Below are positions 1 through 64,000 of a stretch of 64,000 nt of DNA, in pieces. Position 1 is the stretch's first letter. Each line of letters opens with the position of its first letter. The stretch spans positions 248,001-312,000 of the forward strand of contig NZ_VOGY01000003.1 in the NCBI RefSeq assembly GCF_008033385.1. Reading direction: 5' to 3'. Below the pieces are notes generated by a model. That model was given only the letters and a program-made list of their open reading frames with translations, did not search any database and was not told the origin of the DNA. The stretch comes from Algibacter pacificus (GTDB taxonomy: Bacteria > Bacteroidota > Bacteroidia > Flavobacteriales > Flavobacteriaceae). The translations under genes and the position numbers were made by a program.

Positions 1-2816
1 CGATTAAAGAACAGCACATTTCTAAAATTAAGTTGTAAACCTAATTGATCATCTGGATTTTTTTTAAAAGGATTTAAATTGAATTTATTTCCCTCGCGCT
101 TCGTTTTTCTATCAATTAAATACGCGGTTTGATTATAGAAATTCGACCAGAATTTTTCAGTTTTATTTTCAGAAACCGTCCATTTTGAAGGGTTAATAAT
201 TAAGGTTTGACTTAAACGATTTTGGTGCGTTTTAATATAAACTTGATTTGGCAATAATACCCGAACATATTTTCCTTGATCTTGAAATTGTGCTACTTCA
301 AACTCATTAAGCTCCTGTATACCATTATTATTATAATCCACCCAAGTGTATGTGCCCTGGCCTGATTCTACTTCCACGTAAGTGAAATCTTGTTGAGGTA
401 AAGTGCCCGAATTGGTTTCAAAAATAGTGTTCCAAAGGATGAGGTTTTTAAATAATTTTTGATTGAATTGTAACCGAGAATTCAATGATTGTTCGTCTTC
501 AATACCAATATCTTCATTTTTTAAAGTACGATAATTAGCAAATAACGATAATGTGGTTTTTTTATTTTGAACCAATTTCGAATCTAAATAAAAAGTGTTC
601 GAGGTATTTACTTTTTGCAATGCGTTATTTCTAATACTATCATTTACACGATTTTTGTAACCTATTTGGGCAAAAACTTGTGTGCTATCTCCTATTCCAA
701 AAAATACCTCGTATGATTTATGTCTCTGGCTTAAATCGGTTAATTGTTGCGTGGCTATGTCAGTTTGTTGGTTGTCTTCAAGGGCTAATTTGGCACCCAC
801 CCAACTCGATTTTAAACTATAAGATATTTTGTTGTACGACCGTAAAAAAGTAGAAGTATCATTATTAGAATCTGTATTTAAAAAACTAGAAGTCGAAGAC
901 AATCTAAGTTTATTAAAAACCAATTCGGCATAGGCTACGTGGCGATTTCCATTAAATCCTTCGGAAAAATTTAAATGTTCAAATTGATAATTAAACTGTC
1001 CTTTTTCCGGATGAAATACACTAAAACCTGAGTTTACTAAGACTTGGTCTCCTAAATTTCCGCCAATACCATAGAGATTGGTTAAGTCTAAATTCCAATC
1101 CCGATTAAATTCGGGGTTGTAAAGCCCTTCAATATTTCTAAAATTTGAACTAACATAATCCGAATCGAATAGGGCGTTTAAATTCCAAAGGCTATCCGTT
1201 TTTATCAGTTGCTGTTCAATATGTAGTTTTCCTGCAAAGCCATCATTATTGTCGTCGTCTGCATTAGAAAATAAATTCAAATCGTTTTTACTGCCAGCCA
1301 ATTCAAAATTAATATTTGTTTTTTCCGAAGGGGTATAAGCACCATTTACAACTGCTAATTGTAATTTAGTGGGCGCTATTAACTGAGTTATTGGTGCGTA
1401 ATTACCCTTTAAAACACCAGCATATTCGTAAATATTATTAATGGCATTGCTGCTGCTTAATATATAATCGCCCAAATTGTCCCCAACCTGAGAGAATGTT
1501 ACCCGGTACAACTCATCGGCTTCATTATTAGAAAACACAAAAACTTCAGCGCCATCAATAAGCTCTTTTTTATATAAAATTCGGTTCTCGTTTAAAGTTT
1601 CTTGTACGCTCGATGGCGCTACCATTAACGATTGATCATCTCCTGCATCGGCTAAAATTTGCACTTGTTCTTCCGATAAGTTTTGCTGTAAGGGTTGATT
1701 TTTTGCATCATTTTCAGAATACACCGAAACTCCAATTTTTAATTTTTCACTTTCAAATCTGCCACCGCCATAAGCAACAAAACGCGAATAATTTCTATCA
1801 CTAAATTGATAATCTACGGTAATTCGCATTTCGGAAGTCATAGGGAATGTAGAGTTAAAAATAATTTCACCAGCATTATAATCAATAATATAATCTTGAT
1901 CTTCTCCACGTTTTATGGCTGTGCCATTCACATATACAGTTTCACTCCCAGAAACAATAAGTACGAATAATTCGCCATTGGACCCTTGTAATTTATACGG
2001 CCCTTGGTTACCTTCTTGGGCGGTAAATTGACTGGTTGTAAACTGACCTCGAACAAGTGCACCGGCAGCAAATACATTGGTTTTAGCACTGTCATCGCCC
2101 AGTTTCAAATTAAAATTTAAACCTTGCACGCGTTTAGAAAAACTCGAAAAATAAGAATCGGTATTTGTTAAATCAATATCACCCGCTCTAATATTCCAAT
2201 CGTTGGTGAATAATTCTATAAAAACTTGATCGAATTCGTCCAAACGTTGGCTATAACCACTTTCCTGTAACGGAATATTCGCATCTTGGATGGAGGCTCG
2301 TAAAGAGACTTTATTATTTAATTTTCCTGTAATTTGAAGATCTAATTCGCTGTTTAAAACCGAATTTTGATTGTTCCCAATAGTGACACCACGCGAAATG
2401 CTTCCCGAAGTGGTTAAACCATCAAAAGGAATTGTTTCTTTTTCTGTATTTGGTTGCGATAATTGGTATAATCTATTCAGGTTATCGCTGTTTTTTACAA
2501 TAATATGTTCATCTAACTGTCGGTAGGTTTTCGTTAAAAAATCTGGAAATTTTAAATAACTGATAATAATAGAGTCCGTGTCTATCGGTTTTTTAAAAGT
2601 GAGTAAGGCTTTTGGGAAATCTACGCTGTAAAAACTAGAATCTATACCTGTGCTATCTGTTTGTCTTATCGAGAAAAAACTAGAATTAATACTCACACTA
2701 TCAATTTGTATAGTTTGCTTTAGGGCAACTTTTTTAGTTTTATATAATGAAGTTTGCTCTTGCGAAAACATGCAAAAACCTGTTAAAACCATCATTATGC
2801 TTATGTAAAACTTCAT
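1..2816 (-). CDS. Large secreted/outer-membrane protein of unknown function (3' end beyond window)
   Basis: An open frame runs without a stop from the ATG at 2816 to the left edge (938 codons seen), so the C-terminus is missing. The first ~18 residues form a signal peptide (MKFYISIMMVLTGF, cleavage near FSQ). The rest is rich in alternating polar/aromatic beta-strand patterns with many Asn, Asp and Tyr, as in Bacteroidota outer-membrane barrels or large surface proteins. Around 303-338 the loop DYNNNGIQELNE matches the 12-residue EF-hand calcium-loop pattern. I recognise the type as a conserved flavobacterial hypothetical protein, not a named family. It is divergent from the exonuclease gene at 3031. 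Existence is certain; function is not assigned. Confidence 0.85.
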   Translation of the reverse strand, partial: MKFYISIMMVLTGFCMFSQEQTSLYKTKKVALKQTIQIDSVSINSSFFSIRQTDSTGIDSSFYSVDFPKALLTFKKPIDTDSIIISYLKFPDFLTKTYRQLDEHIIVKNSDNLNRLYQLSQPNTEKETIPFDGLTTSGSISRGVTIGNNQNSVLNSELDLQITGKLNNKVSLRASIQDANIPLQESGYSQRLDEFDQVFIELFTNDWNIRAGDIDLTNTDSYFSSFSKRVQGLNFNLKLGDDSAKTNVFAAGALVRGQFTTSQFTAQEGNQGPYKLQGSNGELFVLIVSGSETVYVNGTAIKRGEDQDYIIDYNAGEIIFNSTFPMTSEMRITVDYQFSDRNYSRFVAYGGGRFESEKLKIGVSVYSENDAKNQPLQQNLSEEQVQILADAGDDQSLMVAPSSVQETLNENRILYKKELIDGAEVFVFSNNEADELYRVTFSQVGDNLGDYILSSSNAINNIYEYAGVLKGNYAPITQLIAPTKLQLAVVNGAYTPSEKTNINFELAGSKNDLNLFSNADDDNNDGFAGKLHIEQQLIKTDSLWNLNALFDSDYVSSNFRNIEGLYNPEFNRDWNLDLTNLYGIGGNLGDQVLVNSGFSVFHPEKGQFNYQFEHLNFSEGFNGNRHVAYAELVFNKLRLSSTSSFLNTDSNNDTSTFLRSYNKISYSLKSSWVGAKLALEDNQQTDIATQQLTDLSQRHKSYEVFFGIGDSTQVFAQIGYKNRVNDSIRNNALQKVNTSNTFYLDSKLVQNKKTTLSLFANYRTLKNEDIGIEDEQSLNSRLQFNQKLFKNLILWNTIFETNSGTLPQQDFTYVEVESGQGTYTWVDYNNNGIQELNEFEVAQFQDQGKYVRVLLPNQVYIKTHQNRLSQTLIINPSKWTVSENKTEKFWSNFYNQTAYLIDRKTKREGNKFNLNPFKKNPDDQLGLQLNFRNVLFFN

Positions 2817-2909
2817 TCAGACACTTAAACTCCTAAAACTTTAAAATATTTTGTTGATAGCTTCGTAAAAACTCTTGCCGTAAACATAGTGTAAAAGTAG
2901 CGTATTATT

Positions 2910-2917
2910 TATTTTTG
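2910..2917 (+). promoter_or_regulatory. Possible -7 box upstream of exodeoxyribonuclease III
   Basis: TATTTTTG matches the Bacteroidota -7 consensus TAnnTTTG exactly. No TTTG is seen at the usual 17-23 nt upstream, and the distance to the start codon (about 110 nt) is long, so this is tentative. Confidence 0.3.
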
Positions 2918-3030
2918 TTGAAATTAGATTTGTTGGCTAACAAATCCGTTCTACTGCCAATCTTAATCTTTTGAAAATAAGAACATAATAAAAACTATTT
3001 CCAATAATTTAGATTGGGTAAATAAGAAGC

Positions 3031-3792
3031 ATGAAAATAATATCATATAACGTAAACGGCATCCGTGCGGCATTAAAGAAAGATTTTATAGGTTGGTTAA
3101 AAAGTGCAAATCCAGATGTGATTTGTTTGCAAGAAACCAAGGCGATGAAAGAGCAATTGGATTTAGAGGTTTTTGAGGACGCTGGATACATTTATAACTA
3201 TTGGTATAGCGCGCAAAAAAAAGGCTATAGTGGGGTTGCTATTTTAAGCAAAATAAAGCCAAATCATGTTGAGTTTGGCACAGGAATTGAGTCCATGGAC
3301 TTCGAAGGTCGAAATATTAGAGCAGATTTCGATGGCGTTTCTGTAATGAGCTTATATTTACCTTCGGGAACAAATAGTGCTCGATTGAATCATAAATTTG
3401 AATACATGGATCTGTTTCAAGACTATATAAACAATTTAAAAAAAGACATCCCGAATCTTGTAATTTGTGGCGATTATAATATTTGTCACGAAGAAATAGA
3501 TATCCATAACCCTAAAATGAAAGGTGTTTCTGGTTTTTTACCCGAAGAACGTGAGTGGTTGGGGAATTTTATTGATAGTGGTTTTATAGATTCTTTTCGC
3601 TATTTGCACCCAGAAAAACAAACCTTTAGTTGGTGGAGTTACCGTGCTAATTCGCGTGCCAATAATAAAGGTTGGCGTTTAGATTATGCCTTAGTTTCGC
3701 AACCGCTACAAGAAAACATAAAAAGAGCCGTTATACTTACCGAAGCCGTACATAGCGATCATTGCCCCATTTTAGTAGAAATAGAACATTAG
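3031..3792 (+). CDS. xth: Exodeoxyribonuclease III (AP endonuclease, ExoA type)
   Basis: A 253-residue cytoplasmic repair enzyme of the exonuclease-endonuclease-phosphatase fold. It cuts DNA 5' to abasic sites and removes 3'-blocking groups in base excision repair. The catalytic set is present: N7 in SYNVNGIR, E35 in LQETK, Y109 in SLYLP, D148 and N150 in CGDYN, D218 in RLDYALVS, and D243/H244 in the C-terminal HSDHCP. Length and residue spacing match bacterial ExoIII/ExoA. The first ATG is used; there is no earlier in-frame start. The next gene follows 31 nt downstream on the same strand. Identification is secure. The symbol xth is chosen by family. Confidence 0.95.
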   Translation: MKIISYNVNGIRAALKKDFIGWLKSANPDVICLQETKAMKEQLDLEVFEDAGYIYNYWYSAQKKGYSGVAILSKIKPNHVEFGTGIESMDFEGRNIRADFDGVSVMSLYLPSGTNSARLNHKFEYMDLFQDYINNLKKDIPNLVICGDYNICHEEIDIHNPKMKGVSGFLPEEREWLGNFIDSGFIDSFRYLHPEKQTFSWWSYRANSRANNKGWRLDYALVSQPLQENIKRAVILTEAVHSDHCPILVEIEH

Positions 3793-3823
3793 TTAAAGAA
3801 CAAAAATTAGAATTTTATAAAAA

Positions 3824-4783
3824 ATGATTAAAAAAACCGCACTCACGTTATTAACACTGGTAGTTTTAACCAGCTGTGTATCTCCTAAAGTTTACAAAGA
3901 ATTAGAAGCGAAGTACGCCGAACTAAAAAAGGAAAATAGAAAGGTTACCGATGCAAACGATATACTTTTACAGCAAAAAACAATAGCCGAAAATGAGTTA
4001 AAACAACTTAAATCGGCTTATGATGAGGCTGTTGCGCAGCGCGATCAATTACAATCGGATTATGATTCTACAAAATCGAATTACGATAATTTAAAGAATT
4101 CGTATGATGCTTTAGAGAAAAATAGCTCGGCTTCTATAGCTGCTAATTCTCAAAAAAACAGAGAATTATTAGCGCAATTGGAAGCGAAAGAACAAGCGTT
4201 ATCTGCAGAGAATGCGCGTTTAGAAAAACTGAAATCGGAACTAGAAGAGCGTTCTAATCGTGTTGCGGAATTAGAAAGTGTCATCGCTGCTAAAGATGCT
4301 GCCATGACCACTTTAAAAGACGCTATTTCTAAAGCGTTAACTGATTTTGAAGGGAAAGGTTTAACGGTAGAACAACGTGATGGAAAGGTATATGTGTCTA
4401 TGGAAAACAAACTGTTATTTAGCTCGGGTAGTTGGGCTGTTGGTTCGGAAGGTCGACGTGCTGTAAAGCAATTAGGCGCAGTACTTGGTGATAATCCAGA
4501 TATTGCAGTTTTAATTGAAGGACACACAGATAACGTGCCTTATAAAGGAAACGGTGTTTTAACAAGTAACTGGGATTTATCTACAAAACGTGCCACATCT
4601 ATCGTGAATATTTTACGTGAAAATGCTGATATAAATGCTGAAAACTTAACCGCTGCGGGTCGTGGTGAATATGCTCCTGTAGCCTCAAACGAAACGGCAG
4701 AAGGCAGAGCAAAAAACCGTCGAATTGAGGTGATTTTAACACCAAAATTAGATGAGCTTTCAAAACTTTTAAACGAGAATTAA
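3824..4783 (+). CDS. OmpA-family outer-membrane lipoprotein with coiled coil
   Basis: A 319-residue envelope protein. Residues 1-18 are a lipoprotein signal ending in the lipobox LTSC, with Cys18 as the expected lipidation site. Residues ~22-180 are a long charged heptad-rich coiled coil. Residues ~185-315 are an OmpA/MotB peptidoglycan-binding domain with the motif GHTDNVPYKG and the NRRIEV segment that contacts diaminopimelate. The layout (lipid anchor, coiled-coil spacer, OmpA) suggests a tether between outer membrane and cell wall, as in Pal- and OmpA-like proteins. It is the last gene before a strong terminator at 4807. The specific role is not known. Confidence 0.9.
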   Translation: MIKKTALTLLTLVVLTSCVSPKVYKELEAKYAELKKENRKVTDANDILLQQKTIAENELKQLKSAYDEAVAQRDQLQSDYDSTKSNYDNLKNSYDALEKNSSASIAANSQKNRELLAQLEAKEQALSAENARLEKLKSELEERSNRVAELESVIAAKDAAMTTLKDAISKALTDFEGKGLTVEQRDGKVYVSMENKLLFSSGSWAVGSEGRRAVKQLGAVLGDNPDIAVLIEGHTDNVPYKGNGVLTSNWDLSTKRATSIVNILRENADINAENLTAAGRGEYAPVASNETAEGRAKNRRIEVILTPKLDELSKLLNEN

Positions 4784-4806
4784 TAGCCATTTAGGTTGTT
4801 AGCCTT

Positions 4807-4853
4807 AAAAAAATGCCTTTAGTAAATTTATCTTTGCTAAAGGCATTTTTTTG
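4807..4853 (+). terminator. Intrinsic terminator after the OmpA lipoprotein gene
   Basis: A perfect stem AAATGCCTTTAG / CTAAAGGCATTT with a 14-nt loop, preceded by an A-run and followed by seven T. It starts 24 nt after the stop codon. Confidence 0.85.
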
Positions 4854-4955
4854 TTTTGGAAACAAAAGTTATGTTATAAGTATTATTAGAACTATTTTTA
4901 ATCGGATTAGAAAACAAATTCTTTTTCTTGTGTGAAACGAATAAAACTATAAATT

Positions 4956-5267
4956 ATGAAGGATTTTAAACCTTATTATGCTGTAATTTTTACTTCAACC
5001 TTAAGTGAAAATGTGGAAGGTTATTCGGAAATGGCTTGCAAAATGGAAGATTTGGCCAAACAACAACAAGGTTTTATTGGAATAGAGAGCGCAAGAGAGG
5101 TTGTTGGTATTACAGTAAGCTATTGGGAAAATTTGGACGCCATAAAAAACTGGAAACAGCAAAGTGAACATTTACAGGCTCAGCATAAAGGCACGGCAGA
5201 TTGGTATAGTTGGTACCATGTAAGAATTTGTAAAGTAGAGCGGGAATATGATTTTTTAAAGCGTTAA
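4956..5267 (+). CDS. ABM-domain (antibiotic biosynthesis monooxygenase-like) protein
   Basis: A 103-residue protein with the dimeric ferredoxin-like ABM fold. It has an N-terminal beta strand (YYAVIFTSTL), a helix (YSEMACKMEDLAKQQQGFIGIES), a strand (GITVSYWENLDAIKNWKQ) and a terminal WYHVRICKVEREYDF strand. Family members include quinone monooxygenases and haem-degrading enzymes, but many are uncharacterised; residues that would decide between these are not obvious. It is transcribed towards pbpC with a 56-nt gap, so the two may be co-transcribed. Family assignment is good. Activity is open. Confidence 0.85.
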   Translation: MKDFKPYYAVIFTSTLSENVEGYSEMACKMEDLAKQQQGFIGIESAREVVGITVSYWENLDAIKNWKQQSEHLQAQHKGTADWYSWYHVRICKVEREYDFLKR

Positions 5268-5323
5268 AGGTCATTAAATTGATAAGATCATTTCTTAAAA
5301 TCACCTATTGTAATACCTATTAA

Positions 5324-7675
5324 GTGGCAAGACTAGTCAATTATATAAAGCGAAATAAAATTAAAACGGTTATAATTTCAGTCGTGATTATAGCTTATTA
5401 CTTTTGTCTGCCCAACCCCCTCTTTAAAGATCCAACCGCAACGGTAATTACAAGTTCCAACAACACATTATTGGGAGCTCAAATTGCAAAAGATGGGCAA
5501 TGGCGGTTTCCGTATAATGATTCTGTTCCCAATAAATTTAAAACTTGTATCGTTCAATTCGAAGACGAATATTTCTATAAACATCCGGGTTTTAATCCCG
5601 TTTCTATTTTTAAGGCTTTAAAAGCGAATTTAAAAAACGGCGGTATAAAACGTGGTGGAAGTACCATTACTCAACAGGTTATTCGTTTAGCACGGCAGGG
5701 GCAAAAGCGAACGTATTTCGAGAAAATTATTGAAATTATTCTGGCAACGCGATTAGAATTAGCGGCTTCTAAACATAAAATTCTAACTTATTACGCCAGT
5801 CATGCGCCTTTTGGAGGAAATGTTGTGGGGCTCGATGCGGCATCTTGGCGTTATTTTAATCGAAACCCTAATGCGCTTTCTTGGGCAGAAAGTGCCACTT
5901 TAGCGGTATTACCCAACGCGCCAAGTTTAATTTATCCGGGGAAAAATCAAGAGCAATTATTAAAAAAACGGAATAGATTACTAAAAAAACTCTTAGAAAA
6001 TAGAACTATAGATACCTTAACGTATCAATTATCTATTGCAGAAGGATTACCACAAAAACCGTATCCATTACCACAAACGGCACCACATTTATTACAAAAA
6101 GTGGCACAGGAACAGTTCGGAAAACATGTGCAAACTACTGTAGATGTTAAGTTACAAAATCGTGTAAATTATATTGTAAACACACATTATAATAAGCTAA
6201 GTCAAAATGAAATTTATAATGCGGCAGTTTTGGTTTTAGATGTAAAAACACGCCAAGTTTTGGCTTATGTTGGGAATACGCCAACCGATAAAGCCCACCA
6301 AAAAGATGTTGATATTATCGATAAACCACGAAGTACAGGGAGTGTTTTAAAACCATTTTTGTATGCGGCTATGTTGGATGCCGGCGATTTACTTCCCAAT
6401 ACTTTAGTGGCCGATGTGCCCACACAATACGGTAGTTATAACCCTGAAAATTATAATAAAACTTACGATGGCGCTGTGTTTGCAAGTCGCGCATTATCCA
6501 GATCGCTAAATGTGCCCGCCGTTAGAATGTTGCAAGAATTTGGCCTGGATCGGTTTTATCAATATTTGAAGTTTTTAAAATTGAAAGATTTAAAATATAA
6601 TGCCAATCATTACGGTTTGTCGCTTATTTTGGGCGGTGCCGAAAGTAATCTGTGGGATTTATGTAAAAGTTATGCCGGTCTGTCTTCAACCTTAAATCAT
6701 TTTTCTGAAAATTCAAGCACCTATTTTTCAAATGAATTTTGTGAGCCTACTTTTTTAGCTTCGGATAAGATTGAATTTGGAAAGAAAACAGCCGATAAAA
6801 CCTTGTTTGATGCGGCTTCTATTTATTTAACTTTCGAAAGTTTAAAAGAGGTAAATCGTCCTGAAAGTGATGAGAGTTGGGAGTTTTTTGACGGCTCTAA
6901 ACAAATAGCTTGGAAAACGGGGACGAGTTTTGGTTTTCGTGACGCTTGGGCTATTGGGGCCACTAAAGATTATGTGGTTGGTGTTTGGGTTGGTAATGCC
7001 GACGGCGAAGGGCGCCCAGGTTTGGTGGGTGTGCAAACTGCTGCCCCTATTATGTTCGATGTTTTTGATGCCTTGCCCAATAGTCCTTGGTTTTTAAAAC
7101 CTTTTGATGAAATGCAAGCGGTTACAATTTGTAAGCAAAGTGGCCACCGGGCGTCGCCAAATTGTGATGATGTAGAGGAAAAATACATTCAACTCGCGGG
7201 TTTAAAAACGAAGCCTTGTCCGTATCATCTGTTAATTCATTTGGATAAAAATGAAACTGTTCAAGTGAATTCCTCTTGTGAGGATTTAGCGAATATCAGG
7301 CATGAATCTTGGTTTGTATTGCCGCCTTTAATGGCCTTTTATTATAAAACTAAAAATCCGTTTTACAAACCGTTACCAAAATTTAGAGCAGGTTGTTTGA
7401 TGCAAAATAATGTGTCTATTGAGTTTATTTATCCGAAGGAAAACAACAGTATTTTTCTTCCTAAAAGTTTTGATGGAAAAACAAACGAATTAATTCTGAA
7501 AATTGCCCACTCTAAACCTGAAACTACCGTGTTTTGGTATATTGATGAAACCTATGTTGGAAGCACAAAAGATATTCACGAAATGGCAGTGCTCCCCAAA
7601 ATTGGGAAGCACATAATTACCGTGGTTGATGAATTAGGAAATGAAATTAAACGGCGATTTGAAATTTCGAATTAA
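5324..7675 (+). CDS. pbpC: Penicillin-binding protein 1C (bifunctional transglycosylase/transpeptidase)
   Basis: A 783-residue class A PBP that polymerises and cross-links peptidoglycan from the cytoplasmic membrane. One N-terminal membrane helix lies at ~14-30. The GT51 transglycosylase domain (~55-240) has the catalytic E80 in QFEDEYFYKHPG and the KRGGSTITQQ motif at 109-118. The transpeptidase domain (~290-600) has S340-V-L-K343 (SxxK), S394-L-N396 (SxN) and KTGTS at 531-535. A C-terminal PBP1C-specific domain (~690-783) follows, which separates it from PBP1A/1B. The start is GTG; no in-frame ATG lies upstream. The alpha-2-macroglobulin gene often found beside pbpC is not seen here. Confidence 0.94.
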   Translation: MARLVNYIKRNKIKTVIISVVIIAYYFCLPNPLFKDPTATVITSSNNTLLGAQIAKDGQWRFPYNDSVPNKFKTCIVQFEDEYFYKHPGFNPVSIFKALKANLKNGGIKRGGSTITQQVIRLARQGQKRTYFEKIIEIILATRLELAASKHKILTYYASHAPFGGNVVGLDAASWRYFNRNPNALSWAESATLAVLPNAPSLIYPGKNQEQLLKKRNRLLKKLLENRTIDTLTYQLSIAEGLPQKPYPLPQTAPHLLQKVAQEQFGKHVQTTVDVKLQNRVNYIVNTHYNKLSQNEIYNAAVLVLDVKTRQVLAYVGNTPTDKAHQKDVDIIDKPRSTGSVLKPFLYAAMLDAGDLLPNTLVADVPTQYGSYNPENYNKTYDGAVFASRALSRSLNVPAVRMLQEFGLDRFYQYLKFLKLKDLKYNANHYGLSLILGGAESNLWDLCKSYAGLSSTLNHFSENSSTYFSNEFCEPTFLASDKIEFGKKTADKTLFDAASIYLTFESLKEVNRPESDESWEFFDGSKQIAWKTGTSFGFRDAWAIGATKDYVVGVWVGNADGEGRPGLVGVQTAAPIMFDVFDALPNSPWFLKPFDEMQAVTICKQSGHRASPNCDDVEEKYIQLAGLKTKPCPYHLLIHLDKNETVQVNSSCEDLANIRHESWFVLPPLMAFYYKTKNPFYKPLPKFRAGCLMQNNVSIEFIYPKENNSIFLPKSFDGKTNELILKIAHSKPETTVFWYIDETYVGSTKDIHEMAVLPKIGKHIITVVDELGNEIKRRFEISN

Positions 7676-7726
7676 TTGTTTTTGGATTCAAATGAATTTT
7701 AAGAGATGTGATTATGATTTCTTTTA

Positions 7727-7787
7727 GCCACGAATTACACCTATTAACACGAATACACTCTTTTAGGATTGTTTTGCATAAAATTTC
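7727..7787. repeat. Degenerate CACGAAT repeats
   Basis: The intergenic stretch between pbpC and the receptor gene (convergent 3' ends) contains CACGAAT three times (CACGAATTA, CACGAATAC, CACGAATCA) with irregular spacing. It resembles a decayed intergenic repeat. No gene is visible in 7676-7835 and no clear terminator is seen. Confidence 0.3.
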
Positions 7788-7835
7788 ACGAATCAGACTT
7801 TTTCAGTCAGGCACATAAATCTATGCACTTTAAGT

Positions 7836-10082
7836 TTATTTAATAGAATATCGTAAGCCTAAAAATGCGCGAATGCCTTGGTTTGGTGCATAAACATAAG
7901 AAGGATCGAAGGTTAATCCATATGGGTTGTTTTCTGTAACTTGAGCATTTCCTTCGTTGTCAAAGCTTACATTTTCATCAAAAGGATCATTTGCTCGTGC
8001 TATAATAAATGGGTTACCTTTATTCGGTGTCCAATTTAAAAGGTTTTTAACGCCTCCGTAAATTTCTAAATTATTGATACCATCATAAGTAAATTGTATG
8101 TTTTGAATGCTCCAAGTTGGAGAGTATTCGCTTCTTGGATCCAAATCGCTTAATAATGGTAATCGCATAGGACCGTAAATATTTCCGGTGTAATCTATCG
8201 ATAGGTTGTATTTGTAAATTTTGTAGGTTGCTGCCCAAGTTCCTGTAAAGCGTTCGGTAAGTATTTGACGTTGTTTTATATCATTTTCGGTTTGTGATAC
8301 ATCTTGAAGTGTCCCGCCAATAAGTAGTTTAACACCACTGGCTATCATAGCGTCTAAGTTTAAACTTAGTCCTTTTGTTACAGCAGTTCCATCGAGATTG
8401 TCGTATATAATTTGACTTGGATTGGTGTCGTAATCTGGGGTAATTAAGTTTGAAAAATGGGTGTACCATGCCGAGGCATCGAGACCTAAAATAACACCCG
8501 ATTTGGTGTAGATTTTTTTAAGATAATTCACGTTTACGTTAAAAGAACGTTCTGGTTTTAAGGCTTCTGTAATTATAACATCTCGAGCACCGGTAAGCGC
8601 TGCATGTTCTTCGGTAAAAATATTAACCACACGGAAACCTGTTCCGGCATTTATTCTAAAAATATCATCGGAAGTGGGCTTAAATTTGTATGCTATTCTG
8701 GGTGTGAAAATATTACCGTGTCTTTTATCATAATCGTAACGAGCTCCTAAAAGTAGGGTTTGTTTTGGGCTTAGTGTTATTTCGTCTTGCGCAAAAAGGG
8801 ATGGAATTACAACCTCGTCAGCCGTTGTTGTTGCTGGAGTATTATCGTTATAATAATTATATCGAGCGGCTGCTCCAAAAAGTAAATCGTGATTGTTAAG
8901 AGGTTTATCCCAAGTGAATTGCCCGAAACCTATTTTTTGTTGGGCTAAATATTTGGTGTCCCCATACACTGAATTTTGGTCGTGATCGGTATATGAAAAT
9001 TGAAATAATACTTTTTCTTTAATGGGGAGTTGGTATTTCCCTATAAACTCCCCGCGCTTTGTATATATGCTTTCTCCGTAAATGTCATCACCGCCTCTAA
9101 AAGAAGAATCCCATTGCATTTCTCCACCCCAACGGTCTTCATAAAACACCCGACCAACTAAAGAAAAAATCCTGTTTTCTTTTCTTTTGAAATTCCATTT
9201 CTGAAAAATGGAGATTCTATTTTGAAGTGTTAAATCGGTAAAATTATCACCGTTATTATCAATGGGATTATTATAATTAAAATAATTTACACCAAAAAGC
9301 AGATTGGCTTTGTCTCCAACTTTGGTGTTAAAACCTAAATCTAGATTGAGTTCTCCCCAGCCTGTAGCGTAACTATCAACAAATAATCGCGGGGCATGTT
9401 CTGGTAATTTAGTAATGATATTGATAAGTCCGCCAACAGCTTCACTTCCGTAAAGTGATGAAGCGGGGCCTTTAACAATTTCAATTTGTTCAATTAAAGA
9501 ATTCGGTATTCCGGATAAACCATAAACGGTGGATAAACCACTTACAATGGGCATACCGTCTATTAATACTAGTGTGTATGGACCTTCTAAACCGTTAATA
9601 TGTATGTCTCCAGTGTTGCAAACATTACAATTAATTTGTGGGCGGACGCCGTTTACATTCTGTAAAGCTTCAAAAATATTTGGAGTGGGATTCTTTTTTA
9701 AAAATTCGGTGGAATATACCTCAACCGGTACAGGGCTTTCTAGGCGTGACACTGCTTTTAATGTTCCAGTAACCACAACTTCATCTAGTATTTCAGATTC
9801 TGGTAAATCGAAATTAAGAGCGATGTCTTTTGATGACACGGTTACTGTTTTCTTTTGTGTTTTATATCCCGTAAAAGAAGCCATAACGGTATAAGTTCCA
9901 GGGGTTACGTTTTTAATGCTAAAGGTACCATCGTCAAGAGAAACGGCTCCTTTTTGTGTCCCTTTTAAGTAAATATTGACATAAGGTAGTGCGTCGCCAT
10001 CCGTGGTTGTTTTTCCTGTTATGCTTTGTGCGTTTACGTATAAACTCAGCACGCTTAATATTCCAGTTATTAGTGTTCTCAT
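7836..10082 (-). CDS. TonB-dependent receptor with CarboxypepD-reg domain, metal-type plug
   Basis: A 748-residue outer-membrane active transporter. It has a signal peptide (1-18, ending VNAQ), a CarboxypepD_reg-like beta-sandwich (~20-95), a TonB-box-like stretch DEVVVTG (100-106), a plug (~110-220, ending VKGPASSLYGSEAVGGLINIITK) and a 22-strand barrel ending in ...LGLRYSIK. The plug carries two Cys (C152, C155, CNVC) before GDIHINGLEGPY, a feature of a receptor subgroup for ferric siderophore/metal-like substrates; the substrate itself cannot be read from sequence. A 15-bp inverted repeat covers its promoter, and ferrous iron genes lie 1.4 kb away on the same strand. An iron or other metal role is an inference. 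Confidence 0.92.
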   Translation of the reverse strand: MRTLITGILSVLSLYVNAQSITGKTTTDGDALPYVNIYLKGTQKGAVSLDDGTFSIKNVTPGTYTVMASFTGYKTQKKTVTVSSKDIALNFDLPESEILDEVVVTGTLKAVSRLESPVPVEVYSTEFLKKNPTPNIFEALQNVNGVRPQINCNVCNTGDIHINGLEGPYTLVLIDGMPIVSGLSTVYGLSGIPNSLIEQIEIVKGPASSLYGSEAVGGLINIITKLPEHAPRLFVDSYATGWGELNLDLGFNTKVGDKANLLFGVNYFNYNNPIDNNGDNFTDLTLQNRISIFQKWNFKRKENRIFSLVGRVFYEDRWGGEMQWDSSFRGGDDIYGESIYTKRGEFIGKYQLPIKEKVLFQFSYTDHDQNSVYGDTKYLAQQKIGFGQFTWDKPLNNHDLLFGAAARYNYYNDNTPATTTADEVVIPSLFAQDEITLSPKQTLLLGARYDYDKRHGNIFTPRIAYKFKPTSDDIFRINAGTGFRVVNIFTEEHAALTGARDVIITEALKPERSFNVNVNYLKKIYTKSGVILGLDASAWYTHFSNLITPDYDTNPSQIIYDNLDGTAVTKGLSLNLDAMIASGVKLLIGGTLQDVSQTENDIKQRQILTERFTGTWAATYKIYKYNLSIDYTGNIYGPMRLPLLSDLDPRSEYSPTWSIQNIQFTYDGINNLEIYGGVKNLLNWTPNKGNPFIIARANDPFDENVSFDNEGNAQVTENNPYGLTFDPSYVYAPNQGIRAFLGLRYSIK

Positions 10083-10097
10083 TATTTATTTTTTCAA

Positions 10098-10139
10098 CAA
10101 ATATAAAACTATTTTTAGATAAGGCTAAAAATAGTTTTA
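10098..10139 (-). promoter_or_regulatory. Receptor promoter overlapped by a 15-bp inverted-repeat operator
   Basis: On the minus strand TATATTTG (10105-10098) is a perfect -7 box 16 nt from the start codon of the receptor gene. Just upstream, 10104-10118 and 10125-10139 form a perfect 15-bp inverted repeat with a 6-nt spacer. Its core TTAG-N6-CTAA (10115-10128) has the half-sites known from DtxR/IdeR/MntR-family operators. Position over the promoter predicts repression. The identity of the regulator is inferred. Confidence 0.6.
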
Positions 10140-10284
10140 AAATATTTTTGTATCATTAAAATTGCACGCATTATTGCGTAACAGAGCTAAGTATGAGCTG
10201 TTTCTTATTTAAAAAATAAAGTGTGTAGTATGTGTTTTAAGGGATTCGGAATGGCGATGAACTGGGGTTTAGTAGAGAAAACCC

Positions 10285-10335
10285 ATAAAAAAGCAGAATG
10301 AATTGAGTGCGCTAATTAGCATTCAATTCATTCTG
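10285..10335 (-). terminator. Terminator of the DUF1080 gene
   Basis: A perfect 13-bp inverted repeat (10294-10306 with 10323-10335, arms CAGAATGAATTGA). Read leftward it is followed by CTTTTTTAT. It lies 76 nt past the stop of the DUF1080 gene. The rest of the 328-bp gap 10083-10410 holds only the receptor promoter region. Confidence 0.8.
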
Positions 10336-10410
10336 AAAAGGGCTCAATTTCAAACGGTATTAATATTGAAATTAGAGGTATTGATAAAATATAATGATCT
10401 AAAACTTAAC

Positions 10411-11286
10411 TTAAGATTGAAGTTTAATTTGTTTTCTAATGCGTTTAGGGAATTTTTTAATAGGCGTTAAGGTGAGTGCTTTATAATAGCATTCGGCAGC
10501 TTCCGATTGGATTTGGATTTGTCCTTTGTTTAAAATGTCACCTTTATCATTTTTTGCGTTTTCAACAACCATAACCACATGGCCATTAACTACATGTACG
10601 GCATTATTTCCTAATACATAAATTTCTAAAAGATTCCATTCGCCATGAGGCGCGTCGTGTTCCGATCCGGCATTAATATAGGTATTGGCTTCAAAATAGG
10701 CATCGGAATTTGGGTTGTATTTTTTAGATTCACCTCTAACTACTGAAGTTGGTTTTCCTCGTTTAGGCTGCGCTGTTCCGCCGCCTAAAGGAATAAAATC
10801 TCCTAAATCGGTTTCTTGTACTTGATATTCTAGTGATGTTTTCCATGTTTTCCAGAAGGCACCGTGCTCACCGTAGCAGTGGTATAGGATGCCGCTATCG
10901 CGTTTGTCTTCTAACCTTGGTTCCCATTTTTTATCACCCCATTTAAACAGTGTGCTTAGGTGATAATTTTCGTAATCTTTTTTTGTGCTGATACAGCCTA
11001 GAATTTCACCACTAATATTTAAGATAATTTCACCGTTTTCATTAGTAACTGTAAACACGTCTTTAATGTCATTGTTTAGTCCTAATGCGGTTCCTTTGTG
11101 TACGTTATCGGACTGGTATGTGCCTGCTGGTAAATTGGTAACGGTTTCGTGTGGAACACCTAGCCATTTTTCAAACTGGCTTAAATCTTCATCCAGTAAA
11201 TAAATGGTTTTTGATTTTTTTTGAGCTGTTACTATTAAACTTGTTAAAATTAAAAATAGGGAAAGGTACTTGAATTTTGAATGCAT
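10411..11286 (-). CDS. Secreted DUF1080 / 3-keto-disaccharide hydrolase-like protein
   Basis: A 291-residue exported protein with an N-terminal signal ([17 protein letters not shown]). The mature part is a concanavalin-like DUF1080 domain: the [12 protein letters not shown] opening, [27 protein letters not shown], the [21 protein letters not shown] strand pair and a closing [22 protein letters not shown]. Characterised relatives act on 3-keto-sugars in glycoside breakdown, but most DUF1080 proteins have no known substrate. No carbohydrate-utilisation genes are nearby, so the role stays open. It reads in the same direction as feoAB but has its own terminator. Confidence 0.87.
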
Positions 11287-11361
11287 GGAATGGCTTATTT
11301 AGTTTATCCAAATATAGAGATATTCCTAAAAAATAAGCGCTGTTTTTTGTGTGAATGTGTT

Positions 11362-11499
11362 TTAATGGCAACCGCAGCCATCATCGCCACCACATGCCTT
11401 TTTAGATTTGGGTTTTTTCCCGAAATATTTTTTTAACAAAAATAATACGGCAAAACCCATGGTTGTAAATACGAGTATATTTTGAATAATGGTATTCAT
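11362..11499 (-). CDS. FeoB-associated Cys-rich membrane protein (45 residues)
   Basis: A short gene starting 12 nt after the feoB stop. It begins MNTIIQNILVF, has one membrane helix at ~5-22 (ILVFTTMGFAVLFLL), then a Lys-rich stretch (KKYFGKKPKSKK) and a Cys-rich tail with C36, C42 and C44 followed by a final His45. This is the layout of the small FeoB-associated Cys-rich proteins found beside feoB in Bacteroidota and Firmicutes, which are thought to bind iron at the membrane or assist FeoB. The gene is easily missed because of its size. Position, direction and composition make it convincing. Confidence 0.85.
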   Translation of the reverse strand: MNTIIQNILVFTTMGFAVLFLLKKYFGKKPKSKKACGGDDGCGCH

Positions 11500-11511
11500 T
11501 TTTTTTGTTTT

Positions 11512-13611
11512 TTATTTCAATAATTGAAACGCTATTAACGCCGTAATATATGCAATTGCCGTCATAATTACTAGTTGATACACTGGCCATTTCCAGCTGT
11601 TTGTTTCTCGTTTTACGATAGCTAAAGTACTCATACATTGCATAGCGAATGCATAAAATAAAAGTAGTGAAATCCCTGATGCTAAAGTGAAAAGAGGTCC
11701 GCCTAAAACAGGGTTTGTTTCTTTCGCCATTCTATTTTTAATAGTGTCTTCATCATCATTTCCAACACTGTAGATGGTTGCTAGTGTGCCAACAAAAACT
11801 TCACGAGCAGCAAAACTACTTACAATGGCGATACCAATTTTCCAATCGTAACCTAAAGGTCTAATAGCCGGTTCAATGGCGTGTCCAGCAATACCAATAA
11901 AAGAATGTTTAAGTTTATGCGATGCTATTTTTTGTTGTAAAGCTTCATCGGATAAATTATTAGAAACATTTGCTTTTGTAACAATATCTTCAGCTTTATT
12001 AAAATTATCTCCCGGTCCATAAGACGCCAAAAACCAAAGTATAATGGAGATGGCTAAAATAATTTTACCAGCACCAAATACAAAAGATTTAGTTTTTTCG
12101 ATTACGGTTAAGGCTACATTTTTAAAAAGTGGCAGCTTGTAATTGGGCATTTCTACCACAAAAAAGGACTTACTCTTTATTTTAAGAATTTTATTTAAAA
12201 TATATGCTGAAACTACTGCAGACACAAAACCAAGTAAATACAATAGCATTAAAGTTAGCGCTTGATAGCTTAAACCTAAAAAACGACCTTCGGGAATGAC
12301 TAACGAGATGATAATTAGATACACGGGTAATCGTGCCGAACATGTTGTAAACGGTGTCACTAAAATAGTAATTAAGCGTTCTTTCCAGCTTTCTATATTT
12401 CTAGTAGCCATAATAGCTGGAATGGCACAAGCTGTTCCAGAAATTAGGGGTACAACGCTTTTTCCGCTAAGGCCAAAGCGTTTCATAATATTATCCATTA
12501 AAAATACTACACGACTCATATAACCACTTTCTTCGAGCACAGAAATAAAGAGGAATAAAAAAGCGATTTGAGGAATAAAAATAACAATCCCGCCAAGCCC
12601 AGCAATGATACCTTCAGCTAATAAATTAGTAAAAGCCCCAGATGGCAAGGTGTTTTTTACCCATTCGCTTAAGGCAGCAAAAGTTTCGTCTATAAAATCC
12701 ATGGGCACGCTGGACCAATCGTAAATAGCTTGAAAAATAAGTAGTAAAATGAAAAAGAAAATAAGATAACCCCAAACTTTATGGGTTAGAACTTTATCCA
12801 ATTTGGCACGCAAATCTTTGGCTTGCGTAACGTCTATAGTTTTTCCTTTTTTAAGAACATTATTTATAAACTGGTAGCGTTTTATGGTTTCGCGTTGCTG
12901 TAATCGTTTTAAATCGCCACTAGTTTTTGTTTTAAAACTGGCAATAGCGTCTATTTCTTTTCGGTCTGTTTTTCCAAAATTTACATCTTGGGTAATTACC
13001 AGCCAAAGTTTGTATATTAATTGGTTTGGAAATGCTTTTCTTAAAGCATCAAAATACGGTTTATCAATTTCCGATGGGTCTAAACAAGCTGATACAGAGA
13101 GATCTCTATAGTTAGCTATAAGTTCTTTTAAGCGATCGATACCATCGTTTTTACGCGTACTTATTAATGCTATTTTGGTTTGAAGTTGTTCTTCTAAGTA
13201 GTCAATATCCAAAGAAATACCTTTGTATTTCATTCTGTCGGACATGTTGATGGCTAAAATAGTGGGGATTTCTAAATCTTTAATTTGAGTAAAAATTAAA
13301 AGATTTCGCTTTAAATTTTCAACATCGCTAACCACAACGGCAACATCGGGGTAATCTTTATCGTTTTTATTTAAAAGCAATTCAATAACTACATTTTCAT
13401 CTAGGGAAGAAGCATTTAAACTATAGGTTCCCGGTAAATCAATAATATGTGCCTTTACGCCTCGAGGTAATTTACAAACGCCTTCTTTTTTTTCTACCGT
13501 AATACCTGGGTAGTTTCCAACTTTTTGATTTAAACCGGTTAAGGCATTAAATACAGAGGTTTTACCGGTGTTTGGATTTCCAATTAAGGCAACGTTTATT
13601 TGCTTACTCAT
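11512..13611 (-). CDS. feoB: Ferrous iron transporter FeoB
   Basis: A 699-residue inner-membrane Fe2+ uptake protein. The N-terminal G domain has G1 GNPNTGKTS (11-19), G3 DLPGTYS (58-64) and G4 NMSD (122-125). A helical GDI-like region (~165-265) follows, then the polytopic part (~280-699) with two Gate motifs, including SGTACAIPAIMATR, and a C-terminal gate segment around SSFAAREVFVGTLATIYSVG. The start overlaps the end of feoA by 8 bp, and the small Cys-rich protein follows, so the order is feoA-feoB-small protein. Length is within the family range. Identification is secure. Confidence 0.96.
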   Translation of the reverse strand: MSKQINVALIGNPNTGKTSVFNALTGLNQKVGNYPGITVEKKEGVCKLPRGVKAHIIDLPGTYSLNASSLDENVVIELLLNKNDKDYPDVAVVVSDVENLKRNLLIFTQIKDLEIPTILAINMSDRMKYKGISLDIDYLEEQLQTKIALISTRKNDGIDRLKELIANYRDLSVSACLDPSEIDKPYFDALRKAFPNQLIYKLWLVITQDVNFGKTDRKEIDAIASFKTKTSGDLKRLQQRETIKRYQFINNVLKKGKTIDVTQAKDLRAKLDKVLTHKVWGYLIFFFILLLIFQAIYDWSSVPMDFIDETFAALSEWVKNTLPSGAFTNLLAEGIIAGLGGIVIFIPQIAFLFLFISVLEESGYMSRVVFLMDNIMKRFGLSGKSVVPLISGTACAIPAIMATRNIESWKERLITILVTPFTTCSARLPVYLIIISLVIPEGRFLGLSYQALTLMLLYLLGFVSAVVSAYILNKILKIKSKSFFVVEMPNYKLPLFKNVALTVIEKTKSFVFGAGKIILAISIILWFLASYGPGDNFNKAEDIVTKANVSNNLSDEALQQKIASHKLKHSFIGIAGHAIEPAIRPLGYDWKIGIAIVSSFAAREVFVGTLATIYSVGNDDEDTIKNRMAKETNPVLGGPLFTLASGISLLLFYAFAMQCMSTLAIVKRETNSWKWPVYQLVIMTAIAYITALIAFQLLK

Positions 13612-13840
13612 GTGTTATTTTTTCAATTAAAATATACGAGGCCGTTTCTTTTCTAATAGCCACATGCGAACCATTTATATTTAAATACATGGGATCTTGA
13701 AAAGGTGCAAGCTGAATGAGCTCCACAAAATTCCCTGGCAAACAGCCCATTTCTAATAATTTCAATGGAATGTTTTTCGACGAAACATCGGTGATAACAG
13801 CGCGTTCGCCACGTTTTAAATGTGCTATAGTGTGTTGCAA
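13604..13840 (-). CDS. feoA: Ferrous iron transport protein A (FeoA)
   Basis: A 78-residue SH3-like protein that helps FeoB in Fe2+ uptake. It has the typical pattern: N-terminal LKRGERAVITDV, a central KLLEMGCLPGNFVELIQLAPFQDP and a C-terminal strand HVAIRKETASYILIEK. It is the first gene of the feoA-feoB operon and overlaps feoB by 8 bp, suggesting translational coupling. A TAnnTTTG box lies 27 nt upstream. Confidence 0.93.
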   Translation of the reverse strand: MQHTIAHLKRGERAVITDVSSKNIPLKLLEMGCLPGNFVELIQLAPFQDPMYLNINGSHVAIRKETASYILIEKITHE

Positions 13841-13866
13841 GCTTATTTAGATTGATTTTAAAGAAG

Positions 13867-13874
13867 CAAAAGTA
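13867..13874 (-). promoter_or_regulatory. Likely -7 box of the feoAB operon
   Basis: On the minus strand TACTTTTG fits TAnnTTTG, 27 nt before the feoA start. The region just upstream (13884-13897, TTTA-N6-TAAA) is weakly palindromic. No clear -33 TTTG is seen. Confidence 0.4.
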
Positions 13875-14007
13875 ATATAAATGTTTAGAAGTATAAAAGT
13901 TTATTGCGAAAATAGTTTGCCGTAGTCGTATGCTTTGTGGTAAGTTTAACATTTTCGCTTTTATTTCAGCATAAAAAATCGCGTCATATTAAGTTTTTTA
14001 GATTCCG

Positions 14008-14673
14008 TTACTCTTGTTTTAAAATGGCGATATCACTTAGCAACCTATCGATATCGTCTTCTTTGGTTCCATCATAAAATCCGCGAATTTGACGTTTTTT
14101 ATCAATAAGCATAAAATTTTCGGTGTGTACCATATCAAAAGGCCCTCCGTATTCGGCGTCTTTTACTGCCAAATAGCTTTTTCTTGCCAAGTCGTAAATT
14201 TCTTTTTTATCACCTGTAACTAAATTCCATTTTTTATCATTCACTCCTTTTTTTATCGCATAGCTTTTTAGTTGGGCTACGGTATCAATTTCAGGCGTTA
14301 CGGAATGGGACAATAGCATCACTTCATCGTCATTCATTATTTCTTTTTGAATTTTCACCATGTGGTCTGTCATAATCGGGCAAATGGTTTGGCAGGTGGT
14401 AAAAAAGAAATCGGCCACGTAAATTTTATTTTTATAATCCTCTTGGGTGATGGTTTTTCCGTTTTGATTCAATAATGCGAAATCGGCAATTTTATGATAT
14501 TTTTTTTTGTATTGAAGAGTACTGTCAACCAATTCGGCACTTACCGAAGCGGGTTGGTAAATAGGTAAAGGCTGATAAACATTTAAAGTGTTATAAATTA
14601 AACTCACAATAATTACAGAAAGTACACCGAAAACAATGAAGAAAATCTTATATTCTTTAAAAATAGAACCCAT
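14008..14673 (-). CDS. SCO1/SenC-family copper/thioredoxin-like protein
   Basis: A 221-residue membrane-anchored thioredoxin-fold protein. An N-terminal helix lies at ~9-30, then the periplasmic domain. The copper-binding set is intact: C94 and C98 in FFTTCQTICP and H183 in MVHTENFML. SCO proteins deliver copper to, or reduce, the CuA centre of cytochrome c oxidase; no oxidase gene is in this window, so the partner is not shown. It lies upstream of feoA on the same strand with a 167-nt gap, so it is probably a separate unit. Family assignment is firm. Confidence 0.92.
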   Translation of the reverse strand: MGSIFKEYKIFFIVFGVLSVIIVSLIYNTLNVYQPLPIYQPASVSAELVDSTLQYKKKYHKIADFALLNQNGKTITQEDYKNKIYVADFFFTTCQTICPIMTDHMVKIQKEIMNDDEVMLLSHSVTPEIDTVAQLKSYAIKKGVNDKKWNLVTGDKKEIYDLARKSYLAVKDAEYGGPFDMVHTENFMLIDKKRQIRGFYDGTKEDDIDRLLSDIAILKQE

Positions 14674-14794
14674 TACTTATTAATTTATGCAAAAATACAA
14701 GATATTTTAGAATTGCTCCCCGCCATGATACCCTAAATTCCTGTTAAAACCTTTGGCTTTATTTAATTGTCTTTTTAAAGTTGGTTTAAAAGCT

Positions 14795-14802
14795 TACTTT
14801 TG
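14795..14802 (+). promoter_or_regulatory. Likely -7 box of rseP
   Basis: TACTTTTG fits TAnnTTTG, 30 nt before the rseP start. The -33 element is not clear (the nearest TTG is at 14767, 25 nt away). Confidence 0.4.
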
Positions 14803-14832
14803 TGCGATTCTAAAAAATTGATTGAATAGTAT

Positions 14833-16179
14833 ATGGAGTTTGTAATTAAAATATCGCAGTTTTTGCTAAGTCTTTCGTTGTTAATTATTTTACACGAATT
14901 AGGGCATTTTATACCTGCAAAACTTTTTAAAACACGAGTAGAAAAATTTTACTTATTTTTTGATGTCAAGTTTTCTTTATTTAAAAAGAAAATAGGCGAA
15001 ACCGTTTACGGTATTGGTTGGTTGCCCCTTGGTGGTTATGTGAAAATTTCTGGCATGATAGACGAAAGTATGGATACCGAACAAATGGAAAAAGAACCGC
15101 AACCTTGGGAATTTCGATCTAAACCGGCTTGGCAACGATTAATTATTATGCTTGGTGGTGTTACTGTAAACTTTGTTTTAGCCATTGTGATCTATATTGG
15201 AATGAGTTATTTTTATGGTGATAAATTTCTACCTGTTCAAAATATTCAAGATGGTTTATTAGTAGAAAGTACGGTTGCCAATAAAGCAGGACTTTTAACT
15301 GGTGATAATGTTATTGCTGTTGATGGGGCTAAAATTGAAAACTATTCTGAAGTTTCGGAGAAAGTCCTGTTTGGAAAAGAAATTACCATTGAACGCAACG
15401 GCCAACAGAAAACCATTACATTTCCTGAAGATTTTTTAGCACAATTAATAGACTCTAAAGAAAAAAGTTTTATAAATTTAAGAATGCCTTTCGTGGTGGT
15501 TGAAGTACCAGATTCGTCTGCAAATAAAAATAGCGGACTTTTAAAAGGTGATATTATAGTGGGCTTAAACGATTATAAAACCAAGTATGTCGATCAAGTT
15601 ATTGAAGGTTTAGATAAATTTAAAGGACAAAATGTTACGGCTATCGTACTTAGAGATGGAAAAGAAACCACGTTACCTTTAAGTATTAGTGCGGATAGTA
15701 AGCTAGGTTTAGTTTATGCACCACAATCGACATTTGCTACATTGGAAGCTTTAAATTATTATAAGTTTGAAACTAAAGACTATGGCTTTTTTGAAGCTAT
15801 TCCTGTAGGTTTAGAAAAAACAGGCGATAAAATCACCTCGTATATTACACAGTTTAAAGCCATTTTTACACCAAGTACGGGTGCATATAAAGGCGTAGGT
15901 GGCTTTAAAGCTATTTACGATATATTCCCTAGTTTTTGGAGCTGGCAAGTATTTTGGGGTATTACAGCCTTTTTATCAATTATGTTGGGGGTTTTAAACT
16001 TATTACCTATTCCTGCTTTAGATGGTGGACATGTGATGTTTTTATTATACGAAATGATTTCTGGAAGAAAGCCAGGCGACAAATTTATGGAGTATGCACA
16101 AATGGTTGGATTCTTTCTTTTAATAGCATTAGTGCTGTTTGCGAACGGTAATGATATTTATAAAGCACTTTTTGATTAA
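14833..16179 (+). CDS. rseP: RIP metalloprotease RseP (site-2 protease, M50)
   Basis: A 448-residue intramembrane zinc protease that cuts membrane-bound anti-sigma factors and leftover signal peptides. The first helix carries HELGH with H21, E22 and H25 as zinc-site residues. The C-terminal helix region has NLLPIPALDGGH, whose Asp is the third zinc ligand. Two PDZ domains lie between (~125-290). There are four membrane segments in total. Length and order match the family. The ATG at 14833 places the start just before the first helix. No anti-sigma gene is nearby, so the substrate is not shown here. Confidence 0.94.
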   Translation: MEFVIKISQFLLSLSLLIILHELGHFIPAKLFKTRVEKFYLFFDVKFSLFKKKIGETVYGIGWLPLGGYVKISGMIDESMDTEQMEKEPQPWEFRSKPAWQRLIIMLGGVTVNFVLAIVIYIGMSYFYGDKFLPVQNIQDGLLVESTVANKAGLLTGDNVIAVDGAKIENYSEVSEKVLFGKEITIERNGQQKTITFPEDFLAQLIDSKEKSFINLRMPFVVVEVPDSSANKNSGLLKGDIIVGLNDYKTKYVDQVIEGLDKFKGQNVTAIVLRDGKETTLPLSISADSKLGLVYAPQSTFATLEALNYYKFETKDYGFFEAIPVGLEKTGDKITSYITQFKAIFTPSTGAYKGVGGFKAIYDIFPSFWSWQVFWGITAFLSIMLGVLNLLPIPALDGGHVMFLLYEMISGRKPGDKFMEYAQMVGFFLLIALVLFANGNDIYKALFD

Positions 16180-16195
16180 ATTTTTTTAAAAAAAG

Positions 16196-16226
16196 TTTGT
16201 GGCATTCAAAATAAGTTTTATATTTG
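16196..16226 (+). promoter_or_regulatory. Strong Bacteroidota promoter ahead of tRNA-Asn
   Basis: TTTG (16196-16199), 19 nt, then TATATTTG (16219-16226): an exact match to the Bacteroidota housekeeping promoter with optimal spacing. It lies about 150 nt before the tRNA and 16 nt after the rseP stop. The expected start of transcription is near 16233, so the tRNA precursor has a long 5' leader. Confidence 0.75.
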
Positions 16227-16377
16227 CAACCGCTAAGCCAAATAACCCACTTCTTAGGGAGTTAGTTAAAGATAAAAGCAAAGCGAATTAAGTTCTTTTG
16301 AATAGAAAATTTTAAGAAAAAGTATTATTTTTGAACTATTAAAAATAACACAAAAACTTAAAAAATATAATATACAC

Positions 16378-16451
16378 TCCTTCTTAGCTCAGTTGGTTAG
16401 AGCATCTGACTGTTAATCAGAGGGTCCTTGGTTCGAGCCCAAGAGAAGGAG
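16378..16451 (+). tRNA. tRNA-Asn (anticodon GTT)
   Basis: A 74-nt cloverleaf: acceptor TCCTTCT paired with AGAAGGA, D stem GCTC/GAGC, anticodon stem TCTGA/TCAGA with loop CTGTTAA (anticodon GTT), variable loop GGGTC, and T stem CTTGG/CCAAG with loop TTCGAGC. The discriminator base is G and CCA is not encoded. A hairpin terminator follows at once. Confidence 0.97.
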
Positions 16452-16457
16452 CAAAAC

Positions 16458-16486
16458 AAAGTCCAGCAGAAATGTTGGACTTTTTT
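16458..16486 (+). terminator. Terminator of tRNA-Asn
   Basis: Stem AAAGTCCAGCA / TGTTGGACTTT (one G-T pair) with loop GAAA, ending in a T-run, 6 nt after the tRNA. Confidence 0.85.
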
Positions 16487-16576
16487 GTTTTTAATAGTTT
16501 CCTCAAGGCTTTAGCCGGTTTTAAAAAATAATTAAACATACCATAATCTAAAACCGACATTTGTTATATTTACCAC

Positions 16577-18352
16577 ATGAGAATGTTTTTAATTTTAAGT
16601 CTGTTTTTAAGCACAACCTTGTTTGCGCAAAGTGATATTCTTGCTAAAGAATATTTTAAAAACGGTGATTTTAAAAAGGCCTTATTCGAGTACGAAAAAC
16701 TATATGCAAAATCAGAAGTAAATATAAACTACATTAATGCTATAGTTGAAACCCATCAGCAATTAGAGCAATACGATGAAGCTGAAGCTTTTTTATTAAA
16801 GGTGATGGCTAAATTTAACTTTGTTGGTTTTTTAGTAGAATTAGGCTATAATTATCAGCTTAAAAAGGATTCAGTAAACGCAAAGTTGTACTACGATAAA
16901 GCCCTTGAAAGTATCGATTTAAGATTGAGCAATGTGTATCCCGTAGGGCAAGGTTTTAGAAACCATAGTTTATTAAACGAAGCCATAGCAGCCTATCAAA
17001 AAAGTATGGCTTTAGACTCAAAATATAATTTCAATTTACAATTGGCACAGCTTTATGGAGAGCAAGGCAATATTGAAAAAATGTTTACAAACTATATCAA
17101 TTACGTCGAGACTAACCCTTTAATTGTAAATAATGTAAAGCGTTATATCAACGATTTTATCAGTGAAAATAGCGCAAACCCTAACAATATACTGTTCCGA
17201 AAAATTTTACTTAAAAAAGCACAGCAAGCACCTAATATACTGTGGAACGAGCTGTTAAGCTGGTTGTTTATTCAGCAAAAGGAAGTTAACAAAGCCTTTG
17301 TGCAAGAGAAAGCTATTTTTAATCGAGAACCCGAAAACTTAAACCGAATCATCGATTTAGCCGGAATTGCTATTAATGAAAATGATAACGAAACGGCGAA
17401 ATCTATTTATGAATATATCATAGAAAAATCGCAAGATTTGGATGTACAACTACAGGCACATTATTATTTGCTTCAAATAGAAACTAAAGAAAGTACAGCG
17501 GCTAATTATAAAACTATTCAGTCTAAATATTTGGAGTTGTTTGAGCAATTTGGAGTTTTTTCACAAACCTTAAGGCTTCAAATCGCTTACGCTCATTTTT
17601 TAGCTTTTTATTTAGATGAACCTCAAAAGGCAACGTCGTTTTTAGAAAAAACGTTAGAACTTCAGCTTAGTGAGCAACAAAAAGCGGAGGTGAAATTAGA
17701 ATTGGGTGATATTTTAGTGCTTCAAGAAAAATTCAATCAAGCCTTAATTTATTATACTCAAATTCAGCGGAATTTAAAAAACAGTACTATTTCTCAAACT
17801 GCTCGATTTAAAGTAGCAAAAACCAGTTATTATAAAGGCGATTTTAAATGGGCAGAATCGCAACTTAAAATTTTAAAATCTTCAACTTCGCAACTTACGG
17901 CAAACGATGCGTTGGATTTAAAATTATTAATAAGTGATAATAAATACGAAGATTCCCTGCAAACGGCATTAAAAATATATGCCAAAGCCGATTTGTTAGC
18001 TTTTCAGAATAAAAATGATGCAGCTATTGATTTATTGGATAAAGTGCTAAATAAGCATAAAACGGAACCTATCATTCCACAAGCTTTATACAAACAAGCC
18101 GAATTATTTGAAGGCAAACAAGAATTCCAGAAAGCCGAAGCAAATTATAACCGCATCATTGAAAATTATAGAGATGGCATTTTAATTGATAATGCTTTGT
18201 ATAAATTGGCTGAACTCTACGCCAACCAATTGGAGCAGCCTGAAAAAGCAAAAGCACTTTACGAACAGATTATATTTAATCATCCCGATAGTATTTATTT
18301 TGTTGAAGCTCGAAAAAAATATAGGGCCTTGCGTGGTGATACCATCAATTAA
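16577..18352 (+). CDS. Secreted/periplasmic TPR-repeat protein
   Basis: A 591-residue protein with a signal peptide (MFLILSLFLSTTLFAQ) followed almost entirely by tetratricopeptide-type helical repeats. Clear examples are AKEYFKNGDFKKALFEYEKLY near the N-terminus, the ELGDILVLQEKFNQALIYYTQI region, and the C-terminal YKQAELFEGKQEFQKAEANYNRII and LAELYANQLEQPEKAKALYEQII. TPR arrays bind other proteins; no enzymatic domain is seen. The start may be this ATG or the one two codons later. It may form a unit with the DUF4286 gene 105 nt downstream. The function is unknown. Confidence 0.85.
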   Translation: MRMFLILSLFLSTTLFAQSDILAKEYFKNGDFKKALFEYEKLYAKSEVNINYINAIVETHQQLEQYDEAEAFLLKVMAKFNFVGFLVELGYNYQLKKDSVNAKLYYDKALESIDLRLSNVYPVGQGFRNHSLLNEAIAAYQKSMALDSKYNFNLQLAQLYGEQGNIEKMFTNYINYVETNPLIVNNVKRYINDFISENSANPNNILFRKILLKKAQQAPNILWNELLSWLFIQQKEVNKAFVQEKAIFNREPENLNRIIDLAGIAINENDNETAKSIYEYIIEKSQDLDVQLQAHYYLLQIETKESTAANYKTIQSKYLELFEQFGVFSQTLRLQIAYAHFLAFYLDEPQKATSFLEKTLELQLSEQQKAEVKLELGDILVLQEKFNQALIYYTQIQRNLKNSTISQTARFKVAKTSYYKGDFKWAESQLKILKSSTSQLTANDALDLKLLISDNKYEDSLQTALKIYAKADLLAFQNKNDAAIDLLDKVLNKHKTEPIIPQALYKQAELFEGKQEFQKAEANYNRIIENYRDGILIDNALYKLAELYANQLEQPEKAKALYEQIIFNHPDSIYFVEARKKYRALRGDTIN

Positions 18353-18457
18353 TCTAACTCGGGTGAAAAAGCAAAAAAGGTTTGCTAAGTCCTAATTATC
18401 TTTAGAATTTTGCCAACCGAAAAGCCAAGTGTTTTCTATTAAATTTAAAAATATATT

Positions 18458-18781
18458 ATGATTATATACAACGTAACTTCAAACATTGACGAATCTATTG
18501 AAGCCGAATGGTTAATTTGGATTAAAGCACATATCCCAAAAGTGCTGGCTACTGGTAAATTTGAAAAAGCGACGTTAACTAAAGTTTTGGTTGAAGAAGA
18601 GATGGGTGGCGTTACCTATTCCGTACAATACCGGTCGCATTCTCGCGAAGCTTTAAATGCTTTTCATCGAGAAGATGCCGATAAATTACGCATAGAAGGC
18701 ATGAAAAAATTTGCAGATAAAATGCTGAGTTTCCGTACCGAACTTGAAATTGTTGACGAGTACACGGTTAATTTTAGTTAA
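18458..18781 (+). CDS. DUF4286 family protein
   Basis: A 107-residue cytoplasmic protein of the DUF4286 family, common and single-copy in Bacteroidota. It has the typical opening MIIYNVTSNIDESIEAEWLIWIK, a central GGVTYSVQYRS strand and a C-terminal FADKMLSFRTELEIVDEY. The fold resembles a small alpha/beta dimer of the ABM type. No function is established for the family. A hairpin ends the unit 8 nt after the stop. Confidence 0.85.
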   Translation: MIIYNVTSNIDESIEAEWLIWIKAHIPKVLATGKFEKATLTKVLVEEEMGGVTYSVQYRSHSREALNAFHREDADKLRIEGMKKFADKMLSFRTELEIVDEYTVNFS

Positions 18782-18789
18782 TATAACTA

Positions 18790-18824
18790 CTGCTCCTTAA
18801 AAGATTATAGGTTTTGAGGAGCAG
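18790..18824. terminator. Hairpin between convergent genes
   Basis: CTGCTCCTTAAAA pairs with TTTTGAGGAGCAG with one mismatch. It sits between the DUF4286 gene (plus) and the secreted protein gene (minus), whose 3' ends face each other. No strong T-run follows on either side, so its strength is uncertain. Confidence 0.5.
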
Positions 18825-18837
18825 AACAATGCTTATT

Positions 18838-19287
18838 TTAAAAAAGGGAAGATGCTTTTATAATCATATTTCCCAAGCGTTTGTAAGTGACTTTAGTGCC
18901 ATTGGCGCAAAAATGATAAACGCCTTTTTTGAGTTGTTCGCTAAACGACATCAGTAAAACATCATCCACGGTGCAGTTATTATCTTTGGCAACTTTCTTC
19001 TTTACGTACTCCATTGTAGAGTGTCCACGCTTTAACTTTCCTTGAATTTTGCTATCCAATTTTGGCTCTTCAAAGTTGGCGTCTAATTGGCAGGTGTTTT
19101 CATCGATTGATTCTGTTTTTTCTTCAATTATCGATGTGGCATTTGGGGTTTCCATATCAATGTATTTCCAAGTATAATCGGCTTTCAGCAATACACGGCG
19201 ACCGTCTTCTGTTTTTATAATTTCACCTTTTTGAGCAAAAGATAAGCTTGTAATTAAAAAACAAATAAAAAGAAAGTATAGTTTCAT
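18838..19287 (-). CDS. Secreted protein with DUF3157-like N-terminal motif
   Basis: A 149-residue exported protein with signal MKLYFLFICFLITSLSFAQ. It is followed by IIKTEDGRRVLLKADYTWKYID, which matches the short DUF3157-type pattern (a residue string ending in TW.Y) seen in many flavobacterial secreted proteins. The rest has three Cys and a Lys-rich middle, and ends in YHFCANGTKVTYKRLGNMIIK. No catalytic motif is visible. It reads away from the XRE/DUF2975 pair on the same strand with a 40-nt gap. The function is unknown. Confidence 0.72.
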   Translation of the reverse strand: MKLYFLFICFLITSLSFAQKGEIIKTEDGRRVLLKADYTWKYIDMETPNATSIIEEKTESIDENTCQLDANFEEPKLDSKIQGKLKRGHSTMEYVKKKVAKDNNCTVDDVLLMSFSEQLKKGVYHFCANGTKVTYKRLGNMIIKASSLF

Positions 19288-19327
19288 ATTAAAAAATTAG
19301 CATTCAACGTTTCTCAAAAATACAATT

Positions 19328-19534
19328 TTAATCTTCAACATATTCCAAAATATCCGCAGGCTGACAATCCAAAGCTTTACAAATGGCTTCCAAAGTCGAA
19401 AAACGAACTGCTTTGGCTTTTCCCGATTTTAGTATGGATAAATTGGCTGTGGTAATCCCAATAATTTCGGCTAAATCCTTGCTTTTCATGTTACGTTTGA
19501 CAAGTACGGCATCTAAGTTTACAATAATCGACAT
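19328..19534 (-). CDS. XRE-family helix-turn-helix regulator (YozG-like)
   Basis: A 68-residue protein that is essentially one Cro/CI-type HTH: LVKRNMKSKDLAEIIGITTANLSILKSGKAKAVRFSTLEAICKAL, ending in DCQPADILEYVED. Such one-domain XRE proteins are typically coded next to a DUF2975 membrane protein, as here (3-nt gap), and the pair is thought to sense a membrane signal. The 19-bp palindrome in front of the pair is the likely binding site, so autoregulation is expected. Confidence 0.9.
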   Translation of the reverse strand: MSIIVNLDAVLVKRNMKSKDLAEIIGITTANLSILKSGKAKAVRFSTLEAICKALDCQPADILEYVED

Positions 19535-19537
19535 AGC

Positions 19538-20101
19538 TTAAATTGTTAAATCGTTTTCTTGTTTTAAGGCATGACCTTCTTTAAAAACCTCAGCCATTAT
19601 AAAGGCCAATAAAATTAAAATTAAAGGTTTTAAAGGGATGCTAAAACCTCGAAAACCACCTTCATTAAATTCTAAAATCGAAAAACTAGTTAACAGTGCG
19701 TAAATAAAAATTAGTTTGCCAATACGTCTAAAAGCTGTTACGTTGTCTGCTTCAAAAGTCGTTACTTTTTTTACAGATTCCAATACTTTTTGAAATTCCT
19801 TGGTACCTAAAAACAAGACAGCTAATAGCCCTGTTAATTGAAAATAAGTAATGTATAACGAGTAGGTTTTTATGTTTTCAACCGTAAAAATAGCGTTATC
19901 GGCTGTTTTAGTTTTTACTTTATGCGTCATAGAATATGTAAAATCTTTCGTATCAAAATCTACTTTCTTGTCTTTATAGTAATCCCGATGTATTTGGATA
20001 TGAATAAAAAGAAAGGTTAAGCCTATAAAAGCTAAAACAAAAAGGCCTTTGGTAAATTTACAAAGTACCGTGGCGATGTTTAAAAGTCTATTCTTAGTCA
20101 T
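19538..20101 (-). CDS. DUF2975 membrane protein
   Basis: A 187-residue inner-membrane protein with four predicted helices: ~16-34 (GLFVLAFIGLTFLFIHI), ~82-99 (YSLYITYFQLTGLLAVLF), ~126-142 (GKLIFIYALLTSFSILE) and ~155-172 (LKPLILILLAFIMAEVF). The loop before the third helix (TTFEADNVTAFRRIG) carries the conserved DUF2975 F...N..RLR-like motif. It is the first gene of a two-gene unit with the XRE regulator. Function is not established; a sensing or modulating role for the HTH partner is inferred from the conserved pairing. Confidence 0.88.
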   Translation of the reverse strand: MTKNRLLNIATVLCKFTKGLFVLAFIGLTFLFIHIQIHRDYYKDKKVDFDTKDFTYSMTHKVKTKTADNAIFTVENIKTYSLYITYFQLTGLLAVLFLGTKEFQKVLESVKKVTTFEADNVTAFRRIGKLIFIYALLTSFSILEFNEGGFRGFSIPLKPLILILLAFIMAEVFKEGHALKQENDLTI

Positions 20102-20107
20102 AATAAA

Positions 20108-20157
20108 ATTATTGTTATTCGATAATAAATATACTAAAATTATCGAATAACAATAAT
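20108..20157 (-). promoter_or_regulatory. 19-bp perfect palindrome ahead of the DUF2975-XRE unit
   Basis: 20108-20126 and 20139-20157 are perfect 19-bp inverted repeats (half-site core TTATCGAATAAC) with a 12-nt AT-rich spacer. It ends 7 nt from the DUF2975 start codon, so it must cover the promoter or the mRNA 5' end. It is best explained as the operator of the XRE protein coded in the same unit. A 5' hairpin in the transcript is the alternative. Confidence 0.65.
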
Positions 20158-20375
20158 ATTTTTGAAAAATCAGAAAAATATTTTCTTAAAACACAAACCA
20201 CAAAAGGCTTTATTTAAACTTAATAGAACGCCATTTATTCTAAAAATATCGGCATAGTTTGTTTTTTTAGGGCGTTATCTTTATCGCGAAACAAGTTCAG
20301 GAGTTGGGGTCGGACTTTGTTCCTAACATATTATTTTAAATTAAAGTAGTCTTGAATATAAATATTTCGGCAGTC

Positions 20376-20416
20376 GCTTTTTTTGTGTTGCATAGGTGTA
20401 ATCACACAAAAAAAGC
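20376..20416. repeat. 13-bp perfect inverted repeat in divergent region
   Basis: GCTTTTTTTGTGT (20376-20388) pairs with ACACAAAAAAAGC (20404-20416), loop 15 nt. It lies in the 437-bp gap between DUF2975 (minus) and pheS (plus), where no gene is visible. It has no trailing T-run for either strand and no gene end to terminate, so its role is unknown. Confidence 0.6.
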
Positions 20417-20511
20417 TTCAACAAATACCTCAAATGCTTTGCATTCAGGATTTCATTAATGAAAAATTAAAACCAATGCATAATCCCTAACGCAAATTTC
20501 GATAAATTCAT

Positions 20512-20519
20512 TAAATTTG
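20512..20519 (+). promoter_or_regulatory. Likely -7 box of pheS
   Basis: TAAATTTG fits TAnnTTTG, 19 nt before the pheS start; the expected transcript start is a few nt before the gene. The -33 region is not recognisable. Confidence 0.45.
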
Positions 20520-20538
20520 CGGACATTTTGAACAGGTC

Positions 20539-21558
20539 ATGATAGATAAAATAAAAGAACTTATAGCCGAAGCCGAAGCTTTTACAGCCCAATCTAAGGA
20601 AGAAGTAGAGACATTTCGTATAAAATATTTAGGTAAAAAAGGATTGCTAAACGATTTTTTTGCAGAGTTTAAAAATGTGGCAAACGACCAGAAAAAAGAA
20701 TTTGGTCAAACCATAAACAAACTTAAAAAAACTGCTGAAGATAAAGTAAACGCTCTAAAAGCAGAACTTGAAAACAGCGAGGAAGAACAAGGTGTTTACG
20801 GCGATTTATCTCGTCCTGGGGAGCCTATTCAAATTGGTGCACGTCATCCTATTTCTATTGTAAAAAATCAAATTATCGATATTTTTTCACGCATTGGTTT
20901 CAATGTAAGTGAAGGCCCAGAAATTGAAGACGATTGGCATAACTTTACCGCATTAAACTTGCCAGAATATCATCCGGCACGCGATATGCAGGATACCTTT
21001 TTTATTCAGACCGATCCGGATATTTTGTTGCGTACCCACACCAGTTCGGTACAAGTGCGCTATATGGAAAATAACCAGCCGCCTATTAGAACTATTTCTC
21101 CGGGCCGTGTGTATAGAAACGAAGCTATTTCGGCACGTTCGCACTGTTTTTTCCACCAATTGGAAGGATTGTATATTGATAAAGACGTGAGTTTTGCCGA
21201 TTTAAAACAAACTTTACAACACTTTACAAGCGAAATGTTTGGTAAAAGTGAAATTCGTTTGCGTCCGTCGTACTTTCCATTTACGGAACCAAGTGCCGAG
21301 ATTGATGTGTATTGGGGATTAGAAACCGAAACCGATTATAAAATTACCAAAGGCACCGGATGGTTAGAAATTGGGGGGTGTGGTATGGTAGATCCAAATG
21401 TTTTGGAAAACTGTAAAATAGATTCTACCCAATATTCTGGTTTTGCTTTTGGTGTTGGAATAGATAGAATTGCGATGTTATTACATCAAATTGGAGATAT
21501 TAGATTGTTAAGCGAAAACGATGTGCGTTTTTTAGAGCAGTTTAAATCTGCACTATAA
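20539..21558 (+). CDS. pheS: Phenylalanine--tRNA ligase alpha subunit
   Basis: A 339-residue class II aminoacyl-tRNA synthetase subunit; with PheT it forms the alpha2beta2 enzyme charging tRNA-Phe. The N-terminal coiled coil (~1-85) binds tRNA. The catalytic core has motif 1 around HPISIVKNQIIDIF and GFNVSEGPEIEDDWHNF, motif 2 around PGRVYRNEAISARSHCFFHQLEG, and motif 3 FGVGIDRIAMLLHQIGDIR at the C-terminus. Length fits the family. pheT is not adjacent, as usual in Bacteroidota. A strong terminator follows, so it is transcribed alone. Confidence 0.96.
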   Translation: MIDKIKELIAEAEAFTAQSKEEVETFRIKYLGKKGLLNDFFAEFKNVANDQKKEFGQTINKLKKTAEDKVNALKAELENSEEEQGVYGDLSRPGEPIQIGARHPISIVKNQIIDIFSRIGFNVSEGPEIEDDWHNFTALNLPEYHPARDMQDTFFIQTDPDILLRTHTSSVQVRYMENNQPPIRTISPGRVYRNEAISARSHCFFHQLEGLYIDKDVSFADLKQTLQHFTSEMFGKSEIRLRPSYFPFTEPSAEIDVYWGLETETDYKITKGTGWLEIGGCGMVDPNVLENCKIDSTQYSGFAFGVGIDRIAMLLHQIGDIRLLSENDVRFLEQFKSAL

Positions 21559-21576
21559 TAGCAATAAAAAATATAT

Positions 21577-21613
21577 AAAAAAGCCGACTGCTACTAAGCA
21601 GTCGGCTTTTTTT
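21577..21613 (+). terminator. Terminator of pheS
   Basis: Perfect stem AAGCCGACTGCT / AGCAGTCGGCTT with loop ACTA, A-run before and seven T after. Confidence 0.93.
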
Positions 21614-21994
21614 ATTAGTTAAGCGTGTCTTGGAATAGTTTAAAAATTCTTCGGTATTCATAGAATTAATAGGTGGCTTCTTTGCTTTTATGGCTTTCTA
21701 ATAGAAAAACATAAATGCATTATTGGTGCATTTTAGTGAAACTTTAAAGTAAAAATAAAAAACTATTTAAAGTGTTTTTTTTGCTGTTTAATACATTTAG
21801 CTTATGCTAACGTATCATGGTTTGTTTTCTTAAAAAAAGTGTCGTAAAAAGCAAGTACACTTCGTTAGATTAGAAGGTTGGTTTTAGTGGTTTTTTTATG
21901 TTAAATATTCATTAAAGTGAACAAAATTGTAGTGTTTTTATGACTTCTGAATCTTATATTTGGTATTGATTTTATTTCTAAAAAGCTAATTTAT
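21614..21994 (+). other. Gene-free stretch before nhaA with promoter box
   Basis: No gene is visible. It holds a small inverted repeat (21713-21719 with 21727-21733, AAATGCA/TGCATTT) of unknown role, and near its end TATATTTG (21955-21962), an exact -7 box 33 nt before nhaA. The nearest TTG upstream is at 25 nt, so the -33 box is weak. Confidence 0.5.
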
Positions 21995-23296
21995 ATGATT
22001 AAAAGAGTCTTTCTTACACCCTTTCAAAAATTTGTAAAAATTGAAAGCTTTAGTGGTATTTTACTCATGTTTGCTACCGTGTTGGCATTGGTTTGGGCAA
22101 ACTCACCTTATGGAGATACTTATCGAGAACTCTGGCAATATGACTTAGGAATTATAACAGAAACTTTTGAGTTTAAGAAGCCTTTAATTCTATGGATTAA
22201 CGATGGATTAATGGCTATTTTCTTTTTTTTAATTGGACTAGAAATTAAACGCGAACTGTTAATAGGGGAGCTCAATTCGCCTAAAAAAATTGCCTTTCCT
22301 TTGGTTGGAGCTTTGGGCGGTATGCTAGTACCCGTAATGTTCTTTTTAGTTTTAAATGAAAGCCCAGAAACGGCCAAAGGTTGGGGTATACCCATGGCAA
22401 CTGATATTGCGTTTTCTTTAGCTATTTTAAATGTACTTGGTAAACGGGTACCTTTAAGTCTTAAAATATTTTTAACCGCATTTGCCATTGTGGATGATAT
22501 TGGGGCTGTTTTGGTCATTGCCATTTTTTATAGTGGAACTATAAATTTAACATTATTATTATTAGCGTTAACTATGTTGACAATTTTGTATGTGTTGTCT
22601 TATAAAGGTATTTACTCTAAGTTTTTAATGTTTATTTTTGGGGTAGTTATTTGGGTTTTATTCTTAAAATCGGGTATTCATCCTACTATAGCCGGTATTT
22701 TATTAGCTTTTTCTGTGCCTATTAGGCAAAAAATTGACACGTCTACGTTTTTAGTTGAATTAGAAAATGTATATCGGAATATTAAGCAAGCTAGTGTGCT
22801 TAAAAAGCCTATTCTTTCGCATGAACAGATAAGATATGTTGATAATTTGGATGATTGGTCTTATAAGTTTCAGTCTCCATTACAGCATTTAGAACATAAT
22901 TTACACGGGTGGGTAGCTTATTTTATCATTCCAATTTTTGCGTTTGCTAATGCGGGAGTATTAATTTCAGGTTCAGAACATCTAGATATAGGCTTAGTGG
23001 TTAATATTATCATATGTTTGGTTTTAGGAAAAGGTATTGGTATTACTACTATTGTATTTGCTGCTCAAAAATTAAAATGGATAGAGATTCCTAAGGATAT
23101 TAGTTTTAAACAAATTATAGGCGTTGCTTTTTTAGCAGGTATTGGTTTTACTATGGCTATATTTATTGCTAGTTTGGCATTTGTTTCTGCACCAGAATTT
23201 ATAGATTCTGCAAAAATAGGCATCCTTATAGGTTCTTTTATTTCGGCGATTATTGGTTATGTTATCCTACGGGTCAGTTCTAATAGTGTATCTTGA
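21995..23296 (+). CDS. nhaA: Na+/H+ antiporter NhaA
   Basis: A 433-residue inner-membrane antiporter that exports Na+ in exchange for protons, with about 12 helices. Family signatures include the NDGLMAIFFFLIGLEIKREL region, the ATDIAFSLAILNVLG segment with the sensor Asp, the TAFAIVDDIGAVLVIA pair of adjacent Asp residues that carry the ions, and FANAGV plus GKGIGIT in the C-terminal half. It is longer than the E. coli protein, with a soluble loop of ~60 residues (~250-300) before the FANAGV helix, common in Bacteroidota versions. It is a single gene ended by its own terminator. Confidence 0.95.
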   Translation: MIKRVFLTPFQKFVKIESFSGILLMFATVLALVWANSPYGDTYRELWQYDLGIITETFEFKKPLILWINDGLMAIFFFLIGLEIKRELLIGELNSPKKIAFPLVGALGGMLVPVMFFLVLNESPETAKGWGIPMATDIAFSLAILNVLGKRVPLSLKIFLTAFAIVDDIGAVLVIAIFYSGTINLTLLLLALTMLTILYVLSYKGIYSKFLMFIFGVVIWVLFLKSGIHPTIAGILLAFSVPIRQKIDTSTFLVELENVYRNIKQASVLKKPILSHEQIRYVDNLDDWSYKFQSPLQHLEHNLHGWVAYFIIPIFAFANAGVLISGSEHLDIGLVVNIIICLVLGKGIGITTIVFAAQKLKWIEIPKDISFKQIIGVAFLAGIGFTMAIFIASLAFVSAPEFIDSAKIGILIGSFISAIIGYVILRVSSNSVS

Positions 23297-23324
23297 GTTT
23301 AATCTCTTTTTTTTTAATAATTTT

Positions 23325-23348
23325 TAAAAAGCCTTCGGGCTTTTTTTA
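23325..23348 (+). terminator. Terminator of nhaA
   Basis: Stem AAAAAGCC/GGCTTTTT with the stable tetraloop TTCG and a T-run. Confidence 0.9.
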
Positions 23349-23368
23349 TTTAACAGTTTTTTAACTTC

Positions 23369-23405
23369 GTTTAGTTCGGTTAGTTCCGAACTAAACATAT
23401 ATTTG
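23369..23405 (+). promoter_or_regulatory. RND operon promoter with embedded 11-bp palindrome
   Basis: GTTTAGTTCGG (23369-23379) and CCGAACTAAAC (23386-23396) form a perfect inverted repeat with a 6-nt spacer. It is followed directly by the -7 box TATATTTG (23398-23405). The palindrome fills the -12 to -40 region, so a bound repressor would block polymerase. The MarR/GbsR-type protein coded 61 nt downstream is the obvious candidate. Confidence 0.75.
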
Positions 23406-23465
23406 CAAAGAATTTTATAAAGATAAATCATTTGTTTTAAACAAACAGATATAAAAATATTAAAA

Positions 23466-23969
23466 ATGAAAGATGAAATTTGTCAAAAAAAAATGAGCTT
23501 AGTTGAAAAGCTAGGTGTGCATTTAGAGGCTAGAGAACAATTGGCGCCAGTTGCTGCACGTATTTTGGCTTACGTTATCCTTACAGGAAAAAGAGGGGTT
23601 ACTTTTGAAGATATGGTTTCTATTCTTTGTGCAAGTAAAAGTACCATATCAACCCACTTAAACCATTTGCAAGATTTAAATAAAATTGAATATTTCACAA
23701 AAACCGGCGATCGTAAAAAATATTTTATCATTAATAAAAACACCATTATACAACATGTAGATAGAATGATTAGCCATTGGGATGAAGAACGAGCTATTCA
23801 TTTAGAAATTAAAGATTACAAAGAAAAACAGAACAAATTAAAAATTGAAAAAGAGGAAGATAAATTCGATTTAAGTTTTCATAACGATTATGTCAAATTT
23901 ATAGATGAAGCCACATTTTCAGTAAAAGAATTAAGAGAAAAATTAATCAACAACCAATTCCATATTTAA
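23466..23969 (+). CDS. GbsR/MarR-type transcriptional repressor of the efflux operon
   Basis: A 167-residue winged-helix regulator of the GbsR type. It has an HTH core at ~30-90 (ARILAYVILTGKRGVTFEDMVSILCASKSTISTHLNHLQDLNKIEYF) followed by the wing TKTGDRKKYFI and a charged dimerisation helix (KDYKEKQNKLKIEKEEDKFD). Members sense small molecules and repress adjacent genes. It is the first gene of a tight five-gene unit with the RND pump (11-nt gap to the adaptor gene), and a palindrome sits at the promoter, so autoregulated repression of the pump is the likely scheme. The ligand is unknown. Confidence 0.88.
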   Translation: MKDEICQKKMSLVEKLGVHLEAREQLAPVAARILAYVILTGKRGVTFEDMVSILCASKSTISTHLNHLQDLNKIEYFTKTGDRKKYFIINKNTIIQHVDRMISHWDEERAIHLEIKDYKEKQNKLKIEKEEDKFDLSFHNDYVKFIDEATFSVKELREKLINNQFHI

Positions 23970-23980
23970 AGTTAAAAAAA

Positions 23981-25114
23981 ATGAAAAAGAATAATTTATA
24001 CTCCATATTAACGCTAAGCGTTATGTTACTTGTTTTTAGCTGTGGTAATAAAGCAGAGCAAGCAGCTGCCACACAACAAGCACCACCTCCGGCATTTCCG
24101 GTGTCGCAATTGGAACAAAAAACAGTCATAGGTTATGCAGAATATCCAACAAATTTAGAAGGTATTATAAACTCGGATGTGAGAGCGAAAGTTTCTGGAT
24201 ATATCCAAAGTGTATTAGTAGACGAAGGCCAAAAAGTGCGTAAAGGACAGGCTTTATTTAAATTAGAAACACAGTCTTTAAGTCAAGATGCTGGTGCTGC
24301 AAAAGCTCGTATTAATGTAGCTCAAGTAGAGGTTAATAAATTAATTCCGCTTGTAGAAAAAAACATTATTAGCCCAGTACAATTAGAAACAGCCAAAGCT
24401 AATTTGGCACAAGCAAAAGCTAATTATAGTAGTGTTTCTGCTAATATTGGTTACGCAACTATTAAAAGTCCGGTCGATGGTTTTGTAGGTGCTATTAACT
24501 TTAGAGAAGGTGCGTTAGTAAGCCCAACTACTGCTTTGGCATTAACTACAGTAAGTGACATAAGTAAAGTATATGCTTTTTTTAGTTTAAATGAAACTGC
24601 ATATTTAGATTTTTTACAAAATACAGAAGGCAAAAATCTGCAAGAAAAACTAGCTAATTTTGCTGAAGTAAGCTTGATTCTGGCAAACGGAACTATGTAT
24701 GCTGAAAAAGGAAAAATTGAAACCAGCTCAGGTCAAATTAATCAAAATACAGGTACGGTAAGTTTTAGAGCTGTTTTTAATAATCCGAATCAATTATTGA
24801 CTAATGGGAATAGTGGTAAAATTCAAATTCCAAAAGTTTATGAAAATGCTATTGTAATTCCTCAAGATGCTACTTATGAGCAACAAGGGAATATTATGGT
24901 CTTTAAGCTAGATGAAAATAATACCATTAAAACGGCTATTGTTAAAGTAAAAGCAACGGTAGATAATTTATATGTTATAGAATCTGGAGTAGATAAAACA
25001 GATACTATTGTAGTTTCCGGTGTAGGTAAATTAAGAAATGGTATGGTTATTTCGCCACAAAAAACACCGTTTGAAGAAGCTATAAAACCAGTGCCAACAC
25101 TTTTCAAAAATTAA
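23981..25114 (+). CDS. RND efflux periplasmic adaptor (membrane fusion) lipoprotein
   Basis: A 377-residue HlyD/AcrA-type adaptor linking pump and outer-membrane channel. It has a lipoprotein signal with lipobox VFSC, a biotinyl-lipoyl half (VRAKVSGYIQSVLVDEGQKVRKGQALFKLE), an alpha-helical hairpin (~100-150), the second lipoyl half (ATIKSPVDGFVGAINFREGALVS), and beta-barrel and membrane-proximal domains (to ~360). It is the second gene of the operon, 21 nt before the pump gene. Secure as a family call; the substrate is not predictable. Confidence 0.94.
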   Translation: MKKNNLYSILTLSVMLLVFSCGNKAEQAAATQQAPPPAFPVSQLEQKTVIGYAEYPTNLEGIINSDVRAKVSGYIQSVLVDEGQKVRKGQALFKLETQSLSQDAGAAKARINVAQVEVNKLIPLVEKNIISPVQLETAKANLAQAKANYSSVSANIGYATIKSPVDGFVGAINFREGALVSPTTALALTTVSDISKVYAFFSLNETAYLDFLQNTEGKNLQEKLANFAEVSLILANGTMYAEKGKIETSSGQINQNTGTVSFRAVFNNPNQLLTNGNSGKIQIPKVYENAIVIPQDATYEQQGNIMVFKLDENNTIKTAIVKVKATVDNLYVIESGVDKTDTIVVSGVGKLRNGMVISPQKTPFEEAIKPVPTLFKN

Positions 25115-25135
25115 AAACCTAGAAATTTTATAATC

Positions 25136-28100
25136 ATGTTAAAAACATTTATTGAAAGACCCGTGCTTTCAACCGTAATATCTATTATCATAGTTATGCT
25201 AGGTATTATTAGTATAACAACCCTACCCATAGAGGAATATCCAGATATAGCACCTCCAACAATTCAGGTGTCTGCAAACTATACAGGAGCCAACGCCGAA
25301 ACGGTTTTAGAAAGTGTAATTATTCCTATAGAAGAACAAATAAATGGTGTAGAAGGTATGACATACATGACTTCTACAGCATCAAACAATGGTACAGCTT
25401 CTATAACCGTGTATTTTGATCAAGAAACAGATGCAGATATTGCAGCTGTAAATGTGCAAAACCGTGTTTCTAGAGCAACTCCATTATTACCGCAAGAGGT
25501 AACACAAACAGGTGTAGTAACACAAAAACAGGAAACTAGTGCGTTGATGTTTATTTCAATGTATTCTGAAAGTGAAAACTACGATGCCACGTTTATTCAG
25601 AATTATTTAAAAATTAACGTTATTCCTGCCATGCAGCGTATTAGTGGTGTTGGAGATGTTAGTGTGTTTTCGCAACAAGATTATGCCATGCGAGTTTGGT
25701 TAAACCCAGAAAAGTTAGCAGCCTATAATTTAATACCTTCAGATATTACTGCGGCTTTAGCTGAGCAGAATTTAGAAGCAGCAGCAGGTTCGTTAGGTGA
25801 AAATAATGGTGAATCCTTTTCATATACCTTAACCTATAGTGGTCGTTTTAAAGATGAAAGTCAATATAGCGACATCGTTATTAAAGCTTTAGGAAACGGA
25901 GAATTTTTACGTTTAAAAGATGTAGCTACTATTGAGTTAGATGCTCAATCTTACTCATCTAATGCTATGAGTAAAGGGAATCCCGCAGTTTTTATGGGGA
26001 TTTTTCAAACCAAAGGGTCTAACGCACAAGAAATTATTGAAAACATTAAGTCTACTTTAGAAGATGTCAAAGCAGATCTTCCAGAAGGTTTAGACATTTT
26101 TGTTCCTTATGATACAAGTTTATTTTTAAACGCTTCTATCGAAAAGGTAATTAGTACTTTATTAGAAGCTTTTTTATTAGTGTTTTTGGTAGTATTTATC
26201 TTTTTACAAGATTTTCGTTCTACACTAATTCCTGCAATTGCAGTACCAGTATCTATTATTGGTACTTTCTTTTTCTTGAGTGTTTTTGGATATTCTATTA
26301 ACCTATTAACGCTATTTGCATTAGTGTTAGCCATTGGTATTGTGGTAGATGACGCCATTGTAGTTGTAGAAGCGGTTCATGCTAAAATGGACGAAGGGGA
26401 ACACAACCCTAAAAAAGCAACGTTAACAGCAATGAATGAGATTTCTGGTGCTATTATCTCGATTACTTTAGTTATGGCGGCGGTATTTATTCCTGTAACA
26501 TTTGTAACGGGGCCAACAGGGGTTTTTTATGAGCAGTTTGGTGTTACATTAATTATAGCCATTTTAATTTCGGCAGTAAATGCCTTAACACTGAGTCCGG
26601 CTTTATGTGCTTTATTATTAAAAGAACATAAAGGCGATGAGGAGTTAAAAGGAAAAGGACCGCTTAAGCGATTCTATACTGTATTCAATCGTGGTTTTAA
26701 TGCCACTATCGAAAAATATGGAAGATCGCTACAGTTTTTATACAAAAGAAAATTTGTTTCGGTATTATTATTAATTATTGCAGGAGTTGGTATTTATTGG
26801 GCTTCAACCACAACACCAACAGGCTTTGTACCTAATGAAGATAGAGGGATTGTTTTTGCTAACATCGAATTACCGCCAGGAGCATCATTAGATAGAACAG
26901 ATGCTGTTTCAAGAAAATTATATGCTCAAATTGAAGGCATAGAAGGCATTGAAGCTGTAAACTTTATTAAAGGTAGAAGTTTAATAAGTGGAGCTGGTAG
27001 CAATTATAGTTTTGGTATTATAAAACTTAAAAACTGGGATGAACGTGAAGACGAGTCCTTATCTGCACAAGCCATTACAGGAAAATTATTTGGTATAGCA
27101 GCAGGAATACCTGATGCTAATATTATATTCTTTTCACCTCCTAGTATTCGTGGTTTTGGTAACTCATCAGGTTTCGAAATTAATTTATTAGATAAGTTTG
27201 GTGGCGAGTTTACAGATTTAGATAAAGCCAATAAAGATTTTTCTATGGCTTTAATGAGTCATCCAGAAATTAAATACGCACAATCTTCTTTTAGTACAAA
27301 TTATCCGCAATACGAAATGGAAGTTAATGTACCGTTAGCAAAAGAAAAAGGTGTATCGGTAAGTAGTATATTTTCAACATTACAAGGTTATATTGGTGGG
27401 ATTTATGCTTCAGATTTTTCGAAATTTGGAAAGCAATTTAGAGTTTACATCCAGGCTTTGCCAGAAGATAGAGCTAATGAGAGCGCATTGAACAGTATGT
27501 ATGTAAGAACAGATAGCGGAGCCATGACACCAATTACACAGTTTGTTAAGTTAAAGCGCGTGTATGGACCACAATCGGTAACACGTTTTAATCTTTTTAA
27601 TTCTACAACCATAACAGGTGCTACAAACGCTGGTTACAGTACTGGTGATGCTATTAAAGTTATAGAAGAAGAAGTCGCAAAATTACCTAGCAATTATACG
27701 GTAGCTTATTCTGGTTTAACACGTGAAGAGGTAAATGCAGGTAACCAAACTACCTTTATTTTTATATTAAGTATTCTGTTTGTTTACTTTTTATTAAGTG
27801 CACAATACGAAAGTTACTTATTGCCATTTGCTGTGATATTCTCATTACCATTTGGTGTATTTGGAGCTTACATAAGCACTAAATTTTTTGGTTTAGAAAA
27901 CAATATATACTTCCAAATTGCCTTAATCATGCTTATTGGTCTACTCGCTAAAAATGCCATTCTTATTGTTGAGTTTGCTTTACAACGACGAAAAAATGGT
28001 GAACCTATAGTTGATGCAGCCATCCATGGAGCCAAAGCACGTTTGCGTCCAATTTTAATGACCTCGTTTGCTTTTATTTTAGGATTAATGCCTTTAGTTT

Positions 28101-28273
28101 TAGCAAAAGGTGTAGGATCGGAAGGTAACAACTCCATTGGTACCGGCGCAGCAGGAGGTATGTTAATTGGAACACTTTTAGGAGTCTTCGTCATTCCTAT
28201 TTTATTTATATTATTTCAATGGTTACAAGAAAAAATTTCTAGTAAACCAGCAATACAAACTATTGAAGAATAA
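25136..28273 (+). CDS. RND multidrug efflux pump permease (HAE1 family)
   Basis: A 1045-residue AcrB-type proton-driven inner-membrane pump. It has twelve helices in two repeats, each with a large periplasmic loop (porter and docking domains). The proton relay pair D405-D406 lies in GIVVDDAIVVVEA of helix 4, and the second-half signature is GLLAKNAILIVEFA. The N-terminus (FIERPVLSTVISIIIVMLGII) and the ITTLPIEEYPDIAPP motif are typical of hydrophobe/amphiphile exporters rather than metal exporters. It forms a tripartite system with the adaptor upstream and the channel 5 nt downstream. Confidence 0.96.
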   Translation: MLKTFIERPVLSTVISIIIVMLGIISITTLPIEEYPDIAPPTIQVSANYTGANAETVLESVIIPIEEQINGVEGMTYMTSTASNNGTASITVYFDQETDADIAAVNVQNRVSRATPLLPQEVTQTGVVTQKQETSALMFISMYSESENYDATFIQNYLKINVIPAMQRISGVGDVSVFSQQDYAMRVWLNPEKLAAYNLIPSDITAALAEQNLEAAAGSLGENNGESFSYTLTYSGRFKDESQYSDIVIKALGNGEFLRLKDVATIELDAQSYSSNAMSKGNPAVFMGIFQTKGSNAQEIIENIKSTLEDVKADLPEGLDIFVPYDTSLFLNASIEKVISTLLEAFLLVFLVVFIFLQDFRSTLIPAIAVPVSIIGTFFFLSVFGYSINLLTLFALVLAIGIVVDDAIVVVEAVHAKMDEGEHNPKKATLTAMNEISGAIISITLVMAAVFIPVTFVTGPTGVFYEQFGVTLIIAILISAVNALTLSPALCALLLKEHKGDEELKGKGPLKRFYTVFNRGFNATIEKYGRSLQFLYKRKFVSVLLLIIAGVGIYWASTTTPTGFVPNEDRGIVFANIELPPGASLDRTDAVSRKLYAQIEGIEGIEAVNFIKGRSLISGAGSNYSFGIIKLKNWDEREDESLSAQAITGKLFGIAAGIPDANIIFFSPPSIRGFGNSSGFEINLLDKFGGEFTDLDKANKDFSMALMSHPEIKYAQSSFSTNYPQYEMEVNVPLAKEKGVSVSSIFSTLQGYIGGIYASDFSKFGKQFRVYIQALPEDRANESALNSMYVRTDSGAMTPITQFVKLKRVYGPQSVTRFNLFNSTTITGATNAGYSTGDAIKVIEEEVAKLPSNYTVAYSGLTREEVNAGNQTTFIFILSILFVYFLLSAQYESYLLPFAVIFSLPFGVFGAYISTKFFGLENNIYFQIALIMLIGLLAKNAILIVEFALQRRKNGEPIVDAAIHGAKARLRPILMTSFAFILGLMPLVLAKGVGSEGNNSIGTGAAGGMLIGTLLGVFVIPILFILFQWLQEKISSKPAIQTIEE

Positions 28274-28278
28274 AAACT

Positions 28279-29694
28279 ATGAAATCGATTATAAATCATA
28301 AAAATGTTACTAAAACTATGCTCTTAGGCCTGGTTTTGGTAACTCTGCAAAGTTGTTTTGTAGCTAAAGAATACAACCGACCAGAAGCAGCAACAACCGA
28401 AGCACTTTATCGTACGGATAATTTGCCAACCGACAGTATGTCTATGGCCGACGTATCTTGGAAAAACCTATTTACAGATTCATTTCTAAACCAATACATC
28501 GCAGAAGGTCTAGAAAATAACATGGATGTCCGTATTGCTATTCAGCAAATGGCAGCTGCCAATGCTTATGCTAAACAAGGGAAAACAGGCTATTTTCCAA
28601 CATTAAGTGTGGGATCTAATTATACACGTCAAGAGTTTTCAGAAAACAGTCAGTTTGGTTCAATATTCAGTGGTGGTTTAGATACTTATGATGTGACTGC
28701 AAACTTATCTTGGGAGGCCGATATTTGGGGAAAAATAAGAAGTAATAAACGCGCTACTCAAGCTGCATATTTGCAAAGTGTTGCTGGGCATCAAGCCGTA
28801 AAAACACAACTGATTGCTAGTATCGCAAGCACCTATTACAACTTGTTAGCTTTAGACGCACAATTGGAAGTGACTAAAGAAACTATTGCCACTAGAAAAA
28901 GTGGTGTAGAAACTATAAAAGCACTTAAAGATGCAGGGCAAGTTACCCAAGTAGCTGTAGACCAAAATATAGCACAATACAACAGTGCCAGAGCTTTATT
29001 GATAGATATTGAAACTGCTATTTTTAAAGCAGAAAATACATTAAGTATTTTATTAGGTAGAACGGCGCAACATTTTGAACGCAGTAGTTTAGATGCTCAA
29101 AACATTCAACAAGATATTACTCTTGGTGTTCCTGCAAACTTATTAAATAATCGCCCCGATGTTATGGCGGCCGAGTACGGTTTAATTAATGCTTTCGAGC
29201 TAACCAATGTAGCAAATAGCAACTTTTATCCATCGTTAACCTTAACCGCTTCTGGAGGTTTACAAAGTTTAGAGTTGGATAATTTATTTAGCACCAGTTC
29301 ATTATTTGCAACGGTAGTTGGTGGATTAACACAACCGTTATTAAACCAAAGAAAACTTAAAACTCAAAAAGAAGTGGCGCTTGCCAATCAAGAAAGTGCT
29401 TTATTAAATTTTAAGAAAACACTATTGGTTGCAGGAAACGAAGTTTCTAACGCCTTATATTCTTATCAAGCTGAAACGGAAAAATTTCAATTTAGAAAAA
29501 ATGAAGTTGAAGCTTTACGCACCGCCGAAGCAAACTCCGAAGAGTTACTTAAAAACGGTTATGCTAATTATCTAGATTTATTAACAGCCAGACAAAGTGC
29601 TTTAAGTGCAGAACTTAATGTAATAGATTCAAAATTACAACAGTTAGTTTCTATTGTGAATTTATACGAAGCACTTGGTGGCGGATGGAAATAA
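28279..29694 (+). CDS. TolC/OprM-type outer-membrane efflux lipoprotein
   Basis: A 471-residue outer-membrane factor that forms the exit duct of the RND system. It has a lipoprotein signal ending in the lipobox LQSC, then two repeats of the outer-membrane efflux domain with long helices (~60-250 and ~260-465). NodT-type motifs are seen: LNQYIAEGLENNMDVRIAIQQ, WEADIWGKIRSN and NNRPDVMAAEY. It is 5 nt after the pump gene and 6 nt before the tetR gene, so clearly in the same unit. Confidence 0.94.
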   Translation: MKSIINHKNVTKTMLLGLVLVTLQSCFVAKEYNRPEAATTEALYRTDNLPTDSMSMADVSWKNLFTDSFLNQYIAEGLENNMDVRIAIQQMAAANAYAKQGKTGYFPTLSVGSNYTRQEFSENSQFGSIFSGGLDTYDVTANLSWEADIWGKIRSNKRATQAAYLQSVAGHQAVKTQLIASIASTYYNLLALDAQLEVTKETIATRKSGVETIKALKDAGQVTQVAVDQNIAQYNSARALLIDIETAIFKAENTLSILLGRTAQHFERSSLDAQNIQQDITLGVPANLLNNRPDVMAAEYGLINAFELTNVANSNFYPSLTLTASGGLQSLELDNLFSTSSLFATVVGGLTQPLLNQRKLKTQKEVALANQESALLNFKKTLLVAGNEVSNALYSYQAETEKFQFRKNEVEALRTAEANSEELLKNGYANYLDLLTARQSALSAELNVIDSKLQQLVSIVNLYEALGGGWK

Positions 29695-29700
29695 TATGAA

Positions 29701-30294
29701 ATGATAACCAAAAAAGACTTGCTACGTTGTGCTATTACCAAGTTTACAAAACAGGGAAGTAAACATGTTTCACTAGATGAAATAGCACAAACTTTAGGCA
29801 TTTCTAAAAAAACAATTTATACATTCTATAAAACTAAAGCAGATTTAGTGTCCTCTAGTTTAGAGAATTTATTGAATGATTATAAAGAAGAAATTAATAG
29901 GATTGTTGCTTGCAACAGCAACGATCCTGTTTTTTGTGTTGTTTTAATTTACGAAAGAGGGTTTGAGTATTTAAAATACTTCAAGCCCTCTTTTATTTTT
30001 GGACTAGAAAAATACTACCCAAAAGCTTATAAATTATTTCTGGATTTTACAGAAGAATTGGCTTTTTCAACTGTGTTTAATTTGCTGAAAAGTGCGCAAG
30101 AACAAGGCGATATTAAGCCAGATGTAAATTTAAGATTAGCTGTAAAAATTTACTTTTTAAGAATTGATAACCTGGCTTTCAAGAAACATAATTTATTCGA
30201 TTTATATGGGAAAGAGACTTTATTTAAGCACCTAGTAGTTTATAATTTAAAAGGTTTAATAACAAAGCAATATTCTAATTCTTATTTTGAATAG
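29701..30294 (+). CDS. TetR/AcrR-family regulator at the end of the efflux operon
   Basis: A 197-residue repressor with an N-terminal TetR HTH (KHVSLDEIAQTLGISKKTIYTFYKTKADLVSSSL) and a C-terminal ligand-binding helical domain. An ATG four bases earlier opens a frame that stops at once (ATG AAA TGA), so this ATG is the start. It lies 6 nt after the channel gene, giving the operon a second regulator besides the GbsR-type protein. Its last ~40 codons are duplicated in decayed form at 35310-35430, so this gene marks the left border of an inserted or duplicated block. Confidence 0.9.
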   Translation: MITKKDLLRCAITKFTKQGSKHVSLDEIAQTLGISKKTIYTFYKTKADLVSSSLENLLNDYKEEINRIVACNSNDPVFCVVLIYERGFEYLKYFKPSFIFGLEKYYPKAYKLFLDFTEELAFSTVFNLLKSAQEQGDIKPDVNLRLAVKIYFLRIDNLAFKKHNLFDLYGKETLFKHLVVYNLKGLITKQYSNSYFE

Positions 30295-30311
30295 ATTCGT
30301 GTTTTTGCCAG

Positions 30312-30470
30312 ATGAAAAAAAGATATTAAAATTTCGCAAATTCAAGGTGTTCACGTTGCTGCAGTAAACGAATACAACGTTATTTTTAAAACCCAAAATG
30401 GGTGTATAAATAATTATCAATAAAGCGGTATATTAAGAAATGGCCTAGTAGTCTAAAGTTATACTTAGAG
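30312..30470 (+). pseudogene. Decayed 5' copy of the conserved hypothetical gene at 35448
   Basis: After an extra A in the run following the start codon, the frame reads KDIKISQIQGVHVAAVNEYN and onward. It aligns with the N-terminus of the intact protein coded at 35448 (KEDITIPEVEDVYVAIVNEYN), about half of the residues identical over ~38 positions, then reaches a stop at 30421. Nucleotide similarity continues weakly to ~30470. The 17 nt between the tetR stop and this start also match the corresponding 17 nt before 35448. It is a truncated, frameshifted duplicate. Confidence 0.8.
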
Positions 30471-30524
30471 TAAAATACGCCTTAAATTTTATAAAAAACA
30501 GATGGTATTTAATAATAAGAAACA

Positions 30525-30791
30525 TTAATTTATATATAGCTTTACTATTTCTTCTTTATCTAAAGACAGAGAATTTGGTTGTTTCTGTATGGTTATGCTT
30601 CTCTTTTTTTTAAAACCGTGTTAAAATTTTGTACTGTATTATTAATTTTTTCTAATTCCTTTTTATTGTCCAAAGGAATTAAGGGGGTAGTATCGTTTTT
30701 TAGAGTTTCAATTTTAGTATCTAACGTTTTATTTTTACAAGAAAAAGAACAAAACTACAACTATAGTTGAAACTAGGTTTTTTATTTTCAT
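30525..30791 (-). pseudogene. Frameshifted small lipoprotein gene
   Basis: Reading leftward from the ATG at 30791: MKIKNLVSTIVVVLFFF, then after removal of one base in the T5 run (30742-30746) the frame continues SCKNKTLDTKIETLKND, restoring a lipobox FFSC. The second part ends in ...NFNTVLKK; a second shift in the A8 run (30604-30611) leads into SITIQKQPNSLSLDKEEIVKLYIN and a stop. It is the last member of a leftward set of secreted proteins. It is either a pseudogene or two homopolymer errors in the assembly. No family is recognised. Confidence 0.65.
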
Positions 30792-30811
30792 GAGTATGGC
30801 TTTTAACCAAT

Positions 30812-31504
30812 TTATTGTTTAAAAACTTTAAAATCTTCTACACTATTATTAGAGTACACTTTAACAAAGTAAATTCCGGAAGGTTGGTTTTTAAAATCTA
30901 TTTTAGTATTATTTGCATTTTCTTTAGTGTTTATTAATTGTTCTCCTAAAACATTAAAGATTTTTACACTAGTTATTTTTGTGTTTGCATTAATTATCAA
31001 CTCATTTTTAATTGGATTTGGATAATAATTTAGCGCATTTATTACAGCATTGTTTGTAGATAGTGTGTGTGCTGTTATTGTAAGTGCAAATTCTAAATCG
31101 CAATCCCCTCTACAGGCTAAGGTGTATTTTTCTATGAAAATAAAGTAAAAATCTCCTGATTGTAAATTGTTAACTGTTGTTTCGCCTTGGTTACCACATG
31201 CAACTTCTGTGTAGTTAGTGCAATCTTTAACTATAGAGTAGCGCATTATACCTCCGCCAGATAAATTAATTTTAACTTCTCCAGATGCCGGAGCAGAAAA
31301 AGAATACCAAAGATCTCTTGTATTAAGACTACATGAAGTGTTTTCTCCAGAGTTTGTTGCAAAATCTAAACTACCAAATATTTGGTTTCCTAATACAATA
31401 TTTCTGGCTCCGGAACAGTTGTTATTACTTGGAGTGTCTTGCGCGTTTAAATTTAAACTTAAACATAAGACGAGAAAAATATGGCCTAAATTATATGTTT
31501 TCAT
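30812..31504 (-). CDS. Secreted protein with type IX sorting domain (type A)
   Basis: A 230-residue exported protein. It has a signal peptide (1-21, ending LNLNAQ), a beta-sandwich of ~120 residues with six Cys (LWYSFSAPASGEVKINLSGG, FYFIFIEKYTLACRGDCDLEFALTI) similar to PPC-like pre-peptidase domains, and a C-terminal Por secretion/T9SS type A sorting domain (~157-230: NYYPNPIKNELIINA, VKIFNVLGEQL, PSGIYFVKVYS). The T9SS domain directs it to the cell surface or outside and is then removed. It carries no catalytic domain; it may bind a surface ligand. It belongs to the accessory block. Confidence 0.87.
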   Translation of the reverse strand: MKTYNLGHIFLVLCLSLNLNAQDTPSNNNCSGARNIVLGNQIFGSLDFATNSGENTSCSLNTRDLWYSFSAPASGEVKINLSGGGIMRYSIVKDCTNYTEVACGNQGETTVNNLQSGDFYFIFIEKYTLACRGDCDLEFALTITAHTLSTNNAVINALNYYPNPIKNELIINANTKITSVKIFNVLGEQLINTKENANNTKIDFKNQPSGIYFVKVYSNNSVEDFKVFKQ

Positions 31505-31529
31505 AAATGTATTCTAAAATAATTAATTT

Positions 31530-32099
31530 TTATTGTTCCTTAATATTGTCGTAAACAAGTTCAGCTAGCTTTTTAAGTTCTTTATCGTCATAAAAACAAG
31601 GGGTTTTTTTAATCCAAGGTTTGTAATAGGTAATACCTATGTTTATCATTACATTTTTATAATAAAACCTTAAATATTTTACATTGTTTTTTTTATTATT
31701 GGAAGACGCGGATACTAAGTAAGCTTCTGCGTCTCGTATTTTAAATTCTGTTTTATTTTCTTTGGTCTTTTCTCTAATTGCTTTAAAAGTTCTAGAAGCG
31801 TCTTTTGCAGTTGCATAAGACGAAAATGAAACTTTTACCGCATTTAGAGACGGAACACTATCTTTGGTTAAAAGGTAAGTACAGTGAATCTCGTTGGCTC
31901 TATTATCTTTTGTAGTGGTGTAAGGTAACTTACCATCGCTAATACATAATGTTGAGTAGTCTCCTTTAGTAAAAAAATTGGCGCAATTATAATTCGTTAT
32001 TCGTGTTGCGCTTTTGTTTTGCTTTATAGTTTTATTAGGGGCTTTTTTACAACTAAACAATAGCGTTAAGCAAATTAAAGCAAGGGTTATGTTTTTCAT
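31530..32099 (-). CDS. Hypothetical lipoprotein
   Basis: A 189-residue protein with a lipoprotein signal (MKNITLALICLTLLFSC, lipobox LFSC, Cys17), a Lys-rich linker and a compact domain with four further Cys (NYNCANFF, STLCISDGKLPY, EIHCTYLL, KTPCFYDD). The middle (KVSFSSYATAKDASRTFKAIREK) resembles DUF-type lipoproteins that monitor the envelope, but no family is recognised. It is 25 nt upstream of the T9SS protein gene in the same direction, so probably the same transcript. The function is unknown. Confidence 0.75.
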   Translation of the reverse strand: MKNITLALICLTLLFSCKKAPNKTIKQNKSATRITNYNCANFFTKGDYSTLCISDGKLPYTTTKDNRANEIHCTYLLTKDSVPSLNAVKVSFSSYATAKDASRTFKAIREKTKENKTEFKIRDAEAYLVSASSNNKKNNVKYLRFYYKNVMINIGITYYKPWIKKTPCFYDDKELKKLAELVYDNIKEQ

Positions 32100-32111
32100 T
32101 TCTAGTTATTT

Positions 32112-32565
32112 TTAGAGAACTAATTCGGCTTTATTAATTTTTAGACTAGGGTTTTCTGAAGCAACTAGAATACTTGAAATTCTATAATTAGCATCTTCCT
32201 CAATAGTTAATATGTGGTTTTTACCAGAAAAACGCCATTTGGTTTTACCAATAACATTAGACTTTAACTCGTTTAATATTAGTTTTTTATTAGTTGGGTC
32301 TATATTTAAAGTAACAATTTTGGCATCTCCCTTAAATATTTTTACGTTAAATAGAATTTTTAAATCGCCTTCATACTCAAAAATCCATATCAGACCAAAA
32401 CACTATTTCTTCTCCTTTTTTAAAATATAGTATGGCTTCTTTAGTTGTAACATGCCCCTTAGTACTTACTTTGTTAATGGCTAATCTTGCTATTTCTTTT
32501 CCAGTTAAACCGGAACAGCTAATTAGTCATATTAGCATGATTACTAGTGTTGTGCGTTTTTTTAT
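32112..32565 (-). pseudogene. Broken lipoprotein gene (lost start, stop codon, frameshift)
   Basis: Reading leftward from 32565 the frame gives IKKRTTLVIMLI, stop (TGA at 32527-32529), then LISCSGLTGKEIARLAINK up to FWSDMDF. Removal of one T from a T5 run (32379-32383) joins it to EYEGDLKILFNVKIFKGD and on to a normal stop at 32112. The start codon is ATA instead of ATG. So three lesions disrupt what was a ~150-residue lipoprotein (lipobox LISC). The lost start and the in-frame stop are substitutions, which argues for real decay. It begins 4 nt after the stop of the upstream DUF4412 gene. Confidence 0.8.
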
Positions 32566-32569
32566 AAAA

Positions 32570-33385
32570 TTAATACCTCAAATTGTTATAATTACTTGAG
32601 TTTATTTCAAGGTTGGATTGTGTAATGGATAAACACTGCATGGTTATAGTTTGTGGTTTACGTTTAGATGTGTCTATCATGTCCATCTCCATAACCCAGC
32701 CTTCAATATCCTTCATCCATGCTTGGTTAATGTTTTCTCCTTTTTTATGAGATTGAAATGTGCTCGGAAAATGAAAATCTACATCTTTAGTTACCCAAAT
32801 AGTAGCTGTTACTTTTTCTCCTTTTATTTTGTATTCCTTAGAATGATAACCTATAATTGTTTTACTGTTTCCGGTGGCTTTAATCTCGTAAAAAGCAGTT
32901 TCATCAGATGTGGTATTGGTTTTAAACTCAACTCCCATTTTAAATTTTTGACCGTTGTTTTCCATAAAAGTAAATATAGTTTCAAGTTGTGAATCGTACA
33001 CAATTGTAAGTTCGTCCTTCATTTTTTCATCTTTTATTTTAACCCCAAAAAAAGTGTTGGTTTCAGGTAAATAATATTCAAAATCTTGAATCTGTTTTCC
33101 GGATTGCATTTTCATAACAGCTTTATGTTTAAAGCTGTAATTTTCTGGAGAATTTACTTTGGATATCGTTGATATATTTGTGCTACCTTTTTTATTTTTT
33201 ATTTTTTTGTTAAACGTAGAGTCAAAGGCTTTTTCGGTTGCTTTTCTTGTTTTTTGCTCTACCCTTTGTTCCACAGATTTTTCTGCTGCTTTTTCAATTT
33301 TATCTCCTAATTTTTTGAAAAATTGTGCATTAGCTAATCCTGAAAAACAGAAAAAGGTTAGGATAATAAAAGTTGTTTTTTTCAT
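32570..33385 (-). CDS. Secreted DUF4412-domain protein
   Basis: A 271-residue exported protein with signal MKKTTFIILTFFCFSGLANAQ. An amphipathic Lys/Glu helix (FFKKLGDKIEKAAEKSVEQRVEQKTRKATEKAF) follows, then a DUF4412 beta-rich domain (~75-260) with KTIIGYHSKEYKIKGEK, ATIWVTKDVDFHFP and GWVMEMDMID. DUF4412 proteins are periplasmic or surface proteins of unknown role with a LolA-like beta-sheet fold. It is the first intact gene of the leftward set in the accessory block, followed at once by the broken lipoprotein gene. Confidence 0.8.
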   Translation of the reverse strand: MKKTTFIILTFFCFSGLANAQFFKKLGDKIEKAAEKSVEQRVEQKTRKATEKAFDSTFNKKIKNKKGSTNISTISKVNSPENYSFKHKAVMKMQSGKQIQDFEYYLPETNTFFGVKIKDEKMKDELTIVYDSQLETIFTFMENNGQKFKMGVEFKTNTTSDETAFYEIKATGNSKTIIGYHSKEYKIKGEKVTATIWVTKDVDFHFPSTFQSHKKGENINQAWMKDIEGWVMEMDMIDTSKRKPQTITMQCLSITQSNLEINSSNYNNLRY

Positions 33386-33556
33386 TTCTGATAATTTTTA
33401 AAAGTATAATTTTAATAGTTTGCCATGCAATAGAAGCATGAAATAATTACTATGTCAAACTTACTTAAAGGATATCCCAAAAAGGGTGTGTGTGGATAAT
33501 GATTACCAGATTTGTTGCGTCATTTCGCGAATTGACCTTGTGTAAGTGTAATAAAG

Positions 33557-34984
33557 TTAGTCTTTTAGATTAGAAATTAGTTTAAAAGGAGTTTGGTTGT
33601 ATTTTGCTAAAAAGGCTCGTTCAAAACTTTTTTTAGATCCAAAACCGCTCTCTTTGGCGATCTCTTCAACCTTGTAATTTCTAAATTTATTGTCTTTTAA
33701 TATACGGTTGTATGCGTATTCTATTCTTAAATTATTTATGAAGACTGAAAAAGAATTTTGGTAATTTTCATTTATAAATTGGCTTAAGTAACGTTCGGAT
33801 TTTATGCTACTTTCTTCACAAAAAGATTTTCTTGTAATGTTAGGTTTTAGAAATAATTGTTCCTTTTTTAACTTGCTAATTGCTGCTTTTATTTTTGCTA
33901 TTTCGCTATCACTAATACTTATTTTTTTACTTGGAGTTCTTTTAAAAGACTCAAATAGTTCATTGTTTTCTTTTTTAAGTTTCTTGTAATGGTAAACTCC
34001 AATTATAAACAATAACAAGATTATTAAACCGAAAAGAAGAGTCCTTACTATATTTTTGGTTTTAACACTTTTTAATTCTCTGTTTTTCTCAATATTGTAT
34101 AAATCTCTATATTTTTCTACCGAAAAACTTAATGAATCATTTACAGCTTCGTTATAAATTTTATGATAGGCATTTGCTTTTTCTTGATAGCCTAATTTTT
34201 CGTATACCTCTATTAATTTACTTGCTGCTACTTTAATTTGTTCAGGGTCTTTTGTTTCTAATGTAAGTTTTAAAAACTCATCATAATAAGTAGTTGCACT
34301 TATTAAAGAGTCTTGTTTTACTAAGCAATCTCCTAACATTGAATACGCATAGCTTTTGGTGTTTAAAAAACTTGTAGTATCTCTTATAGCTTTTAAATTA
34401 AGTTCCTTACAGCGCTCATAGTTTTTGGTATAAAAACTGTATTGCATTGCAACGTGGTTCTTTGTTTTGTTGTCTAATGTAGAGGTTTTTGTTAGTTTGT
34501 AAGCTTTTGTTAAAGAGTTTCCAGCATTAAGAGAATCGTTTTTACTTAAGTGAAGATTAGATAATAATAAAAAAGTTTGAACGGATAGAGGGGGGGCTTG
34601 GTTGTTTTTTATAACTAAATCAAAGTACTCTATAGATTTATCGTAATCCGAAATAACCGAATATATTACACCAATCATAAAATTAAATTTCACCTTTTCT
34701 TGTTCGTTATCTATAGTATCTAAAGAATAAAAGGCTTCAGTTAAAGCTTCGTTGTAAGCAGATTGCATAAAAAGCACTTTTACTAACTGGTAGTTTAGAG
34801 CATTTTTAACTTCACTTTTATGTTGTTTAGCCGTTTGGTTTTTAATGTATATTTTAGCCGAGTCTAACTTGGCTTGCGAAATGTAGTTGTCTATTTCTTG
34901 TTGAATAGCTTGTGTTTCTTGGCAAGAAGCACTAACTGGAGTTAGAATAAAAACTAATAGAAGAAAAAAAAAATATTTTGTCAT
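33557..34984 (-). CDS. Membrane-bound TPR sensor with C-terminal AraC-type DNA-binding domain
   Basis: A 475-residue one-protein signalling device. It has a signal/anchor segment (1-20), a periplasmic TPR region (~22-300: AYNEALTEAFYSLDTI, ISDYDKSIEYFDLVIKNN, KNDSLNAGNSLTKAYKL), one membrane helix (~313-331, IVRTLLFGLIILLLFIIGVY), a coiled linker and a cytoplasmic AraC HTH (~375-475: FCEESSIKSERYLSQFINENY, YKVEEIAKESGFGSKKSFERAF, TPFKL). This layout is known from Bacteroidota TPR-AraC regulators that sense extracytoplasmic signals. Located at the head of the accessory block, it likely controls the secreted-protein genes to its left. Confidence 0.9.
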   Translation of the reverse strand: MTKYFFFLLLVFILTPVSASCQETQAIQQEIDNYISQAKLDSAKIYIKNQTAKQHKSEVKNALNYQLVKVLFMQSAYNEALTEAFYSLDTIDNEQEKVKFNFMIGVIYSVISDYDKSIEYFDLVIKNNQAPPLSVQTFLLLSNLHLSKNDSLNAGNSLTKAYKLTKTSTLDNKTKNHVAMQYSFYTKNYERCKELNLKAIRDTTSFLNTKSYAYSMLGDCLVKQDSLISATTYYDEFLKLTLETKDPEQIKVAASKLIEVYEKLGYQEKANAYHKIYNEAVNDSLSFSVEKYRDLYNIEKNRELKSVKTKNIVRTLLFGLIILLLFIIGVYHYKKLKKENNELFESFKRTPSKKISISDSEIAKIKAAISKLKKEQLFLKPNITRKSFCEESSIKSERYLSQFINENYQNSFSVFINNLRIEYAYNRILKDNKFRNYKVEEIAKESGFGSKKSFERAFLAKYNQTPFKLISNLKD

Positions 34985-35309
34985 TAGAAAAGTTGGAAGC
35001 TTTATCTTTTTAAGTAAAGCTTGTTTTTTTAGATATATTAATCTAGCGTATCTGTTAATGTTTTAGAAATTTTACCTTCATGAAAAATAGCATATTTTAA
35101 TTCTTTTCAATTTTAAAATCAAGCACAAGTATAATTATTATGTGTGCCAAAAATACATAAAATATAAGCTATTATTTAACGCTCTATAAAAATAGTTTTT
35201 CATTGTTATCATGTATTTAGAGTTCCAATTATTGGGTGTTCCTAAAATTTTTGATTTAAAAAAACGGTAAAATTATTTGTTCCTTTGTATAATAGTAATT
35301 TGTAGTCGG
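34985..35309. other. Gene-free stretch upstream of the TPR-AraC gene
   Basis: No gene is visible. It contains an 8-bp inverted repeat (34997-35004 with 35015-35022, AAGCTTTA/TAAAGCTT) just upstream of the TPR-AraC start, which could be a leader hairpin or operator. Very AT-rich sequence follows and merges with the tetR remnant near 35250-35310. Confidence 0.4.
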
Positions 35310-35430
35310 CTGGCCTTAAAAAAATAACCTCATCACTTTATATGAGTAAGATATTTTATTTAAACACATGGAAATTTATAATTTAATGGTTATTATTTCC
35401 AGCACATATTCTAACCCTTATTTTGAATAG
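35310..35430 (+). pseudogene. Decayed 3' fragment of the tetR gene
   Basis: The in-frame reading LFKHMEIYNL...YSNPYFE-stop at 35353-35430 aligns with the true TetR C-terminus LFKHLVVYNL...YSNSYFE. Further upstream the nucleotide match continues to CTGGCCTT at 35310 (CTGGCTTT at 30172), with one 2-nt gap and an in-frame stop at about 35350. It sits directly before the intact hypothetical gene, exactly as the real tetR end sits before the decayed copy at 30312. Confidence 0.8.
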
Positions 35431-35447
35431 ATTTGTATTTTTGCCAA

Positions 35448-35843
35448 ATGAAAGAAGATATCACCATCCCAGAAGTTGAAGACGTTTACGTTGCTATAGT
35501 TAACGAATACAATGCTATTTATAAAACGCAAGACTGGAATGCATACATTATAAATGATAAAGACGTTGATTTAGAAATGATACTTATTGTGACCAGTGGC
35601 TATTCTAAAGATAAAATAACATCTACTTTTAGAAAGAAACTCGACAAGCTTCCTAAAAAGAGTTATGCCAAAATAGAATTAATGCATGACGACTTATTTA
35701 AGATAAATAACACGTTTAAAGTCTCTTTCTTCGAAGGCAATAAAATGTTCGATAAAACTTACTTATTCCGTGAAAACACCATTAATTTAAAAGCTTTACA
35801 ACCCTTGCCGCTTATGCAAGTAAAAGGTGTTTTGGTAAAGTAA
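35448..35843 (+). CDS. Conserved flavobacterial hypothetical protein
   Basis: A 131-residue cytoplasmic protein. The start is the ATG at 35448; a longer frame using TTG at 35433 is unlikely because it would read through the -7 box TATTTTTG at 35436-35443. With that box only 4 nt before ATG the message may be leaderless. Features are DWNAYIINDKDVDLEMILIVTSGYSK, a Lys-rich middle (TFRKKLDKLPKKSYAKIELM) and a C-terminal KTYLFRENTINLKAL...LPLMQVKGVLVK. Relatives are sometimes labelled as a phenylalanyl-tRNA synthetase subunit, but no synthetase motif is present. The function is unknown. An EamA gene follows 75 nt later. Confidence 0.85.
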   Translation: MKEDITIPEVEDVYVAIVNEYNAIYKTQDWNAYIINDKDVDLEMILIVTSGYSKDKITSTFRKKLDKLPKKSYAKIELMHDDLFKINNTFKVSFFEGNKMFDKTYLFRENTINLKALQPLPLMQVKGVLVK

Positions 35844-35918
35844 AATCCTTTTTAATTAGAAGAGATACTCCTTATATTTTATTTTTCTCTAAAATTTAAC
35901 AAAAACTATTGTTTTTTT

Positions 35919-36761
35919 ATGAAAAGCTCAACGCCTATTTTTTATATGATTTTTAGTGTTATTGCCTTTTCATTAATGAATACGGTAGTAAAATATTTAG
36001 ATGATTTTGGTGCCTATCAAATTGTGTTTTTTAGATCTATAGGAACCTTGTTTTTTACGGTGCCATTAATTGTAAAAGCTAAGATTCCTGTTTTAGGAAA
36101 TAACAAAAAGCTATTGGTTTTACGCGGCATTTTTGGGGTTATTTCTTTAACTTGTTTTTTTCAATCTTTAAATTACATGTCCTTAGGTACAGCGGTTTCA
36201 TTACGATATACATCGCCTATTTTTGCTGCATTGTTTGCTTTATATTATTTAAGAGAACGGATTAAACCAATACAATGGCTGTTGTTTTTAATAGCTTTTC
36301 TTGGTGTTTTAGTGATTAAAGGTTTTGGAGCAGATGTAAATTCTTTGGGCGTTATTTTTGCTATTTTATCGGCCATTTTTTTAGGGCTAATATTTGTGGT
36401 AATTCGAAAATTAGGAGATTCCGAAAACCCTTTAGTCATTATTAATTATTTTATGGTTTTTGCATTTGTTATTGGTGGAATTATGTCTATAAAATATTGG
36501 AAAACCCCTAATTTAACCGAGTGGTTACTTTTATTAAGCTTGGGTGTTTTTGGATATGTTGGTCAGATTTTTATGACGAAATCCTTGCAATCTGGAGAAA
36601 CCAACGTTGTTGTGCCTTTAAAATATTTAGAGGTTATTTTTATGATTGTTATTGGCGCTTTTTGGTTTGATGAAATTTATACCTTATGGACTTTATTTGG
36701 GGTGTTTCTAATCATGTTCGGACTGCTTTATAATATTTATTTAAAACAAAAACGGGATTAA
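35919..36761 (+). CDS. EamA-family (DMT superfamily) transporter
   Basis: A 280-residue inner-membrane protein with ten predicted helices in two EamA repeats (~4-138 and ~146-275). Typical elements are SVIAFSLMNTVVKYL, VFFRSIGTLFFTVP, the MSLGTAVSLRYTSPIFAALFALYYLRERI segment at the end of the first repeat and MTKSLQSGETNVVVPLKYLEVIFMIVIGAFWFDE at the end of the second. DMT transporters move small metabolites, often as exporters; the substrate cannot be told. It is the last gene before the repeat array. Confidence 0.9.
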   Translation: MKSSTPIFYMIFSVIAFSLMNTVVKYLDDFGAYQIVFFRSIGTLFFTVPLIVKAKIPVLGNNKKLLVLRGIFGVISLTCFFQSLNYMSLGTAVSLRYTSPIFAALFALYYLRERIKPIQWLLFLIAFLGVLVIKGFGADVNSLGVIFAILSAIFLGLIFVVIRKLGDSENPLVIINYFMVFAFVIGGIMSIKYWKTPNLTEWLLLLSLGVFGYVGQIFMTKSLQSGETNVVVPLKYLEVIFMIVIGAFWFDEIYTLWTLFGVFLIMFGLLYNIYLKQKRD

Positions 36762-36825
36762 GTTTTGTTAATCTTTTTTGGTATCGTTGTTTAGCTAAAG
36801 GCTCAGAGAGCATACTCATCAAATT

Positions 36826-38285
36826 TTTGTCACTTCAATTTTTAGAGAAGTCACCATAACAGTGAACATACAAACCAGAGTTTCTTTATGCGATTTCTCC
36901 TAGCGTCGAAATGACAAGCTCTACGAAAAAAACACTAACCTTTGTCACTTCGAAGTATTGAGAAATCTCATAACAGTGAGCACGCCAACTAGAGTTTCTT
37001 TATGCGATTTCTCCTAGAGTCGAAATGACAAGCTCTACGAAAAAACACTAACCTTTTGTCACTTCGAAGTATTGAGAAGTCTCATAACCGTGAGCACGCC
37101 AACTAGAGTTTCTTTATGAGATTTCTCCTAGCGTCGAAATGACAAGCTCTACGAAAAAACACTAGCCTTTTGTCACTTCGAAGTATTGAGAAGTCTCATA
37201 ACCGTGAGCACGCCAACTAGAGTTTCTTTATGCGATTTCTCCTAGCGTCGAAATGACAAGCTCTACGAAAAAAACACAAACCTTTTATCTCTTCGAAGTA
37301 TTGAGAAGTCTCATAACAGTGAGCGCGCCAACTAGAGTTTCTTTGTGCGATTTCTCCTAGCGTCGAAATGACAAGCTCTACGAAAAAAACACAAACCTTT
37401 TATCTCTTCGAAGTATTGAGAAGTCTCATAACAGTGAGCACGCCAACTAGAGTTTCTTTATGCGATTTCTCCTAGCGTCGAAATGACAAGCTCTACGAAA
37501 AAAACACTAACCTTTGTCACTTCGAAGTATTGAGAAGTCTCATAGCCGTGAGCACTCAGCCAGAGTTTCTTTATGAGATTTCTCCTAGCGTCGAAATGAC
37601 AAGCTCTACGAAAAAACACTAGCCTTTGTCACTTCGAAGTATTGAGAAGTCTCATAGCCGTGAGCACTCAGCTAGAGTTTCTTTATGCGATTTCTCCTAG
37701 CGTCGAAATGACAAGCTCTACGAAAAAAACACTAACCTTTGTCACTTCGAAGTATTGAGAAATCTCATAACAGTGAGCACGCCAACTAGAGTTTCTTTAT
37801 GCGATTTCTCCTAGAGTCGAAATGACAAGCTCTACGAAAAAAACACTAACCTTTGTCACTTCGAAGTATTGAGAAGTCTCATAGCCGTGAGCACTCAGCT
37901 AGAGTTTCTTTATGAGATTTCTCCTAGCGTCGAAATGACAAGCTCTACGAAAAAAACACAAACCTTTTATCTCTTCGAAGTATTGAGAAGTCTCATAACC
38001 GTGAGCACGCCAACTAGAGTTTCTTTATGCGATTTCTCCTAGCGTCGAAATGACAAGCTCTACGAAAAAAACACTAACCTTTGTCACTTCGAAGTATTGA
38101 GAAGTCTCATAGCCGTGAGCACTCAGCTAGAGTTTCTTTATGAGATTTCTCCTAGCGTCGAAATGACAAGCTCTACGAAAAAACACTAGCCTTTTGTCAC
38201 TTCGAAGTATTGAGAAGTCTCATAACCGTGAGCACACAACTAGAGTTTCTTTTATGTGATTTCTTCCAAAAATTCGAAAAGACAA
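36826..38285. repeat. Tandem array 1 of ~114-bp hairpin repeats (13 units)
   Basis: Units recur at 112-115-bp steps; the marker CGAAGTATTG begins at 36951, 37065, 37179, 37294, 37409, 37523, 37635, 37748, 37862, 37976, 38090 and 38203, with a diverged first unit from 36826. Each unit has a left arm (TTGTCACTTCGA ... GAGAAGTCTCATAA), a ~27-nt loop, a right arm (TTATGMGATTTCTCC ... TCGAAATGACAA) that is an imperfect inverted copy, and a linker CTCTACGAAAAAACACTAACC. Two loop types occur (CACGCCAACTAG and CACTCAGCTAG) and two arm types (GTCACTTCG and TATCTCTTCG). Inner units are nearly identical; the edge units are diverged. It lies between convergent EamA and tex, together with the GIY-YIG gene. 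Confidence 0.95.
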
Positions 38286-38299
38286 AACTGTGTGGGAAT

Positions 38300-38617
38300 C
38301 TATTCAAATTCACTATTTAAAAAATTAAAAGAAGGGTTCTTTTCTTTTATAAGTGCTAATTTCTTCTCACGTCTCCATTTTTTTAATTCCTTTTCTCTGG
38401 TAATGGCTAATTGAATCCAAGTATGTTTTTCGTAATACACTAAAAATTCAATATTATATTTTGCTGCAAATGTTTTCTTCTTTTCAATGATATTTGTTTT
38501 ATGTTGTTGTAAGCGTTCTTTTAAATTATTTGTTACTCCAATATAAAATGTAGAACGGTATTTATTTGTAATTATGTAAACATAATAAGTGTGAAATCCT
38601 TTTTGTGGGTTTAGCAT
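38300..38617 (-). CDS. Small GIY-YIG nuclease (COG2827 type) inside the repeat array
   Basis: A 105-residue single-domain GIY-YIG protein. It has the GIY strand as V13-Y-I15 (YYVYIITN), the YIG strand at 25-27 (FYIGVTNN), the catalytic Arg R35 in LKERLQQHK, the metal-binding Glu in REKELKKW (E75) and the terminal KNPSFNFL motif. The catalytic set seems intact. Free-standing proteins of this kind have no settled role; the fold cuts DNA in UvrC, homing endonucleases and some restriction enzymes. It is flanked on both sides, within 20-40 nt, by the ~114-bp repeats, so it probably belongs with them. Its codon and base use resembles its neighbours. Confidence 0.9.
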   Translation of the reverse strand: MLNPQKGFHTYYVYIITNKYRSTFYIGVTNNLKERLQQHKTNIIEKKKTFAAKYNIEFLVYYEKHTWIQLAITREKELKKWRREKKLALIKEKNPSFNFLNSEFE

Positions 38618-38652
38618 TTTGTTTAAAAAGGTAAGAAAAAATATTTATATAA

Positions 38653-39310
38653 ATTGGTACTTCAAACTTAGTGAGAATACAAATTATGAGCTCGTTTATG
38701 CGATTTCTCCTAGCGTCGAAATGACAAGTTCTACCAAAAAACACTAACCTTTGTCACTTCGAAGTATTGAGAAGTCTCATAACAGTGAGCACGCCAACTA
38801 GAGTTTCTTTGTGCGATTTCTCCTAGCGTCGAAATGACAAGCTCTACGAAAAAAACACTAACCTTTGTCACTTCGAAGTATTGAGAAGTCTCATAACCGT
38901 GAGCACTCAGCTAGAGTTTCTTTATGAGATTTCTCCTAGCGTCGAAATGACAAGCTCTACGAAAAAAACACTAACCTTTTGTCACTTCGAAGTATTGAGA
39001 AGTCTCATAACAGTGAGCACGCCAACTAGAGTTTCTTTGTGTGATTTCTCCTAGCGTCGAAATGACAAGCTCTACGAAAAAAACACAAACCTTTTATCTC
39101 TTCGAAGTATTGAGAAGTCTCATAACCGTGAGCACGCCAACTAGAGTTTCTTTATGCGATTTCTCCTAGCGTCGAAATGACAAGCTCTACGAAAAAAACA
39201 CTAACCTTTTGTCACTTCGAAGTATTGAGAAGTCCCATAAAGTAGCTCAGTAGCTCAAACGACCAAAAATATTAAGTGATTTCTCTCTTCAATCGTAATG
39301 ACAAACAAGG
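38653..39310. repeat. Tandem array 2 of the same ~114-bp hairpin repeats (about 6 units)
   Basis: The same repeat resumes 35 nt upstream of the GIY-YIG start codon with a shortened unit (38653-38750). Markers follow at 38760, 38874, 38988, 39103 and 39218 (steps 114-115), and it ends in a diverged unit near 39310. Orientation is the same as array 1. Both loop variants and both arm variants are present. The outermost unit reads AAGTCCCATAAAGTAGC instead of the normal arm, so the end is decayed. Confidence 0.95.
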
Positions 39311-39360
39311 AAATAGCCAAATGGTTAAAACAATAAAACTGCACGTAAAAAATAGAAGTG

Positions 39361-41487
39361 TTACTTATGCAGCTTCAACTGTATACGCTTTCGCGGAACA
39401 TCCACTTCCAGAACTTTTACAATAATTTGTTGATGTAAACTCACGTGCTCATTAACATCTTTTACAAAGCTATCGGAAAGGTTTGAGACATGAATTAAAC
39501 CACTTTCTTTAATACCAACATCTACAAAACAACCAAAATTGGTAATATTGTTTACAATGCCCGGTAGTAATTGACCTTCGCGTAAATCGTTAATGGTTTT
39601 TATGTTTTGGTTGAAGGTAAACACTTTGGCTTGCTCACGAATATCTAAACCTGGTTTTTCAAGTTCTTTTACAATGTCTTCTAGGGTTAATAAACCAACC
39701 GTATCGGTGCAATAATTTTTTAAATTTATCTTTTGAAGAAGGGCTTTATTGCCAATTAATTCGGCTACCGATGTTTTTAAATCTTTAGCCATTTTTGTAA
39801 CAATAGCATAACTTTCCGGATGCACTGCAGAATCATCCAACGGATTTTCTGCATCCTTAATACGTAAAAAAGCAGCACCTTGCTCAAAAGCTTTTCCGCC
39901 TAAGCGAGGTACTTTTTTTATGGCTGCTCTAGATTTAAAAACGCCGTTTTCATTTCGGTAGTTAAAAATATTTTCAGCTAATTTTGGACCAATGCCTGAT
40001 ACATAACTCAGTAAACTTTTACTGGCCGAATTAATATTTACACCAACGGAATTCACACAGTTTTCCACTACAACATCCAATTGTTTTTGTAGCTTATTTT
40101 GATCTACATCGTGCTGATATTGTCCAACACCAATAGACTGTGCATCAATTTTAACCAACTCGGCCAACGGATCCTGCAAACGGCGCCCAATAGAAATCGA
40201 GCCACGAACAGTAACATCGTAATCCGGAAATTCTTCGCGGGCTATTTTAGAGGCCGAATAAATACTGGCTCCAGCCTCGCTAACCACAAAAACCTGCATA
40301 TCGTTTTTAAAATAAATTTTACGTACTAGCGCTTCTGTTTCTCGTGATGCCGTGCCGTTACCAATAGCAATGGCTTCAATTTTATGCGCCTCGCAAAGTG
40401 AACTTATTTTTTTCATCGCGCCAATACTATCGCTTTTTGGAGGGTGTGGGTAAATGGTTTCGTTGTATTTTAATTGACCTTGCGCATCTAAACATACTAA
40501 TTTACAACCCGATCTAAAACCAGGGTCAATCGCTAAAACACGTTTTTCACCAAGTGGCGAACCTAATAAAAGTTGTTTTAAGTTTTTCGCAAACACACTA
40601 ATGGCAGCTTCATCGGCTTTATCTTTTGCTATTTGCATCGCCTCGTTACTTAAAGACGGCAATAACAAACGTTTGTAAGCATCTTTAATAGCAAGCTGTA
40701 TGTTTTCCGCGCAAGCGTTATTACTTTTTATAACGCGGCGTTCTATATTATCGATGGCGCGATCGTTATCAATTTCAATTTTTACACGGATAAAACCTTC
40801 TTTTTCGGCACGTAAAATGGCTAATAATCTGTGGGATGGAATTCTGCTCAGGTTTTCTTCCCAATCGAAGTAATCACGGAATTTTTGAGCATGCTCGTCA
40901 CTCGATTTTGTTTTTACCACTTTCGTGGAAATCATAGCGAAACGCTCTAGCTGGCGACGGATGTTATTCCTAATATCGGTTCGCTCGTTAATCCATTCGG
41001 CAATAATGTGTCTGGCACCTTCCAGTGCATCGTCAACCGATGCTACTGTGCCTCTTACATATTTAAAGGCAATGGATTCTACATCATTTGCATTCTGACT
41101 CATTATTATTTTTGCCAAAGGTTCTAAGCCGTTAAGTCGTGCTTTTTCAGCTTTGGTTTTCCGGCTCTTTTTAAAAGGCAAGTATAAATCTTCAAGCGTG
41201 GTTAAGTCTGTTGTATTTTCAATTTTTTGTTTTAATTCAGTCGTAAGAACATCTTGTTCTTCTAAAGCTTTTAAAATGGCTTTTTTTCGTTTTTCTAAAG
41301 CTTCAAATTGTTCTTTGAATTTTACAATATCGCCTATTTGTACTTCATCTAAATTTCCGGTAAGTTCTTTTCTATATCTCGAAATAAAAGGAATAGTGCA
41401 ATCTTCATTCAATAAATTTACCGTGTTTTTTATGGATGATTCTGGTAAATTGGTGTTTGAAATAATATAGGAAATAAGTGATTTCAT
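39361..41487 (-). CDS. tex: Tex-family RNA-binding transcription accessory protein
   Basis: A 708-residue cytoplasmic nucleic-acid-binding protein related to Spt6. In order: the N-terminal Tex helical region (~1-190, FISRYRKELTGNLDEVQI), the YqgF/RNase H-like domain (~310-430, VLAIDPGFRSGCKLVCLD, AIAIGNGTASRETEALV), the helix-hairpin-helix pair (~470-550, SYVSGIGPKLAENIFNYR, KKVPRLGGKAFEQGAAFLRI) and a C-terminal S1 domain (~635-705, GQLLPGIVNNITNFGCFVDVG). Length is a little shorter than in proteobacteria but complete. It is monocistronic, its 3' end facing the repeat array. Confidence 0.95.
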   Translation of the reverse strand: MKSLISYIISNTNLPESSIKNTVNLLNEDCTIPFISRYRKELTGNLDEVQIGDIVKFKEQFEALEKRKKAILKALEEQDVLTTELKQKIENTTDLTTLEDLYLPFKKSRKTKAEKARLNGLEPLAKIIMSQNANDVESIAFKYVRGTVASVDDALEGARHIIAEWINERTDIRNNIRRQLERFAMISTKVVKTKSSDEHAQKFRDYFDWEENLSRIPSHRLLAILRAEKEGFIRVKIEIDNDRAIDNIERRVIKSNNACAENIQLAIKDAYKRLLLPSLSNEAMQIAKDKADEAAISVFAKNLKQLLLGSPLGEKRVLAIDPGFRSGCKLVCLDAQGQLKYNETIYPHPPKSDSIGAMKKISSLCEAHKIEAIAIGNGTASRETEALVRKIYFKNDMQVFVVSEAGASIYSASKIAREEFPDYDVTVRGSISIGRRLQDPLAELVKIDAQSIGVGQYQHDVDQNKLQKQLDVVVENCVNSVGVNINSASKSLLSYVSGIGPKLAENIFNYRNENGVFKSRAAIKKVPRLGGKAFEQGAAFLRIKDAENPLDDSAVHPESYAIVTKMAKDLKTSVAELIGNKALLQKINLKNYCTDTVGLLTLEDIVKELEKPGLDIREQAKVFTFNQNIKTINDLREGQLLPGIVNNITNFGCFVDVGIKESGLIHVSNLSDSFVKDVNEHVSLHQQIIVKVLEVDVPRKRIQLKLHK

Positions 41488-41607
41488 AAGCTCTAAAAAA
41501 TATAAAGGCGAATGTAATAAAGTTCTATAAAATTGGAGTGTAATGGACGTGGTTTTTCTTATAATAGAAATGAGCTTTAGATTAAAACTATATGGTTTTT
41601 TAATAAA

Positions 41608-41647
41608 ATAAAAGAAGGCTACCCAAATTAATGGATAGCCTTTTTTT
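41608..41647 (-). terminator. Terminator of the AhpD-like/cupredoxin-like unit
   Basis: Read leftward: stem AAGGCTATCC / GGGTAGCCTT (one mismatch) with loop ATTAATTT, then CTTTTATTTTATT. It lies 19 nt after the stop at 41666. In the plus direction the same stem is followed by seven T. Confidence 0.75.
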
Positions 41648-41665
41648 AAAAAATAACACTATTAA

Positions 41666-42034
41666 TTACTCCACAGTTAGGGTATATTGTGGGGTTTTAT
41701 TTAGCGGGCAAAAATAAGTGTACTCGCCTTTGGCTAATGTGGTTACATTAGATTTTTCTGTTTTACCTTCGGCAACCACTTGGGTTACGTATGCTGTTTT
41801 AATGTGGTTTTCTGGGTTCGAGGCGTCTTTTCCTTTTTCTATTAATACAAATCCAACATCGACTCCCGAGTGGTTGTTTGCGATTTCGAAAATATACGAT
41901 CCTTCGCTTAGGGTTAAATGCTTTTGTGTAAACTCGCCTTTGGTTTGTTCTAAAGCTACTGTTTTTACATCTTGTGCGTTAGAATTTACTACAAATGCTA
42001 ATGCGAATACTAAAATGGCTACTACTTTTTTCAT
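41666..42034 (-). CDS. Small secreted cupredoxin-fold-like protein lacking a complete copper site
   Basis: A 122-residue exported protein with signal peptide 1-20 (ending NSNAQ) and a beta-sandwich of cupredoxin type: GSYIFEIANNHSGVDVGFVLIEKG, then LAKGEYTYFCPLNKTPQYTLTVE. The positions expected for type 1 copper ligands are only partly filled: H55 and C109 are there, but the His and Met normally after the Cys are absent (CPLNKTPQ). It is probably co-transcribed with the AhpD-like gene 75 nt upstream. It may bind copper differently or not at all; the role is unknown. Confidence 0.8.
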   Translation of the reverse strand: MKKVVAILVFALAFVVNSNAQDVKTVALEQTKGEFTQKHLTLSEGSYIFEIANNHSGVDVGFVLIEKGKDASNPENHIKTAYVTQVVAEGKTEKSNVTTLAKGEYTYFCPLNKTPQYTLTVE

Positions 42035-42109
42035 GTTTAAATTTGTTTGTGCTTCGAGTTTTCAAGAAGCGTTATTATTAATTATTAAGGCTGTTAAATT
42101 TTGGTTTTA

Positions 42110-42664
42110 TTATGCTGAAACTTCTGCGTTTGCTAGTGGTTGTGCCACTGGAAAATCTACAGGAACTTGTGTGGTGCTGTGTACATAATTCGATATGGTT
42201 TTATCGCCAACCAATGAAATGGTATCTATTAAATTTGCTTTGGTATATCCTGCATTAAAATAGTTTTCCAGAACGTTTGCATCGGTTTTTCCACGGTTTT
42301 CAGTTATGTTTTTAGCTAATGCTGCTAGAGCATTTAGTTTATCGTTTACTGTAGAATATCCTGCGCGTAACTCAAGAATTTGGGCGTCGGTAAAACCATT
42401 CATTTTCCCAATAGCGGTATGCGCAGATAAACAGTAAATACAGTTGTTAACTTCGCTAACGGCTAAGTTTACTACTTCTTTTTCTTTAGCAGATAAGGAT
42501 GTTTTTGCATTGGCAAAGCCTAAATAGTTTTCTAAGGCTGTGTCACTGTGTGCGTAAGTGGCATATAAGTTTGGTACAAAACCCACTGCTTTTTTTAGGT
42601 TATCGAAAATGGCTTGGTTGTTTTCGCTTACTTCTTCTCTTGTTGGTACATTAAATGTGCTCAT
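42110..42664 (-). CDS. AhpD-like / carboxymuconolactone decarboxylase family protein
   Basis: A 184-residue helical protein of the AhpD-like fold. The redox motif is present as C75-I-Y-C78 with H82 (EVNNCIYCLSAH), and E71 and the surrounding helix match peroxidase-associated members. Homologues act as alkyl hydroperoxidases or thiol oxidoreductases; substrate-specific decarboxylase activity is not indicated. It lies between an AraC regulator and the cupredoxin-like protein, all leftward, and these four genes including the small one at 42795 may be one stress-responsive group. Confidence 0.9.
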   Translation of the reverse strand: MSTFNVPTREEVSENNQAIFDNLKKAVGFVPNLYATYAHSDTALENYLGFANAKTSLSAKEKEVVNLAVSEVNNCIYCLSAHTAIGKMNGFTDAQILELRAGYSTVNDKLNALAALAKNITENRGKTDANVLENYFNAGYTKANLIDTISLVGDKTISNYVHSTTQVPVDFPVAQPLANAEVSA

Positions 42665-42794
42665 GTTTAATATTTTTATTGTTAAATTTTAGGTTTTAAT
42701 TTCTTGGTACAAAGGTGCGACGGTTATAAAGGTTATACCATGTAGGTTTTTCCTTTTAGATTGTCAATTTTGCCCTTTTGTTTTTTGTGTTGAA

Positions 42795-42950
42795 TTATTG
42801 GGAAATATGTGGTTTTTCAGCATCGCAATAAAAATCGGATAAGTGATTTTGCTCGCAATGTGTTTTAGGGCTAATAGTGTTTAATACTACTTTCTTGTTG
42901 CTTCTGAATATTTCAATTAAATTGAAAATGGATATGTTTTTTGTTTTCAT
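42795..42950 (-). CDS. Possible 51-residue protein
   Basis: A frame MKTKNISIFNLIEIF...HCEQNHLSDFYCDAEKPHISQ starts 91 nt after the AraC gene and ends 130 nt before the AhpD-like gene, on the same strand. It has two Cys and three His in the second half (HCEQNH, YCDAEKPH), which could bind a metal. A near-consensus -7 sequence (CATCTTTG, 42975-42982) is upstream. No family is recognised. The frame may be real but lacks other support. Confidence 0.4.
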   Translation of the reverse strand: MKTKNISIFNLIEIFRSNKKVVLNTISPKTHCEQNHLSDFYCDAEKPHISQ

Positions 42951-43041
42951 GACTTTGATGTTTTAATTATACACTGCAAAGATGAAACATAACCAGATGC
43001 TATAGAAGGGATAGATTACCCGAAGCGTTGTCGATTTTTCC

Positions 43042-43884
43042 CTAAACTGTAGTTTTTAGCTGTTTTTTGAAGTCGGAAGGTGAAAAAGAGGTGTGTTTTT
43101 TAAATAATCGGCTTAAATGCGAGGCGTCTTCAAAGCCAACTTCATAAGCTATTTCTTTAGCCGTTTTATCGGTATAGATTAATAAGCGTTTTGCTTCAAG
43201 GATAATACGCTCGTGAATAATTTGTAACGGACTCGTATTTAATTTAGAAAAGGTATTTGATAATGTTTTAGGCGATTTAAAAAGTTTGTCGGCATAATAA
43301 GAGACGCTGTGCTCTGTTTTAAAATGAGTTTCTACTAACATATTAAATTCACGCAATAATTCTATTTTGGTGTTTTTAGTAGTTTCCACAAAACCTTCTT
43401 TTGCTTTTAGCAATCGGGTACTTATTATAATGAAACGCGCCATGAGCATACGTAACATTTCGGCTTGTATGCTGTCTTTTGTTTCAAATTCGTCCATAAA
43501 AACTTCGTGGAGAATAGAGAATTTATGGGCTTCTTCTTGGCTTAGACCTATAACAGGGACATGCACATTTCCAAAAAATAATAATCCAGCGCAACTTACT
43601 TCTTGGTCGTGATCTTTAATGCAATAAAATTCCTGGTTAAATTGATAGACCACTAAATTTTCACCTGTAACAAACTGTATATATTGTACAGGTGTTAAAA
43701 CTAGTAAACTATTGGGTTCAATGGTGTAAGGAATACTATCCACAACAATTTCGGCTTTGGTTGCGTTAGTTCTAATGAAGGTATATAACCCGGCTTGAGT
43801 AGATACTTTATAGCTATTTAATAAGGCTTCGTTACCAATTTTTAAAATTGCGTTAGTCGAAAATTCGGTGAAAGTTTGTTCCAT
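43042..43884 (-). CDS. AraC-family transcriptional regulator
   Basis: A 280-residue regulator with an N-terminal cupin-like AraC sensing domain (~15-140, TFIRTNATKAEIVVDSIPYTIEPNSLLVLTPVQYIQFV) and two C-terminal HTH motifs (~185-275: HSVSYYADKLFKSPKTLSNTFSKLN and TAKEIAYEVGFEDASHLSRLFKKHTSFSPSDFK). It is divergent from rsmA (134-nt gap) and upstream of the AhpD-like and cupredoxin-like genes on the same strand, which are likely targets. The inducer is not known. Confidence 0.92.
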   Translation of the reverse strand: MEQTFTEFSTNAILKIGNEALLNSYKVSTQAGLYTFIRTNATKAEIVVDSIPYTIEPNSLLVLTPVQYIQFVTGENLVVYQFNQEFYCIKDHDQEVSCAGLLFFGNVHVPVIGLSQEEAHKFSILHEVFMDEFETKDSIQAEMLRMLMARFIIISTRLLKAKEGFVETTKNTKIELLREFNMLVETHFKTEHSVSYYADKLFKSPKTLSNTFSKLNTSPLQIIHERIILEAKRLLIYTDKTAKEIAYEVGFEDASHLSRLFKKHTSFSPSDFKKQLKTTV

Positions 43885-44017
43885 AAAATCTTAGTCTTAT
43901 CATTTTTAAAAACATTACATAGTCAATAATTTATTGGGGAAAACACAATACTTCTACCATGGCAGATGTATTGTTTTTAAGTTTCATATCTTCGTCCTTT
44001 CCTAAAACATCTATGTC

Positions 44018-44812
44018 GTGGCGTATAAACCAAATCATAATCAAGTAAAAGCAAAAAAGCATCTGGGTCAGCATTTTTTAAATGACGAATCGGTTGCAGA
44101 ACGCATAGCTGATACATTAACATTAAATAATTATAAAACCGTTTTAGAAATAGGTCCAGGTATGGGCGTGCTTACTAAGTATTTGCTAAAAAAACCAGTA
44201 ACGACTTATGTGGTAGAAATTGATACAGAATCGGTGGAATATCTGCAGGCTAACTATCTCAATTTAGCGCCTAGAATAATAGAAAAAGATTTTTTAAAGT
44301 ACGATTTAAATGAATCTTTAAATGGCGAACCCTTTGCTATTATTGGTAATTTTCCCTATAATATTTCAACACAAATTGTTTTTAAAACCTTAGAAATGCG
44401 TGATCAAATTCCTGAATTTTCAGGGATGTTCCAAAAAGAAGTAGCCGCACGTATTTGTTCTAAAGAAGGTTCTAAGGTTTATGGAATCCTTTCGGTTTTG
44501 GTACAAGCTTTTTATGATGCCGAATACTTGTTTACGGTGCCACCAAACGTGTTTAATCCGCCACCAAAGGTAGATTCTGGTGTGTTACGACTTATCCGTA
44601 AAGAAAATTATTCATTGCCTTGTAACGAAAAAATGTTTTATAAAGTGGTGAAAACAGCTTTTCAGCAACGTAGAAAAACACTTCGTAACAGTTTAAAAAC
44701 ATTCGATTTGTCCGATAATTTAAAAGCAAATAGTATCTTTGGCCAACGCCCAGAGCAATTAAGCGTCGCTTCTTTTATAGAGCTTACGCAATTGTTAGAA
44801 AACGATCAGTAG
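44018..44812 (+). CDS. rsmA: 16S rRNA dimethyladenosine transferase
   Basis: A 264-residue SAM-dependent methyltransferase that dimethylates two adjacent adenosines near the 3' end of 16S rRNA (KsgA). Motif I is [12 protein letters not shown], the catalytic motif IV is NFPYNIS, and the C-terminal helical domain has [15 protein letters not shown]. The start is GTG at 44018; the ATG at 44013 is in another frame. The [13 protein letters not shown] opening is typical. mgtE follows 21 nt later, and rsmA-mgtE is a conserved order in flavobacteria. Confidence 0.96.
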
Positions 44813-44833
44813 AACCTTTTAAATTTTCTGAAT

Positions 44834-46207
44834 TTGTTTGAAGAAAATGAAAACATACAGTTCGAGTTAACAAAAGAACTCCTCCAGCAAGCAGAACAGC
44901 TTATTGCGGCTAAAGATGATAAGCAATTAAAATTACTTTTAGACGAGTTTCACCATGCCGATATTGCCGAAATTCTAGATGAGTTAAATCTAGAACAGGC
45001 TATGTATGTTATTAAATTATTAGATTCTGACACTACGGCCGATATTTTAATGGAACTCGATGAAGATAATCGAGAAAAAGTATTACAAAATCTTTCCGCC
45101 AAAGAAATTGCCGATGAAATTGAGGCTTTAGATACCGATGATGCTGCCGATATTATTGCCGAACTTCCAGAAGAACGCCAGCAAGAAGTTATAGCCCATA
45201 TTGAAGATTTAGAACATAAAGCAGAAATTACCGAACTTTTAGCCTACGATGAAGATACTGCTGGTGGGCTTATGGCAAAGGAGCTTGTAAAAGTATACGA
45301 TACCTGGACGGTTGCAGGTTGTTTACGTCGTATTCGCGGCCAAGCCGAAGAAGTTACCCGTGTGCACTCTGTTTATGTAGTGAATAGGCAAAATAAGCTT
45401 GTAGGTCGTCTATCGTTGAAAGATTTAATTGTAGCCAAAAACGATAAAAAAATTGCCGATATTTATATATCAAATGTCGATTCAGTAAATGTACACGATG
45501 ATGTGGAAGATGTTGCTAAAGTAATGGCAAAATACGATTTAGAAGCTATTCCTGTAGTCGATAACAACCAAATACTGTTAGGACGTATTACCATCGATGA
45601 TGTTGTAGATGTAATTAAAGAAGAAGCTGAAAAAGATTACCAATTAGCCGCCGGTATATCGCAAGATGTGGAGGCCGATGATAATATTTGGGAACTTACC
45701 AAAGCCCGTTTACCGTGGCTATTAATTGGTATGTTTGGCGGTATTGGTGCTGCAAGTATTATTGGGGGGTTTAGCGGTGCGATGAAAAGTTTTCCAGAAT
45801 TATTAATGTTTATTCCTCTTATTCAAGCTACCGCTGGAAATGTTGGTGTACAATCCTCAGCTATTGTAGTTCAAGGGCTTGCAAACAACACCATAAAAGG
45901 TAAATTATTAAAACGTTTATTAAAAGAATCTGCGCTTGGGTTGGTAAATGGTGCAGCCATTGCGTTAATAGTATTACTTATTAGTCATTTTGGGTTTAAA
46001 ACCACCTACTTTGTTTCTATGACTATTGGTGTTGCGCTTATTACAGTAATTATTATGGCCGCCTTAATTGGTACCTTTGTGCCTATTATTTTAGATAAAC
46101 GCGGTGTGGATCCTGCCATTGCAACAGGACCATTTATAACAACGAGTAATGATATATTTGGGATATTAATTTATTTTCTTATAGCAAAAATGATACTCGG
46201 TTTTTAA
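44834..46207 (+). CDS. mgtE: Magnesium transporter MgtE
   Basis: A 457-residue Mg2+ channel/transporter. It has an N-terminal superhelical domain (~20-125) with HHADIAEILDEL and the ELPEERQQEVIAH repeats, two CBS domains (~135-255; YDEDTAGGLMAKELVKVYDTW, ISNVDSVNVHDDVEDVAKVM), a plug helix and five membrane helices (~285-457; PLIQATAGNVGVQSSAIVVQGLA). The CBS pair senses intracellular Mg2+. The start is TTG at 44834, 21 nt after rsmA. Length agrees with the family. Confidence 0.94.
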   Translation: MFEENENIQFELTKELLQQAEQLIAAKDDKQLKLLLDEFHHADIAEILDELNLEQAMYVIKLLDSDTTADILMELDEDNREKVLQNLSAKEIADEIEALDTDDAADIIAELPEERQQEVIAHIEDLEHKAEITELLAYDEDTAGGLMAKELVKVYDTWTVAGCLRRIRGQAEEVTRVHSVYVVNRQNKLVGRLSLKDLIVAKNDKKIADIYISNVDSVNVHDDVEDVAKVMAKYDLEAIPVVDNNQILLGRITIDDVVDVIKEEAEKDYQLAAGISQDVEADDNIWELTKARLPWLLIGMFGGIGAASIIGGFSGAMKSFPELLMFIPLIQATAGNVGVQSSAIVVQGLANNTIKGKLLKRLLKESALGLVNGAAIALIVLLISHFGFKTTYFVSMTIGVALITVIIMAALIGTFVPIILDKRGVDPAIATGPFITTSNDIFGILIYFLIAKMILGF

Positions 46208-46274
46208 ACTGTTTTTCGCTATTTCATTGTATAAAACATAGCAATTAAATAAAAAAACATTGTAAATTTATAGT

Positions 46275-47210
46275 ATGAAAATTCTACATTTAGATACTAA
46301 TCATGAGTTGTTAATTAATCAATTAGCACAAGCGGGATTTATAAATCATGAAGATTATACGTCCTCAAAAGCTATAATTGAAGCCAAAATTAGTGAATAT
46401 GATGGTATTGTTTTACGAAGTCGTTTCACCATAGATAAACAATTTCTCGATGCGGCAACTCGTCTTAAATTTATAGGAAGAGTAGGTGCAGGATTAGAAA
46501 ATATAGATTGTGAGTACGCCAAAGAAAAGGGCGTGTATTTAATTTCCGCACCCGAAGGTAATAGAAATGCCGTTGGCGAGCATAGTTTAGGCATGCTACT
46601 GTCTTTATTTAATAAATTGAATAAGGCTGACGCCGAAGTACGACAGGGACAGTGGTTGCGTGAAGCGAACCGAGGTATTGAGCTCGACGGAAAAACAGTT
46701 GGTTTAATAGGCTACGGCAATATGGGAAAAGCCTTTGCTAAAAAACTTCGAGGTTTTGATGTTGAGGTGCTATGTTACGATATAAAAGCCAATGTTGGTG
46801 ATGCTAACGCCAAGCAAGTATCTTTACAAGAATTTCAAGACAAAGTAGAGGTTATCAGTTTGCACACCCCGCAAACACCACTAACGGTAAACATGATTAA
46901 TTCAGAATTTATCAATGCTGTTAAAAAACCATTTTGGTTAATAAATACGGCCCGCGGAAAAAGTGTAGTGACCATAGATTTAATGAAAGCTTTAAAATCC
47001 GGAAAAATTTTAGGTGCCGGACTCGATGTTCTGGAATATGAAAAAGCATCATTCGAGAATCTGTTTTCTAATACCATGCCTGAAGCTTTTCAATATTTAA
47101 TAGATGCGGAAAACGTATTATTAACACCACATGTTGCTGGTTGGACTATTGAAAGCAAAGAAAAATTGGCGCAAACTATAGTCGATAAAATTCTAGCTAA
47201 ATTTTGTTAA
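46275..47210 (+). CDS. D-2-hydroxyacid dehydrogenase (phosphoglycerate dehydrogenase-like)
   Basis: A 311-residue NAD-dependent oxidoreductase without a C-terminal ACT domain. It has an N-terminal substrate domain (~1-95), a Rossmann domain with VGLIGYGNMGKAFAKKL at ~140, catalytic Arg in INTARGKS, a Glu in the segment after GLDVLE, and the catalytic His in LTPHVAGWT. It could make D-3-phosphoglycerate-derived serine or reduce another 2-keto acid; sequence alone does not fix the substrate. It is followed by the DUF1801 gene 23 nt on. Confidence 0.9.
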   Translation: MKILHLDTNHELLINQLAQAGFINHEDYTSSKAIIEAKISEYDGIVLRSRFTIDKQFLDAATRLKFIGRVGAGLENIDCEYAKEKGVYLISAPEGNRNAVGEHSLGMLLSLFNKLNKADAEVRQGQWLREANRGIELDGKTVGLIGYGNMGKAFAKKLRGFDVEVLCYDIKANVGDANAKQVSLQEFQDKVEVISLHTPQTPLTVNMINSEFINAVKKPFWLINTARGKSVVTIDLMKALKSGKILGAGLDVLEYEKASFENLFSNTMPEAFQYLIDAENVLLTPHVAGWTIESKEKLAQTIVDKILAKFC

Positions 47211-47233
47211 CTTTATGTTTTCAAAATAAAACC

Positions 47234-47689
47234 ATGCCAGCTAAAGCCATAAGCGTTGAACACTATTTAAACGAATTACCCGAAGATCGAAAAGAAAGCG
47301 TAAACCAACTCCGTGAGCAAATTCTAAAAAATCTACCAAAAGGGGTTGAAGAAACCATGAGTTATGGTATGCTCGGCTATGTTTTGCCTCATACGGTTTA
47401 CCCGAGTGGTTACCATTGCAATTCTAAATTGCCCTTGCCATTTATGAATGTGGCCTCTCAAAAAAACTTTATTGCGGTATATAGCATGGTGCTTTACGCA
47501 AAACCAGGTCTTAAGGATTGGTTTGTTTCCGAGTACGCTAAACGTTGTAAATATAAGCTAGATATGGGCAAAAGTTGTATTCGGTTTAAAAAAATGAACG
47601 ATATTCCGTTTGAACTTATCGGCGAATTAACAGCGAAAGTAACCGCAGAGGAATGGATTGCACTTTATGAACATTCAATAAAAAAATAA
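47234..47689 (+). CDS. DUF1801 domain protein
   Basis: A 151-residue cytoplasmic protein of the DUF1801/YdhG-like fold. It opens AKAISVEHYLNELPEDRKESVNQLREQILKNLPKGVEETMSYGMLGYVLP and has the PLPFMNVASQKNFIAVYSMVLY and DMGKSCIRFKKMNDIPFELI segments. The ATG at 47234 is preferred over the in-frame TTG at 47204 because the latter would overlap the previous gene. The family is related to iron-chaperone frataxin-like folds, but no function is shown. It sits 3 nt before the VOC gene, so they are co-transcribed. Confidence 0.87.
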   Translation: MPAKAISVEHYLNELPEDRKESVNQLREQILKNLPKGVEETMSYGMLGYVLPHTVYPSGYHCNSKLPLPFMNVASQKNFIAVYSMVLYAKPGLKDWFVSEYAKRCKYKLDMGKSCIRFKKMNDIPFELIGELTAKVTAEEWIALYEHSIKK

Positions 47690-47692
47690 ATT

Positions 47693-48076
47693 ATGAAACG
47701 TGTTACAGGAATTGGCGGTCTGTTTTTTAAAAGTAAAGACCCAAAAGCATCTAAAGATTGGTACAAAAAACATTTAGGATTTAATACCGACGATTATGGG
47801 AGTACCTTTTGGTGGAAAGATAAAGAAGGTAAAGATTGTTCTACCCAGTGGAGCCCATTTCCGGAGGATACTAAATATTACGAGCCCTCAAAAAAAGATT
47901 TTATGTTTAATTATCGTGTAGAAAATTTACACGAATTACTAAAAGTTTTAAAAGAAGAAGGTGTTACTATAGTTGGTGAAGTTGAAGAATATGAGTACGG
48001 TAAATTTGGATGGATTTTAGAGAATGATGGTAATAAAGTTGAACTTTGGGAGCCTAAGGATAGTGCTTTTTTGTAA
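47693..48076 (+). CDS. VOC-family (glyoxalase/bleomycin-resistance fold) protein
   Basis: A 127-residue vicinal-oxygen-chelate protein. It has ITGIGGLFFKSKDPKASKDWYKKHLGF in the first half and EYEYGKFGWILENDGNKVELWEP in the second, where the Glu before LWEP is the usual metal ligand. Such proteins bind or act on small molecules; no specific substrate is shown. It starts 3 nt after the DUF1801 stop, forming a small unit. Confidence 0.88.
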   Translation: MKRVTGIGGLFFKSKDPKASKDWYKKHLGFNTDDYGSTFWWKDKEGKDCSTQWSPFPEDTKYYEPSKKDFMFNYRVENLHELLKVLKEEGVTIVGEVEEYEYGKFGWILENDGNKVELWEPKDSAFL

Positions 48077-48108
48077 ATTCGCGGTACAACTCAACAACTT
48101 CATTTTAA

Positions 48109-48873
48109 TTGACTTACTTAGAAATCCTTCAAGCTTATAATTTATCCCTTTTACAATGGATTGCCATTGGCTGTGCTGTATTTTTACTAGGCATGTCCAA
48201 ATCAGGTATTAAAGGTATCGGAATTATTATTGTGGTTATCATGGCTTTTGTATTTGGCGAAAAAGCTTCTACAGGTGTATTGTTACCGTTACTTGTTTGT
48301 GCCGATATTTTTGCTGTTATTTATTATAATAGGCATGCGCAATGGGATATTATTAAAAAATTAATTCCTTGGATGATTGCCGGTGTACTTGTTGGCGTGT
48401 GGATTGGTAATGATATTTCGGAGTTATTTTTTAAACGACTTATGGCTATCATTATTATTTGTTCGGTGTTTATTATGTTCTATACCGAACGTAAAAAGTC
48501 GGATAGTATTCCAACCAATAAATGGTTTTCTTATGGAACCGGGTTTTTAACAGGATTTACAACGATGATTGGGAATTTAGCTGGACCGATTTCAAATATT
48601 TATTTTATGACCATGCGTTTTCCCAAAAACGAATTTATAGGCACCGCCGCGTGGTTGTTTTTTATAATAAATGTGTTTAAACTGCCTTTTCATATTTTTG
48701 TTTGGGGCACCATAACAAAAGAAACTTTGGTACTGAATTCTGTTTTAATTCCAGCCGTTATTATTGGTTTTTTCTTAGGAGCCTATATTGTAAAACTTAT
48801 TTCTAACGTTAGTTACCGTCGGTTTATATTAATAGTGACCGCTATTGGTGGTTTTACTATGTTATTTAGTTAA
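48109..48873 (+). CDS. TauE/SafE-family permease
   Basis: A 254-residue inner-membrane protein with about eight helices, typical of TauE/SafE sulfite/sulfoacetate exporters (DUF81). Features are the FLLGMSKSGIKGIGIIIVVIMAFVFG opening with a conserved Lys-Gly, the VGVWIGNDISELFFKRLMAIIII centre and GTAAWLFFIINVFKLPFHIF in the second half. The start is TTG at 48109, 32 nt after the VOC gene. The anion carried is unknown. Confidence 0.88.
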   Translation: MTYLEILQAYNLSLLQWIAIGCAVFLLGMSKSGIKGIGIIIVVIMAFVFGEKASTGVLLPLLVCADIFAVIYYNRHAQWDIIKKLIPWMIAGVLVGVWIGNDISELFFKRLMAIIIICSVFIMFYTERKKSDSIPTNKWFSYGTGFLTGFTTMIGNLAGPISNIYFMTMRFPKNEFIGTAAWLFFIINVFKLPFHIFVWGTITKETLVLNSVLIPAVIIGFFLGAYIVKLISNVSYRRFILIVTAIGGFTMLFS

Positions 48874-48937
48874 TTATCAATTCCTTAATTGATTCGATTT
48901 TTTGTTATCTTTACGGAATAAAAATTTAATATTTAAA

Positions 48938-49315
48938 ATGGCAGACGAAAAAAATTTAGGCAATGACCTTAAGGATGGTGCTAAAAAGGCAGCAAATACA
49001 GTAAACGAAAAAACGAATGAATTTGCAGGAGAAGCAAAAGAGGCAGCTTCTAGTTTTACTAAAGGAGCTAATGAAGTATTAGCGAGTGAAAACAAAAAAA
49101 TGGTTGCAGGGATTGTTGCTATTTTAATTGGTTCATTAGGAATACATAAATTTATTTTGGGTTATACTAAAGAAGGTATTATTCAAATTGTAGCAACATT
49201 TGTTACTTGTGGTATTGCTGGTATTATTCCTTTTATAGAAGGGATTATCTATTTAACAAAATCTGACGAAGAATTCTACAATACATACCAAGTAGGTAAA
49301 AAAGGTTGGTTCTAA
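48938..49315 (+). CDS. TM2-domain membrane protein with LEA-like N-terminus
   Basis: A 125-residue protein; the ATG at 48938 is preferred to an upstream in-frame TTG at 48902 because a -7-like sequence (TATCTTTA) lies at 48906-48913. Residues 1-45 are an Ala/Lys/Glu-rich amphipathic helix (KDGAKKAANTVNEKTNEFAG) as in LEA-like stress proteins. Residues ~52-110 are a TM2 domain with two helices (MVAGIVAILIGSLGIHKFILGYTKEG, and TFVTCGIAGIIPFIEGIIYL). The function of TM2 proteins is unknown. A terminator follows. Confidence 0.87.
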   Translation: MADEKNLGNDLKDGAKKAANTVNEKTNEFAGEAKEAASSFTKGANEVLASENKKMVAGIVAILIGSLGIHKFILGYTKEGIIQIVATFVTCGIAGIIPFIEGIIYLTKSDEEFYNTYQVGKKGWF

Positions 49316-49337
49316 TTTAGAACATAGAATAAATATA

Positions 49338-49371
49338 AAAAAGCTGAAACATTTACGTTTCAGTTTTTTTA
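49338..49371 (+). terminator. Terminator between convergent TM2 and acyltransferase genes
   Basis: Stem CTGAAAC/GTTTCAG with a 6-nt loop, A-run before and seven T after; works for the plus strand and, with the A-run read as T, also for the minus strand gene ending at 49388. Confidence 0.85.
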
Positions 49372-49387
49372 TATTTATAAAAATGAT

Positions 49388-51220
49388 TTAAGTTGCAGGG
49401 TTATTTCCTGTAAATTTTCGTTCCAATTCTGCTTGAAATTCTTCCATTACGGGTCTAACAGTACTTTCTGGTAAGTCGGCTATTTTAATGTACATTAGCC
49501 CATCTACAGCATTGTTAAATAATGGATCTACGTTAAATGCTACTAAGCGTGCATTTTGTTTAATATATTTTTTAAGAAGTACAGGCATGCGTAAAGCACC
49601 TGGCTCTATTTCGTCAATAAGTTTATCAAATTTATTTAAATCTGCTGCAGTTTCATCTAAAACAAAATCTTTATCAGCGTCTTTCAGTTTTACTTTAAAT
49701 TCTTTTTTAGGGTGTACATATTGTGCTATATAAGGATCATAATAATGCGATTTCATAAACTCAATCATTAACGATTTTGAGAAATTTGAAAACTGGTTAC
49801 TAATGCTTACCCCACCAATTAAAAATGAATGTTCTGGAAAGCGTAAAGTAGTGTGTACAATACCTTTCCAAAGTAAAAATAACGGCATTGGTTTTTGTTG
49901 ATATTCTTTAATAATGAAGGCTCTACCCATTTCTATAGATTGGCTCATCATTTTGTGTAATTCGGGTTCAAAACGAAATAAATCTTGAAGATAAAATCCA
50001 TTTATTCCGTATTTTTTAAATATTTGAGATCCTAAGCCCATTCTATAGGCCCCAGCAAGAATGTTTCTTTCACGGTCCCATAAAAACATGTGGTGGTAAT
50101 ATTGATCGAATTCATCTAAATCAGTAGCTTCATTCGTGCCTTCTCCAACTTCGCGAAAGGTAATTTCACGCAAACGCCCAATTTCAAGAAGTATATTAGG
50201 TACGGTTTCGGCTTGTGCTAAAAACACTTCGTAATTTTTACTTTCTAGAAGTCTAGAGTTACTTGCTCTAAGGCTTTCAACTTCTTTCATCATAATTTCG
50301 GAATCTACCGGAGTTACAATGTTTTTAGGTGCTTTTGGCGTTTTTAAAGTTGAAGAGATATTGTCTAGTATTTTTGATTTCTTTTCAAAAATATTAGACA
50401 GCATGTATGTTTTTTTTCTTAAGAAATTTGAAAAATCTTCTAATGAAACATGTTCTTTTTGGTCGGCAACCGAAATAGGTTTACCTATTCTAACTTTTAT
50501 AACCCGTCGTTTTTGACTTAAAAGTTCAGAAGGTAATTTTGCCGTTCGGAACGTATCACTAATTTTAGAAAGCTTGTAAAACAACTTACTATTTTTAGCA
50601 TGAAAATAAATAGGCACCACAGGAACTTCGGCGCGTTTTATAAGTTTAAGTGCAGGTTCCTCCCAAGGTTTGTCTATAACCAGTTTACCATCTCTATAGG
50701 TTGAAACTTCACCGGCAGGAAACAAACCTAACGGATATCCATTGCGTAAATGTAAAATAGCATTTTTAAAACCCGCTATGCTAGACTTGGCATCCTTTCT
50801 GTCTTCAAAAGGGTTTACGGGCATAATGTAAGGTTTCATCGGTTCTATGCGATGAAGTAAAAAATTCGCTATAATTTTAAAATCCTCACGTTGCTCTAGC
50901 ATTAATTTTAAAAGTAAAATACCATCGATACCACCAAGGGGATGATTGGAAACGGTGATATACGCACCGCTTTTTGGGAGACGTTTTAAATCTTCTTCTG
51001 GTATTTCGAATTTAATTTGAAATTCCTCTAAAATTTTATCTAAAAATTCAACTCCTTCAAGATGATTATTGCGCTTATAAAACGTATTTAAAGTCGATAT
51101 TTTAAGCAGCTTCATTAGTGTCCATCCAATAAAAGTTCCAATAAAACCATACCTATCTAGTTTTATTGCTTTTGCTACTTCTTTGGGAGTAACTAAGCTT
51201 GTATTTGTTACTTTGGTCAT
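49388..51220 (-). CDS. olsF: Bifunctional acyltransferase (OlsF-type, lysophospholipid acyltransferase plus GNAT-like domain)
   Basis: A 610-residue fusion. The N-terminal ~1-280 is a PlsC-like acyltransferase with AYITVSNHPLGGIDG (His to Asp spacing slightly unusual) and GLFPAGEVST. The C-terminal ~320-600 is an OlsB-like N-acyltransferase (ILLEIGRLREITFREVGEGTNEATDLDEFDQYYHHMFLWDRE, LFLLWKGIVHTTLRFPEHSFLIGGVS). In characterised OlsF proteins of Bacteroidota and Serratia, this pair makes ornithine lipids: the C-terminal part adds a 3-hydroxyacyl group to ornithine and the N-terminal part adds the second fatty acid. It is the last gene of a leftward set after a GNAT and lysC. Confidence 0.82.
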   Translation of the reverse strand: MTKVTNTSLVTPKEVAKAIKLDRYGFIGTFIGWTLMKLLKISTLNTFYKRNNHLEGVEFLDKILEEFQIKFEIPEEDLKRLPKSGAYITVSNHPLGGIDGILLLKLMLEQREDFKIIANFLLHRIEPMKPYIMPVNPFEDRKDAKSSIAGFKNAILHLRNGYPLGLFPAGEVSTYRDGKLVIDKPWEEPALKLIKRAEVPVVPIYFHAKNSKLFYKLSKISDTFRTAKLPSELLSQKRRVIKVRIGKPISVADQKEHVSLEDFSNFLRKKTYMLSNIFEKKSKILDNISSTLKTPKAPKNIVTPVDSEIMMKEVESLRASNSRLLESKNYEVFLAQAETVPNILLEIGRLREITFREVGEGTNEATDLDEFDQYYHHMFLWDRERNILAGAYRMGLGSQIFKKYGINGFYLQDLFRFEPELHKMMSQSIEMGRAFIIKEYQQKPMPLFLLWKGIVHTTLRFPEHSFLIGGVSISNQFSNFSKSLMIEFMKSHYYDPYIAQYVHPKKEFKVKLKDADKDFVLDETAADLNKFDKLIDEIEPGALRMPVLLKKYIKQNARLVAFNVDPLFNNAVDGLMYIKIADLPESTVRPVMEEFQAELERKFTGNNPAT

Positions 51221-51251
51221 GGCTGTAAATGTACTAAAATATACTATTTAA

Positions 51252-52511
51252 TTAAATAGTTACTATTTGAACGGTTTCTTGAGTTAATTGTTTTAGTAAC
51301 ACCGTTTTATCGGTTTCAATTTTATTTATGGCCATTTGGTTATAATGGCGAATGGTGTAAAGCGAGACATTTTGATTACAAACAACCTTAAATTTCGATT
51401 TTAATTGATGTAATAATTCTTCGAGAGTATTGTAGTTGTTTTCTATACAAACAGAAAAACTTATAGCCGAGTTTTGGATAACACCTACTTTCATTTTATA
51501 CTGATGTAAAAGACTGAAAATAGTACTGATGTTTTCTTCAACAATATATGAAAAATTTACAGATGAAAGCGAAATTAAAACCTGGTTCCTCTTTACTATA
51601 AAACATGGAATTATAGGATTTAAAAGGCTGTTTTTACTAATTTTTGTCCCGTTGTCTTGTGGATTTAAAAACGATTTTACGTACAAAGGAATTTCCTTTC
51701 CCTGTAAGGGTTGTAAGGTTTTTGGGTGAATTACAGAGGCACCATAAAATGCCAATTCTATCGCTTCTCTATAGGACATATTATTTAGTAATTGTGCATT
51801 TTCAAAGTAACGCGGATCGGCATTTAATACGCCAGGAACATCTTTCCAAATAGTAACCTGTTCTGCATTTAAACAATACGCATAAATAGCAGCCGTATAG
51901 TCGCTGCCCTCGCGACCTAAAGTTGTAGTGAAATTATTAGAATCGCTACCTATGAAACCTTGGGTAATATTTAAAACTGATGTGTTAAATGTACTTGATA
52001 TCAGTTGTTGGGTCTTGTTCCAATTTACTTGAGCTCGACGGTAATAATTATCGGTTTTTATGTGTTCGCGAACATCAACCCAATTATTGTTAAGCCCTCT
52101 TAAATTTAAGTATTCACTAATTATTATGGTTGAAAGGAGTTCGCCAAATCCGATAATTTGATCGTAAACAAAATTGTAATCGGGCGATTTGTTACTTATT
52201 AGAAACTGATTTAATTCTCTAAAAAAAACATTCACTTTTTTAAAAACGTCATGGTTTTCATTTGTGAATAAATCTAAAATAATTTCGTTATGAAACTTTT
52301 TAATTTCTTGTAAACTGCTTTGTAGTTGGGATTTATTTTCGAAATAGTTGTGAATAACAAGTTCCAATGCATTGGTGGTTTTACCTATTGCAGAAATTAC
52401 AATTAGGGTGTTTTTATAACCCATTTTTTGTAAAATAGAGGCTACGTTTTTTATGCTTTGAGCATCTTTTACTGAAGCACCACCAAATTTATAGACTTGC
52501 ATTTTGTTCAA
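51252..52511 (-). CDS. lysC: Aspartate kinase
   Basis: A 419-residue monofunctional enzyme that makes 4-phospho-L-aspartate, the first step to Lys, Thr and Met. Substrate and ATP motifs are KFGGASVKDAQSI at the N-terminus, QIIGFGELLST, GFIGSDSNNFTTTLGREGSDYTAAIYA and KDVPGVLNADPRY, and the ASVIHPKTLQPL segment. Two ACT domains (~295-410), partly diverged, follow and would carry feedback control. It starts 16 nt after the GNAT gene and ends 31 nt before olsF. Confidence 0.93.
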   Translation of the reverse strand: MNKMQVYKFGGASVKDAQSIKNVASILQKMGYKNTLIVISAIGKTTNALELVIHNYFENKSQLQSSLQEIKKFHNEIILDLFTNENHDVFKKVNVFFRELNQFLISNKSPDYNFVYDQIIGFGELLSTIIISEYLNLRGLNNNWVDVREHIKTDNYYRRAQVNWNKTQQLISSTFNTSVLNITQGFIGSDSNNFTTTLGREGSDYTAAIYAYCLNAEQVTIWKDVPGVLNADPRYFENAQLLNNMSYREAIELAFYGASVIHPKTLQPLQGKEIPLYVKSFLNPQDNGTKISKNSLLNPIIPCFIVKRNQVLISLSSVNFSYIVEENISTIFSLLHQYKMKVGVIQNSAISFSVCIENNYNTLEELLHQLKSKFKVVCNQNVSLYTIRHYNQMAINKIETDKTVLLKQLTQETVQIVTI

Positions 52512-52527
52512 AGTATTTTAAACGATC

Positions 52528-53010
52528 TTATTTTATATTTTTAATGTAGTTCTGTATGCCAACTTGGTCCAATTGTACAACATTCCAATCTCTCATAACA
52601 TTAGCGCCTTGTTTTTCGTAAAAAGCAATCGCTGGTTCATTCCAATCTAGTACTTCCCAATTTATGCGTCTAACACCTAATTGGTGTCCGTACTTTACAA
52701 CTTCGTCCAAAAGGGCGGTTCCAATACCCGAACCTCTCATGTTTTTACTAACAATTAAATCTTCTAGGTGAATGGTTTTACCTTTCCATGTAGAATATCT
52801 ATGGTAAATTAAAGCAATTCCTTCGATGGTTTGGTTAATTTCGGCAATAAAACATTTAAATGCAGGTTGGGCCCCAAAACCATCATTTTTTAAATCTTCA
52901 ATGGTTATTTCTACAGCTTCTGGTTCCTTTTCGAATATAGCTAACTCATTAATTAGTTGTAGTACTCTTGGCATGTCGTCAATGCGGGCATTTCTTATTG
53001 TAAAATTCAT
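52528..53010 (-). CDS. GNAT-family N-acetyltransferase
   Basis: A 160-residue acetyl-CoA-dependent acetyltransferase. The acetyl-CoA loop is RGSGIGTALLDEVV near residue 95-108, with the preceding strand TIHLEDLIVSKN. Similarity is to diamine N-acetyltransferase-like proteins (LINELAIFEKEPEAVEITIEDL opening, AIAFYEKQGANVM near the end), but the substrate is not certain. It is the first of three leftward genes with lysC and olsF, and is divergent from fbp. Confidence 0.88.
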   Translation of the reverse strand: MNFTIRNARIDDMPRVLQLINELAIFEKEPEAVEITIEDLKNDGFGAQPAFKCFIAEINQTIEGIALIYHRYSTWKGKTIHLEDLIVSKNMRGSGIGTALLDEVVKYGHQLGVRRINWEVLDWNEPAIAFYEKQGANVMRDWNVVQLDQVGIQNYIKNIK

Positions 53011-53133
53011 AAATATTATTGTTGTTTTTCAAAGATACTTTAAACTTCATAATTTATGGCAGATAAGTTTTACGAAATCGATGTAGTTTACATATTTTTA
53101 TTGATATTTGTAGAAACAAAACAAATCATTTTT

Positions 53134-54138
53134 ATGGCTCATAAGAAACAAACTTTAGGTGAATTTATTATTGAAAATCAATCGTCGTTTAAATATTCTT
53201 CAGGAGAATTGTCTAGTCTTTTGAATTCTATTCGTTTGGCTGCAAAAGTGGTTAATCACGAAGTAAATAAGGCAGGTTTGGTTGATATTATTGGCGCGGC
53301 CGGGGACACTAATATTCAAGGAGAAGATCAGCAAAAACTAGATGTATATGCGAATGATAAATTCATTCAAACCTTGACTAAAAGAAATATTGTTTGTGGA
53401 ATTGCTAGTGAGGAAGAAGATGATTTTATAGCTATAAACAGTATTGATGAGAACCATCAAAATAAGTATATTGTGCTAATAGACCCGCTTGATGGGTCTT
53501 CTAATATTGATGTAAACGTATCAGTTGGAACTATTTTTTCAATTTATAGACGTATAACTCCTGTGGGAACTCCAGTAACTGCAGCTGATTTTTTACAAAA
53601 AGGGAGTGATCAAGTTGCGGCTGGTTATGTGGTTTATGGAACCTCGACCATGTTGGTTTACACTACAGGTGCGGGTGTTAATGGGTTTACATTAAACCCT
53701 GCTATCGGCTCGTTTTATTTGTCGCATCCTAATATGGAATTTCCAGAAGATGGTAGTATTTATTCTGTAAATGAAGGAAACTATATTCATTTTCCGCAAG
53801 GGATAAAAAATTATATTAAATATTGTCAGCAGGAAGAGGATGATAGGCCGTATACAGCTAGATATATTGGATCGCTAGTTTCAGATTTTCATAGAAATAT
53901 GATAAAAGGTGGTATATATCTTTATCCACAGAGCTCTAAAAATCCAGAAGGAAAATTACGTTTGCTTTATGAGTGTAATCCTATGGCGTTTTTAGCAGAA
54001 CAGGCTAATGGTTTTGCGAGCGATGGACTTATTAGAACTTTAGATGTTGTGCCTACAGAACTTCATCAACGTGTGCCGTTTATTTGTGGAAGTAAAAATA
54101 TGGTTAAAAAGGCCGAGGAGTTTATGAAGAAAGGCTAA
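53134..54138 (+). CDS. fbp: Fructose-1,6-bisphosphatase class I
   Basis: A 334-residue gluconeogenic enzyme hydrolysing fructose 1,6-bisphosphate. The start ATG at 53134 gives the usual N-terminus ([13 protein letters not shown]); the longer in-frame start at 53056 would add a hydrophobic 26-residue stretch not expected in this family. Motifs are [27 protein letters not shown], the metal site [20 protein letters not shown], and [13 protein letters not shown] near the C-terminus. A single gene ended by a strong terminator. Confidence 0.94.
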
Positions 54139-54157
54139 TTGAGCTAAATATATTATA

Positions 54158-54192
54158 ATAAAAAATGCGAGCTTTTGGGCTCGCATTTTTTT
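54158..54192. terminator. Bidirectional terminator between fbp and gltD
   Basis: Stem AAAAATGCGAGC/GCTCGCATTTTT with loop TTTTGG, flanked by A-run and T-run, between convergent genes (fbp plus, gltD minus). Confidence 0.92.
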
Positions 54193-54214
54193 ATACACTA
54201 AAACTATATTAATA

Positions 54215-55678
54215 TTACATAGCAACTAAATCGCCAGATACATCTTTAGTTGGTAAGTTAGATTTACCCATTAAATAGATGTCTACTTGTCTGGCAGCTT
54301 CTCGACCTTCAGAAATAGCCCATACAATTAACGATTGTCCACGACGCATATCGCCAGCAGCAAATATGTTAGGAACGTTGGTTTGGTATTTGCCGTATTC
54401 TGCTTTGTAATTAGAACGAGCATCTTTTTTAATACCTAATTTATCTGCTAAAGTACTTTCTGGACCTGTAAAACCTAAGGCTAATAAAGCTAAATCACAA
54501 GGCCATGTTTTTTCTGTACCTGCAATTTCAATTAGTTGTGGACGTTGGCCAGGAACCATTTTCCATTCCACATTTACTGTTTTTAAAGCTGTTAGTTTAC
54601 CACTGTCATCTTTTATGAATTCTTGGGTGTTAATTAGCCAGTTACGTTCGACACCTTCCTCATGAGAAGAGGATGTTTTTAATTGTAATGGCCAATATGG
54701 CCAAGGAGTAGTTGGTGAACGGTGTCCTGGTGGTTTCGGCATAATTTCAAAATTAACTACCGATTTTGCTCCATGGCGATTAGAAGTTCCTACACAATCC
54801 GATCCTGTATCACCTCCACCAATAACAATAACGTTTTTGTCGGTTGCTAATACTTGATCTTTAACATCTTTACCATAAAGTACTTTTGTTTGTTGGGTTA
54901 AAAAATCCATAGCTTGTACTACACCGTCGGCATCGATACCTGGCGTTGGTAAGCTTCGTCTTTCAGTTGCACCACCACATAATACTACAGCATCAAATGC
55001 TTTTAAATCTTTAACATCGTAGTTTACGCCAACATTTACATTCGTTTTAAAGGTAATGCCTTCGGCTTCTAGTATTTTTACACGACGATCAATAATGCCT
55101 TTTTCCATTTTGAAATTAGGAATTCCGTAGCGTAATAAGCCACCAACTTCATCATCACGTTCAAAAACAGTAACGGTGTGCCCAGCTCTGTTTAATTGTT
55201 GCGCTGTGGCTAAACCAGACGGTCCAGAGCCCACAATAGCAACTGTTTTTCCAGTTCTTCTTTTTGGAGGATGTGGTTTAATCCAGCCTTCTTTAAAAGC
55301 ACGTTCTACAATGTTTTTTTCAATATTTTCAATTGAAATAGGGTCTTCAATGATACCTAATACACACGCTTTTTCACATGGAGCAGGGCATAAGCGACCC
55401 GTAAACTCTGGGAAGTTGTTTGTGGAGTGTAACAACCAAGAGGCTTTTTTCCATTCGCCTTGGTGTACCATGTGATTAAAATCTGGTATTAAATTACCAA
55501 GTGGGCAACCACTATGACAAAAAGGGATACCACAATCCATACATCTAGAACCCTGGAGTTCTTTCTCTTTTTCGGTTAATGGTATTGTAAATTCTTTATA
55601 GTTTTTTACACGGTCTTTTACGGGTGTGTAAGTCTCGTCTTGTCTTTCAATTTCTTTAAATCCTGTTACTTTTCCCAT
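54215..55678 (-). CDS. gltD: Glutamate synthase small (beta) subunit
   Basis: A 487-residue NADPH-dependent oxidoreductase subunit of GOGAT. The N-terminal Fe-S binding region is seen as CMDCGIPFCHSGCPLGNLIP and CPAPCEKAC. The FAD site is VAIVGSGPSGLATAQQL (~148), the NADPH site is VIVIGGGDTGSDCVG (~285), and the C-terminal NIFAAGDMRRGQSLIVWAISEGREAA segment is also present. It feeds electrons to the large subunit, coded 3 nt upstream. Together they make two glutamate from glutamine and 2-oxoglutarate. Confidence 0.96.
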   Translation of the reverse strand: MGKVTGFKEIERQDETYTPVKDRVKNYKEFTIPLTEKEKELQGSRCMDCGIPFCHSGCPLGNLIPDFNHMVHQGEWKKASWLLHSTNNFPEFTGRLCPAPCEKACVLGIIEDPISIENIEKNIVERAFKEGWIKPHPPKRRTGKTVAIVGSGPSGLATAQQLNRAGHTVTVFERDDEVGGLLRYGIPNFKMEKGIIDRRVKILEAEGITFKTNVNVGVNYDVKDLKAFDAVVLCGGATERRSLPTPGIDADGVVQAMDFLTQQTKVLYGKDVKDQVLATDKNVIVIGGGDTGSDCVGTSNRHGAKSVVNFEIMPKPPGHRSPTTPWPYWPLQLKTSSSHEEGVERNWLINTQEFIKDDSGKLTALKTVNVEWKMVPGQRPQLIEIAGTEKTWPCDLALLALGFTGPESTLADKLGIKKDARSNYKAEYGKYQTNVPNIFAAGDMRRGQSLIVWAISEGREAARQVDIYLMGKSNLPTKDVSGDLVAM

Positions 55679-55681
55679 TGC

Positions 55682-58600
55682 CTATCCTATTGTTAATTCT
55701 TCTACCATTGGTTCTTCAGTTTCTAAGCGTATTAAAGCATTTTTATATTCGGTTGGCATTACACGAACAAAGTTGTCTATACTTGTTTCCCAATCCTCTA
55801 ATAATCGTTTACCTAATTTACTTTCGGTATATGTTACGTGATTTTGAATAATTGCTTTTAAATCGGCTGCGTCTTCTGTTGTAATATCTTCAAACTCGAT
55901 AGTTTCAGTATTACAAAGTCCGTTTACAAATTTATTTTCTGGATCGTAAACGTAAGCGATACCGCCACTCATACCTGCAGCAAAGTTTCTTCCGGTAGAA
56001 CCAAGAACAATAACTTTACCACCTGTCATATATTCACAACAGTGGTCTCCTACGCCTTCAACTACTGCGGTTGCTCCGGAGTTTCTTACAGCAAAACGTT
56101 CGCCTGCAATTCCGTTTATATAAGCTTCACCTTGTACAGCTCCAAATAAACAAACGTTACCAACTATAATATTCTTTTCTGCTAAGAAATCTGCCTTTTC
56201 TGGTTTCTTTACAATTAATTTCGCTCCAGATAAACCTTTTCCTAAATAATCGTTTGTATTTCCATCGACCATAAAGGTTAAACCATGAGCTCCAAAAGCA
56301 CCAAAACTTTGTCCGGCAGAACCTGTGAATTTAATATTTAAAGTGTCTTCTGGTAGACCAAGGTGTCCGTAAATTTTAGAAACTTCGTTACTTACAATGG
56401 CACCAACTGAACGGTCTGTATTTTTAACAGGGTACGATAAGTTCATTTTTTCTTTTCTGTAAAGTGCGCGATGTGAGTCTTTAAGAATTCTGAAATCTAT
56501 AACGTTATCTAAATTATGATCTTGTTGTTCGGTGTTTTTAACCGACATTTGTTTGTATACTTCTGGTCTGTGTAAAATAGCCGATAAATCTAAACCTTTA
56601 GCTTTATAATGGTTTATAGCTTTGTTGGTATTAATTTTATGCGTTTGGCCAACCATTTCTCCTAACGTTCTAAAGCCTAATTGCGCCATAATTATTCTTA
56701 ATTCTTCCGCAATATAATAGAAGAAGTTAATAACATGTTCTGGTGTGCCTTTAAAGTTTTTACGTAACTCTTTATCTTGAGTAGCAATACCTACAGGGCA
56801 GGTGTTTAAATGGCATTTACGCATCATGATACAACCAGAGGCTACTAATGGTGCGGTTGCAAACCCGAATTCTTCTGCCCCTAATAAAGCTGCTATTGCA
56901 ACATCACGACCTGTTTTTAATTGGCCATCACATTCAACAACAATACGACTTCTAAGGTTGTTTAGTACTAAGGTTTGTTGTGCTTCAGCTAAACCAAGTT
57001 CCCAAGGTAAACCAGCGTGTTTTAGAGAGGTAAGTGGCGATGCTCCTGTTCCGCCGTCGTATCCTGAAATAAGAACAACATCGGCTTTTGCTTTAGAAAC
57101 ACCAGCAGCAATAGTACCTACACCAACTTCGGATACTAATTTTACATTAACTCGAGCTTCACGATTGGCATTTTTCAAATCGTATATAAGTTGTGCTAAA
57201 TCTTCGATGGAATAAATATCGTGATGCGGTGGTGGTGAAATTAAACCAACAAATGGTGTCGAATTTCTAGTAGAAGCAATCCAAGGTAAAACTTTGTGTC
57301 CTGGTAGTTGCCCTCCTTCACCCGGTTTTGCACCTTGAGCCATTTTTATTTGAATTTCCTTTGCATTAGTTAAGTAATGCGAAGTTACGCCGAAACGTCC
57401 AGAAGCGACTTGCTTAATGGCCGAGTTTCTGCTATCGCCATTGCTGTCTTTTTGGAAACGTCTGCGATCTTCTCCACCTTCACCAGAATTAGATTTTCCT
57501 CCAATGCGGTTCATGGCAATCGCTAAGTTTTCGTGTGCTTCACGAGAAATAGATCCGTAAGACATCGCACCCGTTTTGAATCGTTTAACGATTTCAGTCC
57601 ATGGTTCTACTTCATCTAAAGGAATGGGATCTAAATTATCGAATTCAAATAAACCACGAATGGTCATTAAATTTTTCGATTGTTCGTTTATAGCTTTTGC
57701 ATAAACATCATAACTCGCTTGATCGCTTAGACGAACGGCTTGTTGTAGTTTGGCCACCGTTGTTGGGTTGAATAAATGGCGTTCGCCATTTCGTCTCCAT
57801 CGGTAGTCGCCTCCAATATTTAATCCTAAGTTTTTATCAATAGTATTGTCTGGGTAGGCTTGTTTATAACGTTCGGTAATTTCTTTTTCAATTTCATATA
57901 AACCAATACCTTCAATTCGAGAAGCGGTATATGGGAAATATTTTTCAACAAATTGAGAGTTGAAACCAACAATTTCGAAAATTTGAGAACCTCTATACGA
58001 GTGTAATGTTGAGATTCCAATTTTGTTCATGACTTTTAAAATACCTTTTCCAATGGCTTTGTTAAAATTATCAACGGCTTTTTGCTCATCCATACCTGTA
58101 ATAAAGCCTTCTTTAACCTGTATTCTAATAATTTCATTAACCATATAAGGGTTTATAGCAGAGGCGCCATAACCAAATAAAGTAGCAAAATGATGTGGTT
58201 CACGTGGTTCTGCAGATTCGATAATAATATCGAAATAAGAACGCTTACGTAAACGGTTTAATTGGTGATTTACATAAGAACAAGCTAATAGACATGGAAT
58301 AGGAGCAAATTCTTGATTGACACCTCTATCTGAAAGAATAATGATGTTTGTTTTGCGATCTAAGGCTTTTTCTATTTGCGCTATAATATCTTCCATAGCA
58401 TCTTCTAGGCCATTAAGCCCTTGTGCTTTTGGATATAACATTTGAATAGTTTCAGCTTTAAAACCTTCAACTGAAATATTTCTTATTTTTTCTAAATCGG
58501 CATTAGAAATTACCGGGTTTTGAATTCTAAGTTTTCTACATTGCCTATCGGTAATACTGAAAATGTTTCTGTCTTTACCAAGATTTAAGCTAATATCTGT

Positions 58601-60196
58601 AACAATTTCTTCGCGAATACCATCTAAAGGCGGGTTGGTTACTTGGGCGAATAATTGTTTAAAGTAGTTTGAAATTAGTTGAGGTCTATCGGATAACACC
58701 GCTAAGGGTGTGTCTATTCCCATAGATCCTAAAGCTTCTTTTCCAACTTGAGCCATTGGTGTAATAACTTCTTGAATATCTTCAAACGTATAGTTAAATA
58801 AACGTTGTCTTGTTTTGATATCAATAGTTTCTATTGGGCAAGTTTCATTGTTGTAAGGAACGTCTTTTAAATGTAATCTTGTATTATCTAACCATTCTTT
58901 ATATGGTCTTTCTGAAACAATTTTACTTTTTATTTCTTCATCTTCAATAATACGACCTTCGTTCATGTCTACCAAGAACATTTTTCCTGGTTCTAAACGT
59001 CCGTGTCTTTCAATATCTTCTGGAGCAATATCAACCACACCAATTTCTGATGACATGATTAATTTTCCACTTTTAGTTACGGTATATCGAGATGGTCTTA
59101 AACCGTTTCTATCTAATAAGGCACCAATATAATCGCCATCTGTAAATGGTACCGATGCTGGACCATCCCAAGGTTCCATGATACAAGCGTTGTACTCGTA
59201 AAAAGCTTTACGCTCTTCCGACATGGTAGCGTGTTTTTCCCAAGCTTCAGGAATCATCATCATCATGATTTCTGGTAATGATCTGCCTGTATGTGTTAAT
59301 AGTTCTACAACCATGTCCATAGAAGCCGAATCGGATTTTCCTGGAAGTATAATTGGGAATAATTTTTCTATTTGTGGACCGAAAACATCAGATTTCATGA
59401 TTTCTTCACGTACACGCATTCTGCTTACATTTCCTCTCAGGGTGTTAATTTCACCGTTCTGGCACATGTATCGGAATGGTTGTGCTAATTCCCATGTAGG
59501 CATGGTGTTGGTTGAGAACCGTTGGTGCACCAGCGCAAGGCGTGTTACTAAATCTATTTGTTGTAAATCGGTGTAGTATGGCCCAATATCTTCAGGCATA
59601 ATAATACCTTTATATATTAAGGTACTTGTTGATAAACTAGGAACGTAGAAATAGGTGCTTTCAGAGATTTTAGATTGACTAATAGTGTGCTCTGTTATTT
59701 TTCTGGCCGCGTATAGTTTTGCTTTAAAATCCGCATCGCTAATATCATCGGTTTTTCCAATAAATAGTTGTTCAATGTTAGGTTCAGAAGCTGCAGCAAT
59801 AGGGCCTAATTGAGAAGAATCTACAGGGACTTCTCGCCATCCTAAAATAGAAAGCCCTTGTGCTATAACTTCGTTTTCGAAAGTTGTTTTACAAAAATCG
59901 TATTGGTTTTTTACTTTAGGTAAGAATACCATACCAACAGCATATTCTCTTTGTTCTGGAATATTAAAATCGCATACGCGTTTAAAATAATCGTGTGGAA
60001 TATCAATTAATAAACCAGCACCATCACCAGTTTTTCCGTCGGCACTAACGCCACCACGGTGTTCTAATTTTACTAGAATTTCTAATGCGTCGTGTATGAT
60101 TTGATTTGTTTTTTCTCCTTTAAGATTACAAATAAAACCAGCGCCACAGTTTTCGTGTTCAAATTCTGGTAAATAGAGTCCTTGTTTCTTCAGCAT
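55682..60196 (-). CDS. gltB: Glutamate synthase large (alpha) subunit
   Basis: A 1504-residue protein. The N-terminal amidotransferase domain uses the catalytic Cys in [10 protein letters not shown] (~17), so a short propeptide is probably removed. Then come the central domain (~430-770), the FMN synthase domain (~800-1200; [35 protein letters not shown], and the 3Fe-4S Cys cluster in [15 protein letters not shown]) and the GXGXG beta-helix C-terminal domain ([23 protein letters not shown]). Size is full length. gltD follows 3 nt later, and a good promoter is found 28 nt upstream. Confidence 0.97.
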
Positions 60197-60223
60197 AATC
60201 GTTTAAAAACTTGAGTTGAATCG

Positions 60224-60253
60224 TAAAGATATGTACTACGATTTAAAATACAA
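60224..60253 (-). promoter_or_regulatory. Promoter of gltBD
   Basis: On the minus strand TTG (60253-60251), 19 nt, then TATCTTTA (60231-60224), one base off the TAnnTTTG consensus with optimal spacing, 28 nt from the gltB start. A 7-bp inverted repeat (AATCGTA 60219-60225 with TACGATT 60237-60243) overlaps the -7 box and could be an operator. Confidence 0.65.
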
Positions 60254-60495
60254 TATTACTGTTTCATTATTTCGATTTTTTAGGCGAAGCGAAGATTAAA
60301 ATAAGTATATATCAATAATATGACAGTTTTTTAATAAATACTCAATTGGGTTTTTTGCCATAATTACGGATGTGTGAATTAATGGTAATATTTGGTTGTT
60401 TTCTTAGATGGAATGATATTAAAATTCATAAAAAACTAATAATTGTTCAAGGAAAGTGTTGTTGAAAAACCAAAAAATAAATTTATTAGAAACAA

Positions 60496-60517
60496 TACCC
60501 CTAAAAAATTAGGGTTA
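60496..60517 (+). promoter_or_regulatory. Distal palindrome of a tandem pair upstream of the porin-amt genes
   Basis: TACCCCTAA-AAAA-TTAGGGTTA: 9-bp arms with one mismatch. Its reverse complement resembles the element at 60548-60571 (shared TAACCCT, T-rich centre, GGGG). The two centres are 53 bp apart, about five helical turns. Confidence 0.55.
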
Positions 60518-60547
60518 AAATTAAGTATTCAATAAAAATGGTTTAAA

Positions 60548-60571
60548 TAACCCTTATTTTTATGGGGGTTA
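60548..60571 (+). promoter_or_regulatory. Proximal palindrome of the tandem pair
   Basis: TAACCC (60548-60553) and GGGTTA (60566-60571) enclose a T-rich centre. It lies just upstream of the -7 box at 60585, where an activator or repressor could contact polymerase. Paired with the distal copy, it is a likely binding site of a nitrogen regulator. Confidence 0.55.
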
Positions 60572-60584
60572 AAATAATTTAGTA

Positions 60585-60592
60585 TAGTTTTG
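60585..60592 (+). promoter_or_regulatory. -7 box of the porin-amt-glnK unit
   Basis: TAGTTTTG fits TAnnTTTG, 53 nt before the porin start. No TTTG is found in the -33 region, where the proximal palindrome lies instead; this fits an activator-dependent promoter. No sigma-54 (GG-N10-GC) element was seen. Confidence 0.55.
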
Positions 60593-60645
60593 ACGTGTTC
60601 TTAACTGATAAACAATAACTAATAACTATTAAAACGATTACAATT

Positions 60646-61632
60646 ATGAAAAAAATTTTCACACTTTCAATGCTCTTTATGGCAACTGCAATATTTGCTC
60701 AAGAGGAAGAAACAAAAAAAATATCTATTAGTGGTAGTATTGATGCTTATTACCAAACTAATTTAAGTGCTTCAGATAATTTAGGTCAATCTTTTGGTAC
60801 TTCATTTGCTGATCGAGAAGGATTTGCTTTAGGTATGGCTAATATTGTAACTTCTTATGAGGGAGAAAAAACAGGAATGGTTGCCGATTTAGTATTTGGT
60901 CCAAGAGGTGTTGATGCAGCAGGTGCTGGTAGTGATCTTTATGTAAACCAGTTATATGCTTACTGGAATGTTTCAGAGGGTACTACCTTAACTATGGGGC
61001 GTTTTAATACATTCTTAGGTTATGAAGTGATTTCTCCAGTAGCAAACTTTAACTATAGTACATCTTATTTATTCTCTAGTGGGCCATTTTCTCACTTAGG
61101 TTTAAAAGCCGATTTTTCTTTGTCTGATGATTTTAGCTTAATGTTAGCCATTATGAATGAAACTGATGTTTATGATAACATGAGTGGAGATTATTCATTT
61201 GGTGCGCAGTTAGGATATGCAGGTCAATATTTAAACTTATACTATGCTGCTGTAGGTCTTGGTTTTGAAATTGATTACACCGGTGGATTTGATTTATCTG
61301 ATTCTTTTTTCTTAGGAATTAACGCCGCTTATGCTGATAATGATGGGGAAGGATTTACAGGAGCAGCCTTATATCCTCAAGTTGCTGTTTCTGATAGCTT
61401 TTCTTTAGGATTAAGAGGGGAGTATTTTGACTGGTTAAGTGATAGTGATAGTGCTATTGATGATCAAGATGTTCTTGCTCTTACTTTAACAGGTAGTTAT
61501 ACTTTAGAAAACTTAATTATTAAACCAGAATTACGTTTAGATAGTAATAGTCAGGAAGTGTATTTAGATGGTGATGCTGCGGCTACTAAAAGCTTAGCTG
61601 CTTTTACTTTGGCTGCTATTTATTCTTTCTAA
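60646..61632 (+). CDS. Outer-membrane porin-like barrel (Bbp2/OmpL type)
   Basis: A 328-residue outer-membrane protein with signal MKKIFTLSMLFMATAIFAQ. The body consists of regular amphipathic beta strands (SISGSIDAYYQTNLS, GMVADLVFGPRGVD, DLYVNQLYAYWNVSEGTTLTMGRFNTFLGYE), an Asp/Gly/Ser-rich loop pattern, and a C-terminal strand ending AAIYSF with a terminal Phe. It resembles the beta-barrel porin-2 (Bbp2) family. Its position directly before amt suggests it lets ammonium or other small nitrogen compounds cross the outer membrane; this is inference. Confidence 0.85.
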   Translation: MKKIFTLSMLFMATAIFAQEEETKKISISGSIDAYYQTNLSASDNLGQSFGTSFADREGFALGMANIVTSYEGEKTGMVADLVFGPRGVDAAGAGSDLYVNQLYAYWNVSEGTTLTMGRFNTFLGYEVISPVANFNYSTSYLFSSGPFSHLGLKADFSLSDDFSLMLAIMNETDVYDNMSGDYSFGAQLGYAGQYLNLYYAAVGLGFEIDYTGGFDLSDSFFLGINAAYADNDGEGFTGAALYPQVAVSDSFSLGLRGEYFDWLSDSDSAIDDQDVLALTLTGSYTLENLIIKPELRLDSNSQEVYLDGDAAATKSLAAFTLAAIYSF

Positions 61633-61649
61633 GACTAATAAAATATTAT

Positions 61650-61677
61650 AAATCCCTGTTTTAACGCGCAGGGATTT
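61650..61677 (+). terminator. Hairpin between porin and amt
   Basis: Perfect 9-bp stem AAATCCCTG/CAGGGATTT with a 10-nt loop and no T-run after it. More likely a partial attenuator or a 3' stabiliser that sets different levels of porin and amt from one transcript. Confidence 0.55.
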
Positions 61678-61714
61678 AAAACACTAGTATTAACTAACCA
61701 AAAAAAAATATAAT

Positions 61715-63007
61715 ATGATGTCAATATTAAATTTACCATTATTAATTCAAGATACCGCCGCTATTGAAGGCGATATGGGAATGCTCTGGATGCTTATATC
61801 GGGTATTCTAGTGTTCTTTATGCAAGCAGGGTTTTTTCTAGTAGAGTCTGGAATGACAGATTCTAAGAATGCTGTAAATATTGCTATGAAAAATTTCCTA
61901 GATATTGCAGTAGGCTCATTAGCGTTCTGGTTTATAGGTTATTCTTTAATGTATGGAGCAGATCAAGGTGGAGGGTTTTTCCACTGGGGAGGTTTTGCAT
62001 TTTCTCAAGGTGCTGCCGATTTATTCTTCCAAACCGTATTTGCTGCAACTGCTGCAACTATTGTTTCTGGAGCTATAGCTGGGAGAACAAAATTTACAAC
62101 CTATGCTGTTTTTAGTCTTATTTTAACGGCTTTCATTTACCCTATCGCTGGGGGTTGGGAATGGAATGGTGGTTGGTTAAACAATACCGATGGTATTATG
62201 CCAGCTGAATTTATCGATTTTGCAGGATCGTCTATTGTTCACTCTGTTGGTGGATGGGCAGCGCTTGTTGCTGCTTGGATGGTAGGTCCTAGAATTGGAA
62301 AATTCTTAGATGGTAAACCTGTTGAAATGCACGGTCACAACCAAATGTACGCTACTTTAGGTGTATTTATTCTTTGGTTAGGATGGTTCGGTTTTAATGG
62401 TGGTTCTCAATTAGCTTGGGGTGGTGACGATGCTACTGCTGCTTCTCAAGTTGTGTTAGTAACTAACCTAGCTGCTGCTGCAGGTGCATTAGGAGCTTTA
62501 TTGTTAACTTGGTTTAAAAATGGAAAACCAAATTTAGGAATGACTTTAAATGGTGCGCTTGGTGGTTTAGTAAGTATAACTGCTGGTTGTGGAAACATGA
62601 GCGAGGTAGGTGCTGTATTAGCAGGTCTTATTGGTGGTATACTTGTAGTATTCGCTATTGGTTTTGTAGAAAAAACATTAAAAATTGATGATGCAGTAGG
62701 CGCTATTTCGGTACACGGTATTTGTGGTGCTTGGGGAACTTTAGTTATAGGTCTTTGGGGTATCGATGGTGATGCTGGAATAGGAATATTTAACGGTGGT
62801 GGTGCTGCCCAATTGGGTGCACAAGCTATTGGAGTTATAGCTTATGCGGTATGGGCTATTGTATTATCTTTCGTTTTCTTAGGGATTATGAAAAAGATTT
62901 GGGGGCTAAGAGTTTCTGAAAAAGAAGAAATAGATGGTCTTGATTGGTACGAGCATGGTTCTATTGCTTACCCAGGTAAGAGACAAAGAGAAATTGAAGA
63001 AGAATAA
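61715..63007 (+). CDS. amt: Ammonium transporter (Amt)
   Basis: A 430-residue inner-membrane ammonium channel with 11-12 helices. Typical signatures are the N-terminal FMQAGFFLVESGMTDSKNAVNIAMKNFLD with the Phe gate, FFQTVFAATAATIVSGAIAGRTKF, the DFAGSSIVHSVGGWAALVAAWMVGPRIGKF segment containing the first pore His, and the HGICGAWGTLVIGLWG region with the second pore His. The order porin, amt, P-II, amt is a nitrogen-uptake unit. P-II controls the channel directly in known systems. Confidence 0.95.
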   Translation: MMSILNLPLLIQDTAAIEGDMGMLWMLISGILVFFMQAGFFLVESGMTDSKNAVNIAMKNFLDIAVGSLAFWFIGYSLMYGADQGGGFFHWGGFAFSQGAADLFFQTVFAATAATIVSGAIAGRTKFTTYAVFSLILTAFIYPIAGGWEWNGGWLNNTDGIMPAEFIDFAGSSIVHSVGGWAALVAAWMVGPRIGKFLDGKPVEMHGHNQMYATLGVFILWLGWFGFNGGSQLAWGGDDATAASQVVLVTNLAAAAGALGALLLTWFKNGKPNLGMTLNGALGGLVSITAGCGNMSEVGAVLAGLIGGILVVFAIGFVEKTLKIDDAVGAISVHGICGAWGTLVIGLWGIDGDAGIGIFNGGGAAQLGAQAIGVIAYAVWAIVLSFVFLGIMKKIWGLRVSEKEEIDGLDWYEHGSIAYPGKRQREIEEE

Positions 63008-63028
63008 AATATATATTTAATTATTATT

Positions 63029-63070
63029 AAATCTAAAAAGGTGCCTGAAAATGGCGTCTTTTTAGATTTT
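63029..63070 (+). terminator. Attenuator-like hairpin between amt and glnK
   Basis: AAATCTAAAAAG(GT)GCC pairs with GGC(GT)CTTTTTAGATTT around a short loop, with one internal mismatch. It is followed by TTATAACTTTTT, so it may terminate some transcripts before the P-II gene. Confidence 0.6.
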
Positions 63071-63158
63071 ATAACTTTTTGAGAAACATTTGATCTTAGG
63101 GTTTATACCACTTAAATATTTTATAATTTAACAAACTAAACTATTAAGAATTAAAATT

Positions 63159-63497
63159 ATGAAAAAAATTGAAGCAATTATTAGAAAGTCAAAATATCGT
63201 GTAGTGAAAGAAGCTTTACATGATGTTGGGGTAATATTTTTCTCTTACTGGGACGTAACCGGTTTAGGTAATGAGAAAAAAGGCCATGTCTATCGCGGTG
63301 TTAGTTATAGTACTAGCGATATACAACGTAGATACCTGTCCATTGTAGTAAACGATGATTTTGCAGAAGCAACCATAAAAGCTATTATCGATTCTGCTGG
63401 AACAGGAGAAGTTGGCGATGGTAAAATATTTGTGTCCAATGTTGAAGAATGTTACAGAATTAGAACCGGTGAAAAAGGCAGTGACACATTAAAATAA
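63159..63497 (+). CDS. glnK: P-II nitrogen regulatory protein (GlnK type)
   Basis: A 112-residue signalling protein of the P-II family, a trimer binding ATP/ADP and 2-oxoglutarate. It has KKIEAIIRKSKYRVVKEALHDVGV at the N-terminus, the T-loop GNEKKGHVYRGVSY with Y50 at the position uridylylated in other bacteria, and the C-terminal GEVGDGKIFVSNVEECYRIRTGE. The T-loop tip (YSTSDIQ) differs from the proteobacterial RGAEYMVDF, so modification is uncertain. Lying between two amt genes, its job is to gate them by nitrogen state. Confidence 0.95.
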   Translation: MKKIEAIIRKSKYRVVKEALHDVGVIFFSYWDVTGLGNEKKGHVYRGVSYSTSDIQRRYLSIVVNDDFAEATIKAIIDSAGTGEVGDGKIFVSNVEECYRIRTGEKGSDTLK

Positions 63498-63518
63498 ATA
63501 TATAATTAAACTAATAAC

Positions 63519-64000
63519 ATGGAATTACTTACAATAAATAATGTATGGATGATGATCTGTACGGCATTGGTTTTCTTTATGCATACAGGTTTTGCATTTT
63601 TGGAAATTGGACTAACTAGACAAAAAAACACATTAAACATATTATTTAAAAATATTCTAATTATTACTATTGGCTTGCTGTTATATTGCTTGGTAGGCTT
63701 TAATTTAATGTATCCCGATTTCGCTGAAGGATCTGCAGGGATTTTTGGTTTTGCTGGATTTGGATTAGAAGCCCCTCTAACTGCCGAAGGTGTTTTAGAT
63801 TTAACATATAATCAGGGGTATACCTACTGGACAGACTTCTTATTCCAAGGTATGTTTGCTGCTACTGCTGCTACTATTGTGTCTGGAGCTGTTGCTGAGC
63901 GTATGAAAATAGGACCATTCATGATGTTTACTGTAATCTATGTTGGTGTTGTATATCCAATTGCTGGTTCATGGAAATGGGGAGGCGGGTTTTTAGATCA
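63519..64000 (+). CDS. Second ammonium transporter (5' part, cut by the window edge)
   Basis: An open frame from ATG 63519 to the right edge (160 codons seen). It begins MELLTINNVWMMICTALVFFMHTGFAFLEIG, continues LTRQKNTLNILFKNILI, then DFLFQGMFAATAATIVSGAVAERMKIGPFMMF, the same helix pattern as the amt gene at 61715 but clearly different in sequence. It starts 21 nt after the P-II stop, so it shares its transcript. The C-terminus lies outside the window. Confidence 0.92.
   Translation, partial: MELLTINNVWMMICTALVFFMHTGFAFLEIGLTRQKNTLNILFKNILIITIGLLLYCLVGFNLMYPDFAEGSAGIFGFAGFGLEAPLTAEGVLDLTYNQGYTYWTDFLFQGMFAATAATIVSGAVAERMKIGPFMMFTVIYVGVVYPIAGSWKWGGGFLD

Follow-up and report, generated by a model that had tools for sequence, protein, structure and literature searches.

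Two diverged copies of a tetR-HYPO junction bracket a 5.1-kb lineage-specific insertion in Algibacter pacificus

Campbell-type integration leaves an insert between direct copies of the homologous region, with resident sequence on one side and donor sequence on the other, and the resident sequence need not be lost. Homology-facilitated illegitimate recombination (HFIR), which has been reported for Streptococcus pneumoniae, Acinetobacter baylyi and Pseudomonas stutzeri, joins a linear donor fragment through one homologous anchor and one non-homologous join (PMC3240628). A footprint of this sort has also been argued for the T6SS effector-immunity displacement arrays of Vibrio cholerae, where a conserved stretch serves the incoming module as its anchor; the resident downstream version is shifted aside, so that a second copy of related sequence is left (PMC5361080). 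The locus described here resembles the three systems and departs from each of them. Unlike a typical Campbell-type product, the block carries no plasmid or phage gene and no sign of a circular donor, and the donor homology is truncated, at nt 165 of HYPO and nt 472 of tetR. HFIR would be known here only from its genome footprint. In contrast to the V. cholerae arrays, the accessory cassette is unrelated to the anchor, and one of the two copies survives only as a dead fragment, not as a retained gene. We regard the process as one of known kind and this locus as a well-preserved example.

The window is a stretch of 64,000 nt from Algibacter pacificus (contig NZ_VOGY01000003.1, positions 248,001 to 312,000), in which the junction between tetR and the conserved gene HYPO is present twice, at 30172-30474 and 35310-35612, with 75% identity. 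The duplicated unit comprises the last 123 nt of tetR, a 17-nt spacer and the first ~165 nt of HYPO, and it includes two ungapped direct repeats, each 75% identical, of 137 nt (30184-30320 and 35320-35456) and 81 nt (30316-30396 and 35451-35531). The gapped local alignment of the two copies scores 182, a value compared with 300 dinucleotide-preserving shuffle pairs of which none exceeds 38, and searching the whole genome with the junction returned a single extra place (E = 2e-36). The repeats, the shuffle scores and the genome-wide search confirm the duplication of the tetR 3' end, spacer and HYPO 5' part claimed in the first-pass annotation, and the alignment that it had named as a check lies far above chance.

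The limits of the copies were set by searches with profiles built from relatives. On the left, an intact tetR of 197 aa (29701-30294, plus strand; Pfam TetR_N) contributes its 3' end to the left junction copy, which with the spacer covers 30172-30311 on the plus strand. Behind it lies a HYPO remnant limited to nt 1 to ~165 (30312-30474, plus strand; nhmmer E 8e-19, HYPO model positions 2-165), with an extra base after the ATG, a 2-nt deletion, and one TAG and two TAA codons in frame. On the right, only tetR nt 472-594, the spacer and the ATG were found (35310-35450). This right junction copy (35310-35447 up to the ATG, plus strand) is without the first 471 nt of tetR and leads into an intact HYPO of 131 aa (35448-35843, plus strand), 95% identical in amino acids to A. 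lectus-type congeners. Beyond these limits the profile searches found no further HYPO remnant on the left and no further tetR remnant on the right. Of the reciprocal decay proposed earlier, the intact left tetR and right HYPO stand, whereas the supposedly decayed partners are a 123-nt 3' fragment and a 5' fragment.

The 5.1-kb block between the copies is a lineage-specific insertion. Four Algibacter genomes were compared, G001, G002, G003 and G004, with G001, G002 and G004 forming the A. lectus group. All four show the order mfp-RND-OMF-tetR-HYPO with nothing of the block between tetR and HYPO, and in all four the HYPO ATG lies ~17 nt past the tetR stop, i.e. the relatives have an empty site with one intact junction. 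Of 21 other loci with a TetR relative upstream of HYPO, 18 have the two genes adjacent (gap <100 nt) and 3 are interrupted, by 9 kb in Olleya (L119 and L121) and by 0.45 kb in Gelidibacter (L151). Since tetR is directly followed by HYPO in the congeners and in 18 of these 21 loci, the block represents a derived state of the window's lineage, gained by insertion. The absence of the block from related genomes was as predicted; the further expectation of a tetR-HYPO-EamA order held for tetR-HYPO in all four congeners, but EamA occupies this place only in G001. Another family genome (G017, L040) has its tetR and HYPO separated by 1.1 kb, and no duplicated junction was found at L119, L121, L151 or L040. 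The Olleya insert at L121:1075-9998 contains genes resembling a TonB receptor, ankyrin repeats and a PepSY/flavodoxin reductase. Scars of the tetR tail, 84 and 33 nt long, stand directly before HYPO with tetR gone in Confluentibacter and Mariniflexile (L109, L083 and L088).

The earlier description of the block as a TPR-AraC regulator, secreted proteins and lipoprotein remnants is correct, and a DUF4412 protein is also present. All of these are encoded on the minus strand: a small lipoprotein-like pseudogene remnant (30540-30795; start MKIKNLVSTIVVVLFFFL, with a stop after it), a secreted protein with a galactose-binding-like domain and a type IX secretion sorting tail (30812-31504; PF23759, PF18962), a lipoprotein-like protein of 189 aa (31530-32099), a decayed small lipoprotein gene (32107-32560), the DUF4412 secreted protein of 271 aa (32570-33385; PF14371) and the TPR-AraC regulator of 475 aa (33557-34984; PF12833). 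Positions 32107-34909 match a cassette in another genus (genome G358, contig L172) with 69.8% nucleotide identity over 2.8 kb. Amino acid identity to G358 is 58-59% for the DUF4412 protein and 69-70% for the regulator, and the decayed lipoprotein gene has its intact counterpart at L172 10123-10644. That contig has neither tetR nor HYPO, and the genes beside its cassette we take from their sequence to be rho and a prolyl-tRNA synthetase. The TPR-AraC gene occurs in 2 of 399 family genomes, the window's genome and G358, and is absent from the other four genus genomes, which gave one short 29% match only. Relatives of the DUF4412 protein are found in 122 of the 399, and the 189-aa lipoprotein has no homologue at E 1e-8 in any of them other than this genome. 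The cassette core (TPR-AraC, DUF4412 and the small lipoprotein) occurs elsewhere in one other genus among the 399 genomes. No integrase, transposase, plasmid or phage gene was found among the ORFs of 30300-35600. We rejected an integrative mobile element, as integrase and transposase are absent from 30300-35600 and the duplicated stretch consists of 300 nt from genes rather than of a short target duplication. A plasmid origin of the AraC gene was also rejected, its matches in plasmids being weak and partial.

The left tetR is probably a chimera of a resident 5' part (nt 1 to ~350, A. lectus group-like) and a divergent donor 3' part. Its nt 1-349 are 87-89% identical to G001, G002 and G004 (89% to G001) and 71-75% to other genera, and its duplicated tail is 77-82% identical to the same three genomes (82% to G001) and 69-79% to other genera. 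Divergence on the left rises from 2.0 per 100 nt at 29900-30049 to 10.7 and then to 16.3 at the duplicated part. A mismatch-rate scan places a break at 30050, with p 0.03 within tetR and 0.0025 across OMF-tetR; third positions of tetR place it near 30000 (p 0.018), and with the third positions of OMF-tetR alone the break is not significant (p 0.19). The same scan found no comparable break within the tetR of G003. This breakpoint test is moderate, and its outcome could reflect faster change of the tetR C-terminus once the left HYPO fragment was dead. Single-gene affinities vary across the genus, with heavy recombination, and because its genes differ in history every single-locus inference is soft.

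We consider the best explanation, with a probability of about 0.5, to be that one continuous foreign segment was anchored through its tetR-HYPO end while the resident HYPO was kept. The ancestral order would have been mfp-RND-OMF-tetR-HYPO, and the segment, from ~30050/30172 to 35310, would have entered the resident tetR. Its left end would have carried a related tetR 3' end and a HYPO 5' part as the homologous anchor, so that the resident tetR would run into the donor 3' end and remain whole, though chimeric. The donor HYPO fragment would follow, then the AraC-DUF4412-lipoprotein cassette, and the right end of the segment would join the resident tetR at nt 472, leaving in place the tail of the resident tetR, the spacer that carries the HYPO promoter, and HYPO. 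The donor HYPO fragment, being dispensable, would have decayed, and of the resident tetR tail only the last ~37 nt would have escaped decay. The donor would belong to a lineage within or close to Algibacter that is not among the sampled species. These comparisons support the left part as the import, but do not prove it; the affinity of the right HYPO to A. lectus counts against it and would be expected if the right copy had been the imported one.

The joining event may have been a single crossover, either with a circular molecule (Campbell) or with a linear one of which one end was joined illegitimately (HFIR). The insert is flanked by direct repeats of the region of homology, and a putative ancestry switch lies near 30050 (p 0.0025-0.03), with the right HYPO hinting at the opposite. 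Replication, transfer or phage genes of a circular donor are absent from the block ORFs. As for HFIR, the left end has the tetR-HYPO homology, and at the other end the profile search found no homology upstream of 35310, where any microhomology would have decayed. With regard to natural transformability of the host, the genome has a ComEC-family gene, but most control genomes give the same match. A circular one-crossover donor and a linear HFIR donor give an identical product. The single-crossover claim of the first-pass annotation is partly supported: relatives have the junction without the block, and the left tetR switches affinity before the duplicated part, as such a crossover would predict; the molecule may have been circular or linear.

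On the sequence comparisons the two copies differ in ancestry and did not arise by recent duplication, which supports the earlier suggestion of another species as donor. In the tree of the whole junction the right copy joins G001, G002 and G004 (support 97/99), with the left copy placed outside G003; forcing the two together costs 13.9 log units and is rejected (p-AU 0.025). The tree of the tetR tail only (140 columns) again joins the right copy with G001, G002 and G004 (99/98), with the left outside G003 and inside Algibacter (95/93), while a joint clade is kept by the AU test (p 0.10), unsurprising at 140 columns. Only 4 junction sites are common to the left and right copies alone, versus 29 private to the left and 15 to the right, and the right copy is nearer to three other species than to the left copy. 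A tandem duplication of the junction within the lineage, after which the middle gained an insertion or was lost and the copies decayed reciprocally, would fit the two direct-orientation copies and their decay. We regard it as improbable, because the copies do not group, are not mutual closest relatives and share so few private changes, and because the block, no copy of neighbouring sequence, is absent from all congeners; the old duplication with loss of its middle that had been offered earlier is disfavored accordingly. Quite improbable, too, is an older gain in the Algibacter ancestor with later precise excision between the junction copies in all other species. Recombining direct repeats could restore tetR-HYPO exactly and the left copy does branch below the sampled species, but a separate loss without trace of the cassette genes would be needed in each of the four. 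That the second junction reflects an assembly artefact or chance similarity is next to negligible: the copies differ by 25% and lie in the middle of a 449-kb contig, the alignment far exceeds the shuffles, and we found no point in its favor.

The serious rival, if an unlikely one, is that the right side was imported. An A. lectus-like donor, its efflux operon lost except for the tail as a scar, would have supplied the cassette, tetR tail and HYPO; these would have recombined downstream of HYPO and joined illegitimately inside the resident HYPO near nt 165, after which the resident HYPO decayed. In its tree the right HYPO groups with G002 and G004 (98/93), and a grouping of G001, G002 and G004 without it is rejected (p 0.033). 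Its informative sites are A. lectus-type in 15 of 22 cases versus 66 of 318 in four other genes (p 6e-6), but such pooled counts overstate significance where gene histories differ. The scars that the tetR tail has left before HYPO at L109, L083 and L088, in other genera, also fit this route. However, it leaves the left tetR divergence just before the duplicated part unexplained, and it requires an additional exchange, placed between HYPO and EamA, because the A. lectus-type genomes compared lack EamA there. Divergence of the right HYPO falls in the lower part of the resident range, and the gene is contiguous with the resident EamA. In the right tail, identity to congeners is 97% over the last 37 nt and drops to 68% further upstream.

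The survival of this end of the tail may have its reason in a predicted HYPO promoter element in the spacer. TAnnTTTG, the Bacteroidota -7 promoter box with a published spacing of T-12 to G-5 (PMC6847099), stands intact 4 nt before the HYPO ATG (35436-35450) and is conserved across genera at most TetR-adjacent loci, being present within 40 nt upstream of HYPO in 17 of 20 such loci versus 0.6 expected. In the left-copy spacer the position reads TGTTTTTG. From the published spacing the HYPO transcript is predicted to be leaderless, starting at the ATG itself. HYPO has no match in Pfam or NCBIfam, and it is conserved across Flavobacteriaceae, behind the efflux operon or away from it.

Import of a segment anchored at its left end would make the locus a readable footprint of accessory genes entering a flavobacterial chromosome without a mobile element, with a conserved junction as anchor, a probably chimeric in-frame regulator, a neighbour that kept its promoter and, as its sole trace, a dead second junction. 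The insertion bounds a cassette whose core occurs in only one other genus. We speculate, and hold it doubtful, that the tetR-HYPO junction behind the efflux operon is a recurrent exchange point across Flavobacteriaceae, loading cassettes and swapping pump alleles; the promoter in the 17-nt spacer and the conserved gene ends on both sides would let foreign DNA anchor there without breaking either gene.

The operon itself has a mixed history. Sequence foreign to the genus occupies positions 24350-28150, which take in the latter half of mfp and all of the RND pump gene. The pump is 92-93% identical in amino acids to those of Lacinutrix, Arcticiflavibacter and A. amylolyticus versus 88-89% to congeners, and Algibacter as a single clade is rejected (AU p 2e-70 for RND, 2e-8 for mfp). 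Import of the whole operon was rejected: OMF (100) and TetR (99) both group within Algibacter, and only mfp and RND lie outside. In Lacinutrix (L145, L146) the RND pump is nested in the Algibacter clade while OMF and TetR are not, so pump alleles of the operon move between genera. On the right flank, the EamA transporter (35919-36761, plus strand) and a GIY-YIG gene (38300-38617) stand between HYPO and Tex (35919-38617) only here and in G001, and HYPO is directly followed by Tex in G002, G003 and G004. Between EamA and Tex, a tandem array with a 114-bp unit in ~17 copies surrounds the GIY-YIG gene (36825-39240).
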